Below the pieces are notes generated by a model. The model was not told the DNA's origin. It saw only the letters and a list, made by a program, of their open reading frames with translations, and did no database searches. Below are positions 1 to 56,678 of a stretch of DNA of 56,678 nt, in pieces. The position numbers and the translations under genes are program-made. This stretch comes from an uncultured Flavobacteriales bacterium (GTDB taxonomy: Bacteria > Bacteroidota > Bacteroidia > Flavobacteriales_E > Vicingaceae): NCBI GenBank assembly GCA_913048175.1, contig CAJWVX010000003.1:1-56678 (forward strand). Reading direction: 5' to 3'. Position 1 is the stretch's first letter, and each line of letters opens with the position of its first letter.

Positions 1-98
1 CAACTATAAAAGAAATAAGTGCTAAAACTCTTTTAGAATTAGCGGTTAAATATTTAAAAAAGTCAGATTTAATTGAAGTAGTGGTTGGTAAGATTTAA
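1..98 (+). CDS. C-terminal end of a protein, possibly an M16 (insulinase-like) peptidase
   Basis: Only the last 31 codons are present, read in the frame that begins at base 3 and ends with TAA at 96-98. The tail reads KEISAKTLLELAVKYLKK and then SDLIEVVVGKI. This resembles the usual end of M16 zinc peptidase domains, where a helix that includes a 'KKYLK' segment is followed by a strand ending in VVVG. The match is short and the catalytic part lies outside the window, so the family assignment is tentative. The gene converges on the minus-strand siaC-like gene, with only 18 bases between the two stop codons. Confidence 0.4.
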   Translation, partial: TIKEISAKTLLELAVKYLKKSDLIEVVVGKI

Positions 99-116
99 AA
101 TTGCACTAAAAAATGT

Positions 117-500
117 TTAAACATTTTCTACAGTAAAAAAATTAAATTCGACATTAATAGCTTCACGAAAATCCTCTCCCATCTCTTGCATGTCGATATC
201 CTCTTCTAGATGAAACCAATCTACACTTACTTTTGAAGAATCACAATTAAGTCCATCAAGCAGCATCAACAAATCATAAATAAATTGGAGAGAACTTGTA
301 TTAACATAACTTAATTTAAACTCAATTTTGGTAGATTCTCTAGGAAATTTAACATACTCCTTAAGCCACGTAATTATTGGCTCATAAAATCCTTTTGAAT
401 TTTCTGGAACAGAAATCCCTGATATTGAAAAATTACCAGATGATGAATTAAAGTTGATTCCTGGTGTTTTTGGCGTGTTTGGTATTTTTAAATTTTTCAC
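117..500 (-). CDS. SiaC-like regulatory phosphoprotein (DUF1987 family)
   Basis: 127 aa, a normal length for DUF1987/SiaC. The family pattern is visible throughout: TPKTPGINFNSSSGNFSISG near the N terminus, then the ISVPEN motif, FYEPIITWLKEYV, the LSYVNTSSLQFIYDLL segment that carries the phosphorylatable serine region in SiaC, and a closing VSVDWFHLEEDIDMQEMGED stretch. In Pseudomonas, SiaC is a target of the SiaA phosphatase and SiaB kinase and activates a diguanylate cyclase when unphosphorylated. No siaA, siaB or cyclase gene is in this window. The gene begins 9 bases after the acyl-CoA dehydrogenase stop, so it is probably the last gene of the beta-oxidation operon. That context is unexpected, and a role in it is only inference. 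Confidence 0.8.
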   Translation of the reverse strand: MKNLKIPNTPKTPGINFNSSSGNFSISGISVPENSKGFYEPIITWLKEYVKFPRESTKIEFKLSYVNTSSLQFIYDLLMLLDGLNCDSSKVSVDWFHLEEDIDMQEMGEDFREAINVEFNFFTVENV

Positions 501-509
501 TTAATTATT

Positions 510-2294
510 TTAATAACAATATTTATTCTCTACAATCATTTTCTCAGCAACAGATCTTCTACTATCTTTAATGTTAAATATATTTTGTTTAGTAAATCTC
601 TTTAAGCCAATATGCATCAATTTTAATTCATCTCCTTCAGCATAAGAATTAATAGCATCCTTTCCAAATTTATTGATTTTATCCGCAGCATCATAAATAT
701 ATACGTTCATCATTGCAATTTGTTCTGAAATAGCTTCTTTATCTTTCGACTTTGATAACTTCTGCACCCTAAGCATCAAAGATTCAGAAATGTAAGTTTC
801 AATTGCCATATCAGAAATATTCATTAAAATCTCTTGCTCCTTTGATAAATTCATCATTAGTGTCTGAGCAGCACTTCCGGCAACCAATAGAACAGCTTTC
901 TTAAATTTCTTTACCATTTCATGAGCTTGCTCAAAAACATCATCACTCCCAGCACCAAAATCAGGAATGCTTAACAGTTCCTTTGCAACTTGTTGTGCAG
1001 GGCCCATCAAATCTAATTCTCCTTTCATTGCTTTTTTCAACAACATATCTACCGTTAACATTCTGTTTATCTCGTTAGTCCCTTCGAAAATTCTATTAAT
1101 ACGCGCATCACGATAAGCTCTTTCCATTGGCGCCTCTGCAGAGTAACCCATTCCACCATAAATCTGAACACCTTCATCAGCTACATAGTCCAACACCTCA
1201 GAACCATGAACTTTAAGAATAGCTGCCTCAGCGGCAAATTGAGCAATCCCCTTTAAGGTTGCCTCTTGCTTATCCATTCCTCCAGCAGTGAATTCAGTTA
1301 TAGCATCATCAATATTTTGACTACAACGATAAATTGCAGATTCTGATGCATAAACCTTAAGCGCTTGCTCTCCTAATTTATATTTTATTGCTCCATATTT
1401 TGAAATTGGCCGACCAAATTGATCTCTTTCATTTGCGTAATTCACCGAATGATTAATTATTTTTTTTGATGCTCCAATTGCAGAACCTGCCAATTTAATA
1501 CGCCCAATATTTAGAATATTCAAGGCAATTTTAAGACCACCTTGTCTTTCTCCTAATAAATTTTCTACAGGAACTTTACAATCGTTAAAGAAAACTTGTC
1601 TTGTAGACGAACCTTTAATTCCCATTTTATCTTCTTCTGAGTTTAAAGTAATACCTCCCATATCTTTTTCTACAATGAAAGCAGTTAAATTATCGTCATC
1701 ATCAATTTTAGCAAAAACAGTAAATACATGTGCAAAACCAGCATTGGTAATCCACATTTTTTGCCCGTTTATGACATAATGCTTTCCATCATCAGTTAAT
1801 TTTGCTTTTGTTTTAGCTGCATTTGCATCAGAACCTGAAGAAGGCTCAGTTAAACAATAAGCCGCTTTCCAGACTCCAGAAGCTAAATTTGGCACATATT
1901 TTTCCCTTTGTTCTTTTGTTCCGTAATATAAAATTGGAAGTGTTCCTATTCCCGTATGGGCAGAAACAGAAACGGCAAAAGCATGAGCTCCGCCTATCAC
2001 TTCCGAAGCGAGCATGCTTGTTACAAAATCTTTTCCAAAACCTCCTAAATCTTCTGGCACAGAAATACCTAACAAGCCTAAATCACCAGCTTTTTCCATT
2101 AAAGAGCATGATAATCCTTCCTCTTGTTTTTCTATTCTATCTATAATTGGATCAATTTCTTTTTCTATAAAGTCATAGCAAGTATCAGCGATCATTCGCT
2201 GCTCCTCGTCAAAATCCTCAGGTATAAAAACATTTCCTGCTTTTGTTTCTTTAATTAAAAACTCTCCACCTTTTATTACATCTTCGTTTTCCAT
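510..2294 (-). CDS. acyl-CoA dehydrogenase, long form with C-terminal extension
   Basis: 594 aa. Catalyses the FAD-dependent first oxidation of an acyl-CoA to a trans-2-enoyl-CoA. The usual dehydrogenase order is present: helical N-terminal domain with DLGLLGISVPEDLGGFG, central beta domain with CLTEPSSGSDA and MWITNAG (FAD and substrate contacts), then the helical domain ending in GGMGYSAEAPMERAYRDARI and RIFEGTNEI. The E of EGTNE is the expected catalytic base. About 170 residues follow this motif, as in very-long-chain type enzymes, so a long-chain substrate is likely but not proven. It lies 45 bases downstream of the thiolase gene in the same orientation and is the third enzyme of the operon. 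Confidence 0.92.
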   Translation of the reverse strand: MENEDVIKGGEFLIKETKAGNVFIPEDFDEEQRMIADTCYDFIEKEIDPIIDRIEKQEEGLSCSLMEKAGDLGLLGISVPEDLGGFGKDFVTSMLASEVIGGAHAFAVSVSAHTGIGTLPILYYGTKEQREKYVPNLASGVWKAAYCLTEPSSGSDANAAKTKAKLTDDGKHYVINGQKMWITNAGFAHVFTVFAKIDDDDNLTAFIVEKDMGGITLNSEEDKMGIKGSSTRQVFFNDCKVPVENLLGERQGGLKIALNILNIGRIKLAGSAIGASKKIINHSVNYANERDQFGRPISKYGAIKYKLGEQALKVYASESAIYRCSQNIDDAITEFTAGGMDKQEATLKGIAQFAAEAAILKVHGSEVLDYVADEGVQIYGGMGYSAEAPMERAYRDARINRIFEGTNEINRMLTVDMLLKKAMKGELDLMGPAQQVAKELLSIPDFGAGSDDVFEQAHEMVKKFKKAVLLVAGSAAQTLMMNLSKEQEILMNISDMAIETYISESLMLRVQKLSKSKDKEAISEQIAMMNVYIYDAADKINKFGKDAINSYAEGDELKLMHIGLKRFTKQNIFNIKDSRRSVAEKMIVENKYCY

Positions 2295-2339
2295 ATTAAT
2301 TTATTTTTAACGCAAACAAACGCGCATTAATAATTATTT

Positions 2340-3518
2340 TTATTTTAATAACTCATAAACACCTGCAGCACCTTGCCCTGCCCCTACACACATCGTTACC
2401 ATTCCATACTTTTGTTTTCTTCTTCTCATTTCATTAAACAGTTGAACGGATAGCTTTGCACCAGTGCAGCCTAGTGGATGTCCCATAGCAATTGCTCCTC
2501 CATTTACATTTACGATACCTGGATTTAAATTCAACTCATTCATCACAGCAACAGATTGAGAAGCAAATGCTTCATTCAACTCTATTTGCTCTATATCTTG
2601 TAATTTCATTCCTGCCCGTTTTAATACTGCAGGAATTGCTTTTACTGGTCCTACCCCCATAATTCTTGGCTCAACGCCAACTACAGAATAACTAACCATT
2701 CTTGCAATTGGTTCTAAACCTAATTCTTTCACTTTCCTCTCACTCATCACCATAACAAAAGCAGCCCCATCAGAAGTTTGAGAAGAGTTACCAGCTGTAA
2801 CACTTCCTCCTTGAGCAAAAACAGGCTTCAACCTTTGTAATCCTTCAATATTAGAACCTTTACGAGGTCCTTCATCAGTATCAACAGTAAAAGATCTTGT
2901 TTCTTTTTTCTCCTCCTTGCCTAAAAATATTTCCTCTACCTCAATAGGTACGATATCATCCTTAAACCTTCCTGCTGCAATAGCATCTAAAGCTTTTAAA
3001 TGAGATTTCAAGGCAAACTCATCTTGTGTGTCTCTTGAAACGTTATACTCTTTAGCAACCGCTTCAGCTGTCAAACCCATTCCCCAATACCAATTAGGAT
3101 TTTCTTTTGCAACATCTGCATTAGGTACAATTCGCCAACCACCAAAAGGAATTGGGCTCATTGTTTCTACACCTCCAGCAATAATACAATCAGCTAATCC
3201 AGCATCAATTTTTGCAGATGCCATTGCAATTGTTTCTATCCCAGAAGAGCAATAACGATTAACAGTTACACCTGGAACCAAATCGGTATCTAAACCAATT
3301 AAAGAAACCATTCTTCCAATATTTAATCCTTGCTCCGCTTCTGGTGTTGCGTTACCAACAATTACATCATCAATAGATTCTTTATCTAAATTTGGAATGC
3401 TATCTACTAAATGCTTGATAACTCCAGCTGCTAAATCATCTGGTCTCATAAATCGAAAAATCCCTTTAGGTGCTTTTCCAACTGCTGATCTAAATCCTGC
3501 TACTATATATGCGTTCAT
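2340..3518 (-). CDS. fadA: acetyl-CoA C-acyltransferase (3-ketoacyl-CoA thiolase)
   Basis: 392 aa, a normal thiolase length. Cleaves 3-ketoacyl-CoA with CoA to give acetyl-CoA and a chain two carbons shorter. Visible motifs are VTVNRYCSSGIETIAMA, with the nucleophilic cysteine, the QTSDGAAFV segment, ELNEAFASQSVAV, GGAIAMGHPLGCTGAKL, with the catalytic histidine, and the terminal MCVGAGQGAAGVYE, with the second catalytic cysteine. It follows the fadB-type gene by 26 bases in the same direction, so the alpha and beta subunits of the trifunctional complex are probably made together. It could in principle work as a biosynthetic acetoacetyl-CoA thiolase, but the operon favours beta-oxidation. Confidence 0.93.
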   Translation of the reverse strand: MNAYIVAGFRSAVGKAPKGIFRFMRPDDLAAGVIKHLVDSIPNLDKESIDDVIVGNATPEAEQGLNIGRMVSLIGLDTDLVPGVTVNRYCSSGIETIAMASAKIDAGLADCIIAGGVETMSPIPFGGWRIVPNADVAKENPNWYWGMGLTAEAVAKEYNVSRDTQDEFALKSHLKALDAIAAGRFKDDIVPIEVEEIFLGKEEKKETRSFTVDTDEGPRKGSNIEGLQRLKPVFAQGGSVTAGNSSQTSDGAAFVMVMSERKVKELGLEPIARMVSYSVVGVEPRIMGVGPVKAIPAVLKRAGMKLQDIEQIELNEAFASQSVAVMNELNLNPGIVNVNGGAIAMGHPLGCTGAKLSVQLFNEMRRRKQKYGMVTMCVGAGQGAAGVYELLK

Positions 3519-3544
3519 TTCTGAAATTTTAAATTATTATTTAA

Positions 3545-5926
3545 TTAGTTTCTCAACACCTTACCTGTCGTTATTATACTCTGAAGCCTTTCCAATGTTT
3601 TCTTTTCAGTACAAAGTTCAAGGAATGCTTTTCGCTCCATATCTAAAAGATATTGCTCGCTAACATAAGTTGAAGCAGATAAATCACCTCCACATAAAAC
3701 AAAACCTAATTTCTCTGAAATTAACTGATCATGTTCAGAAATGTAATTTCCTGATTTCATAGAGTTCGCTCCTACATAAACAATCCCTAAACCTTCTTTT
3801 CCTAAAACTTTAATATCTTTCCTTCTAATAGGTTTAGTATAACCCTTGTTAGATAAACTTAAAGCTGCAACTTTAGCCTGAGTTAATTGATGCGCTCTAC
3901 TTACAACAATTTCATCAATTCCGTCTCTTAAATAACCTAACTCAAAAGCTTCTTTTGCCGAAGTAGCAACTTGAGCTTGACCAATAGTTAAGAACCTATT
4001 TCTTAAAACATTTAATCTCATCCCATCCTTATACTCATCTGACGCACGTAAAGCAAACTCTTTACTACCTCCTCCTCCAGGAATAACACCAACTCCAAAC
4101 TCAACTAATCCCATATACAATTCGGCATGAGCAACTACCTTATCGGCATGCATACTCATCTCACAGCCACCACCTAAAGCTAAATTATGTGGCGCAACAA
4201 TTACGGGAATTGAAGAATAACGAACTCGCATCATTGTATCTTGAAATACTTTGATCGCATAATTCAACTCATCGTATTCTTGCTCTACAGCCATCATAAA
4301 TATCATCCCTACATTAGCTCCAGCGGAAAAGTTCTCTCCATCATTAGAAATTACCAATCCTTTATAATCACTTTCTGCTAAATCAATTGCCTTGTTAATC
4401 CCTTCAATTACCTCAGCACCAATTGTATTCATTTTGGTATGGAATTCTAAATTAATTATTCCATCTCCTAAATTAACAATTGTTGTTCCTGCATTCTTCC
4501 ATACTGTATTATCTTCTCTTAATGCTGCTAACGACAAGATATTTTCTGAACCTGGAATTATTTGATATGACTTTGATTCAATATCATAAAAATATTTAAT
4601 TCCATTTTCTAACTTGTAAAATGTAGAGCATCCTTCAGCAATCATTTCGTGAATCCACTGACTAACTTCAATGCCAGATTCTTTCATTTTAGCTGTAGTT
4701 TTTTCTACACCTAAAACATCCCAAGTTGCAAAAGGACCTAATTGCCATCCAAAACCGGCATTTAACGCATCATCAATCTTATAAACAACATCCGTAATTT
4801 CAGGAATCCTATTTGAAACGTAAGCAAATAACCCGTAAAAAGATTTCCTATAAAATTCACCCGCTTTATCAGTTCCAGCGGCTAAAATCCTTGTCCTTTC
4901 TTTTAAATCATCAATGGATTTAGTCATTTCTAACGTAGCAAATTTTGCTTTGCCTTTCGGACGATACTCCAATGTATTTAGGTCTAAAGTCATAATCTGA
5001 CTTTTACCATTTTCATCCTTTTCTTTTTTAAAGAACCCTTGTTTCGTTTTGGACCCTAACCAATTTTTATCAACCATTTTACCAATGTAATCTGGCATTG
5101 TAAATAAATGATGTGCTTCATCATCCTTACAATTTTCTTTTAATCCATTAGCAACATGAACTAAGGTGTCCAACCCTACAATATCACAGGTTCTAAATGT
5201 TGCAGATTTTGGACGACCCATTACTGGCCCAGTCAACTTATCGACTTCCTCAACAGTCAATCCCATTTCTGTAACTGTATGAAACAAAGACATTATTGAG
5301 TAAACACCAATTCTGTTTGCAATAAATGCTGGAGTATCTTTACAAACCACAGTTGTTTTCCCTAAGAAACGCTGTCCGTAATCTTCCAGAAATTCTATAA
5401 CAGAGGGATCTGTTTTTTGTGTTGGTATTAATTCTAATAATTTTAAATAACGTGGTGGATTAAAGAAATGTGTTCCACAAAAGTGTTTTTGAAAATCCTC
5501 ACTCCGCCCTTCCAGCATCATATGAATAGGAATACCAGATGTGTTAGACGATATAATTGTTCCTAGCTTCCTGTATTTTTCTACATTAGAAAAAACTTGT
5601 TGCTTAATATCCAAACGCTCAATTACAACTTCAATAATCCAATCACAATCAGCAATTTTTGGTAAATCGTCATCAAAATTTCCTGTAGAAATTCTATTTA
5701 CGTAAGTCTTACTGTAAATTGGTGATGGGCTTGATTTTAATGCAAATTTTAATGCATCATCAACAATTTTATTTCTTTCTACCGGCTTATTAGATTCTCC
5801 AGCTTCTTTTGCCACAATATCCAATAATAGCACCTCTAAACCAATGTTTGCAAAATGACATGCAATTCTTGAGCCCATAACTCCAGAACCTAAAACTGCG
5901 ACCTTATTTATTTTTCTATTTTTCAT
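3545..5926 (-). CDS. fadB: 3-hydroxyacyl-CoA dehydrogenase / enoyl-CoA hydratase, multifunctional (FadB/FadJ type, reversed domain order)
   Basis: 793 aa. The N terminus is the NAD-binding 3-hydroxyacyl-CoA dehydrogenase domain (VAVLGSGVMGSRIACHFANI at residues 8-27, then a HFFNPPRYLKLLELIP motif), followed by the C-terminal dehydrogenase domain (IANRIGVYS, then KTKQGFF). The last third is a crotonase-fold hydratase/isomerase with FSAGANVGMIF and the ALGGGCEMSMHAD oxyanion-type segment. This order, dehydrogenase first and hydratase last, is the reverse of E. coli FadB and is common in Bacteroidota and some other phyla. It hydrates enoyl-CoA and oxidises the product to ketoacyl-CoA. It is the first enzyme gene after marR (55-base gap). 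Confidence 0.92.
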   Translation of the reverse strand: MKNRKINKVAVLGSGVMGSRIACHFANIGLEVLLLDIVAKEAGESNKPVERNKIVDDALKFALKSSPSPIYSKTYVNRISTGNFDDDLPKIADCDWIIEVVIERLDIKQQVFSNVEKYRKLGTIISSNTSGIPIHMMLEGRSEDFQKHFCGTHFFNPPRYLKLLELIPTQKTDPSVIEFLEDYGQRFLGKTTVVCKDTPAFIANRIGVYSIMSLFHTVTEMGLTVEEVDKLTGPVMGRPKSATFRTCDIVGLDTLVHVANGLKENCKDDEAHHLFTMPDYIGKMVDKNWLGSKTKQGFFKKEKDENGKSQIMTLDLNTLEYRPKGKAKFATLEMTKSIDDLKERTRILAAGTDKAGEFYRKSFYGLFAYVSNRIPEITDVVYKIDDALNAGFGWQLGPFATWDVLGVEKTTAKMKESGIEVSQWIHEMIAEGCSTFYKLENGIKYFYDIESKSYQIIPGSENILSLAALREDNTVWKNAGTTIVNLGDGIINLEFHTKMNTIGAEVIEGINKAIDLAESDYKGLVISNDGENFSAGANVGMIFMMAVEQEYDELNYAIKVFQDTMMRVRYSSIPVIVAPHNLALGGGCEMSMHADKVVAHAELYMGLVEFGVGVIPGGGGSKEFALRASDEYKDGMRLNVLRNRFLTIGQAQVATSAKEAFELGYLRDGIDEIVVSRAHQLTQAKVAALSLSNKGYTKPIRRKDIKVLGKEGLGIVYVGANSMKSGNYISEHDQLISEKLGFVLCGGDLSASTYVSEQYLLDMERKAFLELCTEKKTLERLQSIITTGKVLRN

Positions 5927-5981
5927 AATAATGACTTTATTATCTTTTTTTTATATTCTTGAGGTGTTGAGATTTGTTATT

Positions 5982-6422
5982 TTAAATTCCATTTTGTTCT
6001 CTATATTTATTTATGACTTTATTTACAGACACCATTACTTCAAAAAACGTGTTAAGCTTATCTCCATCAACCTCAGCAAGTATCTGATCATTAAACCCTG
6101 CGACAGCTTTTTTAGCCAGCTTCCTTTTTTCAAGTCCAGCTTCTGTCAAAAATATTCGAACCATTCTTCTATCCACTTTATCTTGCTTACGATAAATCAG
6201 ACCATTATCCTCTATGGTCTTCATAATTCGACTCATACTTGTTGCTTCCATACCTAAATTAGGAGCTATTGATGTTGAAGGGGTTCCTTCTTTCTCTATG
6301 TTTAACAAAATTAAGCCTGTAGCCTGAGTGGAACCATATTCAGCTGCCATCTGATTATACATTTTAAACATATTATGCCATGTTGCCTTTATATGTTGAT
6401 CTACTTTATTATCTTGTTCCAT
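5982..6422 (-). CDS. MarR-family transcriptional regulator of the beta-oxidation operon
   Basis: 146 aa, typical for MarR. The winged-helix core is clear: AAEYGSTQATGLILLNIEKE, then PSTSIAPNLGMEATSMSRIM (recognition helix region) and DNGLIYRKQDKVDRRMVRIF, with the conserved DxR of the wing. It is the promoter-proximal gene of the operon with fadB, fadA, the acyl-CoA dehydrogenase and the siaC-like gene. Two perfect palindromes lie directly upstream, one over the -7 element, so autoregulation and repression of the whole operon are likely. An acyl-CoA or fatty-acid ligand is an inference from the target genes; nothing in the protein shows the ligand. Confidence 0.9.
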   Translation of the reverse strand: MEQDNKVDQHIKATWHNMFKMYNQMAAEYGSTQATGLILLNIEKEGTPSTSIAPNLGMEATSMSRIMKTIEDNGLIYRKQDKVDRRMVRIFLTEAGLEKRKLAKKAVAGFNDQILAEVDGDKLNTFFEVMVSVNKVINKYREQNGI

Positions 6423-6432
6423 CTATAAATTA

Positions 6433-6445
6433 TGTTAGCCTAACA
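6433..6445. promoter_or_regulatory. Candidate MarR operator, palindrome 1
   Basis: TGTTAG-C-CTAACA is a perfect inverted repeat with 6-base arms and a one-base centre, 10 bases upstream of the marR start codon and downstream of the predicted transcription start. It fits the short-palindrome sites bound by MarR dimers. The sequence is certain, the role inferred. Confidence 0.5.
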
Positions 6446-6462
6446 ATATTAAGCAATATATA

Positions 6463-6499
6463 CTATGCAAGCATAGCTTTATGGTTAAAACTTGCAAAA
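6463..6499 (-). promoter_or_regulatory. Predicted promoter of the marR-fad operon with overlapping palindrome 2
   Basis: On the minus strand TTTTG (6495-6499) is followed after exactly 19 bases by TATGCTTG (6468-6475), a 7/8 match to the Bacteroidota -7 element TAnnTTTG. The -7 element sits inside the perfect inverted repeat CTATGC-AA-GCATAG at 6463-6476. A repressor bound there would block the promoter directly. Confidence 0.55.
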
Positions 6500-6609
6500 T
6501 TATTTTAAAACATCACTTATACCGAAAAATTAAAGATAAAACGAAACAAAAATCTACTCGTAAAAGAGTTTTAAAATATCTTATAATCACAGAATAAGAT
6601 ACTTATGCT

Positions 6610-7911
6610 ATGCGAATAAAAATATGCCTACTACTTATTGCAACTTCCCTCTCTGTTGTTGGATTTTGTCAAAAAAAAACCATAAAATTTAGTGGAATAA
6701 TAATAAACAAACAGACGAACCGTCCAATCGCTAATGTAAATATTCAAGACAATAAAACAGAACAGGGTACAACATCAAACATAAATGGTGAGTTTAAATT
6801 TTCTAAAATCAACTTAGGAACTAGACTTTCTTTCTCTTTTATCGGATTCACGAGTAAAGAATTAATAGTAGAAGATAACATTGAGGAATCTAACATTATA
6901 TATCTATCTCCAAAAACTGAAATACTAAAAGAGTTTATTATAAACGCTGAACAAGTTGAGACTATACCAACTAAATACAAAGTTTTTGATTATGATTTTT
7001 ATAATGGCAATATTTTACTTATTGTTACTTCAGGTAAATTATCAAATGCTAGACTCCTCATTCTTAATAAAGAATTGGATACATTAGCTCAAACAATACT
7101 TCCTGAAAAGCCAAAATATTTTTTTAAAGATTGCTTTAACAACAATCATATAATATGCACAAGCAATACTTATCAAATATACTTTAGTAAAAATAAGCTC
7201 GAACTTATTTACCCTACAGCTAATACAGAATTCAACAAATTGGTTCGCCCATGTATTGGAAATGATAGCTTATCATTGTATTTCTCAGAAAAATCTGGCC
7301 AAAAAACAGTAACTCTCAACTGGTTAAAATTTAAAACTCGAAATGATGTCTTATATTATTACTTTACTAATAAGATAAATAAAGAGAGCAAATCACTTAT
7401 TACACTTGTGGATGAGCAAACACTAAAGACAAGGACAAGTATGCTTGATAACATTAGAAAAAAGAAAAGAGATGGGTTTTACAGAACTGAAATTGAAGCC
7501 GAATTTGACCTCTATTTTGCTGAAAAAGTATTATCAAAAGAGGTTTTTTCTCCTTTATTCATAATAAAGGATACTGCCTACATTATGGACTATAACAATT
7601 CAAAAATCAGAAAGTTCTATTACGGTCAACCAATAGGAGAAATAACCTTTTCTTTTCACAACAATAAAACATGGAAACGAGAAATGTGTTTTGATCAAAA
7701 AACGAAAAGAATATATGCCATTTTCACAAAATCATCCTATACAGAGATTAAAGAGATTAACCTAAAAAACGGAAGAGTATCAAGCAATACAATTAAAATA
7801 CCTTTTGCATATCCTGAAAAAATTAAAGTAAATAATTCATATTTATACTTTCTGCATAAAACACTTGAAAAAAATATGACTAAGAAACTTTCCCGAATTC
7901 GAATAAATTAA
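6610..7911 (+). CDS. Secreted or periplasmic protein with N-terminal CarboxypepD-reg-like domain
   Basis: 433 aa. A signal peptide (MRIKICLLLIATSLSVVGFC) precedes a CarboxypepD-reg-like domain at about residues 27-110: KFSGIIINKQTNRPIANVNI, TEQGTTSNINGEFKFSKI, LSFSFIGFTSKE. This beta-sandwich also begins SusC/TonB-dependent receptors, but no plug or barrel follows. The remaining 300 residues are not recognised; repeated short beta-strand segments with tyrosine and phenylalanine (for example YDFYNGNILLIVTSGKL, then ARLLILNKELDTLAQ) suggest a beta-propeller. It stands alone, divergent from the fad operon, with 187 bases between the two start codons. Function is unknown. Confidence 0.7.
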   Translation: MRIKICLLLIATSLSVVGFCQKKTIKFSGIIINKQTNRPIANVNIQDNKTEQGTTSNINGEFKFSKINLGTRLSFSFIGFTSKELIVEDNIEESNIIYLSPKTEILKEFIINAEQVETIPTKYKVFDYDFYNGNILLIVTSGKLSNARLLILNKELDTLAQTILPEKPKYFFKDCFNNNHIICTSNTYQIYFSKNKLELIYPTANTEFNKLVRPCIGNDSLSLYFSEKSGQKTVTLNWLKFKTRNDVLYYYFTNKINKESKSLITLVDEQTLKTRTSMLDNIRKKKRDGFYRTEIEAEFDLYFAEKVLSKEVFSPLFIIKDTAYIMDYNNSKIRKFYYGQPIGEITFSFHNNKTWKREMCFDQKTKRIYAIFTKSSYTEIKEINLKNGRVSSNTIKIPFAYPEKIKVNNSYLYFLHKTLEKNMTKKLSRIRIN

Positions 7912-8049
7912 ACACTTTTTCGTTGTTAACTCAACTCATCTTATACTACATTAAAAGTTAAGACTTTAAGTTATTTAATATTTTTATGATAAGTGGCTAC
8001 CCAAATTAGACCCAATCTTAATATCTTAGCTTTCTTATTCTTATAAATT

Positions 8050-10209
8050 ATGAAAAACACACTTAGCTTAATAATAATTATATTCTTTATTTACAGCTGT
8101 AACACTGATAAAATGGAAAAATCTAAAGGCCCAATCGCAAACAAAATAGAAGAAAAAATCACTACTCATGGAGACACGAGAATTGATGACTATTTTTGGA
8201 TGCGACTTTCTGACGAACAAAAAAAAGCAGAGACTCCTGACACACAAACTCAAAATGTTTTAGACTACTTAAATGCTGAAAATAAACACCTTAAAACAAG
8301 CATGAAACATACTGAACCTATGCAAAAGTTACTATATGATGAAATTACTAGTAGAATTAAACAAGATGACGCTTCTGTTCCTTACAAAAAGAACGGATAC
8401 ACTTACTACAGCAGGTATGAAAAAGGGCAAGATTACGCTTACAATTGTAGAAAAAAAATTGAAGAAAATGCAATAGAAGAAATAATGTTGAATGGACCAG
8501 AAATGGGGAAAGATAAATCTTATTTCGCTTTAGGCGGAATGAAAGTTTCTACTAACAACAATTTAATTGTTTATGGTGTAGATTTAGTATCTCGAAGAGA
8601 ATATACCTTACATTTTAAAGATTTGAATACAGGTAACCCTTTAGATGATAAAATAGAAGCAACAACGGGCGGAGCTGTTTGGGCAAATGATAATCAAACT
8701 ATATTTTACACAAAGAAAGACCCTCAAACATTACGAGCTTATCAAATTTATAAGCACACTTTAGGAACGGATCAAAACACAGATAAGTTAGTTTTTGAAG
8801 AAAAAGACGAAACATTTAGCTGTTACATCCAGAAATCAAAATCAGACAAATATCTTATTATCAGCTCCTCTCAAACACTCTCTAGCGAGCATCGTTATCT
8901 AGATGCCGAAACACCTAATGGAGATTGGACTATTATCCAACCAAGAGAAAAAGATCATGAGTATTCGGTTAATCATTTTGGAAATGAATTTTATATCAAA
9001 ACTAATTTAGATGCTAAAAATTTTAAAATCGTAAAAGCACCAGTATCCTCTCCATCAAAAGAAAATTGGACAGAAGTAATTGCACACAGAAAAGATGTAT
9101 TTATTGAAGGAATAGAACTTTTCAGTAATCATTTAGTTGTTGAAGAAAGAGAAAACGGACTTCCTCAATTAAGAGTTATTAAATGGGAAGATCAATCGGA
9201 ACACTATATTGAGTTCAACGATCCAACTTACACCTCATACATAAGTTACAATCCAGAATTTGATACGGAGATTCTACGCTATGGATACACATCTTTAACA
9301 ACTCCCTACTCTGTTTATGATTATGATATGAACAGTAAGAAACAAGAACTACTTAAACAAACAGAAGTTGTAGACCCTAATTTTTCTCCAGACAATTATA
9401 CATCTGAAAGAATGTTCGCAACAGTAAGAGATGGTGTAAACGTTCCAATATCTCTAGTTTACAAAAAAGGAACGAAAAGAGATGCAAAGACTCCGTTACT
9501 CCTATATTCTTATGGATCATATGGATCAAGCACTGACCCTGGATTTAGTTCTCAAAGATTAAGCTTATTAGATAGAGGCTTTGTTTTTGCCATAGCTCAT
9601 ATTAGAGGTGGACAAGAAATGGGTAAACACTGGTATGAAGAGGGAAAACTCTTAAAAAAGAAAAATACTTTTTATGATTTTATAGATTGTGGAAAGTACT
9701 TAGTTAAGAACAATTATACCTCTCCAGAACATTTATACGCCATGGGCGGAAGTGCTGGAGGATTATTAATGGGAGCAATAATTAATATGGAACCAAACCT
9801 TTGGAATGGAGTTATTGCCGCAGTTCCTTTTGTTGATGTAGTTTCTACTATGTTAGATGAAACTATTCCATTAACCACTTTTGAGTTTGATGAATGGGGA
9901 AATCCAAAAGAAGAGGAATCATATTACTATATGAAGTCATACTCACCCTATGATAATATTGAAAAAAAAGAATATCCTAACCTTTTAATTACAACAGGAT
10001 ATTGGGATAGCCAAGTCCAATATTGGGAACCAGCAAAATGGATTGCCAAACTAAGAGCAAACAAAACCGACAAGAACCAATTAATGATGCATTGCAACAT
10101 GGAGGTTGGTCATGGCGGAGCTTCCGGTCGTTTTGAAAGGTACAAAGAGGTAGCTTTAGAATATGCTTTTTTCTTAAATCTTGAAGGAATTAATATTAAA
10201 ACGAAATAA
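8050..10209 (+). CDS. ptrB: Oligopeptidase B-type serine peptidase (S9A), lipoprotein
   Basis: 719 aa. The N terminus (MKNTLSLIIIIFFIYSC) looks like a lipoprotein signal with the lipid-accepting cysteine at residue 17, so the enzyme is probably anchored in the envelope rather than cytoplasmic. Residues about 35-420 form the S9 seven-bladed propeller (DDYFWMR near the start is typical). The alpha/beta-hydrolase domain carries the serine motif AMGGSAGGLLMGA, the aspartate in TTGYWDSQVQYWEPAKW and the histidine in EVGHGGASGR. The motif set and length match oligopeptidase B, which cuts peptides after basic residues; prolyl oligopeptidase is the main alternative. The gene precedes the type B cargo genes but has its own spacing and is probably separate from them. 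Confidence 0.88.
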   Translation: MKNTLSLIIIIFFIYSCNTDKMEKSKGPIANKIEEKITTHGDTRIDDYFWMRLSDEQKKAETPDTQTQNVLDYLNAENKHLKTSMKHTEPMQKLLYDEITSRIKQDDASVPYKKNGYTYYSRYEKGQDYAYNCRKKIEENAIEEIMLNGPEMGKDKSYFALGGMKVSTNNNLIVYGVDLVSRREYTLHFKDLNTGNPLDDKIEATTGGAVWANDNQTIFYTKKDPQTLRAYQIYKHTLGTDQNTDKLVFEEKDETFSCYIQKSKSDKYLIISSSQTLSSEHRYLDAETPNGDWTIIQPREKDHEYSVNHFGNEFYIKTNLDAKNFKIVKAPVSSPSKENWTEVIAHRKDVFIEGIELFSNHLVVEERENGLPQLRVIKWEDQSEHYIEFNDPTYTSYISYNPEFDTEILRYGYTSLTTPYSVYDYDMNSKKQELLKQTEVVDPNFSPDNYTSERMFATVRDGVNVPISLVYKKGTKRDAKTPLLLYSYGSYGSSTDPGFSSQRLSLLDRGFVFAIAHIRGGQEMGKHWYEEGKLLKKKNTFYDFIDCGKYLVKNNYTSPEHLYAMGGSAGGLLMGAIINMEPNLWNGVIAAVPFVDVVSTMLDETIPLTTFEFDEWGNPKEEESYYYMKSYSPYDNIEKKEYPNLLITTGYWDSQVQYWEPAKWIAKLRANKTDKNQLMMHCNMEVGHGGASGRFERYKEVALEYAFFLNLEGINIKTK

Positions 10210-10223
10210 TTACTTAAAAAAAA

Positions 10224-10321
10224 CCGTTAATCAGAAGAAACTGACCGTTTAAAAAAAATAGATGAATCAGCACATTTGCCTATTTGGATTTTGCTATCTT
10301 GTATTTTTAACATTGTTATTT
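10224..10321 (+). repeat. Leader and promoter region, copy 1 of a tandem duplication
   Basis: These 98 bases align almost colinearly with 13184-13278 ahead of the next gene. Shared blocks are CGTTAATC/GGTTAATC, TGACC followed by an A-run, ACATTTG, ATTTTG and TATCTTG/TACCTTT. The last pair fits a -7 element (10295-10301) and the ACATTTG block an upstream element. Since copy 2 is plainly non-coding, the in-frame ATG at 10262 within copy 1 is probably not a start codon. Confidence 0.6.
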
Positions 10322-12982
10322 TTGAAACAATACAAAGCCTATTTTATAAAATCACTCCTCCTTTTAACTATTCTACTTGGAATCAGAAAAGACATTGTTG
10401 CCTCTCATTCAGTTGGAGGAATTATAAGTTATGAATGCATAGGTAATGACACCTATGTAATTAAACTAACAATTTTCCGAGACTGCAATGCTTCAACAGT
10501 CTACCCATTTGACCCTCAGGTATTTTTAGGAGTTTTTAATAATGGAGTCCGACTTTCAAATACAGTAGCCCCTTTTACACTTTCAACTCCAGTACCAATA
10601 ATAAATAATAACCCTTGCTTAAGTATACCATTAAACGCCTGTTTAGATAAAGCAGAATACATTCAAACGTTAACCCTACCTTCATTACCTGGCGGATATG
10701 ACATTGTTCACCAAAGATGCTGCAGAAATTCAGCCTCATTAAACCTCGTAACCCCCAACATTATGGGATCAACATACTCGGTTCATATTCCTGAACAAGG
10801 GCAGGCAGTTTGTAATAGTAGCCCAACATTTAATGCCCCTGCACCTACATCAATGTGTGTAGGTGCTAAATTCACTTACGATCTTAGCGCAACAGATATT
10901 GATGGAGACTCACTTTACTACACATTTAACGACCCTTATAATGCCGGATTAGCAATACAAACTCCTCCGAGCCTTCCCCCATACACGCAAGTACCATGGG
11001 AGATAGGTTATTCTACGAACTATCAGATTGATGCTAATCCAATTTTTACACTTGATCCAAATACTGGAGCTCTAATTGGTACACCATCATCAATTGGCAG
11101 CTACTCATTTATTGTTGCCGTTAAAGAATATCGGAATGGTGTTTATTTAAATGAAATTTATAGAGATTTATTAATCTATGTAAACAACTGCAACTCCAAC
11201 CCTATTCCAACCGCTGCTTTTTCAGATACACCTTCTCAAAATGGTCAAACTATTTTTTGTGCAGGAACAACGTTAAGTATTTCAAACAATAGTATTAACT
11301 CAGATTTTTTCCATTGGGACTTTGGAGACTTAACAACCAGTTCAGATACATCAACCTTAGAAAATCCAACATACACATATGCTGACACCGGAACTTACAA
11401 CATTACTCTAATTGCCAACCCAGGATATCCTTGTACTGATACTGTAATTCATCAATTTACAATTCACAAAACACCTACCCCGGTCTTTAACCCGCAAGCA
11501 CAACAATGCTTACAAGGGAATGTTTTTAATTTTAACACAACAGGAACTACTTACCCTAGCGATACTATTACATGGGATTTTGGTCTCACAGGCATACCTC
11601 AAAACGGAAACGGTGTAAACAGCCAAACTTCCTTCTCCTCCCCAGGCACTTTACCTGTAATAGTTACCATAAACAACTTTGGATGCTCTGGTTCTTTTAT
11701 CGATTCTGTTACAGTTCTTCAAAATCCAACTGCATCTTTTTCTCCTCAAAATATTTTTTGTAATGGATTAACAGTCAATTTTGACAATAACAACACCAAC
11801 AACTCATCTTCCTACTGGAATTTTGGTGATCAAAGCACTTCAACAGTCTCAACTCCCAACCACAACTTCCCTGATAGTGGTAGTTACAATGTAATGCTTG
11901 TTGCGAATCAAAATAATATTTGTTTTGATACTACTCATCAAACCTACAAAACATACCCCTCACTATCCGTTAACTTCCCTCCACAAGCTACTCAATGCCT
12001 AACAAACAACTCATTCTCTTTAAATGCAATAGGGAATTACAATAATTCAGCTATTTTCAATTGGAATTTTTACGGACAAGGCAACCCATCAAATACAGAT
12101 AGCTCTCAAACTATTATAAATTATGATAATCAAGGAAGTTATTCGGTAAATTTAAATGTTCAAAACTATGGCTGCACTTCTACATATAACCAAACACTCA
12201 ACGTTTATTTAGGTCCAAGTGCAAATTTCTCTGCTACAGAAATAGGTTGTCAACCATTTAACGCTTCATTTTTAAATCAATCAAACTCCTACTCTCCACT
12301 TTCTTTTTTCTGGGATTTTGGAAATGGAAAAACTTCAAATCTAGAAAACCCTGTAAACACGTATTTGAATACTGGCATATTTGATGTTTCACTAATTATT
12401 AGCACAAACATAGGATGCGTTGGATCAGACACCATAACTCTGCCTAATTTGATTACTGTAAACCCAAAACCTGAACTAAAATATTCTCTCGACCCTTTAA
12501 CAACATACTTTAACAATCATCAAATTAGTGCAACAGACAACTCTCCTGAATTTACTCACTTATTTGATTTTGGTGATGGAAATACATACGGAGATAGTAA
12601 AGTATCTCATGTTTATAATGAATCGGGTCACTACATTTTTCAATATACAGTTACAAATGAATTTAATTGTTCTAACAACGAACAACAAAACATATGGATT
12701 AAACCTGACTTTTCATTCTTCCCTCCAAACTCTTTTACGCCAAACGGAGATGGATTAAATGATGATTTTCTAATAAAAGTAGATGGAGTTAAAGAATATA
12801 ATATAAAGCTTTACAACCGTTGGGGAGAAATCATATTCGGATCTAACAAATCTACAAATGGATGGAATGGAAAATACAAAGGAGAAAATGTTCAAGAAGG
12901 TGTTTATATATGGAAGGTAAATCTAAAAACTATTGATCTCAAGAATTATAAAGAAGTAGGAAAAGTTAATTTGATTCGTTAA
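10322..12982 (+). CDS. PKD-repeat secreted protein with type B T9SS C-terminal domain, copy 1
   Basis: 886 aa from a TTG start at 10322. The open frame extends to an ATG at 10262, but that would put two hydrophobic stretches in tandem and place the start inside the duplicated promoter region. The TTG aligns exactly with the TTG start of the neighbouring paralogue and gives one clean signal peptide. After it come an N-terminal domain (SVGGIISYECIGND, with paired cysteines in RCCRN), a cadherin-like segment (SATDIDGDSLYY), a series of PKD-like domains each marked by W-FG (HWDFGDLTTSSDTSTLENP, WNFGDQSTS, WDFGNGKTSNLENP), and the gliding-motility-associated C-terminal domain (FTPNGDGLNDDFLIKV, NRWGEIIF, GWNGKYKGE). 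It is exported through T9SS to the cell surface. Surface adhesion or structure is a plausible role, not shown. Confidence 0.85.
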   Translation: MKQYKAYFIKSLLLLTILLGIRKDIVASHSVGGIISYECIGNDTYVIKLTIFRDCNASTVYPFDPQVFLGVFNNGVRLSNTVAPFTLSTPVPIINNNPCLSIPLNACLDKAEYIQTLTLPSLPGGYDIVHQRCCRNSASLNLVTPNIMGSTYSVHIPEQGQAVCNSSPTFNAPAPTSMCVGAKFTYDLSATDIDGDSLYYTFNDPYNAGLAIQTPPSLPPYTQVPWEIGYSTNYQIDANPIFTLDPNTGALIGTPSSIGSYSFIVAVKEYRNGVYLNEIYRDLLIYVNNCNSNPIPTAAFSDTPSQNGQTIFCAGTTLSISNNSINSDFFHWDFGDLTTSSDTSTLENPTYTYADTGTYNITLIANPGYPCTDTVIHQFTIHKTPTPVFNPQAQQCLQGNVFNFNTTGTTYPSDTITWDFGLTGIPQNGNGVNSQTSFSSPGTLPVIVTINNFGCSGSFIDSVTVLQNPTASFSPQNIFCNGLTVNFDNNNTNNSSSYWNFGDQSTSTVSTPNHNFPDSGSYNVMLVANQNNICFDTTHQTYKTYPSLSVNFPPQATQCLTNNSFSLNAIGNYNNSAIFNWNFYGQGNPSNTDSSQTIINYDNQGSYSVNLNVQNYGCTSTYNQTLNVYLGPSANFSATEIGCQPFNASFLNQSNSYSPLSFFWDFGNGKTSNLENPVNTYLNTGIFDVSLIISTNIGCVGSDTITLPNLITVNPKPELKYSLDPLTTYFNNHQISATDNSPEFTHLFDFGDGNTYGDSKVSHVYNESGHYIFQYTVTNEFNCSNNEQQNIWIKPDFSFFPPNSFTPNGDGLNDDFLIKVDGVKEYNIKLYNRWGEIIFGSNKSTNGWNGKYKGENVQEGVYIWKVNLKTIDLKNYKEVGKVNLIR

Positions 12983-13183
12983 TCATACAAAACTCCCAAA
13001 TCAAATAATAATTAACTATTAAAAAGCTTAGTAATATCTATCTTTATATTAGACAATACTTCTTTTAGAAAATTGTTAAAAAAAAATAACAATCTACTTT
13101 AAGTCTTTTATTTTTTTGTTAATACTAATTAAAGATGTGTATAAATTATTGATTCGATAATATGTATTCTTTTCAAAAAACAA

Positions 13184-13278
13184 CGGTTAATCTGGAGAAG
13201 TTGACCTTTAAAAAAAAAAGATAAAACATAACATTTGTCAATTTGATTTTGTCTACCTTTAATTTCTGATAGTTTTTT
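13184..13278 (+). repeat. Leader and promoter region, copy 2 of a tandem duplication
   Basis: Counterpart of 10224-10321. The ATTTG block at 13233-13237 is followed 16 bases later by TACCTTTA (13254-13261), a 7/8 match to TAnnTTTG. An in-frame TAG at 13270-13272 closes the reading frame above the TTG start. The rest of the 12983-13278 gap is AT-rich and shows nothing else. Confidence 0.55.
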
Positions 13279-15918
13279 TTGAAAAATATATTCAATCATA
13301 TCATAAAAGTAATTCTCTTTTTTGCACTTATTTTCTCAGGTGCTAAAGAAGGTTTTTCGGCACATTTAGTTGGCGGAACAATGAGTTATGAATGCTTAGG
13401 AAATGATGACTATAGAATCACCCTAACACTTTACCGCGACTGTAACGGAACTGGCGCTGCATTTGACCCACAGGCATCAATAGGAGTTTTTAATAATGGC
13501 ATTTTAATTTCTAATGAATTATCTCCTTTCACTTTCAGCACACCTGTACCAATTATAATAAACAACCCGTGCCTTATTGCACCACCTAACGTATGTGTAG
13601 AAAAAACAGAATACACTCAAATAATAAACCTTCCTCCAATCGCTGGAGGGTATGAAATTGTTTATCAGCGCTGCTGCAGAAATGCAAGTGCAATGAACAT
13701 AGTTTCCCCAAACACTATGGGGTCTTCCTACATGATCCATGTTCCAGAACCGGCAAAAGCAGTTTGCAATAGTAGTCCTACCTTTAACAATCCAGCCCCT
13801 ACTACAATGTGTGCAGGTTTCGAATTCACTTATGACTTAAGCGCTACAGACATTGATGGCGATTCACTTTACTACACTTTTAAAGATGCTGTAACTGGAG
13901 GAACAACAGGAGCTCCAGCGCCAAACCCTCCCAGCCCACCTCCCTTTATACCTATAATTTGGAATACTGGATACTCCACCAACTATCAAATAGACGCTAA
14001 TCCTGTTTTCACATTAGATCCTCAAACAGGAGCATTAATAGGAACTCCAACAACTTTTGGAGTATATACTTTTAATATTTCAGTTCAAGAATACAGAAAT
14101 GGCATTTACTTAGGTGAAATTTATAGGGACCTCCTACTATATGTAAACAATTGTCAGTCGAATACAATTGCTGATTTTTCTGATGATCCAGTTTTAATCG
14201 GGCAAACTGTTTTCTGTTCAGGAACAACAGTAAACATTACCAACAACAGCATTAACTCAGAACTCTATTTTTGGGATTTCGGAGATTTAACAACAAATTC
14301 AGACACTTCAACCTTAGAAACACCATCCTATACATATGCCGATACTGGAGTTTATGATATTACTTTGATAGCAAATCCAGGCTACTTTTGTGCAGATACT
14401 ATTATTCATCAATTTGCAATTCAGCCCGCCCTAAACCCTTCCTTTTCCCCTTTGCCAGACCAATGTTTGCAGGGGAACCTTTTCACATTTAATGCTATCG
14501 GAAACAATAACCCTGATGATACTATTACATGGAGCTTTGGTGGTGCAGGAGCAAATAGTCAAACATCTTTTTTAACAACCGGGACCTTTCCTGTAGAAGT
14601 TACCATGAGTAATTTTGGATGCACAGAATCATATCTTGACTCAGTTACTGTTATTGAAAATCCTTCGGCATCTTTCTCTCCTCAAAGTACTTTTTGTAAT
14701 GGGTTAAATGTCAGCCTTGACAACAATAACACAAACAACTCTTCCTCTTTTTGGGAATTTGGAGATCAGACAAACTCAACAAACCCTACACCTAACCACA
14801 CTTTTGCTGATAGTGGGAGTTACAACATAATGCTCGTTGCTAATCAGCAAAATGTTTGTTTTGATACAACCTATCAAACCTACAATGTTTATCCCCAATT
14901 AAACGTTAGCTTTCCAAACCAGAACGATCAATGCCTGATTAATAACTCTTTCTCATTAAACGCAATAGGAAACTTTAATAATTCAGCTATTTTTAATTGG
15001 AATTTTAACGGACAAGGAAACCCCTCAAACAACTCCACATCACAAACAACAATTAATTACGATTCCCATGGCACTTACCAAGTAACTTTAAGAGTACAGA
15101 ACTATGGTTGCGACTCAATTTATAGTGATTATTTAACCGTACACTTAGAGCCAACGGCTAATTTCTCTGTTCCCAACACAGGATGTCAGCCATTTAGAAC
15201 TTCTTTCGTTAACGAATCAACCCCCTCAACTCCACTATCTTTTTATTGGAATTTTGGAAATGGAAGTACATCAAACCTTGAAAATCCAACAAACATTTAT
15301 TATGAACCAGGACTATTTGATGTTTCATTGATCGCAACCTCACATACAGGTTGCTTAAGTTCAGACACTTTATTAATTGAGAATCAAATCCTTGTAAATC
15401 CAAAACCCGAACTAGAATATATCGTTAACCCATTAGAAACTTATTTTATTAATCATCAAATTATTGCAGAAGATTTATCTAGTGCACCTATTCATGAATT
15501 TGATTTTGGAGATGGAAACACTTATACTGACAGCATAGTATCACACACTTACGATGAACCAGGACGTTATATTTTTGATTATTTAGTTATCAATGAATTT
15601 AATTGCTCTAACAGTGAAGAACAAAAAATTTGGATTAAACCTGACTTCCTTTTCTTTCCACCAAACGCTTTTACTCCAAATGGTGACGGTTTAAACGATA
15701 ACTTTTTAATAAAAGTTGATGGTATTAAAGAGTTCAATCTAAAACTTTTTAATCGTTGGGGAGAAATCATTTTCAGTTCAAACAACTGGACAAATGGATG
15801 GAATGGGAAATACAAATCGAAAGATGCTCCCGTAGGAGTCTACTCTTGGAAAGTGAAATTAATGACCATTGATCACAATAATTACGAACAGGTAGGAAAA
15901 GTTAATCTAATCCGATAA
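13279..15918 (+). CDS. PKD-repeat secreted protein with type B T9SS C-terminal domain, copy 2
   Basis: 879 aa, paralogous to the preceding gene over its whole length. The start must be TTG at 13279: an in-frame TAG lies 9 bases upstream and the next ATG (13381) would remove the signal peptide (KVILFFALIFSGAKEGFSA). Domain order is the same: SH/HLVGG-MSYECLGND N-terminal domain with RCCRN, cadherin-like SATDIDGDSLYYTF, PKD-like units (FWDFGDLTTNSDTS, FWEFGDQTNS, YWNFGNGSTSNLENP, FDFGDGNTY) and the type B tail (FTPNGDGLNDNFLIKVDG, NRWGEIIFSSN, GWNGKYKSKDAPVGVYSWKV). It differs from copy 1 by a proline-rich insertion, APAPNPPSPPPF, near residue 210. Secreted by T9SS; exact function unknown. Confidence 0.88.
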   Translation: MKNIFNHIIKVILFFALIFSGAKEGFSAHLVGGTMSYECLGNDDYRITLTLYRDCNGTGAAFDPQASIGVFNNGILISNELSPFTFSTPVPIIINNPCLIAPPNVCVEKTEYTQIINLPPIAGGYEIVYQRCCRNASAMNIVSPNTMGSSYMIHVPEPAKAVCNSSPTFNNPAPTTMCAGFEFTYDLSATDIDGDSLYYTFKDAVTGGTTGAPAPNPPSPPPFIPIIWNTGYSTNYQIDANPVFTLDPQTGALIGTPTTFGVYTFNISVQEYRNGIYLGEIYRDLLLYVNNCQSNTIADFSDDPVLIGQTVFCSGTTVNITNNSINSELYFWDFGDLTTNSDTSTLETPSYTYADTGVYDITLIANPGYFCADTIIHQFAIQPALNPSFSPLPDQCLQGNLFTFNAIGNNNPDDTITWSFGGAGANSQTSFLTTGTFPVEVTMSNFGCTESYLDSVTVIENPSASFSPQSTFCNGLNVSLDNNNTNNSSSFWEFGDQTNSTNPTPNHTFADSGSYNIMLVANQQNVCFDTTYQTYNVYPQLNVSFPNQNDQCLINNSFSLNAIGNFNNSAIFNWNFNGQGNPSNNSTSQTTINYDSHGTYQVTLRVQNYGCDSIYSDYLTVHLEPTANFSVPNTGCQPFRTSFVNESTPSTPLSFYWNFGNGSTSNLENPTNIYYEPGLFDVSLIATSHTGCLSSDTLLIENQILVNPKPELEYIVNPLETYFINHQIIAEDLSSAPIHEFDFGDGNTYTDSIVSHTYDEPGRYIFDYLVINEFNCSNSEEQKIWIKPDFLFFPPNAFTPNGDGLNDNFLIKVDGIKEFNLKLFNRWGEIIFSSNNWTNGWNGKYKSKDAPVGVYSWKVKLMTIDHNNYEQVGKVNLIR

Positions 15919-16500
15919 AACTAATTGACTTTCTCCTTAAAAAATGTTAACTTGATTTAACACAATTTAAGTCGCATTGAAAGGTGACCAACAAAAACCT
16001 TATGCAAAATAAATTTATATAAAATGTGAATAACTATTAATCTAAAATAAAGTGAAGAGCTTTTAAAAAAATAGAGGAACTTAATGCATAGTTTGAAGTT
16101 TATAGAAAAAAGAAATATTTAATTTTGTCTAAAAACAACAGTCCCTAATTTATTATTGAACATTTATTAAGCTAGCAATTGTATGTAATATAGAAAAACT
16201 GATCTAAACTTAATAAATGAGTAAAATATATTATTAAAAAAGGGCCAATGAAAAAGTCAATATTAACAGGTATTTTTATGGTAATTATTAACAGTTTAAA
16301 CTTAGACAACTACCTTTGCACAGACGAATTTATATGTGAATTTCCTGAGAATTGGGATTTAATTATGGATTACTGTTAGTTTATTCTTAATTATTGGATC
16401 AACAAAATTCATAATTCCATTTATTTATTAAAGTTTTAATAACCAAATAACATAGATGCTAAAACGTTCAGATTTAATTGCCGAAATTACTTTATCAAAC
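15919..16500 (+). other. Intergenic region with a possible -7 element and a 43-codon ORF
   Basis: 582 bases without a convincing gene. TACCTTTG at 16311-16318 is an exact match to the Bacteroidota -7 element and would give a leader of about 175 bases for the type A cargo gene at 16501. A short ORF at 16248-16379 (MKKSILTGIFMVIINSLN at its N terminus, cysteine-bearing C terminus) overlaps that element; it may be chance or a small peptide. Nothing else stands out. Confidence 0.35.
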
Positions 16501-17511
16501 ATGAAAAAAATAAATATACTCATCCCAATCATTGCTTTACTTTTTAGTTTAAATCTAAATGCTCAAAGCATTGTTTCTTCATGTGGCTATACAGTTTCTA
16601 TAAGTTATAATCCTGTAGCTATAGTGCCAAGTTCTTCATCATGCCTTTGGGGATATAATTTTAATATAAGTTTTAATTACCTTATTACTGTACAAGGAAT
16701 AAATACATGCTGGAATGGCAGTGTAATATTACAACCAAGAATAACTTGCTCAACATTACCCAATTATTTCTACGGATTAAATATACTAGCTCCTACGGTA
16801 GGAGCCCCCTTTTCAACAACTACTTACTCTGGTACTATCACTACTACGACAAATTCTTGGACTGCACTTACTAATTGCGCTACAGCAACTCCAAGTAGTA
16901 TGGGCTGCACGGGTTGTTCATATTCTGCTTCTGGTCCTGGTATACCAAATAATAATTACGCCTGTAGTTTTGTCGCAGGACTGCCTATTGAGTTAGTATC
17001 GTTTACGGGCAATTGCAACAGTAAATCTGTTTCATTAAATTGGACAACTGCTTCTGAAATAAATAACGATTATTTTACAATAGAGCGAGCTCAAGATGCA
17101 ATAAATTTTAAAGAGCTTAGAAAGTTTGACGGAGCAGCCAACAATAATCGAACAATTAACTATTCCTTTATTGATCCCGAACCATTGACAGGAACTTCTT
17201 ATTACAGATTGAAACAAACTGACTTTGACGGACAGTTTAACTATTTTAATACTATTGCAGTTACATGTCAAGGTAAAATAGGAGAAATTTATATTTATCC
17301 AAACCCCAATAATGGTAGTTTTATAATTGAAGCAGCAGAACTAAATGCTGATATAACAATTCTTAATTCTCTTGGAGAAAAAATTATACATCAAAAAAAT
17401 TCTTCTAAAAAAACAGAATTTAATTTAAGTTATTTATCAAACGGAATATATTTTATTCAAATGAGTTCAGCTAAAGAAAGTGTAACACGAAAGTTTAGTA
17501 TCAATCAATAA
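16501..17511 (+). CDS. Secreted protein with type A T9SS sorting domain
   Basis: 336 aa from the ATG at 16501. The open frame extends to 16456, but only the internal start places the signal peptide (MKKINILIPIIALLFSLNLN, then AQS) at the N terminus. The first 150 residues are rich in cysteine, serine and threonine and are not recognised. A fibronectin-like segment common in Bacteroidota follows (SLNWTTASEINNDYFTIERA, then SYYRLKQTDFDGQ). The end is a type A sorting domain: IYIYPNPNNGSFIIE, ITILNSLGEKII, LSNGIYFIQM, and a short basic tail. It is therefore probably carried out by T9SS and then attached or released. The cargo activity is unknown. Confidence 0.8.
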   Translation: MKKINILIPIIALLFSLNLNAQSIVSSCGYTVSISYNPVAIVPSSSSCLWGYNFNISFNYLITVQGINTCWNGSVILQPRITCSTLPNYFYGLNILAPTVGAPFSTTTYSGTITTTTNSWTALTNCATATPSSMGCTGCSYSASGPGIPNNNYACSFVAGLPIELVSFTGNCNSKSVSLNWTTASEINNDYFTIERAQDAINFKELRKFDGAANNNRTINYSFIDPEPLTGTSYYRLKQTDFDGQFNYFNTIAVTCQGKIGEIYIYPNPNNGSFIIEAAELNADITILNSLGEKIIHQKNSSKKTEFNLSYLSNGIYFIQMSSAKESVTRKFSINQ

Positions 17512-17704
17512 CTATTAAAAAAATAGATGGATATATAAATAGGGCAGTAAGCAAAAACGGTAGCTTAAAAGCACTTTGACAAGAAACTAACTTTTGCGTG
17601 CTAAATTCCTTTAAATATTTCTTTTGATAAAATATACGAATCCCAACTTAACAGTTGATAACATAGCCGAAAGATGATTAAAAAAGGGTTCTTTAATAAA
17701 AAAA

Positions 17705-17896
17705 TTAAATTCTAAAACACAAGTAAGCCACTATAAGTGTAAATACAGAAGCCAACCACGCTTTCATGGTTACAACATCTACCATAATTAATGGTTTCAA
17801 CCTAAGTAAAGTAGACGAAATTGCTAGCCCAACAATTGTAATAGAGTAAAAGAGCATAGCCAACAAAATAAGCCCTGCCCAAACATCAAAATAAAG
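17705..17896 (-). pseudogene. Membrane-protein C-terminal fragment
   Basis: 63 codons read on the minus strand to TAA at 17705, encoding two hydrophobic segments (DVWAGLILLAMLFYSITIVG and then AWLASVFTLIVAYLCFRI) joined by a polar turn. A stop (17900-17902) lies two codons above it and there is no start near the N-terminal end. This looks like the last two helices of a lost transporter. The family is not recognisable. Confidence 0.35.
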
Positions 17897-18436
17897 TAAC
17901 TATTATTTTAACCACCAGATAAAAACTATATTATTTCTATTTAAAAGACATAAAAACAATACTAGCTAATAGTAGACGACCATATATTAAGGAATAAAGA
18001 CATGATCCTTCCACCAGAATAAACCCTTATGGTAGTTAAGCAAATACATATATTTTAAGACGTTTTCTATTTTTGATAATATACTTCGAATTAGAAAATA
18101 TTGACATTGTTGAAAACGGAATTAGATCATTAGAAATGATACCTCAAACTAAAAAAAGTTTTTTCATCCTCGAAACAACCAAAAAACTTCTTAACTAAGA
18201 TTTATAAAGTAAACGACAAAAAGATGGTTCAAATTATTTGGAATGATTGTCGCAAAAAAATATACAACTTAAATAATGATCTCTTTGAACGTAATGCAAT
18301 TCTAAATTTCAGCTTAATAGAATGGATTGATTGCAAACATTATATGAGTTAATCTAATCCATAAAATTTCCTTCCCCAATTTATTTCTCTCCTCCAACCT
18401 CTATTAATTTAGAAAGTTGCAGCACAATTAACTTCA

Positions 18437-18562
18437 ACAAATGAATGGAATGTTAAACATAGAGACAATGATGCTCCTGAAGGAATTTATACTTAGAAGG
18501 TATAATTAATGAATATAGATCATAAGCAACCTAAATGACTAGCTCACATTAATTTAACAAGA
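18437..18562 (+). pseudogene. Relic of a type B T9SS C-terminal domain (gliding-motility-associated)
   Basis: Read in one frame, this stretch aligns without gaps to the last 42 residues of the protein ending at 15918. Identical positions include TN-WN, DAP, G-Y, KV-LM, IDH and the final NL-R, 20 of 42 in all. It is interrupted by TAG, TAA and TGA stops. A weaker trace of the preceding FFPPN-FTPN motif may survive near 18366-18410 in another frame. It is the dead end of a third gene of the tandem family; no signal peptide or PKD part remains nearby. Confidence 0.75.
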
Positions 18563-18710
18563 CAAACTGATTTTACTTTCTACTAAAAACGCTAACATCG
18601 TTTAACAACAGTTAAGAAACATTAAAACATTTACAACAAGAGCGTTAAACGAAGATAGAAACAACGTGCTTCCATCTATATTAGATATCTTTTCAAAATA
18701 TTCGTTTAAA

Positions 18711-19880
18711 TTACCCCTTAGGGTTTGCATACATTTTAATATCTGCGGCAGTAATTTTTTTCTCGCATAAGATAATTAAACGTTCTACAATGTTTCTAAG
18801 TTCTCTAATATTACCCGTCCAGTTTACATTTTTCAGCTCTTCTAAGGCATTAGCCTCAAATTCAATATCTCTTCCATGGTCTTGAGACAATTGATTTAAA
18901 AAATACTGAGCCAATACAGGAATATCATCCCTCCTCTCATTTAACGAAGGTACATGAACTAAAATAACACCTAAACGATGATATAAATCTTCTCTAAATT
19001 TTCCTTCAGCAATTTCTTTTACTAAATCTTTATTGGTAGCCGCTAATATTCTAACATTTACTTTAATTTCTTTTTCTCCACCAACACGCATTATTCTACT
19101 TTCTTGCAAAGCTCTTAATACTTTAGCTTGAGCAGAAAGACTCATATCTCCAATCTCATCCAAAAAAAGTGTTCCTCCTTCAGCTTGTTCAAAACAACCT
19201 TTACGTTGCTTAATAGCAGATGTAAATGCTCCTTTTTCATGACCAAACAATTCACTCTCTATTAATTCAGAAGGTATTGCTGCACAGTTAACTTCAACAA
19301 ACGGAGATTTGTTTCTATCAGATTTTTCATGCAAACTAAGAGCAACTAACTCTTTACCCGTACCGTTTCCTCCAGTAATTAAAACTCTAGCATCACTTGG
19401 AGCCACCTTTTCAATCATTTCTTTTACATGCATTATTCCTTCAGATTCTCCAATTATTTCTGTCTGACCTTTTCCTGCACTAACTTTTCTTCTTAATTTT
19501 TTGGTTTCTTGAACCAATTCCTTTCTATCAACAGCATTACGAACAGTAACCAATAAGCGATTTAAATCTAATGGTTTAGAAATAAAATCATAGGCTCCTT
19601 TTTTTAATGCTTCAACAGCTGTTTCTATTGTGCCATGACCAGAAATCATAACTATTGGAGTATCGATACCTTGATTTACCGCAGCCTCTAACACTTCAAT
19701 ACCATCCATTTTTGGCATTTTAATGTCGCACATAATTAAATCATACTTACCAGCTTTAATTTTCTCTAAACCAGCCTGCCCATCCTCTGCTTCATCAACC
19801 TTAAATTTTTCATACTCTAAAATCTCTTTTAATGTATTTCTAATTGGTCTTTCGTCATCTATGATTAATATGTTTGCCAT
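18711..19880 (-). CDS. AAA+ response regulator, NtrC-like, lacking a DNA-binding domain
   Basis: 389 aa from the ATG at 19880, which gives a normal receiver start (MANILIIDDERPIR); the frame runs 12 codons further without a better start. Receiver domain residues 1-120 with phosphorylation site D52 (MCDIKMPKMDG). AAA+ domain: GESEGIMHVKEMIEKVA, Walker A GGNGTGKE at 169-176, Walker B GGTLFLDEIGD at 235-245, arginine-finger region FREDLYHRLGV. The sigma-54 contact loop reads GAFTSA (217-222) instead of the usual GAFTGA, and the chain ends soon after TGNIRELRNIVERLI with no Fis-type helix-turn-helix. This variant is known in Bacteroidota, where sigma-54 use and DNA binding by such proteins are uncertain. 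No partner histidine kinase is in the window. Confidence 0.88.
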   Translation of the reverse strand: MANILIIDDERPIRNTLKEILEYEKFKVDEAEDGQAGLEKIKAGKYDLIMCDIKMPKMDGIEVLEAAVNQGIDTPIVMISGHGTIETAVEALKKGAYDFISKPLDLNRLLVTVRNAVDRKELVQETKKLRRKVSAGKGQTEIIGESEGIMHVKEMIEKVAPSDARVLITGGNGTGKELVALSLHEKSDRNKSPFVEVNCAAIPSELIESELFGHEKGAFTSAIKQRKGCFEQAEGGTLFLDEIGDMSLSAQAKVLRALQESRIMRVGGEKEIKVNVRILAATNKDLVKEIAEGKFREDLYHRLGVILVHVPSLNERRDDIPVLAQYFLNQLSQDHGRDIEFEANALEELKNVNWTGNIRELRNIVERLIILCEKKITAADIKMYANPKG

Positions 19881-19914
19881 TCTTTTTAGTGTTTTGTTAG
19901 AATATGTAAAACAC

Positions 19915-19958
19915 ACCCCTAGAATTTCTAAGCAACAAGTTGCAAAGAACTTCTTGCC
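19915..19958 (+). repeat. 44-base dispersed repeat, copy A
   Basis: Shares CTAAG-AACAAGTTGCAAAG and then AACTTCTT with 22445-22488, same orientation. It contains the inverted repeat AAGTT-GCAAAG-AACTT. The two copies bracket the ABC exporter genes. Confidence 0.65.
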
Positions 19959-19974
19959 CCTCTCAAGAGGGGGC
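19956..19974 (-). terminator. Hairpin downstream of the ABC exporter genes
   Basis: CCCCTC-tcaa-GAGGGG forms a strong six-pair stem just beyond the permease stop codon (19983). There is no U-run on the minus strand, so it may be an RNA-stabilising hairpin or part of the adjacent repeat rather than an intrinsic terminator. Confidence 0.4.
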
Positions 19975-19982
19975 TTCTAAAA

Positions 19983-21284
19983 TCATCCTTTATAAAAAAG
20001 CCACTTCCAAAGTTCTTTGTAAGTTACCTTCTTACCATACATTAATATTCCTGTTCTATAAATTTTTGCTGCCATCCATGTTGCACCTAAAAATCCTAAA
20101 ATCAATAAAATCATTGATAATATTAACTCCCATGCAGCTACACCTCCAAATGGTATTCTTACCATCATAATTATTGGCGAAGTTAATGGACATAGAGATA
20201 ACCAAAATGCCATTGGTCCATCAGGGTTCTCTACAACAGTTTGAGCAACCACAAATGAAAATATTAAAGGTATAGTTATCGGCATCATAAACTGTTGTGT
20301 ATCTGCCTCACTATCAACTGCAGATCCTATTGCTGCTAACAAAGCTCCATACAATAAATATCCACCGATAAAGTAAAATAAAAATGATATAAATATTTGA
20401 AAAATTGGCAAGCTCTCAAGCCCTTCACTTAATATTTGTAATGGATTTGAGATATCAGGCATTCCAGCTTCTTTCATCATATCTGCAGATTGAGACATTG
20501 CAGAAGCATCAACTCCAAAAACACTCATTATTACAGAATAAATTGCCCCTGTCAAAATAGACCAAAGTAAAAACTGTGTTAATCCAACCAATGCAATACC
20601 AAGAATCTTCCCCATCATTAATTCAAATGGTTTTACCGAAGAAATAATAATTTCTACAATTCTACTTGTCTTCTCCTCAATAACACCACGCATGATTTGG
20701 ATCCCATACATAAAAATGAAAAAGTATATTAATATTGCTGCAAAAAAACCAATACCAGTCATTATGGCAACATTCTTAGACTCTTCATCTCCTTCAGCAT
20801 CAATAGATATTGGTTTAACAGTAATGTTAGGCTGAATATCTGAAATTTGCTCTTTAGTCACTTTAAATTGTCGTTGCATTTCTGCACTTCTAATTACATT
20901 TTCAATTGTTCTTTCAATCTTAGCAATAGTTGAAATACCAGGTTGTTTTTTATAAAACATGGTAACATCAGAACCTTTTTTCACACTTTCTATATGGAGT
21001 ATCGCAGTAAAATCACCTTCATATAAATCGGCTTTAGCTTTTTCAATAGACCGGAATCCATCTGCAAACTGAAGTTCTGAAGTATTATCAAACATTTTTA
21101 TAAACAAACCTGTAGTATCAATAACTTCTATCCGTTGTAGATCCTTATCTTTAGTTGCCAACCAAATTGGAACAATCATTAAGCCTGCCATTAACAAAGG
21201 ACCTAATAAGGTCATTACAATAAAAGATGTCTTTTTAACTCTTGTTAAATATTCTCTTGCTATTATTAGTTTAATTTTATTCAA
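19983..21284 (-). CDS. ABC exporter permease, NatB-like (ABC-2 family)
   Basis: 433 aa. One N-terminal membrane segment (TSFIVMTLLGPLLMAGLMIV) is followed by a large extracytoplasmic domain of about 150 residues, then five or so hydrophobic segments (IGFFAAILIYFFIFMYGIQI, ILGIALVGLTQFLLWSIL, IFQIFISFLFYFIGGYLLYG, then IPLIFSFVVAQTVV and ELILSMILLILGFLGATW). The motif MRGVIEEKTSRIVEIIISSV is characteristic of NatB/YhaP-type ABC-2 permeases. It overlaps the ATPase gene by 8 bases, so the pair is translationally coupled. The substrate cannot be told from sequence; sodium export is the model for NatAB, but this is not shown here. Confidence 0.85.
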   Translation of the reverse strand: MNKIKLIIAREYLTRVKKTSFIVMTLLGPLLMAGLMIVPIWLATKDKDLQRIEVIDTTGLFIKMFDNTSELQFADGFRSIEKAKADLYEGDFTAILHIESVKKGSDVTMFYKKQPGISTIAKIERTIENVIRSAEMQRQFKVTKEQISDIQPNITVKPISIDAEGDEESKNVAIMTGIGFFAAILIYFFIFMYGIQIMRGVIEEKTSRIVEIIISSVKPFELMMGKILGIALVGLTQFLLWSILTGAIYSVIMSVFGVDASAMSQSADMMKEAGMPDISNPLQILSEGLESLPIFQIFISFLFYFIGGYLLYGALLAAIGSAVDSEADTQQFMMPITIPLIFSFVVAQTVVENPDGPMAFWLSLCPLTSPIIMMVRIPFGGVAAWELILSMILLILGFLGATWMAAKIYRTGILMYGKKVTYKELWKWLFYKG

Positions 21285-22227
21285 AATCAGCCTCCTCTTC
21301 TAATGTTTCAGGCATAACTTCCTGAACTTTTTGTATAAAAATATCATTCATGCTTGGTGTAATCTCATTTACAGAAAGTACTTGTACTTGACTTATAATA
21401 ATCTTCAGTAATTCATTTACATCGCTCGATTTAGTTGCACGAATCTTAACATATATCTTATTCTCAATCTGCTTTTTATCTAAAATCTCAAAAGCAGTCC
21501 ATAATGCATTAGAAAATGCCATCATATTACCTACAAATACTATTTCAAAAATATTAGATTTAAATGCTTCCTTAACTTCAGAAACCTTTCCTTCTAATAT
21601 CTTTTTTGATTTATTAATCAAAGCTATATCATCACAAATTTCTTCTACAGATTCCATATTATGAGTAGAAAAAATAATCGTAGATCCTTTTTCTCTTAAC
21701 TCTAAAATTTCTTTTTTTATCAGGTTCGTGTTAATTGGATCGAAACCAGAAAACGGTTCATCCAATATTAACAGCTTTGGTTCATGCAATACAGTTGTAA
21801 TAAACTGAATTTTCTGAGCCATTCCCTTAGAAAGTTCTTCTATTTTTTTATCCCACCAACCGTCAATTTCAAACTTCTCAAACCAATATTTCAGTTTTTT
21901 TTTGGCTTCAGATTTACTCATCCCTTTTAGCTGGGCTAAATATAATGCCTGTTCACCAACCTTCATCTTTTTATACAACCCTCTTTCCTCTGGTAAGTAT
22001 CCAATTTGGGCGATATGTTTAGGCGCTAATTTTTCTTTCTGAAAAAAAACTTCTCCTTTATCAGGACCAGTAATTTGGTTGATAATTCTAATCAAAGTAG
22101 TCTTTCCTGCACCATTAGGCCCAAGCAATCCGAAAATGCTTTGTTCCTTTACATGAAGCGAAAGATTATGAAGCGCCTTATGCTCTGCATAACTTTTGTA
22201 AACTCTTTTTACCTGCAATAAATCCAT
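21277..22227 (-). CDS. ABC transporter ATP-binding protein, NatA-like
   Basis: 316 aa. Complete ATPase signature: Walker A GPNGAGKTT near residue 37, Q-loop in QIGYLPEERGLYKKMKVGEQ, ABC signature LSKGMAQKIQFI, Walker B LLILDEPFSGFDP and the switch histidine in IIFSTHNMESVEEICDDIAL. A C-terminal DUF4162-like extension follows (residues about 210-300), as usual in this subfamily. It is the upstream gene of a two-gene operon with the permease. Energises export of an unknown substrate across the inner membrane. Confidence 0.9.
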   Translation of the reverse strand: MDLLQVKRVYKSYAEHKALHNLSLHVKEQSIFGLLGPNGAGKTTLIRIINQITGPDKGEVFFQKEKLAPKHIAQIGYLPEERGLYKKMKVGEQALYLAQLKGMSKSEAKKKLKYWFEKFEIDGWWDKKIEELSKGMAQKIQFITTVLHEPKLLILDEPFSGFDPINTNLIKKEILELREKGSTIIFSTHNMESVEEICDDIALINKSKKILEGKVSEVKEAFKSNIFEIVFVGNMMAFSNALWTAFEILDKKQIENKIYVKIRATKSSDVNELLKIIISQVQVLSVNEITPSMNDIFIQKVQEVMPETLEEEADFE

Positions 22228-22289
22228 AAAAACAAATATAAGTTATTCGACTTTCTTAACCATAAAATTTACATGAATGGTTTATTTTT

Positions 22290-22328
22290 TATTTGGGCAT
22301 TTTAACAGGCTGGTCACTATATCTTTTT
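22290..22328 (+). repeat. Truncated copy of a Bacteroidota-type intergenic repeat
   Basis: TATTTGGGC-TTTTAAC-GGCTGGTCA-T-TATCTTTT matches the reverse complement of 42200-42240 at nearly every base. The second half of the element (the complementary arm and the CCCTAACGC end) is missing here, so this copy is decayed. Confidence 0.6.
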
Positions 22329-22444
22329 TTATAATTACATAGCCCCTTCAGGTAAATATTAAGAACAAATAAAACCTGATAGGATTTTTAACAAGACTAA
22401 AAAAAAGGATACTGTTTCTATACTTAACGCTACATTCTAAAAAA

Positions 22445-22488
22445 ACCCCGAAAATTCTAAGTAACAAGTTGCAAAGAACTTCTTTGCC
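22445..22488 (+). repeat. 44-base dispersed repeat, copy B
   Basis: Partner of 19915-19958, differing at a few scattered bases and one-base indels. It lies between the start of the ATPase gene and the gltA terminator. The remainder of the 22228-22556 gap holds only the truncated repeat above and the terminator. Confidence 0.65.
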
Positions 22489-22501
22489 ATCCTAAGTTGA
22501 G

Positions 22502-22536
22502 AATAAAAAAAGCCTCGATAAAAATTATCGAGGCTC
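22502..22536 (-). terminator. Intrinsic terminator of gltA
   Basis: AGCCTCGATA and TATCGAGGCT form a ten-pair stem at 22511-22535, followed on the minus strand by a run of T. Confidence 0.85.
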
Positions 22537-22556
22537 TAAATATAAATTTATTCTTC

Positions 22557-23843
22557 TTATCTATTTGCAATATCAACAAAGTCTCTATCAGTAGCACCAG
22601 TATAAACTTGTCTTGGTCTTCCAATTGGAGCACCATCTTCAATCATTTCTTTCCATTGCGCAATCCAACCTGGCAACCTTCCTAATGCAAACATAACAGT
22701 AAACATTTCTGTAGGAATTCCTAAAGCTCTGTAAATAATTCCTGAATAAAAATCCACATTTGGATATAAACCTCTTGCTTTGAAATATTCATCCTCTAAA
22801 GCAACTTTCTCTAATTTTTTGGCAATATCTAAAACTGGATCATCAACACCTAAAGCATTTAATACATCATCAGCAGCTTTTTTGATAATTGTAGCTCTTG
22901 GATCAAAGTTTTTATAAACTCTATGTCCAAACCCCATCAATCTAAATGGGTCATCTTTATCTTTTGCTTTAGCTACCCATTTATCAACATCTCCATCATC
23001 TTCTTTAATTTGCTCTAACATTTCAATTACAGCCTGATTAGCTCCACCGTGTAATGGCCCCCAAAGTGCTGAAACACCTGCCGAAATAGACGTATACAAA
23101 TTAGCTTGAGAAGAACCTACAACTCTTACAGTGGCAGTAGAACAATTTTGTTCATGATCTGCATGTAAGATTAATAATTTGTTTAATGCTTTCGCAATCA
23201 TTGGGTCAACATCATAATCATCTGTTGGCATAGAGAACATCATATTTAAGAAATTCTCACAATAATCTAAATTGTTATTTGGATAAACAACAGGATGACG
23301 CATTGCATTTTTAAATGCCCAAGCAGCCAATGTTGGTACTTTTGCAATTAATCGGTGTATTGTTAAATCAATAGCTTTTTTAGCTCTATTAGGATTTTGA
23401 GATTCTGGATAAAAAGTAGAAAGTGTACTTAATGAAGCTGCTAAAATACCCATTGGGTGAGCTTTAGCTGGGTAAGCTTCAAAAAACAATCTCATATCTT
23501 CGTGTACAAGTGTATGTTTAGTAATATTTTCTTTAAATTCAGCATACTCAGCAGTAGTTGGTAAGTTACCATAAATAAGTAAATAAGAAACCTCTAAGAA
23601 TTCTGCTTTTTCAGCTAACTGTTCTATTGGATAACCCCTATAACGCAAAATACCTTCTTCACCATTTAAAAATGTAATCCCACTTTTAGTAGAACCTGTA
23701 TTTTTAAAACCTGGATCAATAGTAATATACCCAGTACTAGCTCTTAACTTACTAATGTCAATTGCTTTTTCATTTTCTGAACCCTCAATTACGGGGAACT
23801 CGTATACTTTTCCGTCTAACTCTAATTTTGCTATCTCTGCCAT
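22557..23843 (-). CDS. gltA: Citrate synthase
   Basis: 428 aa, the normal length for the hexameric Gram-negative type. Condenses oxaloacetate and acetyl-CoA at the entry to the TCA cycle. Clear motifs: GEEGILRYRGYPIEQLAE in the N-terminal part, LHADHEQNCSTATVR (first active-site histidine), SALWGPLHGGANQAV (second active-site histidine) and MGFGHRVYKNFDPRA (substrate-binding arginine region and catalytic aspartate). It is monocistronic: terminators lie on both sides and a promoter candidate lies upstream. It would receive the acetyl-CoA made by the beta-oxidation operon, but the two are not linked in sequence. Confidence 0.97.
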   Translation of the reverse strand: MAEIAKLELDGKVYEFPVIEGSENEKAIDISKLRASTGYITIDPGFKNTGSTKSGITFLNGEEGILRYRGYPIEQLAEKAEFLEVSYLLIYGNLPTTAEYAEFKENITKHTLVHEDMRLFFEAYPAKAHPMGILAASLSTLSTFYPESQNPNRAKKAIDLTIHRLIAKVPTLAAWAFKNAMRHPVVYPNNNLDYCENFLNMMFSMPTDDYDVDPMIAKALNKLLILHADHEQNCSTATVRVVGSSQANLYTSISAGVSALWGPLHGGANQAVIEMLEQIKEDDGDVDKWVAKAKDKDDPFRLMGFGHRVYKNFDPRATIIKKAADDVLNALGVDDPVLDIAKKLEKVALEDEYFKARGLYPNVDFYSGIIYRALGIPTEMFTVMFALGRLPGWIAQWKEMIEDGAPIGRPRQVYTGATDRDFVDIANR

Positions 23844-23892
23844 TTTCTACCTCTTTTTTTTCGTTATTCTCTCTGAGACTTTCAGAGTTATG

Positions 23893-23924
23893 CGAATATA
23901 ATCATCAAAATATGATTTTCCAAA
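23893..23924 (-). promoter_or_regulatory. Predicted gltA promoter
   Basis: On the minus strand TTTG (23921-23924), 20 bases, then TATATTCG (23893-23900), a 7/8 match to the Bacteroidota -7 element. Transcription would start about 40 bases before the ATG. Confidence 0.5.
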
Positions 23925-23973
23925 TGAATAATATTAAATGATTTAAATTTAACATATTGATAACTTTTACGAC

Positions 23974-24009
23974 ATAAAAAAAGCCACTTCATTTGAAAGT
24001 GGCTTTTAA
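23974..24009 (-). terminator. Intrinsic terminator of eno
   Basis: AAGCCACTT and AAGTGGCTT pair around a short loop (23981-24005), with a run of seven T on the minus strand beyond the stem. Confidence 0.8.
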
Positions 24010-24025
24010 TAAAATTTTGGTTTTC

Positions 24026-25385
<1,360 letters not shown>

Positions 25386-25395
25386 TACTATTAAT

Positions 25396-26076
25396 TTACT
25401 TTTTTTTCTCTCTAACTAAAACCTCATCAATCATACCGTATGCTTTTGCTTCAGTAGCAGTCATCCAGTAATCTCTATCACTATTCCCTTCAACTTCATC
25501 CATAGATTTTCCTGAATGATCTGAAATGATTTCATAAAGCTCCGTTTTTAACTTCATAATTTCTTTCACCGTAATCTCCATATCAGAAGCTTGACCTTGC
25601 GCTCCACCTAATGGTTGGTGAATCATTACTCTTGAATGCTTTAGTGCAGTTCTCTTTCCTTCAGCACCAGCACACAATAAAACTGCTCCCATAGAAGCTG
25701 CCATTCCTGTACAAATTGTTGCTACATCTGGAGCAATGTATTGCATTGTATCATAAATTCCTAATCCAGCATAAACACCTCCACCTGGAGAGTTTAAATA
25801 AATCTGAATATCTTTTTTTGCATCTACAGATTCTAAAAACAATAATTGTGCTTGAATAATGTTGGCTACATGATCATTAATTCCTGTTCCTAAGAAAATA
25901 ATTCTATCCATCATCAAACGAGAGAATACGTCCATAGATGCAACATTCATTTGTCTCTCTTCAATAATTGTTGGAGAAATGTAATTCCCTAAAATTGAAG
26001 TGTATTTATCATAAGAAGTACTGCTTATTCCTTGATGCTTTGTAGCATATTTTCTGAACTCATCTTTATCGAACAT
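25396..26076 (-). CDS. clpP: ATP-dependent Clp protease proteolytic subunit
   Basis: 226 aa. The serine peptidase triad is visible: serine in CTGMAASMGAVLLCAG, histidine in VMIHQPLGGAQGQASD and aspartate in the DYWMTATEAKAYGMIDEVL region. It forms the barrel that degrades proteins fed by ClpX or ClpA. In many bacteria clpP follows tig and precedes clpX. Here tig is upstream in the same orientation, but a terminator and a broken outer-membrane gene separate them, and eno rather than clpX comes next. Confidence 0.96.
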   Translation of the reverse strand: MFDKDEFRKYATKHQGISSTSYDKYTSILGNYISPTIIEERQMNVASMDVFSRLMMDRIIFLGTGINDHVANIIQAQLLFLESVDAKKDIQIYLNSPGGGVYAGLGIYDTMQYIAPDVATICTGMAASMGAVLLCAGAEGKRTALKHSRVMIHQPLGGAQGQASDMEITVKEIMKLKTELYEIISDHSGKSMDEVEGNSDRDYWMTATEAKAYGMIDEVLVREKKK

Positions 26077-26217
26077 ATCGCTTATATTATTATATTAATA
26101 GAGTAATTTTAGAAGGCTAATTTACTATTATATTGTTATTCCTTATTGGGTTTTGATGATTTTTTAAGAACAAGTTTTAAGACCTAATTCTCAACAATTA
26201 AATCTACACATAACAAC

Positions 26218-26588
26218 CTAAGAACCAAAAGCACACCTCAGCTTCAATGCCACATTCCACATGTTTCCATGATATGATAATACAAGTCCCTCAATAATAC
26301 TATATCTATAAATAGGTATAATTTCTATTTGATTTTTTTCATCTAATTTAAACCTACAACCAATAGACAAAGAAACATCAAAATTAAAACCTTTAAACTC
26401 TTCATTTGAAATCCGACTATCGTTAACTGCTATCTGATTATTTATCACTTTCTCTTCTGAAGATAATCCACTAATAAGATACTTAGGAATAGACTCCCAT
26501 TCAATGAAATGTTCTTTTTCAAATAAATAGGCATCCCAATAAGGTTATACTCATTTTTATACTTAGTTGAAAGTACTGTATTATTTGA
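26218..26588 (-). pseudogene. C-terminal remnant of an outer-membrane beta-barrel protein, frameshifted
   Basis: Two overlapping frames on the minus strand together read like the end of a Bacteroidota outer-membrane barrel. The first piece (about 26545-26588) ends in KYKNEYNLIGMPIY. The second (26218-26544) continues EKEHFIEWESIPKYLI, alternating strands such as FKGFNFDVSLSIGCRFKL and IEIIPIYRYSII, and ends NVALKLRCAFGS. A stop closes the second frame at 26545-26547, so a frameshift separates them. No signal peptide or N-terminal part exists because the tig terminator follows at once. The rest of the tig-clpP gap (26077-26217) shows no further feature. Confidence 0.6.
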
Positions 26589-26618
26589 CAAAAAAAAGCC
26601 TCACAATGTGAGGCTTTA
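26589..26618 (-). terminator. Intrinsic terminator of tig
   Basis: AAAGCCTCACA-at-GTGAGGCTTT at 26596-26617 forms a long stem, followed on the minus strand by a T-run. Confidence 0.8.
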
Positions 26619-26622
26619 AATC

Positions 26623-27984
26623 TTATTTTTTATTGTATGCTAATTTCACAAAGGCTTCATAAGTGACCTCTTTTTCTTTTAGCTTTAAATTGCTTTTATA
26701 ATAATCTGTTAACTTAGCATCATACATCATCATGTATAAGTTTCTTGCTTCCTCTTCATTCTGAAGAACTCTGTTAGCAGTTTCAGTTAACTCTTCATCA
26801 TTAGTTCCTCCTGGCAACCCCATTCCAGCCATTTGTTGTGCTAACAATCCTTTTGTATGCTCAACAACTTCCTCTGGAGTAACTTTAATCCCATTACTCT
26901 GAATCAGTTTATTTTCAATTAACTGCCATTGTAAACCTTTAGAATAGTTATCGTATTCTGCTTCAACTTGCTCTAAAGTAAGTGGTTTTTCGTTAGATTC
27001 CCTTATCCATCTCTTTAAGAATGTGTCAGGTAATTTTAATTTCAATTTCTTGATTAATTCATCCTGAATATCAACTTTCAACTTTCGATCAGCATCAGTA
27101 GATAATCCTTTTCCTAATTCTTCAGAAACCTTAGCTCTAAATTCTTTTACATCAGAAATAACTCCTGATCCATAAACTTTATCAAATAACTCTTGATCTA
27201 ATTCTGCAGGAATAATTTTATTGATCTTATCAACTGTAAATTTAAATTTAGAAATTATAGTTTCTAATGCAGCTCCATCAACACCTATAGCAGCAGCCTG
27301 ATCTTGTGGGTTAGCTGAAACAACTCTAGGATCTATCTCATAAGTGTCATTAGTTTTTGCACCAACTAAACTCTTTTGTACTTTTTTATCTGTTACCGCT
27401 TCAATAATGATAACCGAAGTATGACTAATACCACCTTCTTTCACATTACCCTCTCCATCTAACTCTTCAAACTTTCCGAAAACCATATCGTCAGCTTGAG
27501 CAGCATCAGGATTACTCATCTTTCCGTAACGTTTAGCAACATCAGAAATGTATTTATCTACATCCTTATCAGCAACCTTAATTTTGTAATAATCCACTTT
27601 CAATTTAGAAACAACATCAACATTAAATTCTGGTGCGATACCTATTTCATAACTAAATACAAAATCTTTTTGATTAACCCAGTCAATTGAATGCTTCTCA
27701 TCTAACTTTGGAAGTGGATTTCCTAAAAGATTTAAATCTTCCGCTTTAATAAAATTCTGTAAAGATTCAGATAAGATTTTGTTGATTTCCTCAACTATAA
27801 CACTCACTCCAACTTGTTTCTTGATAATTCCCATAGGAACATGACCTTTTCTGAAACCTGGAATATTAGCGTTTTTTCTATGTTTTCTCATAACGTTATC
27901 AACATTCTCTTGATAATCTGCTTGATCTAATTGTATTTTAATGATTGCGTTTAAATCGTCAACTTTTTCTTTAGTAATATTCAT
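26623..27984 (-). CDS. tig: Trigger factor (ribosome-associated chaperone, prolyl isomerase)
   Basis: 453 aa. The N-terminal ribosome-binding domain carries the signature loop IPGFRKGHVPMGII around residues 39-52, preceded by a typical strand-helix start (MNITKEKVDDLNAIIKIQLD). The central part (about 150-250) corresponds to the FKBP-like domain but is divergent, as usual in Bacteroidota. The C-terminal helical arms follow (LKLPDTFLKRWIRE, EYDNYSKGLQWQLIENKLIQ). It shelters nascent chains at the ribosome exit. It lies immediately downstream of the tRNA-Leu terminator and has its own terminator. Confidence 0.93.
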   Translation of the reverse strand: MNITKEKVDDLNAIIKIQLDQADYQENVDNVMRKHRKNANIPGFRKGHVPMGIIKKQVGVSVIVEEINKILSESLQNFIKAEDLNLLGNPLPKLDEKHSIDWVNQKDFVFSYEIGIAPEFNVDVVSKLKVDYYKIKVADKDVDKYISDVAKRYGKMSNPDAAQADDMVFGKFEELDGEGNVKEGGISHTSVIIIEAVTDKKVQKSLVGAKTNDTYEIDPRVVSANPQDQAAAIGVDGAALETIISKFKFTVDKINKIIPAELDQELFDKVYGSGVISDVKEFRAKVSEELGKGLSTDADRKLKVDIQDELIKKLKLKLPDTFLKRWIRESNEKPLTLEQVEAEYDNYSKGLQWQLIENKLIQSNGIKVTPEEVVEHTKGLLAQQMAGMGLPGGTNDEELTETANRVLQNEEEARNLYMMMYDAKLTDYYKSNLKLKEKEVTYEAFVKLAYNKK

Positions 27985-28011
27985 TTGTTACTTTTTATAA
28001 AGTTTATATTA

Positions 28012-28043
28012 TAAAAAAAGGTATAAGGTCGACCCTTATACCT
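28012..28043 (-). terminator. Intrinsic terminator of tRNA-Leu
   Basis: GGTATAAGG (28020-28028) and CCTTATACC (28034-28042) form a nine-pair stem, followed by seven T on the minus strand. Confidence 0.8.
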
Positions 28044-28054
28044 TCTTTGTTTTG

Positions 28055-28136
28055 TACAGGCGGAGAGACTCGAACTCTCACACCTCGCGGCACCAGATCC
28101 TAAATCTAGCGTGTCTACCAATTCCACCACGCCTGC
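28055..28136 (-). tRNA. tRNA-Leu (anticodon TAG)
   Basis: The minus strand begins GCAGGCGTGGTGGAATTGGT and folds as a class II tRNA. The acceptor arm GCAGGCG pairs with CGCCTGT, the anticodon loop is TTTAGGA with TAG at its centre, a variable arm follows, and the T arm contains GTTCGAGTC. The discriminator is A at 28055. CCA is not encoded. About 82 bases. Confidence 0.93.
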
Positions 28137-28211
28137 ATTAAGGATTGCAAAAATACTATTTTTTAGCATTTTATCAATAAGTTAGCTAAGAAAATTTACT
28201 CGATCTTTTAA

Positions 28212-29345
28212 TCAACTCTTTAAATTAAAAATCTCTTCCAACTTTTCGTGTAATTCTTCTCCACGCAAATCTTTAGCTATAACAACCCCTTCTTTATCAA
28301 TTAACACAGAATGAGGTATACTTCTAACACCATAAATTTTGCCAGCAGCATTTGCCCAACCTTTTAAATCACTTACATGTATCCAAGTTAAGCCATCATC
28401 TTCAATTGCCTTAAGCCATTTATCTTTGTTCTCATCAAAAGAAACTCCTAAAATATCAAATCCTTTATCGTGATATTTTTTATAAGCTGCTACTAGATTT
28501 GGATTTTCACTTCTACAAGGCCCACACCAAGACGCCCAAAAATCTAATAATAAATAACTCCCTTTAAAACGCTCTAATGCAATTGAATTACCATCCTGAT
28601 CATTCATTACAAATATGGGTGCTGGTTGTCCAACAGCCGAATTTTTAAGTATCGAAATTCTATCCACAATGCTAACAACATATTCTGAGCCTTTTATGCT
28701 ATCAGAAAAACTTTTACTTAACAATTCTAACTCATCTACATCTTTACCCATCATGTATCTCATTGATAAATAAGGTGCAATTACAGAATTTAGATTCTCT
28801 TTAATGTACATTTCAATAAATAGTGTTTTTAACGAATCTGCTGTTCTATATTTAATATCTAATTTCCCTAACAAATCTTTATTTCCAGCCTCTTCTGCAG
28901 CATAATAATTATCAATAATAACTTTTAATCTTTCATCATATTTTACAGTTTTATCTTTAAACTCGTTTAATTGAGAATGAATTCTAGAACCGGAAATAGT
29001 GTAATTATCAGGATTAAGATTAGTTCCTTCAATAGAAATATCACTATTCTCAACAAAAACTGTTAACCTCTCTTTGCTACCACCAAACATGATGTACTGT
29101 GTATTTGGAAAATTTACCATTCCAGCAAATGAAAACATACCACGATCAATAACTGTCGAGTCCATTTTAACAAAGGCACCATCTTTATACTTAGCCAGAT
29201 AAGCCATATTGTAATCTAACGTATCTATTTTAGCGTTTATAATGAATCCTGACTTACATGCTAAATCTTCAGTTGAATCTCCACAAGAAACTGTAACTAA
29301 TGCGATAACTAAAAGAGTTAGAATTTGATTTATTTTTCTGCTCAT
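28212..29345 (-). CDS. TlpA-like thioredoxin lipoprotein with DUF4369 domain
   Basis: 377 aa. Lipoprotein signal with LVTVSCGDS, lipid-accepting cysteine at about residue 21. Residues about 30-120 match the DUF4369 beta domain (FIINAKIDTLDYNMAYLAK, VIDRGMFSFAGMV). A helical linker follows, then a thioredoxin-fold domain from about residue 240: GQPAPIFVMNDQDGNSIAL, redox centre FWASWCGPCRSENP, and cis-proline region YGVRSIPHSVLIDKEG. It probably reduces or shuffles disulfides in the periplasm. Substrates are unknown. It stands between tRNA-Leu and purL with no close partner. The 249-base gap on its upstream side shows no further feature. Confidence 0.88.
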   Translation of the reverse strand: MSRKINQILTLLVIALVTVSCGDSTEDLACKSGFIINAKIDTLDYNMAYLAKYKDGAFVKMDSTVIDRGMFSFAGMVNFPNTQYIMFGGSKERLTVFVENSDISIEGTNLNPDNYTISGSRIHSQLNEFKDKTVKYDERLKVIIDNYYAAEEAGNKDLLGKLDIKYRTADSLKTLFIEMYIKENLNSVIAPYLSMRYMMGKDVDELELLSKSFSDSIKGSEYVVSIVDRISILKNSAVGQPAPIFVMNDQDGNSIALERFKGSYLLLDFWASWCGPCRSENPNLVAAYKKYHDKGFDILGVSFDENKDKWLKAIEDDGLTWIHVSDLKGWANAAGKIYGVRSIPHSVLIDKEGVVIAKDLRGEELHEKLEEIFNLKS

Positions 29346-29594
29346 AATTTTATTTTATTTTACTGTATTTTCGTTCTATATGAAGAAAAAAAGGTGTTGA
29401 TCAAAACTTTAAGAGAATTGAACACGCAATAAAACTGAAGCAACCTTAGATTCTTCTATTCCGTTAAACTTCAATCGGAATAAGATCAGCACTAAAATAA
29501 CATTCAAAAGAGTTGGACCCAGATTTCATTGTATTGCTTTATACTCTTTAACAAGGTCTCTAATTTCTATTTCCTAAAAACCAAACGCCATAAA

Positions 29595-32500
29595 CTATTT
29601 ACGTTCCACCCACTTTTTAGCATTAACAAAAGCCTCAAACCAAGGAGTTACCTCATCTTGTTTTTTATCAGATGGATAATGTGCTGCTTGCCAAGGGAAA
29701 ATGATTCTTTCTAAATGTGGCATCATCGCTAAATGACGACCATCATTAGAACAAATTCCTGCAGCATCGTATTCAGAAGCATTTGGATTTGCTGGATAAT
29801 GATCATGTGAATATTTCATTGAAATATTATAATCTCTTTCCTCTCCATCAAACAAGAAACGACCTTCACCGTGCGCTACCCATATTCCTAATTTACTTCC
29901 TGCTAAAGATTTTAACATGATAGAATTATTTTCAGGAACCTCAACATTTAAATATCCAGATTCAAATTTACCTGAGGCGTTATGGTGCATTGGCTGCGTT
30001 GAACCTTTAGATTCAATTAAACCTAATTCCATCATTAACTGACAACCATTACAAACACCTAAACTTAATGTATCTGGTCTTGCGTAAAAATTATCTAATG
30101 CTTGTTTTGCTTTTGGATTATACAAGAATGCTCCAGCCCAGCCTTTAGCAGAACCTAAAACATCTGAATTAGAGAATCCACCAACATAAACAATCATGCT
30201 TACATCACTTAAGTCTTCTCTTCCCGATATTAAATCAGTCATATGAATATCCTTCACATCAAAACCAGCTAAAAATAAAGAGTAAGCCATTTCTCTATCT
30301 CCATTCACTCCCTTCTCACGAATAATAGCGGCTTTAATTCCTGTTTTATTTTCCCTTCCATGATCAAGAGCATAATCAGAAAGCTTACCTGTAAAGTTCT
30401 CTGGAAACTTATAATCTAAGATTGTATTTTTATAAGTCTCAAAACGTTCTGTTGCTAATGCTTCTGTGGCTTGTTTTTGATCTAATAAATAAGAAGTCTT
30501 ATACCAAACATCTCTCATCTCATTAATATCAAAATTCAGCTCCGCTCCATGATGCTTAATATTAATTGTTCTTTCATTAGTAGTAACTCCAATAATATGT
30601 GCGTGAATTCCATTTCTACCAAACTCAGAAACAACTGCGCTACTATTTTTTACCTGAATAACAACTGCAGCAATTTCACTAAACAAAATTTTAGTTAAAT
30701 CTTTTTCCTCTAAAGAACTAAAGTTAATCTTTAAACCGCCTTTAGAATTAGGGAAATTCATTTCTAATAGTGTTGTAATTAAACCTCCAGAAGAAATATC
30801 ATGACCTGCCAACACTTTTCCTTCAGTTATTAATTTCTGAACAGTATTAAAAGCTCTAGCAAAATATTCATCATCATTAATTGTTGGTGATGAATCTCCA
30901 ATCTTATTCAATACCTGAGCAAAAGAGGATCCTCCTAGGTCAAATTTCCCTTTAGAGAAATCAACTAGTATTAAAGAGGTATCTTCTCCATTCACTAAAG
31001 TTGGCTCCACTACCTTTTTAACATCTGAAACTTCTCCTGAAGCAGAAATAATAACTGTTCCTGGAGCATAAACTGCATCATCTTTATATTTCTGAACCAT
31101 AGACAGAGAATCCTTCCCTGTCGGAATATTGATTCCTAGATTACAAGCAAAATCGCTTATTGCTTCAACAGCTTCATATAAACGAGCATCTTCGCCTTCG
31201 GTTTTACAAGGCCACATCCAGTTAGCACTTAACGAAACCGATTTTAAACCTTCTTTAAATGGTGCCCAAACAATGTTTGTTAACGATTCTGCAATCGCCA
31301 TTTTACTTCCATGTTTAGGGTTAATTAAAGCATTTATTGGAGCATGACCCAAAGCAGTTGCAATTCCAGCTTTCCCCTTAAAATCTATCGCAACAACCCC
31401 TAAATTATTTAACGGTAATTGAATCTCTCCTGTTGTTTGTTGTTTGGCAATCTTTCCTGTTACAGATCTATCAACCTTGTTTGTTAACCAATCTTTACAA
31501 GCAACAGCTTCTAACTGTAATACCTGTTTTAAATAGCTTTCAATTTGATTGCTATTATAATCTAAAGGCTCAAATTTTGTATTTAAAGTGTGGTCATTAA
31601 TTACTGTTTTGGGAGGGCTCCCAAACATATCTTCAATTTTAAGATCTATTGGATTCTCTCCAGTTTCTTCATCCTCAAACTTAAAATTATGGTCCATTGT
31701 TATTTCTCCAACCACATACATTGGAGCTCTTTCTCTTTCACAAATCTCTTGTAGTAATGCGACATCTTCTCCCTTTATAACTAATCCCATTCTCTCTTGA
31801 GATTCGTTCCCTACAATTTCTTTAGCAGATAAAGTAGGATCTCCAACAGGCAAACTTCTTAAGTTAATTGTTCCACCAACTTCTTCTACCAATTCTGAAA
31901 GACAATTTAAATGACCTCCAGCACCATGATCGTGAATAGAAACAATTGGATTTTTTGTTGACTCTACAAATGCTCTAACTGCATTACATGTCCTTTTTTG
32001 CATTTCTGGATTAGATCGCTGAATAGCATTTAATTCAATAGAACTATTAAACTCTCCTGTTGCTACAGAAGAAACAGAACTTCCTCCCATTCCAATCCTA
32101 TAATTATCTCCCCCCAACACAACAATTTTATCTCCTTTTTCAGGAACATGCTTTAAAGCATCCTCACGCTTTCCATAACCAACACCACCGGCTTGCATTA
32201 TTACTTTATCAAAACCAAATTTCTTTCCATTTTCTGCATGTTCAAAGGTTAAAACAGAACCATTAATTAATGGTTGTCCAAATTTATTTCCAAAATCAGA
32301 AGCTCCATCAGAAGCTTTAATTAAAATATCCATTGGAGTTTGATACAACCAATCTCTTTCAGTTAAACCACCCTCCCATTCTCTACTTTTTTCTAATCGA
32401 GAATATGCCGTCATATAAACGGCTGTTCCTGCCATTGGAACAGAACCTTGTCCGCCAGCCATTCTATCTCTAATTTCTCCTCCAGCACCAGTTGCTGCGC

Positions 32501-33275
32501 CATTAAAAGGCTCAACTGTTGTTGGGAAATTATGTGTTTCAGCTTTTAAAGAGAGAACAGTTTCAATCTCTTTTGTTTCGAAAAAATCTGCTTTATTTTG
32601 AGTTTTTGGAGCAAACTGCATTGCTTTAGGACCTTCAACAAAACTTACATTATCTTTATAAGCCGACACAATCGTATTGGGATTTTCTTTTGATGTCTTA
32701 CGTATTAAATTAAATAAGGACGAAGGCTTTTCCTTCCCATCAATAATAAATTTTCCGTTAAATATTTTATGCCTACAATGTTCCGAATTTACTTGAGAAA
32801 AACCGAACACTTCGCTATCTGTTAATTTTCTTCCAACTCTTTGAGAAACATTCTCTAAATAAGTTACCTCTTCATCACTTAGAGCTAAACCTTCTGTTTG
32901 ATTATAAGCAGCAATATCATCAATAGAAATAATCCTTTCTGGCTTAATGTCTACATTAAATAATTCTTGAGTTAATGATGTAAATAAATTCGCTAACATT
33001 GGATCAAAAGAAGCTTCTTTAGATTCTACAATCAGATACTCTTCAATTCTAACAATATTATCTATTGCCATGTTTTGAGTAATCTCAACTGCATTTGTAC
33101 TCCAAGGGGAAACCATTGCGGCTCTTGGCCCAATAAAAAACCCAGTTAATTCTTTATCATCTAATTGCTCGCCAGCTAACAACCAATTCATTTTAGGTAA
33201 ATCACTTTCGTTCATTTCACCATCAAATTGAACTGCAATAATCTTATCTGATTTTGTCTTAAAGAATGTTATCAT
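29595..33275 (-). CDS. purL: Phosphoribosylformylglycinamidine synthase (large, fused form)
   Basis: 1226 aa from the ATG at 33275 (MITFFKTKSDKIIAVQ). An upstream in-frame start at 33329 would lie beyond the predicted -7 element and adds a hydrophobic N terminus foreign to the family. Converts FGAR to FGAM in purine synthesis using ATP and glutamine. Order: N-terminal PurS-like part, linker with VNSEHCRHKIFNGKF, two ATP-grasp-like AIR synthase halves (AETHNFPTTVEPFNGAATG, VSIHDHGAGGHLNCLSELVE, VLAGHDISSGGLITTLLEM) and a C-terminal class I glutaminase with GVCNGCQLMMELG (nucleophile cysteine) and AHGEGRF. The size is that of the single-chain enzyme, not the small Bacillus type. Confidence 0.96.
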   Translation of the reverse strand: MITFFKTKSDKIIAVQFDGEMNESDLPKMNWLLAGEQLDDKELTGFFIGPRAAMVSPWSTNAVEITQNMAIDNIVRIEEYLIVESKEASFDPMLANLFTSLTQELFNVDIKPERIISIDDIAAYNQTEGLALSDEEVTYLENVSQRVGRKLTDSEVFGFSQVNSEHCRHKIFNGKFIIDGKEKPSSLFNLIRKTSKENPNTIVSAYKDNVSFVEGPKAMQFAPKTQNKADFFETKEIETVLSLKAETHNFPTTVEPFNGAATGAGGEIRDRMAGGQGSVPMAGTAVYMTAYSRLEKSREWEGGLTERDWLYQTPMDILIKASDGASDFGNKFGQPLINGSVLTFEHAENGKKFGFDKVIMQAGGVGYGKREDALKHVPEKGDKIVVLGGDNYRIGMGGSSVSSVATGEFNSSIELNAIQRSNPEMQKRTCNAVRAFVESTKNPIVSIHDHGAGGHLNCLSELVEEVGGTINLRSLPVGDPTLSAKEIVGNESQERMGLVIKGEDVALLQEICERERAPMYVVGEITMDHNFKFEDEETGENPIDLKIEDMFGSPPKTVINDHTLNTKFEPLDYNSNQIESYLKQVLQLEAVACKDWLTNKVDRSVTGKIAKQQTTGEIQLPLNNLGVVAIDFKGKAGIATALGHAPINALINPKHGSKMAIAESLTNIVWAPFKEGLKSVSLSANWMWPCKTEGEDARLYEAVEAISDFACNLGINIPTGKDSLSMVQKYKDDAVYAPGTVIISASGEVSDVKKVVEPTLVNGEDTSLILVDFSKGKFDLGGSSFAQVLNKIGDSSPTINDDEYFARAFNTVQKLITEGKVLAGHDISSGGLITTLLEMNFPNSKGGLKINFSSLEEKDLTKILFSEIAAVVIQVKNSSAVVSEFGRNGIHAHIIGVTTNERTINIKHHGAELNFDINEMRDVWYKTSYLLDQKQATEALATERFETYKNTILDYKFPENFTGKLSDYALDHGRENKTGIKAAIIREKGVNGDREMAYSLFLAGFDVKDIHMTDLISGREDLSDVSMIVYVGGFSNSDVLGSAKGWAGAFLYNPKAKQALDNFYARPDTLSLGVCNGCQLMMELGLIESKGSTQPMHHNASGKFESGYLNVEVPENNSIMLKSLAGSKLGIWVAHGEGRFLFDGEERDYNISMKYSHDHYPANPNASEYDAAGICSNDGRHLAMMPHLERIIFPWQAAHYPSDKKQDEVTPWFEAFVNAKKWVERK

Positions 33276-33299
33276 TTCTCTATTTTTAGTTAGAAGTTG

Positions 33300-33307
33300 C
33301 AAAAGTA
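33300..33307 (-). promoter_or_regulatory. Predicted -7 element of the purL promoter
   Basis: The minus strand reads TACTTTTG, an exact TAnnTTTG match, 24 bases before the chosen purL ATG. No good upstream element is seen at the usual spacing. Confidence 0.4.
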
Positions 33308-33397
33308 AGAAGAACCGTAAACTGAACACTTACTTGAACTGTTTTTTTTCATAACATTTCAACAAAACAACCTTTTAGAGTAAATTGACGTATTACT

Positions 33398-33958
33398 ATG
33401 GAATTCCACAAACAATTATTATTCAAATTGGACTTAGAAGAAATCATAAAAGGCTGTTATGAAGGCAATCGAAAACACCAAGAAGAACTCTACAACATGT
33501 TTGCTTCTAAAATGTTTGGCGTTTGCTTAACCTACACAAAAGACAGAGCTTTAGCACAAGATATTTTACATGATGGATTCTTTAAAGTTTTTAAGAAATT
33601 TGACAAATACAATGATGACTGGAGCCTAAACGCTTGGATAAGACGGATTATTGTAAACACAGCTATAGACCATTTTAGAAAAACGAACAGAATGACAAAT
33701 GTTGACTTTCAAGAATCAGTATACTTAGCCGGAAGCTTTGATGAAACTTCAGAAATTTCAAAATCAAGTGACTTGTCAGATCTAATTAATATGCTGCCAA
33801 ATGGAGCTAAAACAATATTTAACCTTTACACTGTTGAAGGTTATAAACACAAAGAAATAGCCGATATGCTAAACATTAGTATCGGGACATCAAAATCTCA
33901 ACTATCAAAAGCCAAAAGTGTTTTAAGAAATTTAGTAAATAAATATTACGTTAGATAA
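33398..33958 (+). CDS. ECF-type RNA polymerase sigma factor
   Basis: 186 aa. Region 2 is clear (GNRKHQEELYNMFASKMFGV, YTKDRALAQDILHDGFFKVF, WIRRIIVNTAIDHFRK) and region 4 follows (INMLPNGAKTIFNLYTVEGY, HKEIADMLNISIGTSKSQLS). The region between them is short, as in extracytoplasmic-function sigma factors. The next gene starts 4 bases after its stop and encodes a membrane protein, so the two form a pair in the usual sigma/regulator arrangement of Bacteroidota. Confidence 0.93.
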   Translation: MEFHKQLLFKLDLEEIIKGCYEGNRKHQEELYNMFASKMFGVCLTYTKDRALAQDILHDGFFKVFKKFDKYNDDWSLNAWIRRIIVNTAIDHFRKTNRMTNVDFQESVYLAGSFDETSEISKSSDLSDLINMLPNGAKTIFNLYTVEGYKHKEIADMLNISIGTSKSQLSKAKSVLRNLVNKYYVR

Positions 33959-33962
33959 AAGA

Positions 33963-35477
33963 TTGAAAGATATAGACAACATAGAAGATTGGTACAGAGA
34001 CGAGCTTGATAAATATAGTGTTGAGCCCGACAAAAATGGATGGAATTCTTTATCAGAAGATTTAGACACGAGTACACCTTTAACTGATGACACAATTAGC
34101 GATTGGTACAAGAAAGAAGTTTCAAAATTAGAGGAACGCCCTGACTACCGTGTTTGGAAAAAAATAGCCACACAACTAGATACAACCTCTGTATGGGATC
34201 AACTCGCAATATCCCTAAGTAGATATGATCAATTAATTTGGTGGAGAAATGCTGCAGTTAGAGGAACAGCTATTTTTCTTTTATCTTTTGGAAGCTATTT
34301 AGCCTATGATAATTATTTTAATAGTGATAATGATCTAGCTCTAAACAAACCTACTGTAATCGAAAACAACCAGAGCATAGATAATATAGTTGTAGATATT
34401 GAGAGAAATAACAAAATAAATAAATCTTCTGATAAAGCAAATAGTAGAATTGATAATTCTAAGAACAAAAATTATTCCGCTGAAGTTTCATCAAATAGTC
34501 CAAACACAATTGTGACAACCGAAGCTTTTTCTGAAGAGAAAATCAGACAATCAGTAAGGATTGTGAAGTCTAAATTGGCCTCAAATATAACTGGATCTAA
34601 CAACAGAAAGAACGATGATAGAAAAGCTCTTTATGCATCTAAAGAAATGATACCTAAATCTACATCCATTACTGTAGAGAATCTAGAAAGTTTAAAGTTA
34701 AACAACAGTAGGACTATTTTTACAGAAATCAATCGGCATCAATTAACTGAAAGAGATATTTCTCACCTTATAAAAGAAGGAGAATACTTAGTAAAGAAAG
34801 ACAAGAACAAAATCGTTTTTAATAGCAAACGATTCTCTTCTTATTCGATGTTTGGTGTTTATTCACGAAGGTTTTATGCAGGCTTTAATCTTGGCGTAAA
34901 AAAACAAGGAATGATTACATCCTTAAAAAAAGACTCTCCTCTGGCAGATTACCAACAAAGCAGTTTACTTGACTTTGGAAATAGCTTTGGAGGAACGGTT
35001 GGATTTATTCTATCTGACAATATTAACATTGAAGCGAACATTAATTTAAATTCTACATCAGGATATAAAAGAGCTTTTGATGCTGAAGAAATCTCTTTCC
35101 AAGAAAATTTAAATCTAAACTATACTACAATAAATTTATTAGCAAAAAAGATGAACAACAAATCTACCTTTGACAACAAAGTTTACTCAACCAACTTTAT
35201 TGGAGGAGTTTATGTAAGCTATTTACGATCTGCTATTTCTACCATTAACGACATAACAAAATCTTTAGATGAATACAACAAAACTGATTATGGTATTGTT
35301 TTAGGAATTGAACAAGATAGATACATTTCAAAAACTTTGGTTGTTACACCCGGAATAAGATACAATCAAGGACTTTCAAATATTGTCAATTCTGACAGTT
35401 ATTTTGACAGCTCAATAAATTTCTCTTTAGAATTTAACTTAGGTGTTAAATATATTTTCTTGAAAAAAGGAAACTAA
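33963..35477 (+). CDS. Membrane protein paired with the sigma factor (possible anti-sigma factor)
   Basis: 504 aa from a TTG start 4 bases after the sigma-factor stop; there is no ATG near it. Residues 1-90 are soluble and hold two related motifs, DWYRDELDKYSVEPDKNGW and DWYKKEVSKLEERPDYRVW, each followed by a short helix ending in LDT. One membrane helix follows at about 95-113 (VRGTAIFLLSFGSYLAY). The next 180 residues are polar and asparagine/serine-rich. The last 200 are made of short beta strands with glycine and aromatic residues (FYAGFNLGVKKQG, FGGTVGFILSDNINIEANIN, and a final strand LEFNLGVKYIF) like an outer-membrane barrel. Topology and anti-sigma role are inferred from position and membrane helix only. 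Confidence 0.6.
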   Translation: MKDIDNIEDWYRDELDKYSVEPDKNGWNSLSEDLDTSTPLTDDTISDWYKKEVSKLEERPDYRVWKKIATQLDTTSVWDQLAISLSRYDQLIWWRNAAVRGTAIFLLSFGSYLAYDNYFNSDNDLALNKPTVIENNQSIDNIVVDIERNNKINKSSDKANSRIDNSKNKNYSAEVSSNSPNTIVTTEAFSEEKIRQSVRIVKSKLASNITGSNNRKNDDRKALYASKEMIPKSTSITVENLESLKLNNSRTIFTEINRHQLTERDISHLIKEGEYLVKKDKNKIVFNSKRFSSYSMFGVYSRRFYAGFNLGVKKQGMITSLKKDSPLADYQQSSLLDFGNSFGGTVGFILSDNINIEANINLNSTSGYKRAFDAEEISFQENLNLNYTTINLLAKKMNNKSTFDNKVYSTNFIGGVYVSYLRSAISTINDITKSLDEYNKTDYGIVLGIEQDRYISKTLVVTPGIRYNQGLSNIVNSDSYFDSSINFSLEFNLGVKYIFLKKGN

Positions 35478-35532
35478 ACCCCAACCTTTCTGACCTTTAA
35501 AACGTGTTAGTTATAAATCAACTTTAACTAAA

Positions 35533-35985
35533 ATGACCTTATTCAAAAACATAATTTTCTCAGCTATTTTCTTAGGAATATTTGCTTTACATCCAAGTTT
35601 AAACAAAGGCAACACACCTATTACAGATCTTCAACACCTTGTTTATGGAAACTCTTTAGTTATTTCAACTAACAATTCAATCAATAAAGATTTTTTAGAA
35701 ATAAAATGGGCTTGCACAGAGAAAGGAATTATTTGTAAAGATTTAATAATTTTCAAAAACGGGGAACAAATTAATGAAATCCCTTCAAAAAAAGGCAATC
35801 AGAAATTAGCCATTTATTATTGGGGAAATAAAATTGGAACTCTTCAACAAAATAAAGTTTCAGAAAAACAGGCTCACAAATACAAAATCGAACTTCTATC
35901 TAAAGATAATTCTTTGTTTTTTAAAGGAGAAATCACAGGCCCAACTCCATATTATGGAGCCCCCATCACAATAGCTTCTCTTTAA
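35533..35985 (+). CDS. Small secreted protein of unknown function
   Basis: 150 aa with a hydrophobic N terminus (MTLFKNIIFSAIFLGIFAL) that should act as a signal peptide. The mature part contains two cysteines (WACTEKGIICKD) and beta-rich segments (KLAIYYWGNKIGTL, KYKIELLSKDNSLFF). I do not recognise a family. It follows the sigma-factor pair by 55 bases and is closed by a terminator, so it is probably the third gene of that transcription unit and perhaps a product or target of the sigma system. Confidence 0.6.
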   Translation: MTLFKNIIFSAIFLGIFALHPSLNKGNTPITDLQHLVYGNSLVISTNNSINKDFLEIKWACTEKGIICKDLIIFKNGEQINEIPSKKGNQKLAIYYWGNKIGTLQQNKVSEKQAHKYKIELLSKDNSLFFKGEITGPTPYYGAPITIASL

Positions 35986-35992
35986 TTTTTTT

Positions 35993-36028
35993 ATAAAAAA
36001 AAAGGCTCCAAATTATTGGAGCCTTTTT
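35993..36028. terminator. Bidirectional intrinsic terminator
   Basis: AAAGGCTCCAA (36001-36011) and TTGGAGCCTTT (36016-36026) with an A-run before and a T-run after. It serves both the plus-strand sigma cluster and the minus-strand nrdJ gene. Confidence 0.85.
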
Positions 36029-36044
36029 CATACTATTTATTTAA

Positions 36045-38675
36045 TTACCCACATTTCGAATGGCCACAACTTTTACAATTTAAGCAGCCTTCTTCATAAA
36101 CTAAAGAAGCTTCGCTACAGCTTGGACAAACATTTTCAGATGGTTTTGCTCCATCAGGAATAAAACGCTTTAATGACCGTGCCACACCTTTTTTCCAAGT
36201 ATTTAAAGTCTCATCGCTTAAATGTAAGTTATTTACCATATCCACGACAAACGTTAATGGCATACCATGTCGTAATACTCCAGAAATTAATTTTGCGTAG
36301 TTCCAGTATTCCTTATTAAAGGTTCTAGATAATCCTTCGATAGTTGTTTTGTAACCATGACTATCTTCATACTGGAAATCGTAACGCGTTTTACCATCAT
36401 CAGAATCACTTTTAATTACCCATCCCTTTTCTACATGAGATAAGATTGCAAAAGATTCTTCTGCTCCTCCAGTAAATATTTCATAAGGACGCCCATCTAA
36501 TAAACCGATAACTGCAATCCATTTTTCACTTTCATTGTTAAACTTTACAATTTCAGCCTCTAATTTTACTGGTCTTTTTGGAGCTTGAGTTTCTAAAAAC
36601 GCATTGATTACCTTATCTTTTTCTTCTTCTTTCTTTTCATCATCAGAAATTAAGACTCCACTTCTTGACCCATCTCTATATACTGTAATCCCTTTACACC
36701 CCTCTTCCCATCCAGCTTGGTAAATTTTACTTACCATCTCTTCTGTACAATCATTAGGAACATTAACTGTTACACTAATTGAGTGATCTATCCATTTTTG
36801 AACAGAACCTTGCAATCTTACTTTCTCTACCCAATCAACATCGTTTGCAGTTGCTCCGTGATAAGGTGATTTTGCAACTACACCTTGTAACTCTTCTGAA
36901 GACATTGCTTCAACTTCATCCTTATCAAAACCATTCACCTCTAGCCAAGTCACAAATTTGTGATGGAAAACATGGTACTCTTCCCAAGAATCTCCAACTT
37001 CATCAACAAAATCGACTCTTGATTGCTTATCGTTAGGATTAATTTTTCTTCTTCTTTTGTAAGAAACCATAAATACTGGCTCTATTCCTGAAGAAGTTTG
37101 TGTCATTAAACTTGTTGTTCCTGTTGGAGCAATAGTTAACAATGCAATGTTTCTTCTGCCGTATTTAACCATATCATCATAAAGAGCAGGATCAGCGGCC
37201 TTAATACGGTTTATCATTGGGTTTTTCTCTTCACGCATTGCATCATAAACAGGAAAAGCACCTCTATCTCTAGCCATATCTACCGAAGAACGGTAGGCAG
37301 CTAAAGCTAACTTTTTATGTATATCTGTAGAGAAGGTCGTTGCTTCAGGTGTTCCATATTGGTAGTTTAATGCTGCCAACATATCACCTTCTGCTGTAAT
37401 TCCCACTCCAGTTCTTCTTCCTTCAATAGCTTTGGTTTTAATCTTTTTCCAAAGACTCAATTCAGTTCTTTTAACTTCTTCTGTTTCTGGATCTGATTCG
37501 ATTTTTCCAATAATCGTATTTATTTTTTCCATTTCTAAATCAACAATATCATCCATGATACGTTGAGCCATTCCTACATGATTATTAAACTTTTCATAAT
37601 TAAATGTAGCTCCTTCAGTAAAAGGATTTTCTACGTAACTATATAAGTTAACTGCCAACAATCTACAGCTATCATAAGGACATAATGGAATCTCACCACA
37701 TGGATTTGTAGAAACAGTTCTAAAACCTAAATCTGAATAACAATCAGGAATTGATTCATCAATTATTGTATCCCAAAACAAAATCCCTGGTTCAGCAGAT
37801 TTCCATGCGTTATGAATAATCTTATCCCATAATCTTTTGGCATTTACTGTATTTGTAAATTGAGGAGTTTCTGAACTTACTGGATATTGCTGCTTGTAAT
37901 CTGCACCAGATTTTACAGCCTTCATAAACTCATGGTCGATTCTTACAGAAACATTAGCCCCCGTAACTTTAGTTCCATCCATTTTAGCGTCTATAAAATG
38001 TTCTGCATCTGGATGTTTAATAGAAGTTGATAACATTAATGCTCCCCTTCTTCCATCTTGAGCAACTTCTCTAGTTGAATTAGAATATCGCTCCATAAAA
38101 GGTACAACTCCAGTAGAAGTTAATGCACTGTTTTTAACAGCACTTCCTCTAGGTCTTATGTGTGATAAATCGTGACCAACGCCACCTCTCCTTTTCATTA
38201 ATTGAACCTGCTCCTCATCAATTTTCATAACTCCACCGTAAGAGTCAGAATTCCCATCATTACCAATTACGAAACAATTAGATAAAGAACCTATTTGATG
38301 ATCGTTACCAATACCCGTCATTGGTCCTCCTTGTGGAACAATATATTTAAACCCCTTTAATACATCGTAAATTTCTTCTTCAGAATATGGATTGTCATAC
38401 TTGCTTTCTACGCGAGCTATTTCTTTTGCCAAACGATTGTGCATTTGATCAGGATTACTTTCAAAAATATTCCCTTGAGAATCTTTTAAGGCATATTTAT
38501 TAATCCAGACATTAGCAGCAAGTTCATCACCACTAAAATACTTTGTCGCTTCAACTAAAGCTTCATCAAAAGAGTATGTTTTTTTCACAGATTCGTCATT
38601 TTTTTGAGTTACCTCAGTTAAATTCTCTTGATTTTGATCTACAGCTTTAACTGTTTTATTTAATGTTTTCTCCAT
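36045..38675 (-). CDS. nrdJ: Ribonucleoside-diphosphate reductase, class II (adenosylcobalamin-dependent)
   Basis: 876 aa. Makes deoxyribonucleotides without oxygen or a partner radical subunit. Visible features: GSLSNCFVIGN (first cysteine of the redox pair), the glycine-rich MKRRGGVGHDLSHIRPRG segment, the STNPCGEIPLCPYDSCRL active-site loop (thiyl radical cysteine) and IAPTGTTSLMTQTSSGIEPV. After about residue 700 comes an extra domain, then a C-terminal zinc-ribbon-like CPSCSEASLVYEEGCLNCKS with a final CGHSKCG that probably re-reduces the active site. No nrdA/nrdB genes are in the window. The cell needs vitamin B12 from synthesis or uptake, and no cobalamin riboswitch is visible upstream. 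Confidence 0.93.
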   Translation of the reverse strand: MEKTLNKTVKAVDQNQENLTEVTQKNDESVKKTYSFDEALVEATKYFSGDELAANVWINKYALKDSQGNIFESNPDQMHNRLAKEIARVESKYDNPYSEEEIYDVLKGFKYIVPQGGPMTGIGNDHQIGSLSNCFVIGNDGNSDSYGGVMKIDEEQVQLMKRRGGVGHDLSHIRPRGSAVKNSALTSTGVVPFMERYSNSTREVAQDGRRGALMLSTSIKHPDAEHFIDAKMDGTKVTGANVSVRIDHEFMKAVKSGADYKQQYPVSSETPQFTNTVNAKRLWDKIIHNAWKSAEPGILFWDTIIDESIPDCYSDLGFRTVSTNPCGEIPLCPYDSCRLLAVNLYSYVENPFTEGATFNYEKFNNHVGMAQRIMDDIVDLEMEKINTIIGKIESDPETEEVKRTELSLWKKIKTKAIEGRRTGVGITAEGDMLAALNYQYGTPEATTFSTDIHKKLALAAYRSSVDMARDRGAFPVYDAMREEKNPMINRIKAADPALYDDMVKYGRRNIALLTIAPTGTTSLMTQTSSGIEPVFMVSYKRRRKINPNDKQSRVDFVDEVGDSWEEYHVFHHKFVTWLEVNGFDKDEVEAMSSEELQGVVAKSPYHGATANDVDWVEKVRLQGSVQKWIDHSISVTVNVPNDCTEEMVSKIYQAGWEEGCKGITVYRDGSRSGVLISDDEKKEEEKDKVINAFLETQAPKRPVKLEAEIVKFNNESEKWIAVIGLLDGRPYEIFTGGAEESFAILSHVEKGWVIKSDSDDGKTRYDFQYEDSHGYKTTIEGLSRTFNKEYWNYAKLISGVLRHGMPLTFVVDMVNNLHLSDETLNTWKKGVARSLKRFIPDGAKPSENVCPSCSEASLVYEEGCLNCKSCGHSKCG

Positions 38676-39127
38676 TTCTGAAAGGGTTTAATCGGTTATT
38701 TAAAAATAGAACTCTATTACTAAAATTCATAGTACAATTATAGAGCGAATGGCCGTTTATTTGACAATTTTCGCCCACTATATTTTTCAACAGGTTTTAC
38801 AATGCAAGATAATTTGAAACACAAGGGTTTGCATCTTTTTTAACGAATGTTATTAACAAGCCTCTCTTAATTTAAAAAAAATAAGTAAAATGAGTCTTTC
38901 CACCTAATTTTGTGAAAAAAAATAATTACTCATCACTTTAAAACAGTTGATAAATAGATCTTAAAATAAGTTAGACTTCTACCGACTCTCTGAATTCAAC
39001 AAGCAAGAGAATCATCTTAGGCTATACAACTCAAGTTTAGATCGCTTAATACATATTAAGTGTAAGATAAAATGAGTGAAAAAACCTAGTTTCTCTAAAA
39101 CATATCAATCCTTATTTCTATTTTCAA
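38676..39127. other. Intergenic region upstream of nrdJ
   Basis: 452 bases between the nrdJ start and the stop of the split M16 peptidase. It must hold the nrdJ promoter. ACTATATTTTT near 38777 weakly resembles half of an NrdR box, but a paired, well-spaced second box is not evident. No gene, RNA gene or cobalamin riboswitch core is seen. Confidence 0.3.
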
Positions 39128-40111
39128 TTAGAATTTAATCACCTCTTTTAGTTGAATAATTTCCACCTCTCCAAACTGTTTTAATTGATCCTGATCCATT
39201 TTACTTTTATCCCCATAAATGGTTATTACCCTTGGCTTTCCTTTTATAGAACTTTCGTAAAACTTAACTATTTGATCCATAGTTAAATTCTCGTATTGTT
39301 GGTAGGCATCAATATTAGGATCCTGTTTAAATCCCTGATTTTGATAATATGAAATATGCTCATCAAGTTTTTTAAAATTAGGGTAGCTACTTACTGTACT
39401 TAATTTTAAGCTTTTTTGTAAAGAATTTATTCTTTCAGGTTTCTGAGGCATATTATTCATTAAGCTATCCAATACTGTTATAGCTTTAATTGTTTTATCT
39501 GCCTGACAACCAATGTAACCATAAAAAAATGCGTTAGATTTTACAGGAAAAATGTATCCTCCTCCTGTAGAATAAGCCAATGAACGATACTCTCTTATTT
39601 CTTGAGTGATTATTCCACTAAACCCGCCAGCAAAATAACTGTTAAATGCTTTGAGTTTTGCATACTCAGAGAAGTCACGTTTATCATCTGGAATATAAAA
39701 GTAAACCTGACTTTGAATTGCCTTTTTATCATGAACTATAATTACTTTGTTTTTAGATAAAGGCGCTCTTTCTCTTTCTAAATAAGGCTCTTCTTTATCA
39801 TTACTAAACAGATCAACTTCTTTTTCTAAGGCACTTTTAATATCATTAAGTGAAACATTTCCAACATAAGAAATTTCTGTTTTATAGTATTCAACAACAG
39901 TTTTATAAATTGCGATTAATTCAGAAGGACTCATCTTGTTAATTTCCTTCTGAGAAAACCTTAATAAAAATTTAGATTGACTTTTACATTGGGCATAACT
40001 GAGAAGTGCACGCCCCATTAAAGATCTGTCTCGCTTCTCTCGCTTCCGGTCTAGTTTTACCGTTTTCAACATTAAAGCAAAGCCTTTTTCATCCTCTTTA
40101 GGCTCTTTCAA
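39128..40111 (-). CDS. M16 peptidase, C-terminal part (separated by a probable frameshift)
   Basis: 327 aa beginning at a TTG that overlaps the stop of the upstream part (TTGA). It corresponds to the last M16 domain: RSLMGRALLSYAQCKSQSKF, MSPSELIAIYKTVVEYY, AFNSYFAGGFSGIITQEIRE with the conserved R-EYRSLAYS substrate-binding segment, and a C-terminal helix pair. Its first residues (KEPKEDEKGFAL) continue the helix that ends abruptly in the preceding frame. It has no signal peptide, so on its own it could not reach the envelope. Best read as the 3' end of a single broken or misassembled gene; independent coupled translation is possible but less likely. Confidence 0.65.
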   Translation of the reverse strand: MKEPKEDEKGFALMLKTVKLDRKREKRDRSLMGRALLSYAQCKSQSKFLLRFSQKEINKMSPSELIAIYKTVVEYYKTEISYVGNVSLNDIKSALEKEVDLFSNDKEEPYLERERAPLSKNKVIIVHDKKAIQSQVYFYIPDDKRDFSEYAKLKAFNSYFAGGFSGIITQEIREYRSLAYSTGGGYIFPVKSNAFFYGYIGCQADKTIKAITVLDSLMNNMPQKPERINSLQKSLKLSTVSSYPNFKKLDEHISYYQNQGFKQDPNIDAYQQYENLTMDQIVKFYESSIKGKPRVITIYGDKSKMDQDQLKQFGEVEIIQLKEVIKF

Positions 40112-42024
40112 TAATAATTAATTAATGCTATTGCAGATTTCAAGTTAACATCACTACCGTTTACAGTTAGAGTAATATAGTTCTCATTACAAGAAAATAA
40201 ATAACTACACCCAATATTGCTAAATGCTTTCTTTAATTCTGAATATGAATATTTTCCTGCGCCTGAATAATTCATTAAATCAACAGCAACTTTTAGATTT
40301 TCATTATTTAATTGACCCTTTTTAAACTTTACTGTTAAGTAAAACAAGTCATTTACTGGGTTAGTCGTTTTTATTAAAGAGTGACTTTTATAAATAGTTG
40401 TTTTCTCCACATCATTCTCAAAATCTAAAAACTTAGGTTGAAACGATTGCGATGGAATATTCTTGAAGCTTTTCGCATAAATTGAACTGTCTTTTTGAGT
40501 TCTTGAAACAGCTTTAAATGGCGGCTTGTCTAATTTTACTTTTTTAGGAAACCCTGTTCTCGATATTATTTTAGACCTTTGCTTACCAAAATATTTTTGA
40601 GCTACTCGAACAATATCCTCCTTGGTTACTTCATTTATTTTCTTAGGATAATCCATATAATCTTTCCAAGGTATTCCTTGACTAAACGCTGTTCCGATTG
40701 CAACACCTCTACCATCCAATTGCTCCATCTCTTGCTGAAACTGTTTACTCAACTCAAATTTAGAGGTATTAAATAAATCAGAAGAAAAGTCTCCCACTTT
40801 GAGCTTATTAAATACTGCCTCAATTTTTTTATCCGTATTCCTTATCGATTGGATAAATGGCTTAGGAATAGCAATAACGGAAAAAGATCCTGTGTGATTA
40901 TATTTTTGTGGTATTCCGAAAACAAACATAACCTCATTATTTTCAGACAGCTGATCCATTAAACCTGTTTCTGAATCATTTGTAATCATATTTTCACACG
41001 CATCTAAAGCAACTCTATCTGTATGATTATGAGGAACAGTTTGCCACTCTAAAATTTCTATTTTAATTGGCGTTATTCTTATTTTCTTAACCAAACCTTC
41101 AGCCAAAGGTTCTAATTCTGGCAATTGCAAAATGGGAGCTTCTCTACCCGACAAGGCTTTAAATTTTTCAGCAATAAGCGGCAACACTTCTTTACGATTA
41201 AAGTTACCTGTAAGAATTAATGCCATATTTTTGGCTACGTAATGTTTTTCATAAAAGGCTTTCATTTTTATTAATGAGGGCTTTTTTAGATGCTCAACAG
41301 TTCCTAAACCCCCCCATTTACCATAAGGAAGGTTGGGAAAGTTCGCTTTATTCATCTCTTCAAATATTCGATTTTCCATCCCGTCCATTGCTCTATTTTT
41401 CTCTTCATAAACCACTTCTAGTTCTGATTGGAAAGATCTAAAAACTGGATTTTCAAATCTTGTAGCATAAAGATCTAGCCATTTTTCTATCTCGTGAGTA
41501 GGAAAGGAATTATGATAAAAAGTCATATCATAAGACGTAAATGCATTAATATTTGTTCCTCCAATACTTTTTAATAATTTATCAAATTCATTTGGCAAAC
41601 CATATTTAGCAGATTTTACAGCTAATTCATTTATCTGTTTTTGAATTTTAAATTGTTTATCTCTATCTAACTCTAAAGCCAATTGTTCATACAAATAACT
41701 TATAGAATCTAACAATGGCTTTTCTTCGTAATAATTTGATGTCCCTAATTTTGTTGTTCCTTTAAAAAGTAAATGCTCTAAATAATGTGCCATACCTGTA
41801 GCGTCTTCAGATTCGTTAACAGCTCCGGCCTTTACCATTACAGCTCCAAACATTTTTGTTGCAGTAGGATCTTCGTTTAAAAAAATGGTTAACCCATTTT
41901 CTAATTTATGAGAGCTTACGTTTAGCACGCTTTGTTTTTGTGCCAACAAATATTGACTCACTACGATTAACAGGATTAAAAAAGAGCTTTTTAAATTTAT
42001 ATAATTTATTTTTTTGATAAACAT
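40108..42024 (-). CDS. M16 zinc peptidase (insulinase/pitrilysin family), N-terminal part
   Basis: 638 aa. Signal peptide (FLILLIVVSQYLLAQ), then the catalytic M16 domain with the inverted zinc motif HYLEH at residues 80-84 and the downstream glutamate in VVYEEKNRAMDGMENRIFEE, so the active site is intact. Two further M16 domains follow, and the fourth begins (VDLMNYSGAGKYSYSELKKA) but is cut off after IALINYY by TGA. With the next frame the total is about 965 residues, the normal size of periplasmic four-domain M16 peptidases. One extra base in the AT-rich run ATTATTATTG would rejoin the frames as INYYLKEPKED. Confidence 0.8.
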   Translation of the reverse strand: MFIKKINYINLKSSFLILLIVVSQYLLAQKQSVLNVSSHKLENGLTIFLNEDPTATKMFGAVMVKAGAVNESEDATGMAHYLEHLLFKGTTKLGTSNYYEEKPLLDSISYLYEQLALELDRDKQFKIQKQINELAVKSAKYGLPNEFDKLLKSIGGTNINAFTSYDMTFYHNSFPTHEIEKWLDLYATRFENPVFRSFQSELEVVYEEKNRAMDGMENRIFEEMNKANFPNLPYGKWGGLGTVEHLKKPSLIKMKAFYEKHYVAKNMALILTGNFNRKEVLPLIAEKFKALSGREAPILQLPELEPLAEGLVKKIRITPIKIEILEWQTVPHNHTDRVALDACENMITNDSETGLMDQLSENNEVMFVFGIPQKYNHTGSFSVIAIPKPFIQSIRNTDKKIEAVFNKLKVGDFSSDLFNTSKFELSKQFQQEMEQLDGRGVAIGTAFSQGIPWKDYMDYPKKINEVTKEDIVRVAQKYFGKQRSKIISRTGFPKKVKLDKPPFKAVSRTQKDSSIYAKSFKNIPSQSFQPKFLDFENDVEKTTIYKSHSLIKTTNPVNDLFYLTVKFKKGQLNNENLKVAVDLMNYSGAGKYSYSELKKAFSNIGCSYLFSCNENYITLTVNGSDVNLKSAIALINYY

Positions 42025-42161
42025 AATTATTTTACGATTCTATTTAACGTTAAAAAAGTATAAATATTGAGCCTCTAATTTTGTTTGCATTTTACTGCAT
42101 TTGGTCGGTAACATTTTAAAGAAGTTAGCTAATTAGCCTCAAGTATTTTTTTGAAAAAGTA

Positions 42162-42240
42162 AGGCGTTAGGGATGAAAATGACATCCTTTTGTTTTTTTA
42201 CAAAAGATACAATGACCAGCCCGTTAAAACGCCCAAATAA
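42162..42240 (-). repeat. Intact Bacteroidota-type intergenic repeat with hairpins
   Basis: Read on the minus strand it runs TTATTTGGGCGTTTTAACGG through CTGGTCATTGTATCTTTTGT to a final CATCCCTAACGCCTT. ATCTTTTGT and ACAAAAGGAT form a stem around an A-run, and GGATG/CATCC a second one. I recognise this GGGCGTT...ATCTTTTGT...CCCTAACGC layout as a repeat scattered between genes of many Bacteroidota. A truncated copy is at 22290-22328. Confidence 0.6.
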
Positions 42241-42279
42241 TTCTTATAAAATTATCGGTATAAATTTCTTGCTTTTTAG

Positions 42280-42287
42280 TAAATTTG
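42280..42287 (+). promoter_or_regulatory. Predicted -7 element of the hem operon promoter
   Basis: TAAATTTG is an exact TAnnTTTG match, ending 18 bases before the ATG at 42306. It overlaps the alternative in-frame TTG at 42285, which therefore cannot be the start. No clear upstream element at the usual distance. Confidence 0.45.
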
Positions 42288-42305
42288 CTAACGTTAAAAG
42301 CAGGT

Positions 42306-44492
42306 ATGGATAAAGTAGTAGGAGTTGAATTAAGTCATAGGTTTGCACCCATAGCGGTTAGAGAGAGGTTAGCTTTAAACAATGAGCAAACCATTGCGGC
42401 TTTGCAAGAATTAAAAAAAAGTTACGAGGAGGTTTTCATTATTTCGACTTGCAACAGATTATCTATTTATGCTTATGGAAAAAGCCATAACGAAATTTTA
42501 GATTATTTTGACAAGTTCGGAAATTACCGACAATACTTATCAATATTACCTGACAGTGAAATTGCTATTCGGAATTTATTTTCTACAGCTGCGGGATTAG
42601 AATCTCAAGCAATTGGTGAGCATCAAATTACAGGACAAATTAGAGCCGGATTAGATTTAGGTAGAGAATATAAAACAATTGGTCCTATTTTAGATGAATT
42701 AATTAGACAGAGTTTACACACTGGAAAACGGGTTAGGCTAGAAACAAATATTGGGAAATTTTCTGCATCATTGGCAACAGTTGGTTTCGAATTAATTACG
42801 AAGCACGATTACGAAATGTCTGAAACCACCTTTTTGGTTATTGGTACTGGAAACATGGCCAATTTAGTAACTACCGTTTTAGATAGAACAAAAATTAAAA
42901 AACTATATGTTGCCAGTCACGATATAACTCGTGCTAAAGAAATGGCTAAAGAATGGGATGGCGAAGCTGTTGACATGGAAAACATGCACACTGCATTATC
43001 CGAAGCGAATGTTATTATTGGAGGAACGCAAGGCGAGATAAACTTACTGCATGAAGAAACAATGGCAGAAAGTAAATGTCCTAGAGCAAATTTTGCTCTA
43101 CAAGCGGGAGGGCATAAATTGTTTATTGATTTTGGTGTTCCAAGAAACTTTAATCCTTCCTTAAAAAATGACCTCAATATTTCTCTATATGATTTAGATG
43201 ACATTAAGAAGATTACCTACAATGGTTTGCTAAAAAGGTATGATGAAATTCCGCTGGCCAGAAAGCTGGTTAATGAGGAATTGGATTGGTACATGATTTG
43301 GTTAAGAAACAGAAAGGTAGCTCCGGTTATTGAAGCTTACTGGAACAACATGGAAAACATTAAAGAAGAGGAACTTAAATGGCTTCTTCCCAAAATGGGC
43401 GATATTGACGAAAAAACGAAAGAATTATTAAGTCGATTTACGCATCGCTTATTGAGAAAAATATCCAATCCAACTATTGATGGGATTAAAAACATAGCTC
43501 AAAACATACACGAACAAGACAACCCTATTAATACTGCTAAAAAGATTTTAGACATTGAAGGTGTTGATGTATTTGTTCCTAAGAAAAAGATTATTGTTGG
43601 AACACGAGGAAGTAAGTTAGCATTAACTCAAACCAATTGGATTATTGACCAGTTAAAAAAGGTTCAGCCAGATTACGAATTTGAAACAAAGATAATTAGA
43701 ACTTCTGGTGATGAAGGAAATATTGATGTAGTTGGAGCATTTACTTCTGCCCTGCAGAGATCTATGTTAGCTGGAGAAATTGATATTGCAATACATAGCT
43801 ACAAAGATATACCGACTGAAGAAGTTGTTGGATTAAGAGTTCTACCAGTTACCCCAAGAAGAGATGTCAGAGATGTCTTAATTTCTAAAGAAGGTAAAAC
43901 TTTAGCTGAATTACCTAAAGGAGCAGTTATTGGAACTGGAAGTTTAAGAAGAAGTTCTCAATTAATGCAAATTAGACCAGATTTAGAATATAAATTTATA
44001 CAAGGAAACGTTGAAGGCCGAATTCGCAAAATGGAAACCGAAGGTTATGATGCTATTATTTTAGCCGCAACTGGTTTAGAAAAAATGAATATGCTTGATG
44101 TTGCAACAGAAATTTTTGAAACGGATGTAATGCTTCCAGCAGTTGGACAGGCAATATTAGGGATTGAATTAATTGACCAAGCAGGAGACATTTTGGAATT
44201 GGTTAAAAAATTAAAACACGAACCAACCAAAAATGCTGCAGATGCAGAAAGAGCTTTTTTAATTGCTTTGGGTGGTGGTTGTAATATGCCAATTGCAGCC
44301 TATGCTCAGGCCACAGAAACTGAAATATCTATTGAAGGTGTTTACGCATCTGAAGATGGCAAACATTTTGAAAGAGCAACAATATCGGGAAGTATTGAAA
44401 ACAAAAAGACATTAGCAAGAACTTTAGCTACACAGCTAAAAGAAAAAATAGAAAGTAAAAGAAAAGTAGTTTTAATTGATGCAACTACTTAA
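42306..44492 (+). CDS. hemA-hemC: Fused glutamyl-tRNA reductase / hydroxymethylbilane synthase (HemA-HemC)
   Basis: 728 aa from the ATG at 42306. Residues 1-410 are a complete glutamyl-tRNA reductase: VELSHRFAPIAVRERLAL, catalytic cysteine C49 in FIISTCNRLSIYAYG, the AAGLESQAIGEHQITGQIR segment, the NADPH fold VIGTGNMANLV near 178, and the helical dimerisation domain (FTHRLLRKISNPTIDGIKNI). After a linker (NPINTAKKILDIEGVDVFVP) residues 425-728 are a complete hydroxymethylbilane synthase: KIIVGTRGSKLALTQTNWI, IHSYKDIPTE, GTGSLRRSSQLMQIRPDLEY, GNVEGRIRKMETEGYDAIIL and the cofactor cysteine C659 in LGGGCNMPIAAYA. No start codon or stop separates the halves. The enzymes act at the first and the later tetrapyrrole-forming steps. 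hemD follows with a 14-base overlap. Confidence 0.93.
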   Translation: MDKVVGVELSHRFAPIAVRERLALNNEQTIAALQELKKSYEEVFIISTCNRLSIYAYGKSHNEILDYFDKFGNYRQYLSILPDSEIAIRNLFSTAAGLESQAIGEHQITGQIRAGLDLGREYKTIGPILDELIRQSLHTGKRVRLETNIGKFSASLATVGFELITKHDYEMSETTFLVIGTGNMANLVTTVLDRTKIKKLYVASHDITRAKEMAKEWDGEAVDMENMHTALSEANVIIGGTQGEINLLHEETMAESKCPRANFALQAGGHKLFIDFGVPRNFNPSLKNDLNISLYDLDDIKKITYNGLLKRYDEIPLARKLVNEELDWYMIWLRNRKVAPVIEAYWNNMENIKEEELKWLLPKMGDIDEKTKELLSRFTHRLLRKISNPTIDGIKNIAQNIHEQDNPINTAKKILDIEGVDVFVPKKKIIVGTRGSKLALTQTNWIIDQLKKVQPDYEFETKIIRTSGDEGNIDVVGAFTSALQRSMLAGEIDIAIHSYKDIPTEEVVGLRVLPVTPRRDVRDVLISKEGKTLAELPKGAVIGTGSLRRSSQLMQIRPDLEYKFIQGNVEGRIRKMETEGYDAIILAATGLEKMNMLDVATEIFETDVMLPAVGQAILGIELIDQAGDILELVKKLKHEPTKNAADAERAFLIALGGGCNMPIAAYAQATETEISIEGVYASEDGKHFERATISGSIENKKTLARTLATQLKEKIESKRKVVLIDATT

Positions 44493-45198
44493 CCAAAAAA
44501 CTGTGTTAATTACTCGTTCTGCTGATCAGACAGCAGAATTTATAATTCAGTTACAAAATTTAGGTGCTCAAACGATTTCTTTACCTCTTATAAAAAACTC
44601 CCCTATAAATGAGCAAGAATTAAAAAAAATCTTTAATTCTGAAAAATATGATTGGCTTATTTTTTCAAGTACAAATGCTGTAAAATTCTTTTTTGACTGC
44701 ATAAATTTAAATAGCATAAATTCTAAAATTGCAGTTGTTGGCGAAAAAACTAAAAAAGCAATAGAAAATCTGGGACTAATAGTAGATTTTATTCCAACTC
44801 AATTTACGGCTAAAATGCTAGCCAAAGAACTTCCTATCTCACTAAATGATAGCATTCTGATACCAAGATCTAATTTAGCTAAAAATGATATTGTTACAGT
44901 TTTAGAAAGCCGAAACTGTAATGTTAAAACGTTTTCTATTTATAAAAACAGCTCAATTCATTACTCAAAAAACGAACGGGACAGTATCTTTAATCAAAAA
45001 ATTGATTACATCACATTTACAAGTGGCTCTACGGTCAAATCTTTTGTAGAATTAGGATTTAGACCAAACAATGAAAAAATCATCTGTATTGGTCCTGAAA
45101 CAGCTAAAATTGCAGAAGAAAACAGTCTTGTTGTTTCAGCAATTGCAAATCCTCATACAATTGAAGGAATGATTGAGGCAATAAAATCTTTAGATTAA
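44479..45198 (+). CDS. hemD: Uroporphyrinogen-III synthase
   Basis: 239 aa from the ATG at 44479, overlapping the end of the hemA-hemC fusion by 14 bases; a TTG one codon earlier is less likely. Closes and rearranges hydroxymethylbilane to uroporphyrinogen III. The family is poorly conserved, but the pattern fits: KTVLITRSADQTAEFI at the N terminus, YDWLIFSSTNAVKFFF, IAVVGEKTKKAIENLG, DSILIPRSNLAKND, IDYITFTSGSTVKSF, IICIGPETAKIAEEN and the terminal HTIEGMIEAI helix. Its position directly behind HemC, whose unstable product it uses, supports the call. Confidence 0.9.
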   Translation: MQLLNQKTVLITRSADQTAEFIIQLQNLGAQTISLPLIKNSPINEQELKKIFNSEKYDWLIFSSTNAVKFFFDCINLNSINSKIAVVGEKTKKAIENLGLIVDFIPTQFTAKMLAKELPISLNDSILIPRSNLAKNDIVTVLESRNCNVKTFSIYKNSSIHYSKNERDSIFNQKIDYITFTSGSTVKSFVELGFRPNNEKIICIGPETAKIAEENSLVVSAIANPHTIEGMIEAIKSLD

Positions 45199-45236
45199 AA
45201 AAGTCCCTCACTAAATAAAGTAAGGGACTTTTTTCT
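45199..45236. terminator. Bidirectional terminator between hemD and the PfkB kinase
   Basis: AAGTCCCT (45201-45208) and AGGGACTT (45223-45230) with A-run before and T-run after; genes converge here. Confidence 0.8.
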
Positions 45237-45251
45237 TAATAAATAAACTTA

Positions 45252-46244
45252 TTATAATTTAGCTAAAACCTCTTTAACTTGTGTAGCCTCTAATCTAGGA
45301 CCAAATTTAGTTACTACTGTTGAAGATGCTAATGAAGCAAGTTTACCTGCATCTGCATAGCTTTTTCCATTAGTAATTCCATATAAGAAAGCTCCAGCAA
45401 ACAAATCTCCAGCTCCGTTTGAATCAATAGCCTCTACTTTATTTGGAGCGATATCAATATATTTATCTCCATCAAAAATAACAGCTCCTTTTTCCCCAAG
45501 GGTAATTACATACCTCTTGGCAGCTTTCTTTAATCCTTCCTTAGCATCAGAAATGTTTTCTGTATCGGTATAAAGCATAGCCTCTTCCTCATTACAAAAT
45601 AACAAATCAACACCATCACCAACTACCATTTGCATTGGTTCTTTAAAATATTTGACCATTGCTGGATCAGAGAATGTTATTGCAGTTTTAACTCCATTAT
45701 CTTCAGCTAATTTCTTAGCGTATTTCATAGCATCTTGCCCATTTTCTGATGTTACCAAGTAACCTTCAATATATAAATACTCAGAACCTTTAAGAGCACT
45801 CTCCTTTATCTCAGATCTAGAGTAATCTGCAGTAATACCTAAAAATGTATTCATAGTTCGTGATGCATCTTCACTAGTCATTACCAAACACTTCCCAGTA
45901 ATTCCTGATTCTAAATCATGCCCTTGAAGGTTTGAATCTACACCATTAGATGTTAAATCTGTTTTGTAGAAGTTTCCTAACTCATCATTTGCAACTTTAC
46001 AGGAATAATAACTTGAACCACCAAATTGACTTACAGCAATAATTGAGTTAGCAGCAGAACCACCACACTGTTTATTACTCTTACTCATATTGATGGCATT
46101 AGAGATTCTGGTTTGATTTTCTTCATCTACCAAAGTCATTAACCCTTTTTCTATACTATGATCTTGTAAAAATTGATCATCAACTTCTGTTACTATATCT
46201 ACTAAGGCATTGCCTATTCCGTATACATTATACTTTTCGCTCAT
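45252..46244 (-). CDS. PfkB-family carbohydrate/nucleoside kinase, adenosine kinase-like
   Basis: 330 aa. Ribokinase-fold features: YGIGNALVDIV at the N terminus, QCGGSAANSIIAVSQFGG (first PfkB signature), the ITGKCLVMTSEDASRTMNTF region and the ATP-side signature EAIDSNGAGDLFAGAFL, where D is the catalytic base and GAGD the anion hole. The sequence pattern, including the early DIVTEVDD and the T-MNTFLG motif, is that of the adenosine kinase-like group common in Bacteroidota and Alphaproteobacteria. The true substrate could be adenosine, inosine/guanosine or a sugar. Monocistronic, with its own -7 element. Confidence 0.85.
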   Translation of the reverse strand: MSEKYNVYGIGNALVDIVTEVDDQFLQDHSIEKGLMTLVDEENQTRISNAINMSKSNKQCGGSAANSIIAVSQFGGSSYYSCKVANDELGNFYKTDLTSNGVDSNLQGHDLESGITGKCLVMTSEDASRTMNTFLGITADYSRSEIKESALKGSEYLYIEGYLVTSENGQDAMKYAKKLAEDNGVKTAITFSDPAMVKYFKEPMQMVVGDGVDLLFCNEEEAMLYTDTENISDAKEGLKKAAKRYVITLGEKGAVIFDGDKYIDIAPNKVEAIDSNGAGDLFAGAFLYGITNGKSYADAGKLASLASSTVVTKFGPRLEATQVKEVLAKL

Positions 46245-46276
46245 TCCGTATTTTATATATTAATTTAATTTTTTTA

Positions 46277-46284
46277 CAAATATA
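46277..46284 (-). promoter_or_regulatory. Predicted -7 element of the PfkB kinase gene
   Basis: The minus strand reads TATATTTG, an exact TAnnTTTG match, placing transcription start about 25 bases before the ATG. No clear upstream element. Confidence 0.4.
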
Positions 46285-46340
46285 GTTGTATAATCTAAAA
46301 CTTTCTATTAATATTGCAGCCGAATTGATATTTATATCAT

Positions 46341-46417
46341 TCCTCCTTAGCTCAGTTGGTTAGAGCATCTGACTGTTAATCAGAGGGTCCAAGGTTCGAG
46401 TCCTTGAGGGGGAGCCA
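46341..46417 (+). tRNA. tRNA-Asn (anticodon GTT)
   Basis: Acceptor arm TCCTCCT pairs with AGGGGGA (one G-T pair). D arm GCTCAGTTGGTTAGAGC, anticodon arm CTGACTGTTAATCAG with GTT, T arm with GGTTCGAGTCC, discriminator G. CCA is encoded in the gene (46415-46417), in contrast to the tRNA-Leu gene of this window. Confidence 0.96.
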
Positions 46418-46423
46418 AGCAAT

Positions 46424-46463
46424 AAAAAGGGTTGAAAGTTTAAACTTTTAACCCTTTTTTTAT
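46424..46463 (+). terminator. Terminator of tRNA-Asn
   Basis: AAAAGGGTT-AAAGTTT / AAACTTT-AACCCTTTT form a long, nearly perfect stem with a T-run after it. Confidence 0.8.
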
Positions 46464-46577
46464 TTAGACTCAAAAAATCTATTAGTTTAAATCTAAGCAA
46501 ACGTCTTATTTTTTTTTAGAATTTTTTTTTTTTGCTATTTATAAGTATATTACATATTGTTACACGTATAAATACTT

Positions 46578-49013
46578 ATGTTAAAACCGTATTCTTACCT
46601 ACTAATATTAATCCTTTGTTGTTGTTCATCTCTCGCTCAACAACAATCAAAGCGCGCAAGTAAGTTTTTTAATAAAGGATTATATGACGATGCGTTAACC
46701 CAATACCTTCTCTTAGACATAAATATACTTAGCGACAATGATAATCTTAGGATAGGTACTTGCTGTTTTATTTCTAATAAAAACATTGAAATAGGAATTA
46801 AGCATTTAGAAAATTACATCTTTAATTCCGACTCAATCATTCCTGTTTCTTATTTTTATTTAGGAAGCTTACTCCATAAAAACTATCAATTTAATGAGGC
46901 AATACAGAATCTCCAAAATTTTTTACAAAAATTAGATTCAGAATTATCAAATGGAAATATTGATAATAAAACTCATTCTCAATTTAAAAAGGAAGCTGAA
47001 GCCCTAATTTCATATTGCAATTACGGTAAACCGATGTTAAAATCTCCAAGAAATGTTTTAGTTGAAAACTTAGGAGAGAATATAAATAGTGAGTACCAAG
47101 AATATGCACCGGCAATTTCATTGGATGAAAAGGTGTTAATTTTCACATCTCGAAGACCTGAAAATAATGCAAATAAAAAACCAAAAGATGACAACTATTT
47201 TGAAAAAATCTTCTCTTCAGAATTGTTAAAAGGTAGTATACTTGAAATATCCAAAACAAAATCTGAGTCCGGATTTTTTAATTTAAAAACAGATTTTGAG
47301 TATTCTTCTCCAATAAAACTTCCTGAAATAATAAATGGAGACAATCATAATGCGAGTATCCAAATCTCTAATGATGGTCAAAAATTATACTTCTATAGAG
47401 ATTCAGACGTATGGACAACAATAAAGGAGGAGAGTGCTTGGACTGAACCGCAAAAACTAACTGACTTTAGTACAGATTTTTTTGAACCTTCTGTTTACAT
47501 CACTTTAGATGAAAAAATGATGTACATAACGAGTGAAAAAGAAGGCGGCTTTGGTAAATTGGATATTTATGTATCTACAAAAGACAGTAATGGAAATTGG
47601 TCTGTTATGGAAAATTTAGGCTCTAAAATAAACACCCTTGGAGATGAGGATATTTCTTACGTAAGTCCCGATAATCAAACTATCTATTTTTCTTCAAAAG
47701 GACACTCTAGCATGGGTGGATATGATATTTTCAAATCAATAAAGAAAAATGGAGAATGGAGCTCTCCAATAAATATGGGAAGTCCTGTTAACACGCCATA
47801 TGATGATGCATTTTTTATAATGACTCCAAAATACAATAGAGGATACTACTCCTCTGATAGAGGAGAGGGAAAGGGTGGTATGGATTTATATAGACTGACA
47901 TTTACAGATGAGCGAAATCCTTTGGCTGAATTAGCAGGACTCGTTTTAATAGGAGATTCAATGGTTCCTGCAAAATCAAAAATTACAATGATAGAACTCG
48001 GTGATTCAGTTAGTTCAGTTCAAAAATCTAGAGAATCAACTGGCGAGTATTTACTACTGGTTGAGCATGGTAAAAAATATGAAATGTATGTAGAAACTGA
48101 GGGGTTTGCTCCATATAAAAAAGTGTTTGAAATACCCGAACAAATGGAGTACTTCCAATTATATCAAGAAATACATCATGTGTACTTAAAAGACTCAAAA
48201 GGAAATATAATTGGGCAAGAAATCATCACCCATAACGCTTTTAATAATATTGAAAAAGAAATAAGAAACGATACGTTAAAAGAAGTGCAAAATGACACTT
48301 TAAAAGAAGTACAAAATGACACCCTTAAACAATACTTTACGAAAGAAATTTATTCGGAATTTGTTAGAGACACATCCAATTCTTCCGTTCAAAGTTTTGT
48401 AGATGTTAAATTCTATATTAATGAAGACTCTCTAATCTCATTACTAAATAATGATACCACTCTAAAATTAATCTTCCCCGACATTACCGAAATTTCTTTT
48501 CTCTATAATGAAGATCCTGATTTTAGATTGGCAATAAATTCTTATGTTGAAAGTAAAAAAATAACGCTTGATTACTTGAAAGATAAAACAATTTTACAAA
48601 ATAAAATTGATACTAAAGAAGAGTTAACAGACTCCATAGCTGAGTTAGCTTCAATCAAGGCAATGGAGAGTGTTATCTTTTTTGATTTTAACAAATCTCA
48701 TATCCAATCTAGTGCAAAAATAAAGCTTAAATTGCTTTGTGATTTTATGCAGAAATATCCGAGCATTAATTTTTTAATTAAAGGACATTCCGATTCAAAA
48801 GGCACTGATAACTATAACAATAATCTCTCTTTAAAAAGAGCAAAACAGGTTTACACCTATGTATTGTCTAAAGGAATAAGTAGCCATAGATTAAAATTTA
48901 AAGGTTATGGATCCAGTAAGCCTACTGGCACATCTAATGTTTTAATAAACCGTAAAGATAATGTTACTGAAAGAGAGTTAGATAGGCGTGTGGAATTTGA
49001 ATTAATTAAATAA
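46578..49013 (+). CDS. OmpA-family protein with TPR and WD40-like repeats, PorE-like
   Basis: 811 aa. N terminus (LLILILCCCSS) is a signal, probably with a lipidated cysteine. Order: TPR-like helices (about 25-145; FFNKGLYDDALTQYLLL, YQFNEAIQNLQNFLQKL), PD40/WD40-like propeller repeats (about 160-450; EYAPAISLDEKVLIFTS, FEPSVYITLDEKMMYITSE, DEDISYVSPDNQTIYFSSKG, YDDAFFIMTPKYNRGYYSSD), a CarboxypepD-like sandwich (about 450-530), a coil with three NDTLKEVQ repeats, and a peptidoglycan-binding OmpA domain (IFFDFNKSHIQSSAKIKL, IKGHSDSKGTDNYN, RAKQVYTYV). This is the layout of PorE, the T9SS protein that anchors the secretion machinery to peptidoglycan. The two genes beyond it encode T9SS cargo. 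A paralogue outside T9SS is possible. Confidence 0.8.
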   Translation: MLKPYSYLLILILCCCSSLAQQQSKRASKFFNKGLYDDALTQYLLLDINILSDNDNLRIGTCCFISNKNIEIGIKHLENYIFNSDSIIPVSYFYLGSLLHKNYQFNEAIQNLQNFLQKLDSELSNGNIDNKTHSQFKKEAEALISYCNYGKPMLKSPRNVLVENLGENINSEYQEYAPAISLDEKVLIFTSRRPENNANKKPKDDNYFEKIFSSELLKGSILEISKTKSESGFFNLKTDFEYSSPIKLPEIINGDNHNASIQISNDGQKLYFYRDSDVWTTIKEESAWTEPQKLTDFSTDFFEPSVYITLDEKMMYITSEKEGGFGKLDIYVSTKDSNGNWSVMENLGSKINTLGDEDISYVSPDNQTIYFSSKGHSSMGGYDIFKSIKKNGEWSSPINMGSPVNTPYDDAFFIMTPKYNRGYYSSDRGEGKGGMDLYRLTFTDERNPLAELAGLVLIGDSMVPAKSKITMIELGDSVSSVQKSRESTGEYLLLVEHGKKYEMYVETEGFAPYKKVFEIPEQMEYFQLYQEIHHVYLKDSKGNIIGQEIITHNAFNNIEKEIRNDTLKEVQNDTLKEVQNDTLKQYFTKEIYSEFVRDTSNSSVQSFVDVKFYINEDSLISLLNNDTTLKLIFPDITEISFLYNEDPDFRLAINSYVESKKITLDYLKDKTILQNKIDTKEELTDSIAELASIKAMESVIFFDFNKSHIQSSAKIKLKLLCDFMQKYPSINFLIKGHSDSKGTDNYNNNLSLKRAKQVYTYVLSKGISSHRLKFKGYGSSKPTGTSNVLINRKDNVTERELDRRVEFELIK
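48267..48332 (+). repeat. 24-base tandem repeat inside the PorE-like gene
   Basis: Three units encode NDTLKEVQ, NDTLKEVQ and NDTLKQ, with synonymous differences between copies. The DNA can expand or contract in steps of 8 codons without loss of frame. Confidence 0.8.
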
Positions 49014-49045
49014 AGAACTCTTATGATGGGTATGCTATAACAACC

Positions 49046-51295
49046 CTAATTCTTCAAAATCTTAGCCCTAAATCTTTTTTCTAGATTGCTGTATATTAAA
49101 AAATACATTCCTGAAGGAAATTTTGATATATCAACTTTTAAGATCTTTTGAGAAACCTTCTGACTAAACATTACTTTTCCTACAACATCATACACCTGGA
49201 TTGTTGTACCATAAATAAGATTATCTCCTAAATCAACATTTAATTCATCGTTAGCTGGGTTTGGATACAGTTTAATGATCGATATTTCAGTTTCTTCATC
49301 ATTTACTGCAACAAAGGCAGAGTCGCCTATAAACAGCGTTAATCCTCCCGACTTATTTCCAATTACAACATCTAACATATTATCATTATTAATATCTTCC
49401 ATAGCAATTGTAGAACTAGCTCCTTCCCATAAATCTTGAAATGACGAATCAACAGAAAACGTTCCTGTTAAATTGCCCTCAATATTCCCAAATTGATAGA
49501 TAAATCCATTTTCGGATCCAGACAAAATCTTATAACTACCTGCAACCTCGTAAACGAAAGGGGCGCTATTCCCTAAAAACTCACCGTACTTTAAAGTATT
49601 TACCATTCCTAAAGAATCTGTTATTAAAGAAAATGTTGGCAACGCAGAAGTTCCTATGTTTTCAAAATAACTTATATATCCGTTTTGCTTGCCCACAACA
49701 AGATCTAACAAGGCATCTCTATTTAAGTCAATTAATTGTGGTGTAGCATTTTTACCAACATCAATTCCTAAATATTTAGCTTGATTTAAAACCAAATTCA
49801 TACTACTACCAGCACCAGCTGTATTTTCAAAATAATGTAAATTTCCGCTAAAATCTCCAAGCATCATATCTTGATCACCATCTCCATCAACATCTCCAAA
49901 AGTTGGAACTAAAGTAAACGCCTTGGCATTGTTTGTTAAATCCAATGTTAGATTAGAAATATTTGCATAATTTGAATCTACTAACTGAAATACAGGAACT
50001 GTTAATGTCCCTATGTTTTGATATAGCCATAATGAAGAAACATAGTATTCAGGAATACTATTGTCAAACAGTCCAAAATTTCCTACCACAACATCCATTT
50101 TACCATCAGCATTATAATCGACAAATGCAGGATGTGAACCTGAACCGACCTCAATCATTCCTTCTTGCAAAAAAGAGTTGGTTAAAAAATTAAAATCTGG
50201 TTTATCGCTTGTATTTGAATTTAAATAACTCCAAACATTTTTAGAATTAGAACAAAGAGATTCTGCATTAGTTGAACTAATTAAATCTTTTACTCCATCG
50301 TTATTAATATCTAAATAATAACCTGCCAAGAATTGATCAAATTTTAAAGGAATAGTATTTGTATAAGTTGCTGGGAAATTACTCTGCTGAGCTGTTATTG
50401 AAGACTCTGTAAAATCGGAACTTGCATCACTATTAATTAGTAATAATAAATTATCAAAAGAACTTCCTCCAATAACTAATTCTTTGGTTTTGTTAGAGTC
50501 AACATCCAATGTAAACAAAGATGAGCCTCCGAGATGCTTATTAACCCCAACTGTTTTTTCTGGATTATTAATATTATTAAAACAGGTATCATACAACACT
50601 ACTTTGTTTTGCCCTGAAAATTCTTCTATAAACCCCCAACACTTGTTTCGTATTTGAAAATCTAAACTATCACAATTTCCATTTTTCTCTATCGATAAGT
50701 TTTTTAGATATTCAATTCTATTTCCAATTATACTTAACCTTAAAAAATCTAAATCTCCATCATTATCAATATCATCTATTGCAGGAATATCAGTAGAATA
50801 TACAAAAATGTTTACAAAATTAGGAATTGAAGAGTCAGGCTGAGCGTCAAACAAAAGACTTTCTTTTTCCACTTCAAACTCTAATTGAGTTGTTGATGTA
50901 TTTTTGTAAACCTTAACCTCTCCTGAAGAGGAGGTGAAAATATCGGCATTGCCATCACAATTAAAATCTCTTAGTAAAACCCAATTTTTAAGACCTGAAG
51001 GGAAAAGTTTTATATACTCTGGAGCATGGATATAAGATATCTGATTGGCGATACCTGAATTAATAAAAGTTGAAATTCTATTTCCTGATCTATCAAAAAC
51101 AAAAAGATCTTTTATTCCATCTAAATCAAGGTCAATTTCAGAAAATTGAACAGAATTAAAGCCTCCAGCCCAAGGATTTAATAACGTATCTCCATCAAAG
51201 TTGAGAACAACAAATTGATCGTTTCTTACAAAGCTGTTTTGAGCCGAAAGAAAAACAAAAGAGCATAAACCAAATACTAATAATAAATATCTCAT
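49046..51295 (-). CDS. Secreted FG-GAP/VCBS-repeat protein with type A T9SS domain
   Basis: 749 aa. Signal peptide (YLLLVFGLCSFVFLSAQ). The body has many FG-GAP/VCBS-like calcium-binding loops: FSEIDLDLDGIKDLFVFDRS, LRDFNCDGNADIFTS, IDDIDNDGDLDFLRL, DINNDGVKDLISS, VDYNADGKMDVVVGNFG, FGDVDGDGDQDMMLGD, LIDLNRDALLDLVVGK, EDINNDNMLDVVIGN. They form a beta-propeller. The end is a type A sorting domain: IIKLYPNPANDELNVDLGD, IQVYDVVGKVMFSQ, FPSGMYFLIYS. It starts 23 bases after the next cargo gene's stop, so the two form an operon. Cell-surface or released protein of unknown activity. Confidence 0.88.
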   Translation of the reverse strand: MRYLLLVFGLCSFVFLSAQNSFVRNDQFVVLNFDGDTLLNPWAGGFNSVQFSEIDLDLDGIKDLFVFDRSGNRISTFINSGIANQISYIHAPEYIKLFPSGLKNWVLLRDFNCDGNADIFTSSSGEVKVYKNTSTTQLEFEVEKESLLFDAQPDSSIPNFVNIFVYSTDIPAIDDIDNDGDLDFLRLSIIGNRIEYLKNLSIEKNGNCDSLDFQIRNKCWGFIEEFSGQNKVVLYDTCFNNINNPEKTVGVNKHLGGSSLFTLDVDSNKTKELVIGGSSFDNLLLLINSDASSDFTESSITAQQSNFPATYTNTIPLKFDQFLAGYYLDINNDGVKDLISSTNAESLCSNSKNVWSYLNSNTSDKPDFNFLTNSFLQEGMIEVGSGSHPAFVDYNADGKMDVVVGNFGLFDNSIPEYYVSSLWLYQNIGTLTVPVFQLVDSNYANISNLTLDLTNNAKAFTLVPTFGDVDGDGDQDMMLGDFSGNLHYFENTAGAGSSMNLVLNQAKYLGIDVGKNATPQLIDLNRDALLDLVVGKQNGYISYFENIGTSALPTFSLITDSLGMVNTLKYGEFLGNSAPFVYEVAGSYKILSGSENGFIYQFGNIEGNLTGTFSVDSSFQDLWEGASSTIAMEDINNDNMLDVVIGNKSGGLTLFIGDSAFVAVNDEETEISIIKLYPNPANDELNVDLGDNLIYGTTIQVYDVVGKVMFSQKVSQKILKVDISKFPSGMYFLIYSNLEKRFRAKILKN

Positions 51296-51318
51296 ACCTG
51301 TTTTATGCTCTTCATTTT

Positions 51319-53397
51319 TTAATGTTGAATTATAATTTTTTCTGAAGTCACACCATCCGCCCCATCAATTCTAACTTGGTAAATACCGTTAGACCACTCT
51401 TGTGTGTTTACTAACAACTGATTTGAAGTCATAACGTCATTTAAAACTAATCTACCTGTAGCATCATAAACCGAAACAGTTGTTGTTCCTACTAAAACAC
51501 CTTTTAAGTTCACTGCAAAATTATCTTTTGCAGGGTTAGGATAAACACTCAATTCATTCGCTAAAGCTTCTGAATCGATTCCAACAGTTGCACCATCAAT
51601 ACGGTTAACCGTATTTGCGTCATAATCAACATACCAGATTTTACCATTTGGACCAATCTTAACTCCCATTATTCCAGTTGCACCTGTTGCAATTCTTCCT
51701 AATTCGGTTGCTGGCATACTTGATATATCATAAATAATAACATCTCCAGTATTGTAATCACTTACAATCATTCTATCCTCTATTATATCTATACCAGAAG
51801 GCTCAACCAAACCAGTTGTTACTACATCATTCATTGTATAACCTGTAACATTTGTATACTCTACCAAAGGTTCAGTTTGACCAAATGCAGGTGTTCCACC
51901 ACTAACTCCAGTCCCTAATTCAATTCTAAGAACTCTATCGTTTCCATAATCAACACTATAAACCCAACCATTGCTTACCACTAAATGACTACTAACTTTT
52001 TCGTTTGGATCCATAGTAACATTAACACCAGGGTATCTTCTAACCGTTGCATCAGCGTGATAATCATTTCCAGGACCATGATCTTCAGCAAAATCATAAC
52101 GAACTATATCGCTAGTGTTACCATCAAAAATCCAAAATGCATTACCTGATTCATTCGCCATTCCCTGCCCCTGAGGTGACTCATGAAGCATATCTAAGTG
52201 ACTTCCATTTGTACCTGGACCTGCATTTTGAGCAAAAATATTTAAATCACTTGACCATAATGAAGGTCCCGTAAAAGGGTTTGGTTCTGTCCCCAAACTT
52301 CCATTAGCATTAAAAACGCCTTGAGAGGTACCAAAGTTAGTGTTTCCACTAAAAGCAATAGCTGTTGGTAAAGCCATAAAATGAAATGCATTTCCATCGA
52401 CTCTTTGTATATCAGTTTGACCAGCCTCACCTGCATTATCATAAATAACAACACTTCCTCCTTGAGCTCTTGTTCTTTTATTTACAACCCACAATTCTTT
52501 TCTCGCTAAATCTGGATGAAAATCTAAATCTGAAGGTTTATCCAATTGATCTCCAGAATTTCCTATTTGAGTTATTGTTGGTGTTACACCAATATAAGAA
52601 TCAATAATATTTGGAACTCCAGGAACAATATTTGAAACAAGGGTTACCGTATCATTAGCTCCATTTGTATCTCCATTACTTCCATTCACATTAGATGACC
52701 AAACCATAATAGAATGTTGTCCTAAAGGAGCATTCCATTGAGTAGGGTGAGTAAAAGCAACAGTTTGAGCATTTGCAATACTAAGACCTGTCAAAGGCAT
52801 TGTTACAGTAGCTGCACCATCAACACTATAATTAATATCTAAAGAGGTTATTGTTGTTGTTCCAGGATTAGAAATAACTCCTTTTATATCTTTTAAACCT
52901 TCACTATCATACAAAACAGGAGAAGAAACACTTACCAACCCAGCATCTATTGCTAATGGTTCAGAAGCACAAAAAGTCCATGTAGCATTTGCTCCAGCCC
53001 CCGTGTAACTACCTATTGTAAAACCATTTACCTTTACAACAAAGTCTCCTCCACCATCATTCCAATCATCAACAAATACTAAATCATAACAAGCACCCTC
53101 CGTTAAACACCAAGGTCCTTCATTATAAGTGAAGTTATTATTTTGATATCCGGCTCCAGCATTCTGAACTTGAGCTCCACCTCCATTACAACCAACTACA
53201 TTACTTCCTCCTGAAGCTAATGTTCCTGAACCACAAGCATTACCTGCAGGAACTATTTCCCAATAAGTTTCATATCCATAAGTATCAGTAGTAACATCTA
53301 ATGTCACCTCAATTTCACCTGCTAAACATTGTGCATTTACAAATTGAGCACTAAAAATAAGCACAGAGACAAGCCCAAGTAGTTTTATATTTTTCAT
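51319..53397 (-). CDS. Secreted NHL-like propeller protein with type A T9SS domain
   Basis: 692 aa. Signal peptide (LLGLVSVLIFSAQFVNAQ). A cysteine-rich N-terminal beta domain (residues about 20-150) is followed by a CARDB-like domain (about 155-260; GVISNPGTTTITSLDINYSV), then an NHL-like six-bladed propeller (about 270-620; LDKPSDLDFHPDLARKELWV, SSHLVVSNGWVYSVDYGNDR, LVEPSGIDIIEDRMIVSDYN, GVKIGPNGKIWYVDYDANTV). The sorting domain closes the chain: LSVYPNPAKDNFAVNLKG, VSVYDATGRLVLND, WSNGIYQVRI. First gene of the two-gene cargo operon. Such proteins often bind or process polymers, but no active site is recognised here. Confidence 0.88.
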   Translation of the reverse strand: MKNIKLLGLVSVLIFSAQFVNAQCLAGEIEVTLDVTTDTYGYETYWEIVPAGNACGSGTLASGGSNVVGCNGGGAQVQNAGAGYQNNNFTYNEGPWCLTEGACYDLVFVDDWNDGGGDFVVKVNGFTIGSYTGAGANATWTFCASEPLAIDAGLVSVSSPVLYDSEGLKDIKGVISNPGTTTITSLDINYSVDGAATVTMPLTGLSIANAQTVAFTHPTQWNAPLGQHSIMVWSSNVNGSNGDTNGANDTVTLVSNIVPGVPNIIDSYIGVTPTITQIGNSGDQLDKPSDLDFHPDLARKELWVVNKRTRAQGGSVVIYDNAGEAGQTDIQRVDGNAFHFMALPTAIAFSGNTNFGTSQGVFNANGSLGTEPNPFTGPSLWSSDLNIFAQNAGPGTNGSHLDMLHESPQGQGMANESGNAFWIFDGNTSDIVRYDFAEDHGPGNDYHADATVRRYPGVNVTMDPNEKVSSHLVVSNGWVYSVDYGNDRVLRIELGTGVSGGTPAFGQTEPLVEYTNVTGYTMNDVVTTGLVEPSGIDIIEDRMIVSDYNTGDVIIYDISSMPATELGRIATGATGIMGVKIGPNGKIWYVDYDANTVNRIDGATVGIDSEALANELSVYPNPAKDNFAVNLKGVLVGTTTVSVYDATGRLVLNDVMTSNQLLVNTQEWSNGIYQVRIDGADGVTSEKIIIQH

Positions 53398-53418
53398 GAT
53401 TTTAGTTTAGTAAAAGAG

Positions 53419-53451
53419 CTAAGTTAACATTCTGAATGGAACTTACCAAAA
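53419..53451 (-). promoter_or_regulatory. Predicted promoter of the T9SS cargo operon
   Basis: On the minus strand TTTTG (53447-53451), 20 bases, then TAACTTAG (53419-53426), a 7/8 match to TAnnTTTG. The start codon lies about 20 bases beyond. Confidence 0.45.
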
Positions 53452-53528
53452 CCAATATTATGTATTTTTTGGAAAGCTAGATTTTATAAATCATTTTATT
53501 ATGTATCAAATAGCAGAATAAATAGATG

Positions 53529-54503
53529 TTATTTTTTGAGGACAACAAAAGCTCCTTTAATCCCTTTCTTATTATTCAGGTATCTTAATTGAGCTGAAGC
53601 TTCTTCTTTAGAATTAAATTCACCGCATGTAATTTTCATCCATTCTCCAGATCTCTTTTTCGTTATTTTATATCTATCTAGCTTATTTTTTTTGCAATAA
53701 TAGTCCAACCTGGCTTGCGAGAATCTCGAAAGAGATAATAATTGAATCGTATAAGAATTACCTAATTGTGATTTTTCAGAAATAATTTCTTTTTTTTGTT
53801 CAGATGCTTCTTTCAAAGCGAATTCTTCTAACTCTTTTTTAACAACCAATTCCTTCGCTTTAGTTTCTTCAACAACTTTCAACGATGCAGCTTTTTCTTT
53901 TTGTTCCAATGCTTCTTTCAAAGCGAATTCCTCCAACTCTTTTTTAACAACCAATTCCTTCGCTTTAGTTTCTTCAACAACTTTCAATGATGCAGCCTCT
54001 TCTTTTTCTTTTTGTCCCAATGCTTCTTTCAAAGCGAATTCCTCCAACTCTTTTTTAACAGCTAACTCTTCATTAGCAGATATACCGGCATCTTCAGCTA
54101 ACCCTAAGTAAATTTTTGGTAAATCGACCTTTTTTTTCTCTTCATTTTTAGAATATTGAAACTCCACATGAAACGCAAAATCTCCTCCATTAGCTACCTC
54201 AAGACCTAAATCAATAATAATTTCTCCCGATGAAGGAACTGCCATGACATAAAACTTTATAAATTTTTCATTTCTATCAGAAAAAAAAGTATTTATCGGA
54301 GATGCCTTGTAGGTGTGGGTCTCATCAATTAAATATATTACCCTAGCAATATCAACTCCTTCCAGACCGCTTATGGTTGTTTTAATATTATAGCCGTTTA
54401 GCTCGACTGAAGGCACAACCTGATGCACACCTTTTACTTCTTGAGAACTCACACCCAACGAAATAATTAATCCAAGTATTAATAAAGCTATGTATTTTGT
54501 CAT
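53529..54503 (-). CDS. SPOR-domain secreted protein with internal repeats
   Basis: 324 aa from the ATG at 54503, which gives a proper signal peptide (YIALLILGLIISLGVSS); the frame extends 28 codons further but with a poor N terminus. Residues 21-135 form an unrecognised beta-rich domain. Residues 147-239 are a charged, helical repeat of about 35 residues (VVKKELEEFALKEALEQKEK followed by AASLKVVEETKAKEL) present twice in full and once in part, probably a coiled coil. The end (about 249-324) is a SPOR domain: YTIQLLSLSRFSQARLDYYC, EWMKITCGEFNSKEEASAQL. SPOR domains bind denuded peptidoglycan, so a role at division or in the envelope is likely. Confidence 0.8.
   Translation of the reverse strand: MTKYIALLILGLIISLGVSSQEVKGVHQVVPSVELNGYNIKTTISGLEGVDIARVIYLIDETHTYKASPINTFFSDRNEKFIKFYVMAVPSSGEIIIDLGLEVANGGDFAFHVEFQYSKNEEKKKVDLPKIYLGLAEDAGISANEELAVKKELEEFALKEALGQKEKEEAASLKVVEETKAKELVVKKELEEFALKEALEQKEKAASLKVVEETKAKELVVKKELEEFALKEASEQKKEIISEKSQLGNSYTIQLLSLSRFSQARLDYYCKKNKLDRYKITKKRSGEWMKITCGEFNSKEEASAQLRYLNNKKGIKGAFVVLKK
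53787..54065 (-). repeat. Tandem repeats of about 105-111 bases in the SPOR gene
   Basis: Two full units and one partial unit encode the 35-37-residue repeat described for the gene. The second and third copies are close to identical in DNA, indicating recent duplication. Confidence 0.85.
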
Positions 54504-54568
54504 AATAGTAAATTCTTGACTATAAAAATATAAAATGTTTTGGAACAGACTAATAAAGAGTTTCTTAC

Positions 54569-54606
54569 AATAAAAAAGTCCTGTCAAAATTGACAGGACT
54601 TTTTTA
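54569..54606. terminator. Bidirectional-type terminator downstream of kbl
   Basis: AAGTCCTGTCA and TGACAGGACTT form an 11-pair stem with A-run and T-run on the two sides. It ends the minus-strand kbl transcript before the SPOR gene. Confidence 0.85.
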
Positions 54607-54621
54607 TTGTGTTTTCTAGAA

Positions 54622-55809
54622 CTAGATCACACCTAACTCTTTTCCTACTTTAGCAAAAGCAGCGATTGCCTTATCTAAATGAGCAGTTGAATGTGCTGCT
54701 GAAAGCTGAACCCTTATTCTCGCTAAATCTTTTGGAACTACAGGGTAGAAAAATCCAATTGCATAAACTCCTTCATCCAATAGTTTATTAGCAAATTCTT
54801 GAGCTAATTTTGCATCATATAACATTACAGGAACAATTGCAGAATCGCCATCTCTGATTTCTAATCCAACTTTTTTAATCCCTTCCTTAAAGTAAGCAAC
54901 ATTTTTTTCTAATGTATCTCTTAATTCTGTTGATTCCTCTAAGAGGTCAAGAACTTCATTTGTAGCTCCAACAATTGCTGGAGATAATGAGTTTGAAAAT
55001 AAGTATGGTCTAGATCGCTGACGTAACATTTTAATAACTTCTTTTTTCCCTGAAGTAAATCCTCCCATTGCGCCTCCTAAGGCTTTACCAAAAGTCGAAG
55101 TAATGATGTCAACTCGCCCCATTACATTATGATGTTCATGTGTACCTCTTCCTGTTTTTCCAATAAATCCTGACGCATGACAATCATCAACCATTACTAA
55201 GGCATCATATTTATCTGCCAAATCACAAATTTGATCCAGTTTAGCAACATATCCGTCCATAGAAAAAACGCCATCAGTAACAATAATACGATTACGCTGA
55301 TCTTGAGCTTTAATTAATTGAGCTTCTAAATCAGCCATATCACTATTTTTATAACGATATCGAGCAGCCTTACATAAACGAACACCATCAATTATAGATG
55401 CATGATTTAATTCATCTGAAATAATAGCATCTTCTTTTCCAAACAATGGCTCAAAAACACCTCCATTAGCATCAAAAGCCGCAGCATACAAAATAGTGTC
55501 TTCCATCCCTAAAAACTTAGAAACTTTTTGCTCTAACTCTTTATGAATATCTTGAGTACCACAGATAAAACGAACAGATGACATTCCAAATCCATGAGTA
55601 TCTAATGCTTTTTTTGCCCCATTGATAACCTTAGGGTGAGATGATAACCCTAAGTAGTTATTTGAACACATAATGATTACCTCTTCACCAGTACTAACTT
55701 TTACCTCAGCTCCCATAGGAGTAGTAATTATTCTTTCATTTTTATATAATCCTGCTTCTTCAATTTTTTTTAATTCATCCTGAAGATCTTTTTGTAACTT
55801 TCCGTACAT
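54622..55809 (-). CDS. kbl: Glycine C-acetyltransferase (2-amino-3-ketobutyrate CoA ligase)
   Basis: 395 aa, the normal length. PLP enzyme of the alpha-oxoamine synthase group; splits 2-amino-3-ketobutyrate with CoA into glycine and acetyl-CoA, in threonine breakdown. Motifs: [78 protein letters not shown] and [17 protein letters not shown], where K is the PLP lysine. The threonine dehydrogenase gene (tdh) is not nearby. Related family members (BioF, serine palmitoyltransferase) are less likely given [13 protein letters not shown] and the length. Confidence 0.93.
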
Positions 55810-55850
55810 AGTGTTTGTGTTATTTTAGAAAAACGAAAGTAATCATTTTC

Positions 55851-55892
55851 AATAATAAAAACTCCAACATAAATCTTGGAGCTTTTATTATT
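55851..55892. terminator. Terminator-like hairpin between divergent genes
   Basis: AATAATAAAA-a-CTCCAA and TTGGAG-c-TTTTATTATT form a 16-pair stem with one mismatch. It lies between two genes that diverge, where no transcript should end, so it is either a relic of a lost gene, a block to antisense readthrough, or a leader structure. Confidence 0.5.
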
Positions 55893-56005
55893 GATAAGCA
55901 ACTGATCTATATTTCTTAAACGATAAATTTGTTAAATCATATAAAATAAGGTAAGGAACAAATTTATATTACGATATTGCATGCCATAACAATTTATAAC
56001 TAATA

Positions 56006-56458
56006 ATGGACTTATTATATACTTTCTTAATTAGTATCTCCCCTCTGGGAGAGGCTCGTGTTGGCATACCATACGGGGCATTAAAAGGTATACCTATAGG
56101 ATATGCTTTTTTGGTAGGCTGGATAGCTAATCTTTTAGTATTCCCTGTATTTTATAAAGTAATTCAATTCTCGAACAGAGAATTATGGAAAAATAGATGG
56201 TATAAAAAATTCGCATTATTTTTATCTAAAAGAGCGAAAAGCAAAACTCAAAATAGCATTAAAAAATATGGTTTGTGGGGCTTAATGGTTTTTGTTATGA
56301 TTCCTCTTCCTATTACGGGCTCATATATGGGAACTTTAGCTGCGTATATTTTAGGAATAGATTATAAAAAATCTTTGATTGCAGTAAATATTGGAGTAAC
56401 CATCTCTTGTATAATTATTTCAACAACGATGTACTTTGGAGTGAAATCATTTCTATAA
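56006..56458 (+). CDS. Small multidrug-export family membrane protein (PF06695-like)
   Basis: 150 aa. It starts with the family's conserved block: ISPLGEARVGIPYGALKGIP, then a membrane helix (YAFLVGWIANLLVFPVFYKV). A basic amphipathic stretch follows, and two or three further membrane segments (YGLWGLMVFVMIPLPITGSY with the conserved P-T-G-S, MGTLAAYILGI, VNIGVTISCIIISTTMYFGV). The PLPITG motif is typical. Despite the family name, transport of drugs has little support, so the function is best left as an inner-membrane protein of unknown role. Confidence 0.8.
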   Translation: MDLLYTFLISISPLGEARVGIPYGALKGIPIGYAFLVGWIANLLVFPVFYKVIQFSNRELWKNRWYKKFALFLSKRAKSKTQNSIKKYGLWGLMVFVMIPLPITGSYMGTLAAYILGIDYKKSLIAVNIGVTISCIIISTTMYFGVKSFL

Positions 56459-56540
56459 ATAAACTTTTAGCCTCATGCTGGAGTATCTTATCCAAATGTA
56501 TTAAAGCAAAAATCTAACATTTTTTAAAAAATAATAGAAA

Positions 56541-56678
56541 TCATTTTCTTTTCTTTAAAAAGGATGATGGTGTTTCTCCAGTATTTTTTTTAAAAACTGA
56601 ATTAAATGCAGATTTTGACTTAAATCCGGATTCATAACCAATAGCCTCAATTGTTAAATACATATTTTCTTTATTTAA
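56541..56678 (-). CDS. C-terminal end of an AraC-family transcriptional regulator
   Basis: The last 45 codons of a minus-strand gene cut by the window edge. It shows the second helix-turn-helix of AraC regulators, YLTIEAIGYESGFKSKSAFN, then SVFKKNTGETPSSFLKK, which matches the conserved G-F-S-S-F-R-FK--G-TP-pattern of the family. The sensing part is outside the window. Confidence 0.88.
   Translation of the reverse strand, partial: LNKENMYLTIEAIGYESGFKSKSAFNSVFKKNTGETPSSFLKKRK

Follow-up and report, generated by a model that had tools for sequence, protein, structure and literature searches.

The joined gene hemAC, in which a glutamyl-tRNA reductase (HemA) runs on into a hydroxymethylbilane synthase (HemC), is real and conserved in one family of Bacteroidota, and it is undescribed in the literature searchable here: outside subscription journals, the titles and abstract openings among the matches listed held no report of a HemA–HemC fusion. 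In the window, by which we mean the whole 56,678-nucleotide stretch of DNA analysed, the gene lies at 42306–44492 on the plus strand and encodes 728 amino acids in a single uninterrupted frame. Taken as a whole, the explanation that we consider highly probable is that hemAC encodes a bifunctional enzyme, built from two catalytic modules each of which is complete and folds on its own, that it originated by stop loss between neighbouring genes and that its effect is one of equal dosage.

Two complete enzymes in one chain

The frame starts at ATG 42306, a TTG at 42285 being a possible alternative, and falls into three parts on the plus strand. The HemA module (residues 1–416; 42306–43553) carries the Pfam domains GlutR_N (7–147), NADPH-binding Shikimate_DH (170–303) and GlutR_dimer (318–416), with fold matches to 1gpj, 5che and 4n7r; a linker of about 12 residues (417–428; 43554–43589) then leads into the HemC module (429–712; 43590–44441), which consists of Porphobil_deam (429–626) and Porphobil_deamC (645–712) and whose fold matches 4mlq and 1pda. 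Both halves pass the NCBIfam equivalog tests, with 274.9 bits against a cut-off of 209.55 for TIGR01035 and 296 bits against a cut-off of 164 for TIGR00212, and domains and scores together bear out the preliminary description, made from the sequence alone, of a complete HemA and a complete HemC in a single chain. Set beside the HemA of TIGR01035, HemAC is alike in all three domains, the catalytic cysteine and a score above the curated cut-off, and differs in a C-terminus that continues into HemC; set beside the HemC of TIGR00212, it shares both domains, the catalytic aspartate and the cofactor cysteine but lacks a start codon of its own for the HemC half and has a shortened lid loop.

The two cysteines named in the preliminary description are likewise upheld by alignment, each being invariant in 17/17 fused rows: C49 (codon 42450–42452, plus strand), the catalytic residue, stands in a STCNR motif that aligns with the same motif in Arabidopsis GluTR (4n7r), the 1gpj chain having a serine there, and C659 (codon 44280–44282, plus strand) binds the dipyrromethane cofactor in a GGGC loop. 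Alignment to PDB chains places the catalytic aspartate of HemC at D501 (codon 43806–43808, plus strand), opposite the residue that differs between 4mlq and 5ov4, 5ov5 and 5ov6, the last three being titled as D82A/E/N mutants. Completeness, retained catalytic residues and the single copy found in the own genome can be read off directly, and both modules are probably active. Codon comparison shows both halves to be under purifying selection, pN/pS against nine relatives lying well below 1, at 0.075–0.21 for HemA and 0.063–0.39 for HemC, rough values with dS near or beyond saturation in most pairs; the 0.12–0.47 obtained for the linker carries no weight, as it comes from 12 codons. The AlphaFold2 monomer model (pLDDT 83.2, pTM 0.49), in which one half resembles solved GluTR structures and the other those of PBG deaminase, fits two folded modules that hold no fixed pose relative to each other.

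According to the preliminary description, a stop or frameshift at the junction, or separate hemA and hemC genes elsewhere in the genome, would speak against a true fusion, and neither was encountered. The junction is free of stops in 43/43 matching genomes of the order (46 searched) and is also open in a named strain, S-15 of Acidiluteibacter ferrifornacis; in the own genome, 90% complete, the lone PF01379 match and the lone PF05201 match are both the hemAC frame, and no second HemA or HemC was found. Downstream, hemD (uroporphyrinogen-III synthase; 44479–45198, plus strand) starts at ATG 44479 or TTG 44476, inside the end of hemAC, in keeping with the overlap described earlier, and follows hemAC in 41/42 fused loci of the species-collection scan presented below, L041 running off its contig; hemD was not found beside the fused L110. 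The genes hemB, hemL and hemE follow one another on a different contig of this genome (C5; L165:6422-9937). Between 41900 and 45400, scans returned 13 promoter-like sites (14.3 expected) and 4 terminator-like sites (1.9 expected), the latter result not being used as evidence. On the minus strand at 39128–42024, two overlapping frames of 638 and 327 amino acids each contain M16 peptidase domains and represent either two genes or one broken gene.

Distribution in the Bacteroidota

The preliminary description judged the spread of the fusion worth mapping, and we have mapped it within Bacteroidota. The order sample comprised 46 genomes, all under one family code, and 43 of them match: 40 with the full uninterrupted fusion, two (G044 and G004) with a partial hemAC whose junction is open, and one (G052) with a stop late in HemC. 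The remaining G002, G005 and G022 (91%, 98% and 79% complete) yielded no HemA and no HemC, reflecting either gaps in these metagenome-assembled genomes (MAGs) or true loss; G002 and G005, which belong to the same genus and possess hemB, may alternatively need imported precursors. Across the family, the fusion is kept down to 51–60% identity with the window protein.

The wider search scanned a collection of 84,980 species with two HemA motifs of the fused clade and gave 47 loci; fusions outside Bacteroidota were sought by this two-motif scan alone, and one involving another HemA type would escape it. Both domains lie in one frame in 42/47 loci, with L050 lacking a start and L067 broken late in HemC, while in L071, L076 and L077 an unfused hemC adjoins hemA, L075 is HemA alone and L078 a piece at a contig end. 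Locus titles include Vicingaceae bacteria, a MAG named "Vicingus serpentipes" and Acidiluteibacter ferrifornacis strain S-15. In samples of 395 genomes each for class and phylum, which share genomes and whose counts cover the listed rows, the uninterrupted fusions were 15 of the family plus G118 in the class and the window row alone in the phylum. G118 belongs to another order, where one of 12 genomes is fused, three have hemA beside an unfused hemC and eight give no match; together with the MAG locus L073, it makes up the two fused cases found beyond the order's matching genomes and the named strain. L073 is sister to the family rows in the joined HemA–HemC tree (95/91) and so may be an early member of the family or a neighbour.

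The HemA of the fused type also occurs by itself, in G091 (locus L111, L075 being the same HemA), and the only PF01379 match of G091 is a 537-aa frame on another contig. In G041, taken as Acidiluteibacter ferrifornacis, a further HemA (L125) stands alone and scores above the TIGR01035 cut-off, and the fused HemA half is thus not always the sole HemA.

Origin of the fusion

The probable route to hemAC starts from hemA and hemC as in-frame neighbours and would require nothing beyond the loss of a stop: the two genes are adjacent in the unfused sisters, and among the 40 two-gene rows listed besides the window in the phylum sample, all of them interrupted by one or more stops, 34 have exactly one in-frame stop between the genes. 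Since the two genes are so often in-frame neighbours in Bacteroidota, it is gene order that sets the fusion partner, and pathway order need not enter into it.

On how many times the genes were joined, tree and linker point in different directions. Both the HemA and the HemC tree unite the fused rows with their close unfused sisters in one clade (SH-aLRT 99), which in the HemA tree stands apart from the HemA of 8/9 other Bacteroidia rows. The tree of the joined proteins, with 36 rows of which 22 are fused, has the fused state changing twice, not counting L075; L110, although fused, joins unfused relatives in the maximum-likelihood topology (93/85), and the constraint placing all 22 fused rows in one clade comes near rejection (p-AU 0.0535, in a test run without the nine further Bacteroidia rows, the paralog L125 and four rows on long branches, L157, L158, L159 and L160). 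The linker, on the other hand, makes one event likely, because the linkers of G118 and L073 resemble those of the family. Its length is equal in the family, L073 and L110, L016 being one residue shorter; compared with five family members, the L110 linker has 26 identities, reached by 0/20000 shuffles, and the L073 linker also 26, reached by 7/20000, whereas that of the fused L066, a locus whose position identifies it with G050 of the family, matches poorly with 11 (627/20000). Five unfused sisters share 0–3 of 10 linker positions with the family and more distant unfused rows 0–4 of 10, the unfused outgroup L133 reaching up to 4/10; the HemA of the unfused sisters ends at, or at most four residues past, the FDL/FNL/FDI at which the linker starts in the fused ones. 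Tree and linker are both accommodated if the genes were joined once and then separated again in the sisters of G118, or if the fused gene was transferred into G118, and we infer that the fusion predates the split of the family and arose most likely once, one or more re-splits or transfers having come later.

Possible roles of the joined enzyme

HemA opens the synthesis of heme precursors and HemC comes in three steps further on, so that the two catalyse nonconsecutive steps, with HemL and HemB acting in between. The HemA module would convert glutamyl-tRNA into glutamate-1-semialdehyde, which HemL and HemB, encoded elsewhere, would take on to porphobilinogen; the HemC module would then join four porphobilinogens into hydroxymethylbilane, to be closed to uroporphyrinogen III by HemD from the overlapping next gene. 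Known HemA relatives are homodimers. The Methanopyrus enzyme, for one, is described as a V-shaped homodimer (PMC7242693), and HemAC may similarly form a HemA-type dimer with one HemC hung from each C-terminus by the short linker. The effect would be that the entry enzyme and HemC are made one to one and removed together, rather than any handing over of product, and equal dosage of the two is the benefit that we prefer. The preliminary description thus stands in its true fusion of two full enzymes, the nonconsecutive steps and the hemD overlap; beside the joint control or scaffold that it put forward as possibilities, gene order offers a simpler cause of the pairing.

It is possible, though we do not favour it, that the loss of the stop was harmless and the joined protein has no special function. 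The abundance of neighbours one in-frame stop apart would agree with this, as would the persistence of sisters with hemA beside an unfused hemC, but a single new stop could undo the fusion and it has nevertheless been kept across the divergence of the family. A metabolon, in which HemL too would dock on the HemA dimer and the placement of HemC there would gather the early steps, appears unlikely: while the linker is short and contains the invariant pair P425 and K426 (17/17 fused rows, and 10/10 in a separate alignment), HemB acts in between and yet is unfused, hemL and hemB are on another contig, the monomer model, with its pTM of 0.49, does not point to any fixed arrangement and the choice of partner tracks gene order.

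The HemC half also stands out by its active-site loop. The loop corresponding to it in Arabidopsis HemC is described as a lid closing the active site, and in the human enzyme the same loop was followed structurally with a porphyria-linked mutant (PMC7907807). In row comparisons, the GD..GAF lid loop of HemAC (residues 468–479; 43707–43742, plus strand) is shortened to 12 residues, a length found in 44/44 distinct fused rows and, at 11–12 residues, in 5/5 distinct unfused sister rows, while 46 other distinct rows have 18 residues (45) or 16 (one); HemAC therefore departs from the usual lid length, a common feature of HemC rather than a condition for belonging to it. As fused rows and unfused sisters share the short loop, the shortening tracks the clade and not the fusion. 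One could speculate that a short-lid HemC evolved for a HemA–HemC complex that later became one chain, the HemAC dimer being an early metabolon core whose open active site is fed by nearby HemB, but we regard this as rather improbable.

That HemC is also produced by itself, through internal initiation or cleavage of the linker, is very improbable. Residues 416–426 form neither helix nor strand in the model, as might suit a cleavable linker, but no conserved start was found near the junction: from −40 to +5, at most 11/45 distinct fused frames have ATG, GTG or TTG at any one position (like the lid-loop counts, leaving out the two cut copies L126 and L127). In the window, the earlier reading of no internal ATG at the junction is confirmed for 43500–43650, where in-frame GTG and TTG are absent as well, and no Met codon occurs between hemAC residues 364 and 487. 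An artefact of assembly or sequencing, for which one might point to the window being one contig of a 252-contig, 90% complete assembly, is rejected as practically negligible, with the fusion in 43/46 genomes of the order and the junction open across these and the named strain.

Other early tetrapyrrole enzymes have been joined as well. In other Bacteroidia, PF01379 and PF02602 lie in one frame in 4/4 loci scanned (L025:2482-4038, L026:2641-4233, L029:163-1740 and L030:1408-3057), a HemC–HemD fusion that is like HemAC in that hemC has merged with one of the genes flanking it in the order hemA-hemC-hemD and unlike it in the partner, the end of HemC involved and the direct succession of the two enzymes. 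HemA–HemB and HemC–CobA–HemD fusions are reported from Archaea, HemA–HemB likewise joining nonconsecutive steps; the accessible part of that report places HemA–HemB in a single Sulfolobus assembly and does not name HemA–HemC (PMC11237513).

Overall, an entry enzyme that nature has stably fused to a later enzyme, together with unfused sisters for comparison, makes this clade a clean test system, in which it can be asked whether fusing nonconsecutive steps brings joint control, channelling or nothing. The same clade offers a naturally occurring HemC whose active-site loop is shortened.
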